A stretch of 11,116 nucleotides of DNA from positions 1-11,116 of the forward strand of contig NZ_JAILQF010000482.1 in the NCBI RefSeq assembly GCF_024699075.1. The letters run 5' to 3'. The notes beneath the pieces were generated by a model. The model did not search any database. It was not told the DNA's origin and was given only the letters and a program-made list of their open reading frames with translations. The position numbers were made by a program, and so were the translations under genes. How positions within the stretch are numbered: the first letter of the stretch is position 1; every line of letters starts with the position of its first letter. Source of the DNA: Butyrivibrio sp. (lineage in GTDB: Bacteria; Bacillota_A; Clostridia; Lachnospirales; Lachnospiraceae). Below, in pieces: positions 1 through 11,116 of the stretch.

Positions 1-1
1 T

Positions 2-721
2 GATCTTTCAGTCTCAGTTGATGAGATGCAGATCCTGCATAAATTAAATTTAAGTGTTAACCCCGGAGAGACTCATGTACTCATGGGACCCAATGGTGCA
101 GGTAAGTCTACACTTGGTAATACTCTTATGGGTAATCCCAATTATGTAGTAAATGAAGGTAAGATCTTTTTTGACGGACAGGATATAACAGATCTTTCTA
201 CAGATAAGAGAGCAGCTGCCGGAATGTTCATGTCATTCCAGAATCCTCTGGAAGTACCTGGAATATCACTTTCAGCTTTTATTAGAAATGCTCTTCATTC
301 ACAGACCGGTAAGCCTATTAAGCTCCTTGCTTACAAGAAGCTCTTAGAGTCTACAATGGAGCTTTTGAACATGGATCCTTCATATGCGGACCGTGATCTT
401 AACGTTGGATTTTCAGGTGGTGAGAAGAAGAAAGCCGAGATCCTTCAGCTTCTTATGCTCAGCCCTCGTCTTGCAATCCTTGATGAGACTGACTCAGGAC
501 TTGATGTAGATGCTGTTCGTACAGTTTCTAAGGGAATAGAGGAATATCAGAAGAGAGAAAATGGTGCGCTTATCATCATCACTCACTCAACTAAGATTCT
601 TGAATCACTTCATGTTGATCATACGCATGTTCTTGTAAAGGGTCAGCTTGTAGCATCCGGAGACGGATCACTTGTTGATGAGATCAATAAGAACGGATTT
701 GAGCGTTTTATCAAGGAATGA
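2..721 (+). CDS. sufC: SufC, Fe-S cluster assembly ATPase (5' partial)
   Basis: ABC-type ATPase of the SUF system; it binds SufB and SufD in the cytoplasm and uses ATP to reshape the SufBC2D scaffold on which Fe-S clusters are built. Numbering from the first visible codon (position 2), it has Walker A GPNGAGKST (29-37), a Q-loop in FQNP (79-82), the signature FSGGE (137-141) followed by a lysine run typical of SufC, Walker B ending LAILDETDSGLD (157-168) and the H-loop histidine in ITHS (195). The frame is open from position 2 to the window edge and reads DLSVSVDE before the first ATG at 26, matching the usual SufC N-terminus, so the true start lies outside and only a few residues are missing. 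It is the first visible gene of the suf operon, and the stop is followed within 4 bp by a tandem repeat array instead of by sufB. No membrane segments, consistent with a soluble SUF ATPase. Confidence 0.95.
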   Translation, partial: DLSVSVDEMQILHKLNLSVNPGETHVLMGPNGAGKSTLGNTLMGNPNYVVNEGKIFFDGQDITDLSTDKRAAAGMFMSFQNPLEVPGISLSAFIRNALHSQTGKPIKLLAYKKLLESTMELLNMDPSYADRDLNVGFSGGEKKKAEILQLLMLSPRLAILDETDSGLDVDAVRTVSKGIEEYQKRENGALIIITHSTKILESLHVDHTHVLVKGQLVASGDGSLVDEINKNGFERFIKE

Positions 722-724
722 TGT

Positions 725-1028
725 TTCGCTAATAAATATTTAGTAAGCTTATAAATAGATAACAGGTTTATAGATATTTAACAGGCATATAAATGCTTAG
801 CAAGCTTATAAATGTTTAGCAAGCTTATAGATATTTAACAAGCTTATAGATATTTAGCAAGCTTATAGATATTTAACAAGCCTATAGATATTTAACAAGC
901 TTATAGATATTTAGCAAGCTTATAGATATTTAACAAGCCTATAGATATTTAGCAAGCTTATAGATATTCAGCAAGCCTATAGATATTTAGCAAGCTAATA
1001 AATATTTAGCAAGTTTATAATTGTTTAA
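725..1028. repeat. 19-bp tandem repeat array, 16 units, between sufC and sufB
   Basis: Sixteen head-to-tail 19-bp units with consensus CAAGCTTATAGATATTTAR fill exactly 304 bp. Units 820-990 are nearly identical; the first units (725-800) and the last two (991-1028) have drifted. Two blocks of three units, 839-895 and 896-952, differ only at their final base, showing a 57-bp duplication. The main variable positions are the sixth base (T or C) and the last base (A or G). The unit contains TAG and TAA, and 19 is not a multiple of three, so every + frame is blocked and the array cannot encode protein. AAGCTT is self-complementary, so neighbouring units could pair weakly, but no strong hairpin is seen. 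There is no unique spacer, so it is a minisatellite and not a CRISPR array. Its effect on the suf transcript is unknown. Confidence 0.97.
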
Positions 1029-1034
1029 CAGGAT

Positions 1035-1050
1035 TATTCCTAATGGAATA
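1035..1050. promoter_or_regulatory. 16-bp palindrome upstream of sufB
   Basis: TATTCC-TAAT-GGAATA is a perfect 6-bp inverted repeat with a 4-bp centre, placed just after the tandem repeat and about 90 bp before the sufB start. It could be an operator or a small mRNA hairpin. The rest of 1029-1138 is AT-rich, and I see no convincing -35/-10 pair for a separate sufB promoter there. Confidence 0.35.
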
Positions 1051-1128
1051 TATCTTATTAAAATATATGGATAAGAACTATAGTTAATGTATTTAATATA
1101 GAGCAGAGATTATATCTGTTCATAGAAT

Positions 1129-1133
1129 GAGGA
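1129..1133 (+). promoter_or_regulatory. Ribosome binding site that sets the sufB start
   Basis: GAGGA ends 5 bp before the ATG at 1139. The upstream in-frame ATG at 1127 overlaps this motif and has no Shine-Dalgarno sequence of its own, so 1139 is preferred. Confidence 0.7.
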
Positions 1134-1138
1134 CTGAT

Positions 1139-2554
1139 ATGTTCGATGATATAAAGAAGTCAGTTGCTGATATCAATCAGTCAATGTACGACTTTAAAGA
1201 TGAAGAAACAGATAAAGACTTTTACCGAGAGGAAGCCGGATTTACCAGAGAGATCGTTGAAAAGGTTTCTAAGGAAAAAAATGATCCTGAATGGATGAGA
1301 GAGTTTCGTCTTAAATGTCTTGATATATACAATAATATGGAGATGCCTGATTGGGGCCCAGAAACAGATTCACTGGATATGGACCTTATTTCTTCATATG
1401 TAAAATCAAAAACAGGAATGCAGGGTAGTTGGGAAGATGTTCCGGACGATATCAAGAACACTTTTGAAAAGCTTGGTATTCCGCAGGCAGAGAGAGAATC
1501 TCTTGCAGGTGTCGGAGCCCAGTACGATTCTGAGCTTGTATATCATAATGTCAAAGATGAAGTTGCAGCTCAGGGCGTTGTCTATACAGATTTTGAAAGC
1601 GCTCTTCACGGCGAATATGCAGATATGGTCCGTGAGCATTTTATGAAGCTTGTTCCTCCTACAGATCACAAGTATGCAGCTCTTCACGGTGCTGTATGGT
1701 CAGGCGGATCATTTGTATATGTTCCAAAGGGAGTTAAGGTGGAGATTCCACTTCAGTCATACTTCCGTCTTAATGCAGCAGGTGCAGGACAGTTTGAGCA
1801 TACTCTTATTATCGTAGATGAAGGTGCAGATCTTCATTTCATAGAAGGATGTTCAGCTCCTAAATATAATGTTGCTAACCTTCATGCGGGCTGCGTTGAG
1901 CTCTTTGTAGGCAAGAACGCTAGACTTCGCTATTCTACTATTGAGAACTGGTCCAAGAATATGTACAACCTTAATACAAAGCGTGCCATCGTAGAAGAGG
2001 GCGGCGTAATGGAATGGGTTTCAGGTTCCTTTGGATCACATACATCATACCTTTATCCTATGACTATCCTTCAGGGTGATCATTCCAAGATGGAATATAC
2101 AGGTATCACTTTTGCAGGTAAGGGTCAGAACCTGGATACAGGTGCCAAGGTAGTTCATAACGGTAAGTATACATCTTCTGTTATCAGCACTAAGTCAATC
2201 TCTAAGGACGGCGGTATCGGAACTTACAGAAGTTCAGTTACCATTAATTCAGGTGCAAAGCATTCCAAGGCTGTTATATCCTGTGATTCACTGATGCTTG
2301 ATTCAATGTCAAGATCAGATACAATTCCTGGAATGGATATTCGTACCAATGATGCAGATGTAGGACACGAAGCTAAGATAGGCCGTATCAGTGATGATGC
2401 AGTATTCTATCTCATGAGCCGTGGTATCAAAGAAGAGGATGCAAGAGCCATGATCGTATCAGGCTTTGCAGATCCTGTATCCAAGGAGCTTCCTCTTGAA
2501 TATGCAGTAGAAATGAACAATCTGATCAAGCTTGAAATGTCAGGCAATATGTAA
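1139..2554 (+). CDS. sufB: SufB, Fe-S cluster scaffold subunit
   Basis: Scaffold protein of the SufBC2D complex, on which sulfur from SufS/SufU and iron are assembled into clusters. The product is 471 residues, the usual SufB length. Conserved landmarks, numbered from 1139, include the cysteine in EGCSAP (C238), a glycine-rich beta-helix core, the cysteine in ISCDSLML (C382), which lines up with the E. coli SufB cysteine needed for cluster formation, the HE pair in VGHEAKIG (H410, E411), and the C-terminal ELPLEYAVEMNNLI block typical of SufB. No key residue looks lost. The gene follows sufC after an unusually long 417-bp gap filled by the repeat array and precedes sufD by 76 bp. The start at 1139 rests on the GAGGA site; an ATG at 1127 would add four residues. 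Confidence 0.96.
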   Translation: MFDDIKKSVADINQSMYDFKDEETDKDFYREEAGFTREIVEKVSKEKNDPEWMREFRLKCLDIYNNMEMPDWGPETDSLDMDLISSYVKSKTGMQGSWEDVPDDIKNTFEKLGIPQAERESLAGVGAQYDSELVYHNVKDEVAAQGVVYTDFESALHGEYADMVREHFMKLVPPTDHKYAALHGAVWSGGSFVYVPKGVKVEIPLQSYFRLNAAGAGQFEHTLIIVDEGADLHFIEGCSAPKYNVANLHAGCVELFVGKNARLRYSTIENWSKNMYNLNTKRAIVEEGGVMEWVSGSFGSHTSYLYPMTILQGDHSKMEYTGITFAGKGQNLDTGAKVVHNGKYTSSVISTKSISKDGGIGTYRSSVTINSGAKHSKAVISCDSLMLDSMSRSDTIPGMDIRTNDADVGHEAKIGRISDDAVFYLMSRGIKEEDARAMIVSGFADPVSKELPLEYAVEMNNLIKLEMSGNM

Positions 2555-2630
2555 TTGAAGGATTATTGTGACATTCTGATATCGTGATAGTAGATCATGA
2601 TAAGTAGCGAAGTTAGATGCGAGGTAACCT

Positions 2631-3791
2631 ATGAATATAGATATGAGAGTTAATGAGCTTCCGGCTAAAACATACAGGTGGCTTAAATTAAACGGTGAAG
2701 ATATAAGTGAAAAAGATATTTCTTTTTCCAAATTTTCCATGGAAGCAGTCAAGGTTCCTGAAGGTGTGAGCCTTTCAGAGAATGTTGATGCAAGTGAAGC
2801 TGAGAGCGTATTTGCTCCTTCTCATGAAGCAAATTTAAAAGCAGATGAGGGACTTGTAGGTCCCAATGGAGACACTGCTCCAAATCATGCCGGTCAGATA
2901 GTAAGAACTGGTATGGGATCAGGAGTGGACGCCCTTTTGGAAAGTGCCGGAGTAAAGGCAAGTGTGGTTAAGGCTGTAGAAGGAACAAAGACTTTGGAGC
3001 CTGTAATGTTCCACGATCACCTTGAAAAGGGTAAGAGCACTATAAGCCGTCAGGTAATTATAGTTCCTGATGATGCAGAGCTTACAGTCATAATGGATTA
3101 TGATTCTGATGCTGATGCAGAAGGAATTGAAGCAGTAAGTACTAAATTTTATGTAGGCAGTAATGCTATTCTTCATCTTGTAAAGGTTCAGATGCTTGGC
3201 AAGAAGGTCAGACATTTTGATGATCTTGGCGGCGTTGTAATGGATAACGGCAAGTTTGATCTTGTTGAGATGGAGATGGGTGCTTCCAAGGCTTATGTTG
3301 GCGCTTATGTAGGACTTTTGGGAAAAGAAGCTGTTTCAGATAACAATACAGGATTTCTTGGTACAGATGACCAGTTCTATGACTTTAATTATGTTGCAGA
3401 GCAGCGTGGCAAGAAGACAGAATCCATGGCAACCTTCAGAGGAATTCTTGATGGAAATGCTACTAAGAACTGGAGAGGCTCACTTGATTTTTGTGAGAGT
3501 TCAGCAGGAAGCGTTGGAGATGAGCAGGAGGATACACTTCTTCTATCTCCCGGAGTTATCAACAGGTCAATGCCTCTGATCCTTTGTAAAGAGGAGAATG
3601 TTGATGGAAGACATGGTGCAACTATTGGCCAGCTTTCTGATGATATGCTCTTTTATATGGAGACAAGAGGAATCGATAAGGAAAGCGCTAAGAAGATAAT
3701 GGTCCGTGCAAGGCTTGATTCAGTTGCACGTATGATCCCTGATGAGGATCTTAGAAATAAGGTTGCAGTATATCTTGATGGAATACTGTAA
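2631..3791 (+). CDS. sufD: SufD, Fe-S cluster scaffold subunit
   Basis: Partner of SufB in the SufBC2D complex; the SufB-SufD interface is where the nascent cluster forms. The product has 386 residues, somewhat shorter than enterobacterial SufD (about 420). The family C-terminus is clear: RHGATIGQL (H328 matches the conserved SufD histidine in the HGAT motif), then LFYMETRGI and a helical tail. Residues 55-95 are a variable, probably flexible insert rich in Ala, Glu and Asp, and about 115-310 carry the beta-helix core. The ATG at 2631 is preceded by GAGGT (2621-2625) with a 5-bp spacer. It lies 76 bp after sufB and directly before sufS, in the expected clostridial order. Confidence 0.93.
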   Translation: MNIDMRVNELPAKTYRWLKLNGEDISEKDISFSKFSMEAVKVPEGVSLSENVDASEAESVFAPSHEANLKADEGLVGPNGDTAPNHAGQIVRTGMGSGVDALLESAGVKASVVKAVEGTKTLEPVMFHDHLEKGKSTISRQVIIVPDDAELTVIMDYDSDADAEGIEAVSTKFYVGSNAILHLVKVQMLGKKVRHFDDLGGVVMDNGKFDLVEMEMGASKAYVGAYVGLLGKEAVSDNNTGFLGTDDQFYDFNYVAEQRGKKTESMATFRGILDGNATKNWRGSLDFCESSAGSVGDEQEDTLLLSPGVINRSMPLILCKEENVDGRHGATIGQLSDDMLFYMETRGIDKESAKKIMVRARLDSVARMIPDEDLRNKVAVYLDGIL

Positions 3792-3807
3792 GTAAAGGTC
3801 AATGGTT

Positions 3808-3812
3808 GGAGG
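3808..3812 (+). promoter_or_regulatory. Ribosome binding site that sets the sufS start
   Basis: GGAGG ends 4 bp before the ATG at 3817. The in-frame ATG at 3802 lies just upstream of it and has only a weaker AAAGG before it; the protein begins like other SufS proteins (MKAEDFRKDFPIF) when started at 3817. Confidence 0.65.
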
Positions 3813-3816
3813 CAGT

Positions 3817-5034
3817 ATGAAGGCAGAAGATTTCAGAAAAGATTTCCCGATATTTGAGGGAAATGATTATATATATTTTGACAACGCGGCTACATCTCAG
3901 AGGCCGCAGGCGGTAATGGATGCGGTAACTTCTTTTTATCAAAAGTCTAATGCCAATCCTCTTCGCGGACTCTATGACTGGAGCGTTGATGCTACAGATC
4001 GTTATGAACATGCAAGACAGAGAGTAGCAGATTTTATCGGTGCTAAGAAGAGCTGCGAGATCGTTTTTACCAGAAATACTACTGAATCTATGAATCTTCT
4101 TGCTTACAGCTATGGCCTTAAGAATATCAATGAAGGCGATGAAATCGTAATCACAGTAATGGAGCACCACTCCAATATTCTTCCCTGGCAGATGGTATGC
4201 AGACAAAAGGGTGCAAAGCTTGTATGGCTTGAGCCTGATGAAGAAGGTGTTATATCAGAACAGGAATACAGATCCAAGATCACAGACAAAGCAAAGATAG
4301 TATCAATAGGTCATGTATCTAACGTACTTGGTATTACCAATCCTGTTAAAGAGATAGCTGAATATGCCCACCAAAAGGGTGCTATAGTTATAGCAGACGG
4401 AGCACAGTCTGTGCCTCATATGAAGGTTGATGTAAGGGATCTTGATGTAGATTTCCTTGCTTTCTCCGGACATAAGCTTATGGCTCCTATGGGAATCGGC
4501 GTCCTTTATGGAAGAGAAGAGCTTCTTGAAGCTATGGATCCTTTCCTTACTGGTGGAGAGATGATCGAGTATGTTACAAGAGACTCTGCTACATGGGCAG
4601 AGCTTCCTCATAAATTTGAAGCAGGTACTGTTAATGCTGCTGATGCTGTAGGCCTTGAAGCTGCAATTGACTATCTTGAGAAGGTCGGATATGACTTTAT
4701 CCAGTCACAGGAGAAGCATCTTACTCGTCTTCTTATGGACGGAATGAGCGAATTGTCGTATATTAAAATATATGGATCCAAGGATCCTGATAAGCATTGC
4801 GGAATTGTGACATTTACTATGGACGGCGTTCATCCTCACGATATATCTTCAGTACTTAACGAAGACCGTGTGTGTGTAAGAGCAGGCCATCACTGTGCAC
4901 AGCCGCTTATGCAGTTTATCGGCGCAGGCTCAACGGCAAGAGCCAGCCTCTATTTCTATAATACAGAAGAAGAGGTTAAGAGATTTTTGGAAGTATTAAA
5001 AGGCGTCAGAAAGGTTATGGGCTATGGAGATTAA
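3817..5034 (+). CDS. sufS: SufS, cysteine desulfurase (PLP-dependent)
   Basis: Converts L-cysteine to L-alanine, holding the sulfur as a persulfide on its active-site cysteine and passing it to SufU. The product is 405 residues, normal for group II desulfurases. Visible landmarks numbered from 3817: FDNAATSQ near the N-terminus, the EHHSN block with the cofactor-stacking histidine, IADGAQS with the aspartate that contacts the PLP ring nitrogen, SGHK with the PLP lysine (K220), and VRAGHHCAQP with the catalytic cysteine (C360), followed by RASLYFYNTEEEV. All catalytic residues are present. The gene begins 25 bp after sufD and its last codons overlap sufU by 11 bp, indicating translational coupling of the desulfurase with its sulfur acceptor. 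Confidence 0.96.
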   Translation: MKAEDFRKDFPIFEGNDYIYFDNAATSQRPQAVMDAVTSFYQKSNANPLRGLYDWSVDATDRYEHARQRVADFIGAKKSCEIVFTRNTTESMNLLAYSYGLKNINEGDEIVITVMEHHSNILPWQMVCRQKGAKLVWLEPDEEGVISEQEYRSKITDKAKIVSIGHVSNVLGITNPVKEIAEYAHQKGAIVIADGAQSVPHMKVDVRDLDVDFLAFSGHKLMAPMGIGVLYGREELLEAMDPFLTGGEMIEYVTRDSATWAELPHKFEAGTVNAADAVGLEAAIDYLEKVGYDFIQSQEKHLTRLLMDGMSELSYIKIYGSKDPDKHCGIVTFTMDGVHPHDISSVLNEDRVCVRAGHHCAQPLMQFIGAGSTARASLYFYNTEEEVKRFLEVLKGVRKVMGYGD

Positions 5035-5470
5035 GCAGCTTTATCGCGAGATCGTTAACGAACACAATTTAAGCCCCTTGCATAAGGGAGTTATGGAGAA
5101 TCCTTCTCTTAAGCTTCGCGGAGTTAATCCTTCATGTGGAGATGACATTACTTTGCAGCTTAAGGTAAATGATAAAGGCATTATTGAAGATGCCATGTTT
5201 GACGGATCAGGATGTGCTATATCACAGGCATCTGTAGATATGATGGCAGACCAGATCATCGGCAAGAACAAGGATGAAGCTATTAAGCTTGCATCTACTT
5301 TTATGGGCATGATTCATGGTGATGTCACTGATGAAAAAGAGATAGAGCAGCTTGATGAAGCTGCAGCACTTCAGGATGTGTCTCATATGCCTGCGCGTGT
5401 TAAGTGCGCAGTTCTTGGCTGGAAGACCATGCAGGAGATATTGGAGCACCCTGAAAAGAGCGAAAACTGA
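5024..5470 (+). CDS. sufU: SufU, zinc-dependent sulfurtransferase
   Basis: Accepts persulfide sulfur from SufS and delivers it to the SufBCD scaffold, the Gram-positive counterpart of SufE. The 148-residue product has the SufU zinc ligands in order: C38 and D40 in NPSCGDD, C64 in GSGCAIS, and C128 in RVKCAVLGW. The 20-odd residue stretch between the second and third cysteines that distinguishes SufU from IscU is present (the region around residues 90-120). Length matches the family. The ATG lies inside the end of sufS (11-bp overlap), with AAAGG about 9 bp upstream. No SufE or A-type carrier is in the window, so SufU appears to be the only dedicated sulfur carrier of this operon. Confidence 0.95.
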   Translation: MEIKQLYREIVNEHNLSPLHKGVMENPSLKLRGVNPSCGDDITLQLKVNDKGIIEDAMFDGSGCAISQASVDMMADQIIGKNKDEAIKLASTFMGMIHGDVTDEKEIEQLDEAAALQDVSHMPARVKCAVLGWKTMQEILEHPEKSEN

Positions 5471-5508
5471 TATACATTCTATAAACTAATACGGAAGTAA
5501 AGTAAGGA

Positions 5509-6054
5509 ATGGCTGATTCTAATATTACTAAAAATGCCCTTGCGACATCTTTAAAAAACTTAATGAGGGAAAAGCCTTTCGAAAAGATCAGTGTATCGGA
5601 TATATGCGATGCCTGTGGAATGAACCGTAAAAGTTTTTATTATCATTTCAAGGACAAGTATGATCTGGTCAATTGGATCTTTCTTGTGAGTTTTCTTGGA
5701 AAGATGGATATCGACGATTATGAAACCGGGTGGGATGCACTTAAGGATATCTGCCACAGGTTTTATGAAGACAGGGAGTTTTACAGGGCTGCACTGAAAA
5801 TCGAAGGCCAGAATTCTTTTCATGATTATGTGATCGAGTCCATACGTCCTATTATGTATCTGTATATTAACGATATGATAAAGGACAATGATCTTAAGGA
5901 TTTCTTCGTCACCTTCTATTGTGATGCCTTCCTTTCAGCCATTACAAGATGGCTTTCTGAAGGTATGCAGATGAATGACGAGGAGTTTGTTGGTAAGCTC
6001 AAAGTTATAAGCGTAGGTCTTGCCAAAATAGTAATAAGAGATGAAGAAAAATAA
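5509..6054 (+). CDS. TetR-family transcriptional regulator, DhaS-like
   Basis: A 181-residue DNA-binding regulator. The helix-turn-helix spans about residues 26-46 (KISVSDICDACGMNRKSFYYHF), with the characteristic TetR-family FYYHFKDKYDL ending. The C-terminal half resembles the TetR_C_8 type found in DhaS-like regulators, rich in aromatic and acidic helices; its ligand cannot be read from the sequence. The gene starts 38 bp after sufU on the same strand with no terminator between them, and the first terminator follows its own stop, so it is probably the last gene of the suf transcript. The AAGGA before the ATG is immediately adjacent with no spacer, and a GGAAG sits 11 bp away, so translation may be weak. 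Many relatives start with the same MADSNITKNAL, which supports this start. Confidence 0.88.
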   Translation: MADSNITKNALATSLKNLMREKPFEKISVSDICDACGMNRKSFYYHFKDKYDLVNWIFLVSFLGKMDIDDYETGWDALKDICHRFYEDREFYRAALKIEGQNSFHDYVIESIRPIMYLYINDMIKDNDLKDFFVTFYCDAFLSAITRWLSEGMQMNDEEFVGKLKVISVGLAKIVIRDEEK

Positions 6055-6086
6055 AAAGCAGCAATTAACGACTTGCTGCTATTTTT
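6053..6086 (+). terminator. Intrinsic terminator of the suf-tetR operon
   Basis: A perfect 8-bp stem, AGCAGCAA (6057-6064) and TTGCTGCT (6073-6080), with an 8-nt loop, is followed by ATTTTT. It overlaps the TetR stop codon, and an A-run precedes it. Confidence 0.88.
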
Positions 6087-6134
6087 ATGTTATGATAATA
6101 CGAAATAAATGATATTATGTATTAGATTATATAA

Positions 6135-6155
6135 AGAGAAAACGGGGATTTCTCT
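6135..6155 (+). promoter_or_regulatory. Hairpin in the leader of the diguanylate cyclase gene
   Basis: AGAGAAA (6135-6141) and TTTCTCT (6149-6155) form a perfect 7-bp stem around a G-rich loop, ACGGGGA. It has no T-run, so it is not a terminator. It lies about 115 bp before the start codon and would be in the mRNA only if transcription begins upstream, for example from the weak TTATGA/TATTAT pair at 6090-6118. Confidence 0.35.
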
Positions 6156-6192
6156 AAAAGGATTTAAATATAAGGAATTACATCTTGTGACT

Positions 6193-6228
6193 TTGACATC
6201 AAAGTATATGCGGATATATCCTTTGATG
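6193..6228 (+). promoter_or_regulatory. Candidate promoter overlapped by an inverted repeat, before the diguanylate cyclase
   Basis: TTGACA (6193-6198), a perfect -35, is followed after 16 bp by TATATC (6215-6220), an acceptable -10. An 8-bp inverted repeat, CATCAAAG (6197-6204) and CTTTGATG (6221-6228), brackets the same stretch, with a nested TATAT/ATATA pair around GCGG. On DNA this looks like an operator covering the promoter; on RNA it would be a hairpin with a 2-nt bulge. The two readings are exclusive, because a transcript from this promoter would not contain the left arm. Confidence 0.5.
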
Positions 6229-6253
6229 CCTGCCATAACAGTATATTCCTTAT

Positions 6254-6261
6254 GGGGAGGG
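6254..6261 (+). promoter_or_regulatory. Ribosome binding site that sets the diguanylate cyclase start
   Basis: GGGGAGGG ends 8 bp before the ATG at 6270. An in-frame ATG at 6252 overlaps the motif and has no site of its own, so 6270 is the start. Confidence 0.8.
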
Positions 6262-6269
6262 ATACTAAA

Positions 6270-7592
6270 ATGGATTTGAACAATATTGAGGAGTATACAC
6301 CGGATTCTGTAACTGGTCTTTTGGCCGGAATGGTAGACCAGGTCTTTGTAGTTAATTCCTGTACTAACAAATATAAAAGAATAATAAGCCGCGGCTTCAT
6401 GGATGAATGCTTTAAAAAGACGGGCGATTATAATGATCTGCTTGAGAGAGTTTTTTTTCATATGAAGGACAGTGGTGAAAAGGTTGTTGATTCCTATAAG
6501 GTCTTTCTGGCTTCGTACGGAACTTATAATGATAAATATACAAGGCGCTGCAGGATCGATTTTAAGGGCGATAAGCATATAATTCAGATGACAATATATC
6601 CTTTAAAGGATACCTGCATTTATATATTTGTGCTTAATGAGCTTGATTATGAAGATTCAAATTGCGATATGATCGCATCAACCAAGGTCGATACTATTCA
6701 GAACACATATCTTTTTTCAATGTATATCGATCTTATCAAAAATACTACAAGTAGTATAAGTGTTACTGAAGTTTCCAGTGAGAATCTTCACTCAAACATT
6801 CTTTATACTGATTGGAGAATGATGATCGTAAATATGATCTGGCCTGATGACAGACCAAAGTTCCTTAAATGGACAGATCCTGAATATTTGAAAACTCATT
6901 TTGCTCCGGGACATTCAGCTTCTTTTGACTGTAAGATGCAGAATCTGGAAGGAGTTTTCATCTGGGTTAAGCTTATATTCAGCCGTTCTGAGACGAGCAA
7001 TGAGGATGACTTCCGCTTCGTATTTATGGTTCAGGATATTAATGAATCTATGGAAGCTATGAATTCATATCTTAAGAAATTTGAAGAGAAGGCATCAATA
7101 GATACTCTTACAGGAGTCTTTAATCACGGTCGCATAGAGACAGAGATAAGCAATGCTATCGAGGATATAAGGAAGGGTCAGGGACCTGCTTCCATAGCTA
7201 TTCTTGATATAGATTATTTCAAGGAAGTCAATGATAATTATGGTCATGCTACAGGAGATAAGACCCTTAAACGCTTCTCCAAAATGGTTAGTGAATACCT
7301 TGAAGACAGTAACTGCGTTCTTGGAAGATGGGGCGGTGAAGAGTTTGTAGCTGTATGCCACGACTCAGATCTTAGTAAGACACGTGACATCACAAGTGAC
7401 TTACTTGTGCATATAAGCTCAGAGAATTTTGGAAATGTCGGGACTATAACAGCCAGTATAGGAATAACTCAGCTTCTTGAAACAGATAGCATCAACAATG
7501 CTTTTGAGAGAATGGACAAGGCCCTGTATCAGGCCAAGGCTGATGGACGTAACTGCGTAAGGTCAAGCGACCAGCTTACAATTGCGAAATAA
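6270..7592 (+). CDS. Diguanylate cyclase with PAS-like sensor region (GGDEF family)
   Basis: Makes the second messenger c-di-GMP from two GTP. The 440-residue product has no membrane segments or signal peptide and is likely cytoplasmic. Residues about 15-125 and 145-258 look like two PAS-type sensor folds (the second ends in FVFMVQDINES, as PAS domains commonly do), followed by a helical linker about 257-276 and a GGDEF domain from 277. The domain has DTLTG (278-282), the metal-binding aspartate in ILDIDYFK (D313), and an intact active-site GGEEF (355-359), so it should be active. The allosteric I-site, RxxD shortly before the motif, reads DSNC here and is lost, suggesting no classical product inhibition. 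It is transcribed alone, between the TetR terminator and a strong terminator of its own. PAS assignments are weaker than the catalytic one. Confidence 0.93.
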   Translation: MDLNNIEEYTPDSVTGLLAGMVDQVFVVNSCTNKYKRIISRGFMDECFKKTGDYNDLLERVFFHMKDSGEKVVDSYKVFLASYGTYNDKYTRRCRIDFKGDKHIIQMTIYPLKDTCIYIFVLNELDYEDSNCDMIASTKVDTIQNTYLFSMYIDLIKNTTSSISVTEVSSENLHSNILYTDWRMMIVNMIWPDDRPKFLKWTDPEYLKTHFAPGHSASFDCKMQNLEGVFIWVKLIFSRSETSNEDDFRFVFMVQDINESMEAMNSYLKKFEEKASIDTLTGVFNHGRIETEISNAIEDIRKGQGPASIAILDIDYFKEVNDNYGHATGDKTLKRFSKMVSEYLEDSNCVLGRWGGEEFVAVCHDSDLSKTRDITSDLLVHISSENFGNVGTITASIGITQLLETDSINNAFERMDKALYQAKADGRNCVRSSDQLTIAK

Positions 7593-7605
7593 ATCTGAAT
7601 TTAAT

Positions 7606-7666
7606 AAAGCTTTCGATTTTCATCTTTGGATTTAAGCTCCATGGATGAAAACCGAAAGCTTTTTTA
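7606..7666. terminator. Long hairpin terminator after the diguanylate cyclase
   Basis: AAAGCTTTCG... (7606-7624) pairs with ...CGAAAGCTTT (7644-7662) in a 19-bp stem with a single A-C mismatch, and pairing can continue into the loop through TGGA/TCCA. A T-run follows at 7660-7665. It serves the + strand gene that ends at 7592; the stem is long enough also to hinder convergent transcription. Confidence 0.9.
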
Positions 7667-7681
7667 TAATGATACAGCCAG

Positions 7682-7708
7682 AAAACCCATTAGTTTTAGA
7701 TGATGGGT
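7682..7708 (-). terminator. Short candidate terminator of the - strand gene
   Basis: Read on the - strand, ACCCAT (7708-7703) and ATGGGT (7690-7685) form a 6-bp stem with a 12-nt loop, followed by TTTTC. It begins 7 bp beyond the stop codon of the - strand gene. The stem is modest, so the larger hairpin beyond it may contribute. Confidence 0.55.
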
Positions 7709-7714
7709 AGTTCA

Positions 7715-8752
7715 CTATGCGACAGTACAGCTGTATGCCGGCATGACATTTTTGACAATATCAATAAAAGGCGAATCTATGTTTAATGCATCGTTATCAT
7801 TAGAAGGGAATACTATAGATCCGTCTGTTTCGAATTCAAGGTATCCTCTTTCATCTCCAAGAAGTCTCTGACTTATAAGGGATGAATCATAGTACATATC
7901 CCATATGAAGCATGGGAACTTGCCTTCAAGCCTTATCTGCTTGACTATATCACCGTGATTGGCGCAGCCCTTCTTGGGGATCAGGATTACCATGCTTGAC
8001 TGGTAATCGAAATATTTTTGAAGGGCATCTGAGTTAGCATCAATCGAATCAACTTTTTCAAAATCATTATCATCATAGAAATGATGTATGCTGTACAAGA
8101 GCTTTGCATCATGCAAAAGCTTTGAAGTATTAAAGCTTTGCGGCTCGTCTGCACTTATAGATATCATTACGTTCATGCATTCTTTTAATGCAGAAGCCTG
8201 ACTTGTTGTAAGCTCTGCATTTTCAAGAAAATAGAAGAAGGCGCATTCTTCATTTTTTCTGAATATATCGATTATCTCATTAGATGCGATGCTTCCTCCT
8301 CTTTGAACTATGGCAAAAGAGTTTATGCCATAAGGAAGGGCCTGCTCTATCATGCTTTCAATCTTAGCCGGATCTGCACCATTGTCTAAACGGACATCAT
8401 ATTTGAACATCAAAGCCCAGGGAAGTGTTATTGAAAGATCCTGGGACTTCTGACGCAGAATCCTTGCATCATAAGTCCAGCTGTTATAGCCCATATTGAT
8501 ACCAAATCTCCTTATACAGGAGTGGTCTGTGTTATCAAGGAAGTTCTGCAGCATAGTATAATAAGGACTATCTTCATTAGAGAGAATAGTCTGAATGATA
8601 TCGATTATGTCATCCTGAAAACGTCCTGTAGAGAACTGTCTTCCAAGATCTGCAAGCTTTCTTATGCTTCTTCTCGGGTCATCTGCCATATTTTCGATGC
8701 CGCGTTTTACTACGGAATCGATCATAAGTCTTGTTAATTTCTTTTTATCCAT
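7715..8752 (-). CDS. Radical SAM-like protein lacking the Fe-S cluster site (probable pseudoenzyme)
   Basis: No obvious domain motif is present, but the 345-residue product aligns with the divergent neighbour enzyme (start 9035). From K32 to P111-W112 the two run without a gap at a constant offset of 8, sharing KLxD, D-x-TD (73-76), NxGY (86-89) and I-x-x-PW followed by F (116). Then about 14 residues are missing, exactly those that hold CxxxCxxC in the enzyme. GINSFAIVQRGGSI replaces the LGVYLYMLTGGEPL region, so the SAM-binding GGEP is GGSI. The barrel end persists (RGYLEFETDG matches the RNYFHINASG region), but the cysteine after it is absent and the protein stops near enzyme residue 392, without the C-terminal cysteine region. 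The frame is intact, with AAGG 7 bp before the ATG (8760-8763), arguing for a maintained protein and not a decaying gene. It cannot use the classical radical SAM mechanism. A regulatory or binding partner of the enzyme is inference only. Confidence 0.85.
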   Translation of the reverse strand: MDKKKLTRLMIDSVVKRGIENMADDPRRSIRKLADLGRQFSTGRFQDDIIDIIQTILSNEDSPYYTMLQNFLDNTDHSCIRRFGINMGYNSWTYDARILRQKSQDLSITLPWALMFKYDVRLDNGADPAKIESMIEQALPYGINSFAIVQRGGSIASNEIIDIFRKNEECAFFYFLENAELTTSQASALKECMNVMISISADEPQSFNTSKLLHDAKLLYSIHHFYDDNDFEKVDSIDANSDALQKYFDYQSSMVILIPKKGCANHGDIVKQIRLEGKFPCFIWDMYYDSSLISQRLLGDERGYLEFETDGSIVFPSNDNDALNIDSPFIDIVKNVMPAYSCTVA

Positions 8753-9034
8753 ATTTTTACCTTAAGCATTTATTATAAATAAAGATATGAACCTTTTAGT
8801 GAATTTGAGCACTGTTTTGGACGATTTATACCTTACTATTTATTCCTTTAATTTTACACAAATTAAAGATAATGAAAAGTACTAATCACGACAAAATAAT
8901 ATTATTAGAAATACGATAAATACTACACGGACAGATGTGCAAAAGTGTCCAAAAATTACTCAAACTAAAATTCTTGTCCGATGACTGGTTTTTTAAAGAA
9001 TAATACAATGAATATAAGAAAAGGAGGACAGACT
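8753..9034. promoter_or_regulatory. Shared divergent promoter region of the radical SAM pair
   Basis: A very AT-rich 282-bp region separates the two divergent starts and must hold both promoters. I see no convincing consensus pair for either. It contains an inverted repeat GGACA-N12-TGTCC (8929-8933, 8946-8950), another TGTCC at 8975-8979, and TTTTGGAC (8815-8822), whose reverse complement GTCCAAAA recurs at 8947-8954. These four GGAC-type sites could be an operator set, but no known regulator motif is recognised. No small gene or hairpin with a T-run is visible. Confidence 0.4.
9021..9027 (+). promoter_or_regulatory. Ribosome binding site that sets the radical SAM start
   Basis: AAGGAGG, a near-perfect anti-16S match, ends 7 bp before the ATG at 9035. 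In-frame ATGs at 8981 and 9008 lack such a site and would add non-conserved residues. Confidence 0.92.
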
Positions 9035-10555
9035 ATGAGTACAGTTGTTCAGAATATATCACATGCTGCACAGAGGCAGGCATTTAGTATTCTTATTGAT
9101 CGTTATTTGAAGCACCTTAACAAAACAGAAGACAGGACTGAGACTTATCTTAAGCTTGTAGATGAGGCTGAGAAGTTCTTTTCTGATGGTTTTGACAAGA
9201 AAAATATGGAAGCAGTCAGAAATGCTATAAAGGACCCTGATAACAGATGGATCAAGTTCATAAACAGGGTAATAGATGAAACTGATCCCCATGTTGCCAA
9301 GATGACAATGCTTAACCTTGGCTATGAGGCATTCTTCCGCGGAACCAAGACAATCAGAGCCAATCGTAAGAAATACGGCTGCAACATCCCATGGCTGATC
9401 CTCTTTGATCCTACAAGTGCCTGCAATATGCACTGCCAGGGCTGCTGGTCAGGTACATACGGTGCCAAGCACAATCTTTCATTTGAGGACATGGACAAGA
9501 TCATTACTCAGGGCAAAGAGCTTGGTGTATACCTTTACATGCTGACAGGCGGAGAACCTCTTGTTCGTAAGAAGGATATCTTAAAGCTTGCAGAAAAGCA
9601 CAATGATGTTGAGTTCTCTATCTTTGATAACTCCACACTTATAGATGATGATTTTTGTAAAGAGGTTGTAAGACTTGGAAATATCACATTCCAGCTTTCT
9701 ATAGAAGGAACACCTGATACCAATGATGCTAGAAGAGGCATAGGGCACTATGATGCAGTTATGAAGGCCATGGACCTGTTCCAGAAATACGGTATCATAT
9801 TCGGAACCTCAATCTGCTATACACGTGCTAACATCGAAGCTGTTACAGACGAGAAGTTCCTTAGAATGATCTCAGATAAGGGAGCAAGATTCGGTTTCTT
9901 CTTCCACTATATGCCGGTTGGTAATAATGCAGTTCCTGAACTTATGCCTACAGTAGAGCAGCGCCGCAAGATGATCGACAAGATACGTTATATCCGTTCT
10001 GACAAGTGCGATATAGGCTTCTTCCCTATGGATTTCCAGAATGACGGTGAGGCTGTTGGAGGATGTATAGCAGGCGGACGTAACTATTTCCATATCAATG
10101 CAAGTGGTGATGCAGAGCCTTGTGTATTCATACACTTCTCTAATACTAACATTCATGATAATTCCATACTTGAGATGCTTCAGTCTCCTTTGTTCATGGC
10201 ATATCATGAGGGCCAGCCATTTAACAGAAATCACCTTCGTCCATGCCCGATGCTTGAGAATCCTCAGCTTTTAAGAGAGATGGTTGCAAAAACAGGAGCA
10301 CACCAGACCAACGAAGAGTCAGAAGAGTCAGTTGAGCATCTGTGCTCAAAGTGCGATGATTACTCTAAGGAATGGGGCCCTGTTGCTGATGATATCTGGG
10401 CTCATCAGACACATAAGAGACCTAAATATGAGAACTATTCTTATGAGAAGCGCATGCATCCTGAACTTGCTGCTTTCGAGCATGAGGAAGATAAGGCTAA
10501 GGAAGATGCCAATAAAGATAAGGTGGCGCAGTTCAAGAATGTCGCTAACCTTTGA
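9035..10555 (+). CDS. Radical SAM protein with C-terminal extra-cysteine (SPASM/twitch-like) region
   Basis: A 506-residue cytoplasmic enzyme of the radical SAM superfamily, which uses a [4Fe-4S] cluster and S-adenosylmethionine to start radical chemistry. Residues 1-118 are a helical N-terminal domain. The cluster motif follows as C130-x3-C134-x2-C137 (ACNMHCQGCW), then the SAM-binding GGEP (172-175), a TIM-barrel core, and HYMPVGN (291-297). More cysteines lie in GGCIAGG (C344), EPC (C363), RPC (C404) and CSKC (C437, C440), the pattern of an auxiliary cluster domain. A Lys/Glu-rich tail ends the protein. I recognise it as a family common in gut and rumen Firmicutes, but its substrate is unknown to me, and no precursor peptide is visible next to it to suggest peptide maturation. 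It is monocistronic, divergent from its cluster-less paralogue, and ends in a clear terminator. Confidence 0.93.
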   Translation: MSTVVQNISHAAQRQAFSILIDRYLKHLNKTEDRTETYLKLVDEAEKFFSDGFDKKNMEAVRNAIKDPDNRWIKFINRVIDETDPHVAKMTMLNLGYEAFFRGTKTIRANRKKYGCNIPWLILFDPTSACNMHCQGCWSGTYGAKHNLSFEDMDKIITQGKELGVYLYMLTGGEPLVRKKDILKLAEKHNDVEFSIFDNSTLIDDDFCKEVVRLGNITFQLSIEGTPDTNDARRGIGHYDAVMKAMDLFQKYGIIFGTSICYTRANIEAVTDEKFLRMISDKGARFGFFFHYMPVGNNAVPELMPTVEQRRKMIDKIRYIRSDKCDIGFFPMDFQNDGEAVGGCIAGGRNYFHINASGDAEPCVFIHFSNTNIHDNSILEMLQSPLFMAYHEGQPFNRNHLRPCPMLENPQLLREMVAKTGAHQTNEESEESVEHLCSKCDDYSKEWGPVADDIWAHQTHKRPKYENYSYEKRMHPELAAFEHEEDKAKEDANKDKVAQFKNVANL

Positions 10556-10586
10556 TGCTATATTTTAAACCAACAAAGATTTTTAT

Positions 10587-10626
10587 GAAAAGAGCAATGG
10601 GTATATGCCTGTTGCTCTTTTCCTTT
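10587..10626 (+). terminator. Intrinsic terminator after the radical SAM gene
   Basis: A perfect 11-bp stem, GAAAAGAGCAA (10587-10597) and TTGCTCTTTTC (10612-10622), with a 14-nt loop, leads into a T-rich stretch, 32 bp after the stop codon. Confidence 0.9.
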
Positions 10627-10634
10627 ATAGATTG

Positions 10635-10776
10635 TTGGATTTAGAATAAAAATATGCAGTAGAGTTATCTTGGCTTGGATTTAGAATAATAATATGCAGT
10701 AGAGTTATCTTGGCTTGATTTTGGAATATAGAATATGCAGTAGAGTTATCTGGGCTTGATTTTGAAATAATATTTA
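10635..10776. repeat. 40-bp direct repeat, three copies plus a partial fourth
   Basis: Copies at 10635-10674 and 10675-10714 differ at one base; a third (10715-10755, 41 bp) is more diverged, and 10756-10776 matches only the first half of the unit. All three full copies keep the core ATGCAGTAGAGTTATC. The array begins a few bases after the radical SAM terminator and is non-coding: the long - strand frame across it starts with GTG, lacks a ribosome binding site and merely repeats the DNA period. There are no unique spacers. Confidence 0.93.
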
Positions 10777-10963
10777 GAAAAAATGATATAGCAGTGATAA
10801 TTTTTGAAAAAAATTTGGATTTTCCGGCTTTAAAAATACAAAAAATTAAGTGGTAAAAATGAGAATGGTTATCAAAAACAGGCAATTTTGACCTGATCCT
10901 ATTGTATTGATGCACAATTTAGGAAGTTAAACCTTACTATTTTCAAGCATTTTTCACATTTTG
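10777..10963. other. AT-rich gene-free stretch before the tRNA promoter
   Basis: This stretch contains no gene, only long A and T runs, one Fur-box-like palindrome (annotated separately) and a short ATTGT...ACAAT inverted repeat (10901-10918). A further 8-bp AT-only hairpin, ATTTTTCA/TGAAAAAT (10949-10969), leads into a T-run and lies against the upstream element of the tRNA promoter; I do not call it a terminator. Confidence 0.5.
10860..10874. promoter_or_regulatory. Fur-box-like palindrome
   Basis: TGAGAATGGTTATCA matches the 7-1-7 Fur box TGATAATNATTATCA at 12 of its 14 fixed positions. It lies about 110 bp upstream of the tRNA promoter with no obvious iron gene beside it in the window, so it may be chance in AT-rich DNA. 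Confidence 0.25.
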
Positions 10964-11013
10964 AAAAATTTTTTAAAAAAACACTTGCAAAGGTCTGTAG
11001 GTTGTAGTAAAGT
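10964..11013 (+). promoter_or_regulatory. Promoter with AT-rich upstream element for tRNA-Lys
   Basis: TTGCAA (10985-10990) and TAAAGT (11008-11013) are separated by exactly 17 bp. The 20 bp before the -35 consist of an A-run, a T-run and another A-run, the layout of an UP element that boosts stable-RNA promoters. It is the only good promoter-like pair ahead of the tRNA. Confidence 0.6.
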
Positions 11014-11017
11014 ATCT

Positions 11018-11041
11018 TTTGTCGCAAGGAACTGCGGCAAA
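11018..11041 (+). other. Hairpin at the 5' end of the tRNA precursor
   Basis: TTTGTCGCA (11018-11026) pairs with TGCGGCAAA (11033-11041) in a 9-bp stem with one G-U pair around a 6-nt loop. It starts where the predicted transcript would begin and ends 15 nt before the mature tRNA, so it would sit in the leader removed by RNase P. Confidence 0.45.
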
Positions 11042-11056
11042 CAAAATAAAAGAAAT

Positions 11057-11116
11057 GCGCTGCTAGCTCAGTTGGTAGAGCACCTGACTCTTAATCAGGT
11101 TGTCCAGGGTTCGAGA
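11057..11116 (+). tRNA. tRNA-Lys (anticodon CUU), 3' end cut by the window
   Basis: The cloverleaf is clear: acceptor 5' strand GCGCTGC (11057-11063), TA, D-stem GCTC/GAGC (11066-11069, 11078-11081), anticodon stem CCTGA/TCAGG (11083-11087, 11095-11099) with loop CTCTTAA giving anticodon CTT (11090-11092), variable loop TTGTC, T-stem CAGGG and T-loop TTCGAGA. The window ends at the last base of the T-loop, so the T-stem 3' strand and the acceptor 3' strand are missing. Confidence 0.96.

Follow-up and report, generated by a model that had tools for sequence, protein, structure and literature searches.

A putative DhaS/DhaQ-type regulatory module in Butyrivibrio with a radical SAM pseudoenzyme in place of DhaQ

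Genes and features of the locus

The locus described here lies in an 11,116-nucleotide stretch of DNA from Butyrivibrio sp., hereafter the window, and its features are summarized in Table 1. The divergent pair of genes around which a preliminary description of this DNA was built is present as listed, one gene encoding an intact radical SAM/SPASM enzyme and the other a paralogue of that enzyme, with an intact reading frame and, as that description also held, a ribosome binding site. The DhaS-like TetR gene, the operator between the divergent genes and the fact that the TetR is the most constant partner of the paralogue had been missed. The GGDEF gene probably lies outside the TetR/pseudoenzyme module because the TetR and the paralogue are directly adjacent in most relatives.

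Table 1. Genes and predicted regulatory elements of the locus, with positions in the window
Feature	Position	Strand	Description
DhaS-like TetR regulator	5509..6054	+	TetR_N + TetR_C_8; PF14278, 68.5 bits
GGDEF protein gene	6252..7592	+	between the TetR and pseudo-radical-SAM genes
Pseudo-radical-SAM gene	7715..8752	-	345 aa; N-terminal helical domain + barrel; lacks CxxxCxxC and SPASM cysteines
Shine-Dalgarno of pseudo-radical-SAM gene	8760..8763	-	AAGG, 7 nt 5' of ATG
Operator-like palindrome	8929..8950		GGACA-N12-TGTCC, between the two divergent genes
Second half-site	8973..8979	+	CTTGTCC, directly 5' of the predicted enzyme -35
Predicted enzyme promoter	8981..9009	+	poor -35 ATGACT (8981-8986), 17 nt, -10 TACAAT (9004-9009)
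Shine-Dalgarno of enzyme gene	9020-9027	+	AAAGGAGG
Intact radical SAM/SPASM enzyme	9035..10555 (listed ORF 8981-10555, 524 aa)	+	Pfam PF04055, PF13186

The real start of the enzyme is most likely the ATG at 9035 rather than the listed 8981, given the start that is usual in the family and the Shine-Dalgarno sequence AAAGGAGG upstream. Radical SAM/SPASM enzymes such as SuiB, SkfB and PqqE are cluster-binding and act on peptide substrates. Relatives of the enzyme are numerous: 7997 database proteins, which do not all belong to one family, reached E 1e-3 or better. Roles in RiPP and mycofactocin pathways were set aside, as the best 25 of its 58 NCBIfam matches all fall far below the cutoff, and the weak match to TIGR04347 (pseudo-SAM/SPASM) scores 49.3 bits against a cutoff of 525. 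Butyrivibrio is known for diabolic-acid lipids (cited in PMC13274423 and PMC11868695), which prompted the guess that the enzyme is the membrane-spanning lipid synthase of bacteria, Mss; we claim no substrate. Tes (7tol), the archaeal homologue of Mss, matches the enzyme profile at only E 8e-4.

An old paralogue that lost the catalytic parts of its parent

The N-terminal parts of the two proteins are similar above chance (BLASTP, 108 columns, 19% identity, E 3e-8), and the 2 gap positions of this alignment fall before K32, in agreement with the ungapped similarity of about 80 residues (K32/K40 to PW111/PW119) claimed previously. Profile-profile comparison extends the relationship through the barrel, as had also been proposed, aligning residues 4-335 of the paralogue with residues 28-402 of the enzyme (329 columns, 14% identity, probability 99.9, E 2.5e-31), and a radical SAM barrel fold is predicted for the paralogue. 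Outside the cluster and GGEP motifs, at least 80% of the sequences of both families have the same residue at fourteen positions. The columns of the three CxxxCxxC cysteines and of C422 of the enzyme are gaps in 33/33 aligned dead paralogues, and that of C381, the EPC cysteine, is most commonly occupied by P (12 of 33), H (4) and S (3), with C outside the top five; the loop deletion and the loss of both the EPC cysteine and the C-terminal cysteine region are thus borne out. The reported replacement of GGEP by GGSI does not hold as a column-wise change: both alignments place the GG of GGS opposite E-P, and this GG is not conserved in the family. Judging from its sequence, the pseudo-radical-SAM protein appears to be catalytically inactive. 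It has no family match in NCBIfam up to E 1 and so belongs neither to DhaQ (TIGR02362) nor to TIGR04347.

Genome contigs scanned with the single window protein yielded no relative; scanned with an alignment of 48 of 51 sequences (A1; P0012, P0032 and P0036 were omitted as partial), they yielded 99 places, of which 80 (L001-L080) were kept. A further alignment, A2, consists of 29 sequences, namely the window protein, 19 of 120 listed matches and 9 locus pieces cut at the tblastn ends. Frames of 298 aa or longer are found at 79 of the 81 loci, and the paralogue of genome G237 is a 194-aa frame.

The preliminary description had named two observations that would count against its reading, namely, orthologues that keep the cysteines, as in local decay, and a dN/dS near 1 with frequent stops in related strains. 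The CxxxCxxC motif is present in 0/81 related frames, two of which are partial. For the 22 close pairs, among the 25 listed, that allowed its computation, dN/dS lies at 0.03-0.17, indicating purifying selection. The dead paralogues form one clade with support 1.0 in a tree with midpoint rooting. The absence of the motif, the purifying selection and the predicted radical SAM fold together make it well supported that the protein is an old conserved pseudoenzyme, as first suggested, and not a local decay product. A decaying, functionless copy of the enzyme gene would agree with the loss of all cluster residues, and in G146 fragments of the paralogue and of the TetR lie side by side; given the long frames, the uniform lack of the motif, the low dN/dS and the single clade, we regard this explanation as highly improbable.

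Pairing with a DhaS-like TetR

The TetR has the domain composition of a DhaS-type regulator, and its structure matches include 4mk6 and DhaS (2iu5). Its score against TIGR02366 (DhaS), 127.3 bits, is just below the curated cutoff of 129, and the dhaQ-linked TetR of Pediococcus damnosus reaches only 109.9 bits. According to tblastn, a TetR homologue is located tail-to-tail with the paralogue in 65 of the 81 loci, within 300 nt in 56. Across a survey of 250 genomes, 20 of the 21 TetR matches above 130 bits are tail-to-tail with the paralogue, with 29-213 nt between the match ends, and the 21st points towards the start of its contig, which is 345 nt away. At E 1e-25, no TetR match was obtained in 4 of the 23 genomes with the paralogue (G257, G064, G119, G237). 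The locus combines a TetR with an adjacent paralogue of an enzyme, the inactivity of which is predicted from sequence, and it is this TetR, not the enzyme, that accompanies the paralogue most constantly.

The bit score cuts of the survey were our choice (190 for the paralogue, 660 for the enzyme and 130 for the TetR). G174, in which a 356-aa frame with a tail-to-tail TetR scores 175.6 bits, is below the paralogue cut and enters a count only if this is stated, and G198, among the 79 enzyme genomes, has a partial match only. The enzyme is present in 21/23 genomes with the paralogue and 58/227 without it. Since relatives do not count as independent cases, Fisher p is optimistic. The two genes are divergently linked in 25/81 loci and lie back to back in the same direction in two genomes, G083 and G218.

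This co-occurrence and linkage, including the same-strand pairs, could be taken to place the pseudoenzyme in a heterodimer with the enzyme, as a non-catalytic subunit or as a partner that binds the substrate. Against this, G004, G006 and G044 encode the paralogue and the TetR, and no full-length enzyme was found (none at E 1e-60 in G004 and G044, and none at E 1e-10 in G006, the genome of L010). Conversely, the 58 genomes with the enzyme and without the paralogue imply that catalysis does not generally require the paralogue, and a subunit role leaves the tail-to-tail TetR unexplained. We therefore give a heterodimer little credence; among the roles first offered for the pseudoenzyme, that of a regulator is favoured and that of a heterodimer subunit disfavoured, given that the TetR and the paralogue persist in genomes in which no full-length enzyme was detected. 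In G003 and G005, only relatives with 33-36% identity to the enzyme were detected. The enzyme-less clade (among L003-L011) includes a 121-aa neighbour gene without a Pfam match in the one representative searched, and no operator could be assigned to the promoters of its two distant enzymes of ~370-400 aa: for L094, the 9/10 operator match at 1739 is inside the matched coding stretch, and for L095 there is none at 9/10.

A putative operator shared by the two genes

A palindrome of the type found in the window precedes many of the genes that would be controlled. Matches of at least 9/10 occur within 250 nt upstream of 46/77 paralogue genes and 21/25 linked enzyme genes, compared with 1.3% and 2.5%, respectively, for other spacings and 0.6% and 0.3% for shuffles (window plus L001-L080; four loci in the first count and two in the second were omitted because their upstream regions are short); at this threshold, the operator is missing from 31/77 paralogue genes. 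Upstream of the enzyme, it is found for 16/25 genes in genomes with the paralogue (chosen from 19 of the 21 two-gene genomes; the remaining two, G001 and G011, had already been read) and 0/35 in genomes without it (one gene each from 35 of the 58 enzyme-only genomes). The operator-bearing enzyme genes include some on other contigs than the paralogue (L084, L085, L147, L154). In 5 of these 21 genomes (G257, G128, G208, G144, G119), the 9/10 operator is absent at every enzyme gene. A search for a wider regulon in 17 genomes showed no overall enrichment of the palindrome, with 121 sites versus 100 for the reversed pattern.

In 15/44 paralogue promoters, the operator is followed at 22-25 nt by the start of a -10-like hexamer (16 hits, with a maximum of 10 in 1000 shuffles), a spacing at which the operator would abut the -35 element, an activator position. 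For enzyme genes, the corresponding clustering falls short of significance (4/13, p 0.07). The promoter scan that placed the enzyme promoter in the window is, on its own, not above shuffles (7 versus 5.6, sd 2.4), and the position agrees with a few relatives. Several loci contain a half-site similar to the second one of the window, TTTGTCC, ~24-30 nt past the operator.

Operators upstream of both genes would also be expected if the pseudoenzyme were a ligand-binding or carrier protein that delivers or stores the substrate and is, alongside the enzyme, a mere target of a TetR that senses a small molecule alone. Sensing of small molecules by the TetR itself is common to many TetR proteins. The back-to-back arrangement in G083 and G218 fits such a carrier, as do G113 and G147, which lack the paralogue and in which a weaker TetR relative lies upstream of the enzyme in the same orientation (41% identity and 200 nt from the enzyme in G113, 35% and about 810 nt in G147), so that control of the enzyme by related TetRs may not require a pseudoenzyme. 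A precedent in Streptococcus pneumoniae is the TetR protein FasR (SPV_0647), which, according to the accessible text of PMC12647141, matches DhaS and 4MK6, among others, in structure and adjoins the gene of the fatty-acid carrier/binding protein FakB3, fakB3 mRNA being down in the fasR mutant; FasR differs in controlling fabM and fatty-acid saturation, and that text mentions no radical SAM protein. A carrier nevertheless appears unlikely to us, since the constant neighbour of the paralogue is the TetR rather than the enzyme, some genomes keep the TetR and the paralogue as a pair without the enzyme and the layout resembles that of dhaQ-dhaS loci.

Comparison with the DhaS-DhaQ system and proposed mechanism

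Christen et al. reportedly showed in 2006 that DhaS is an activator that binds GGACACATN6ATTTGTCC and that the inactive DhaQ is its coactivator; our account of this mechanism also draws on the naming of a solved DhaS structure as an activator and on dha plasmid loci. On a plasmid of Pediococcus damnosus, dhaK and dhaQ are divergent, with a 10/10 operator between them and a gene for a DhaS-like TetR after dhaQ, and the Pediococcus DhaQ is a paralogue of DhaK with a coactivator annotation. Four dha stretches were searched for the operator, which was found at 10/10 in one and at 9/10 in two, with none nearby in the fourth. A glpK locus with an adjacent DhaS-like TetR and without DhaQ also exists.

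The dhaKLM systems of Lactococcus and Pediococcus thus share with the window a TetR_C_8/DhaS-like regulator beside a paralogue of the regulated enzyme, and divergent genes for the enzyme and the paralogue with GGACA-N12-TGTCC between them. DhaQ has the DhaK fold, whereas the dead paralogue of the window has a predicted radical SAM fold and the enzyme that would be controlled is radical SAM/SPASM. The TetR and the paralogue are tail-to-tail in the window family and in tandem in P. damnosus; on plasmids of L. curvatus and L. plantarum, dhaS is tail-to-tail with a DhaK-like gene. Another radical SAM-like family labelled pseudo is the haloarchaeal pseudo-SAM/SPASM family TIGR04347, which differs in that the intact enzyme of the window matches it weakly and the pseudoenzyme does not match; we know of no function or TetR link for this family. 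Among the papers listed by our literature searches, none pointed to a described radical SAM case of such a system, so the earlier assertion that no system of this form had been described stands, within these searches, for radical SAM proteins and fails more broadly, DhaQ-DhaS being the same design.

The homology, the catalytic loss, the purifying selection, the pairing with the TetR, the operator distribution and the parallel with dhaQ loci lead us to consider it probable that the locus is a regulatory module of the DhaS/DhaQ type in which a radical SAM pseudoenzyme takes the place of DhaQ. Under this scenario, a dimer of the DhaS-type TetR would bind the palindrome between the divergent genes. 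The pseudoenzyme, an old paralogue that appears to have kept the barrel and the N-terminal domain of the enzyme and lost the cluster and the SPASM domain, would bind the substrate (or product) of the enzyme and act as the ligand-sensing coactivator of the TetR, as DhaQ does for DhaS. The ligand-bound complex would then switch on, rather than repress, the genes of the enzyme and of the pseudoenzyme itself.

Implications

We lean, with some reserve, towards a broader proposition, namely, that radical SAM proteins of gut and rumen Clostridia have been recruited as transcriptional sensors, with a cluster-less paralogue reading the substrate pocket of the parent enzyme and reporting to a DhaS-family TetR. 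More generally, DhaS-family activators would leave the sensing of ligands to a dead copy of the enzyme under their control, as in the pairs DhaK/DhaQ and radical SAM/pseudo-radical SAM, such that a regulator could be matched to an orphan enzyme by the dead twin. If this is true, we know of no earlier radical SAM pseudoenzyme to which a role in gene control has been assigned, and DhaQ-DhaS would cease to be a single oddity, its design having been reinvented with an unrelated fold. The module would also offer a way into the study of a large group of orphan enzymes: the dead twin, having no iron-sulfur cluster, should tolerate handling in air better than the enzyme and could serve as bait for the ligand of the enzyme.

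A conserved paralogue without the cluster site

The family of the minus-strand dead paralogue, a radical SAM fold without the cluster cysteines, comprises 50 protein clusters and 99 genome places, 80 of the latter kept, which by title come from Butyrivibrio, other Lachnospiraceae, Oscillospiraceae, Tissierella and other Clostridia, with one labelled Bacteroidales. None of the 81 paralogue frames (window plus 80 loci; two frames partial) contains CxxxCxxC, and the dN/dS check on this gene, for which the preliminary description had asked, yields 0.03-0.17 in the 22 computable of the 25 closest pairs. The proposal of a targeted, conserved loss rather than local decay is thus upheld. When 33 paralogues and 29 enzymes (the intact, divergently encoded radical SAM/SPASM proteins) are placed in one tree, each group forms one clade under midpoint rooting. 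The dead-paralogue observation is real, and its nature is now better defined than the sequence alone had allowed. Proteins related to the intact enzyme (32-34% identity) are encoded on one plasmid each of Escherichia albertii and Klebsiella (plasmid coordinates NZ_CP117576.1 2263-3624 and NZ_CP077819.1 86759-87970) and in the Methanosphaera record NZ_CP118754.

The TetR partner

The constant partner of the dead paralogue is a TetR gene (Table). A homologue is present in 68 of the 81 paralogue loci, tail-to-tail with the paralogue in 65 and less than 300 nt away in 56; the gap is wider in the window because a GGDEF gene sits between the two. Of these 81 loci, 25 also encode the enzyme (identity of 38% or more), in divergent orientation in all 25. 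The best solved relatives of the TetR protein are 4mk6, a probable dihydroxyacetone kinase regulator (E 1.3e-19), and 2iu5, Lactococcus DhaS (E 3.4e-11), the entry for which names DhaS as activator of the dhaKLM operon; against the DhaS model, the protein scores 127.3 bits (cutoff 129). In 16 of 81 loci, window counted, the gene directly upstream of TetR and in the same orientation is a suf gene, an adjacency that perhaps ties TetR to Fe-S supply in some members of the family.

Among 250 surveyed genomes of unstated completeness from one family-level group, the dead paralogue scores above 190 bits (our own cut) in 23 and the enzyme reaches 660 bits or more in 79, including 21 of the 23 paralogue genomes versus 58 of the 227 paralogue-free ones (odds ratio 31, Fisher 5.8e-10, kinship uncorrected). 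Twenty-one genomes, 19 of them among the 23, have a TetR match above 130 bits; in 20 of the 21 it is tail-to-tail with the paralogue, with 29-213 nt separating the match ends. These include G174, where the paralogue scores 175.6 bits; in the last genome, G184, TetR lies 345 nt from the contig start with its 3' end facing it. Four of the 23 paralogue genomes lack a TetR match at E 1e-25 (G257, G064, G119 and G237), and in G064, the paralogue stops 35 nt from the contig start, where TetR would be expected. Adjoining fragments of both genes (G146:C31:23269-24729) suggest joint decay of the pair.

In two genomes (G083:C9 and G218:C187, the latter with the paralogue match divided between two frames), enzyme and paralogue are consecutive on the same strand, with the operator described below upstream of the enzyme. 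In five loci without the enzyme (L003, L004, L006, L007 and L008), the paralogue adjoins an orphan gene of 121-125 aa, divergent in four of the five, for which one representative searched had no Pfam match; this gene is a possible alternative target of the TetR-paralogue pair.

An operator-like palindrome and promoter geometry

The window and 80 loci together contain 62 exact GGAC-N14-GTCC sites, versus 3-28 at any one of the other spacings between 0 and 30. Of the paralogue genes, 46 of 77 have a site scoring 9/10 or better at most 250 nt upstream, as do 21 of 25 linked enzyme genes but only 8 of 66 tetR genes, against 0.95-2.5% for eight alternative spacings and 0.3-0.7% for shuffles; the operator also precedes enzymes located off the paralogue's contig (L084 and L085). 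The sharpest test is the comparison of enzyme genes, 16 of 25 of which are preceded by the operator in paralogue-bearing genomes versus 0 of 35 in paralogue-free genomes. Counts over 17 genomes show no genome-wide enrichment of the palindrome (121 sites versus 100 of the reversed pattern), so that the regulon, if real, is small. In G009, the identical palindrome GGACACTGAAATATAAGTGTCC appears five times, on C1, C3 and C4, and probably belongs to a repeated element.

On the paralogue side, 15 of 44 loci have a TATAAT-like hexamer that begins 22-25 nt past the operator (16 hits; the maximum in any 4-nt window across 1000 shuffles is 10), and the operator would abut a poor, T-rich -35, the position of an activator. 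Towards the enzyme, several loci share a further half-site, TTTGTCC, roughly 24-30 nt past the operator, and 4 of 13 have a -10 about 53 nt past the operator (p 0.07).

Table. Features of the window
Feature	Position	Details
Tandem repeat	728-1019	19 nt, 15.4 copies; between sufC and sufB
sufU and TetR gene	5024-6054	TetR follows sufU of the suf (Fe-S assembly) operon
TetR gene	5509-6054	TetR_N and TetR_C_8 domains
Candidate operator	8929-8950	GGACAGATGTGCAAAAGTGTCC; divergent intergenic region; sole perfect GGACA-N12-TGTCC in window
Second half-site	8973-8979	CTTGTCC; enzyme side
Predicted enzyme -10	9004-9009	TACAAT; paired -35 ATGACT
Tandem repeat	10635-10772	40 nt, 3.4 copies; downstream of enzyme gene

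Comparison with dha loci

In work attributed to Christen and colleagues, 2006, DhaS reportedly binds GGACACATN6ATTTGTCC and activates together with DhaQ-dihydroxyacetone. Plasmids searched with a piece of DhaS yielded 11 records, from which four stretches were read. In Pediococcus damnosus, dhaKLM and dhaQ are transcribed divergently; dhaQ, annotated as ‘DhaKLM operon coactivator’ (TIGR02362, score above cutoff), is followed by a DhaS-like TetR (109.9 bits), and GGACAAGATTGTAAATGTGTCC sits between dhaK and dhaQ. In two lactobacilli, dhaK and dhaS flank a 9/10 site, and dhaS is tail-to-tail with an additional DhaK-like gene, broken or short; on Latilactobacillus curvatus pL1595-1 (L211 5521-6138), this gene is short and lies against an IS30 element. 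At the Jeotgalibaca glpK locus, where a DhaS-like TetR is present but DhaQ is absent, no operator site lies nearby. The window resembles the dhaK/dhaQ module, with the radical SAM enzyme in the place of DhaK and the dead copy in that of DhaQ.

Proposed mechanism

Under the most likely reading, the ligand of the pseudoenzyme is the substrate or product of the radical SAM enzyme, and the pseudoenzyme would act as a coactivator of TetR, switching on both the enzyme gene and the paralogue gene. At 14 positions that lie outside the cluster and GGEP motifs, the two families have the same residue at a frequency of 80% or more (paralogue numbering: D35, F40, N86, G88, G95, P111, W112, G142, F172, N194, Y226, R274, D289 and G311), which fits a retained ligand site. 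In the paralogue, the N-terminal domain is more conserved than the barrel (modal frequency 0.57 and 0.42), the opposite of the enzyme (0.60 and 0.78), as would be expected if this domain now makes a protein contact.

Counting against this model, a clear operator is missing at the expected place in 31 of 77 paralogue genes and in 5 of the 21 genomes with both genes; paralogue and TetR are kept with no full-length enzyme found in G004, G044 and G006, and with only 33-36% relatives of the enzyme in G003 and G005. Also counted against it are weaker DhaS-like TetR relatives that occur beside the enzyme without the paralogue, both upstream on the same strand: in G113, at 41% identity and a distance of 200 nt (G113:C12:70769-72794), before an enzyme gene lacking a GGACA-N12-TGTCC site, and in G147, at 35% and about 810 nt (G147:C54:30330-33029).

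In the open literature on radical SAM proteins, covering pseudoenzymes, pseudo-SAM, TetR and Lachnospiraceae, we found no described case of this kind of control, and subscription journals may hold one. The system is most likely a new variant of DhaS-DhaQ control built on the radical SAM fold.
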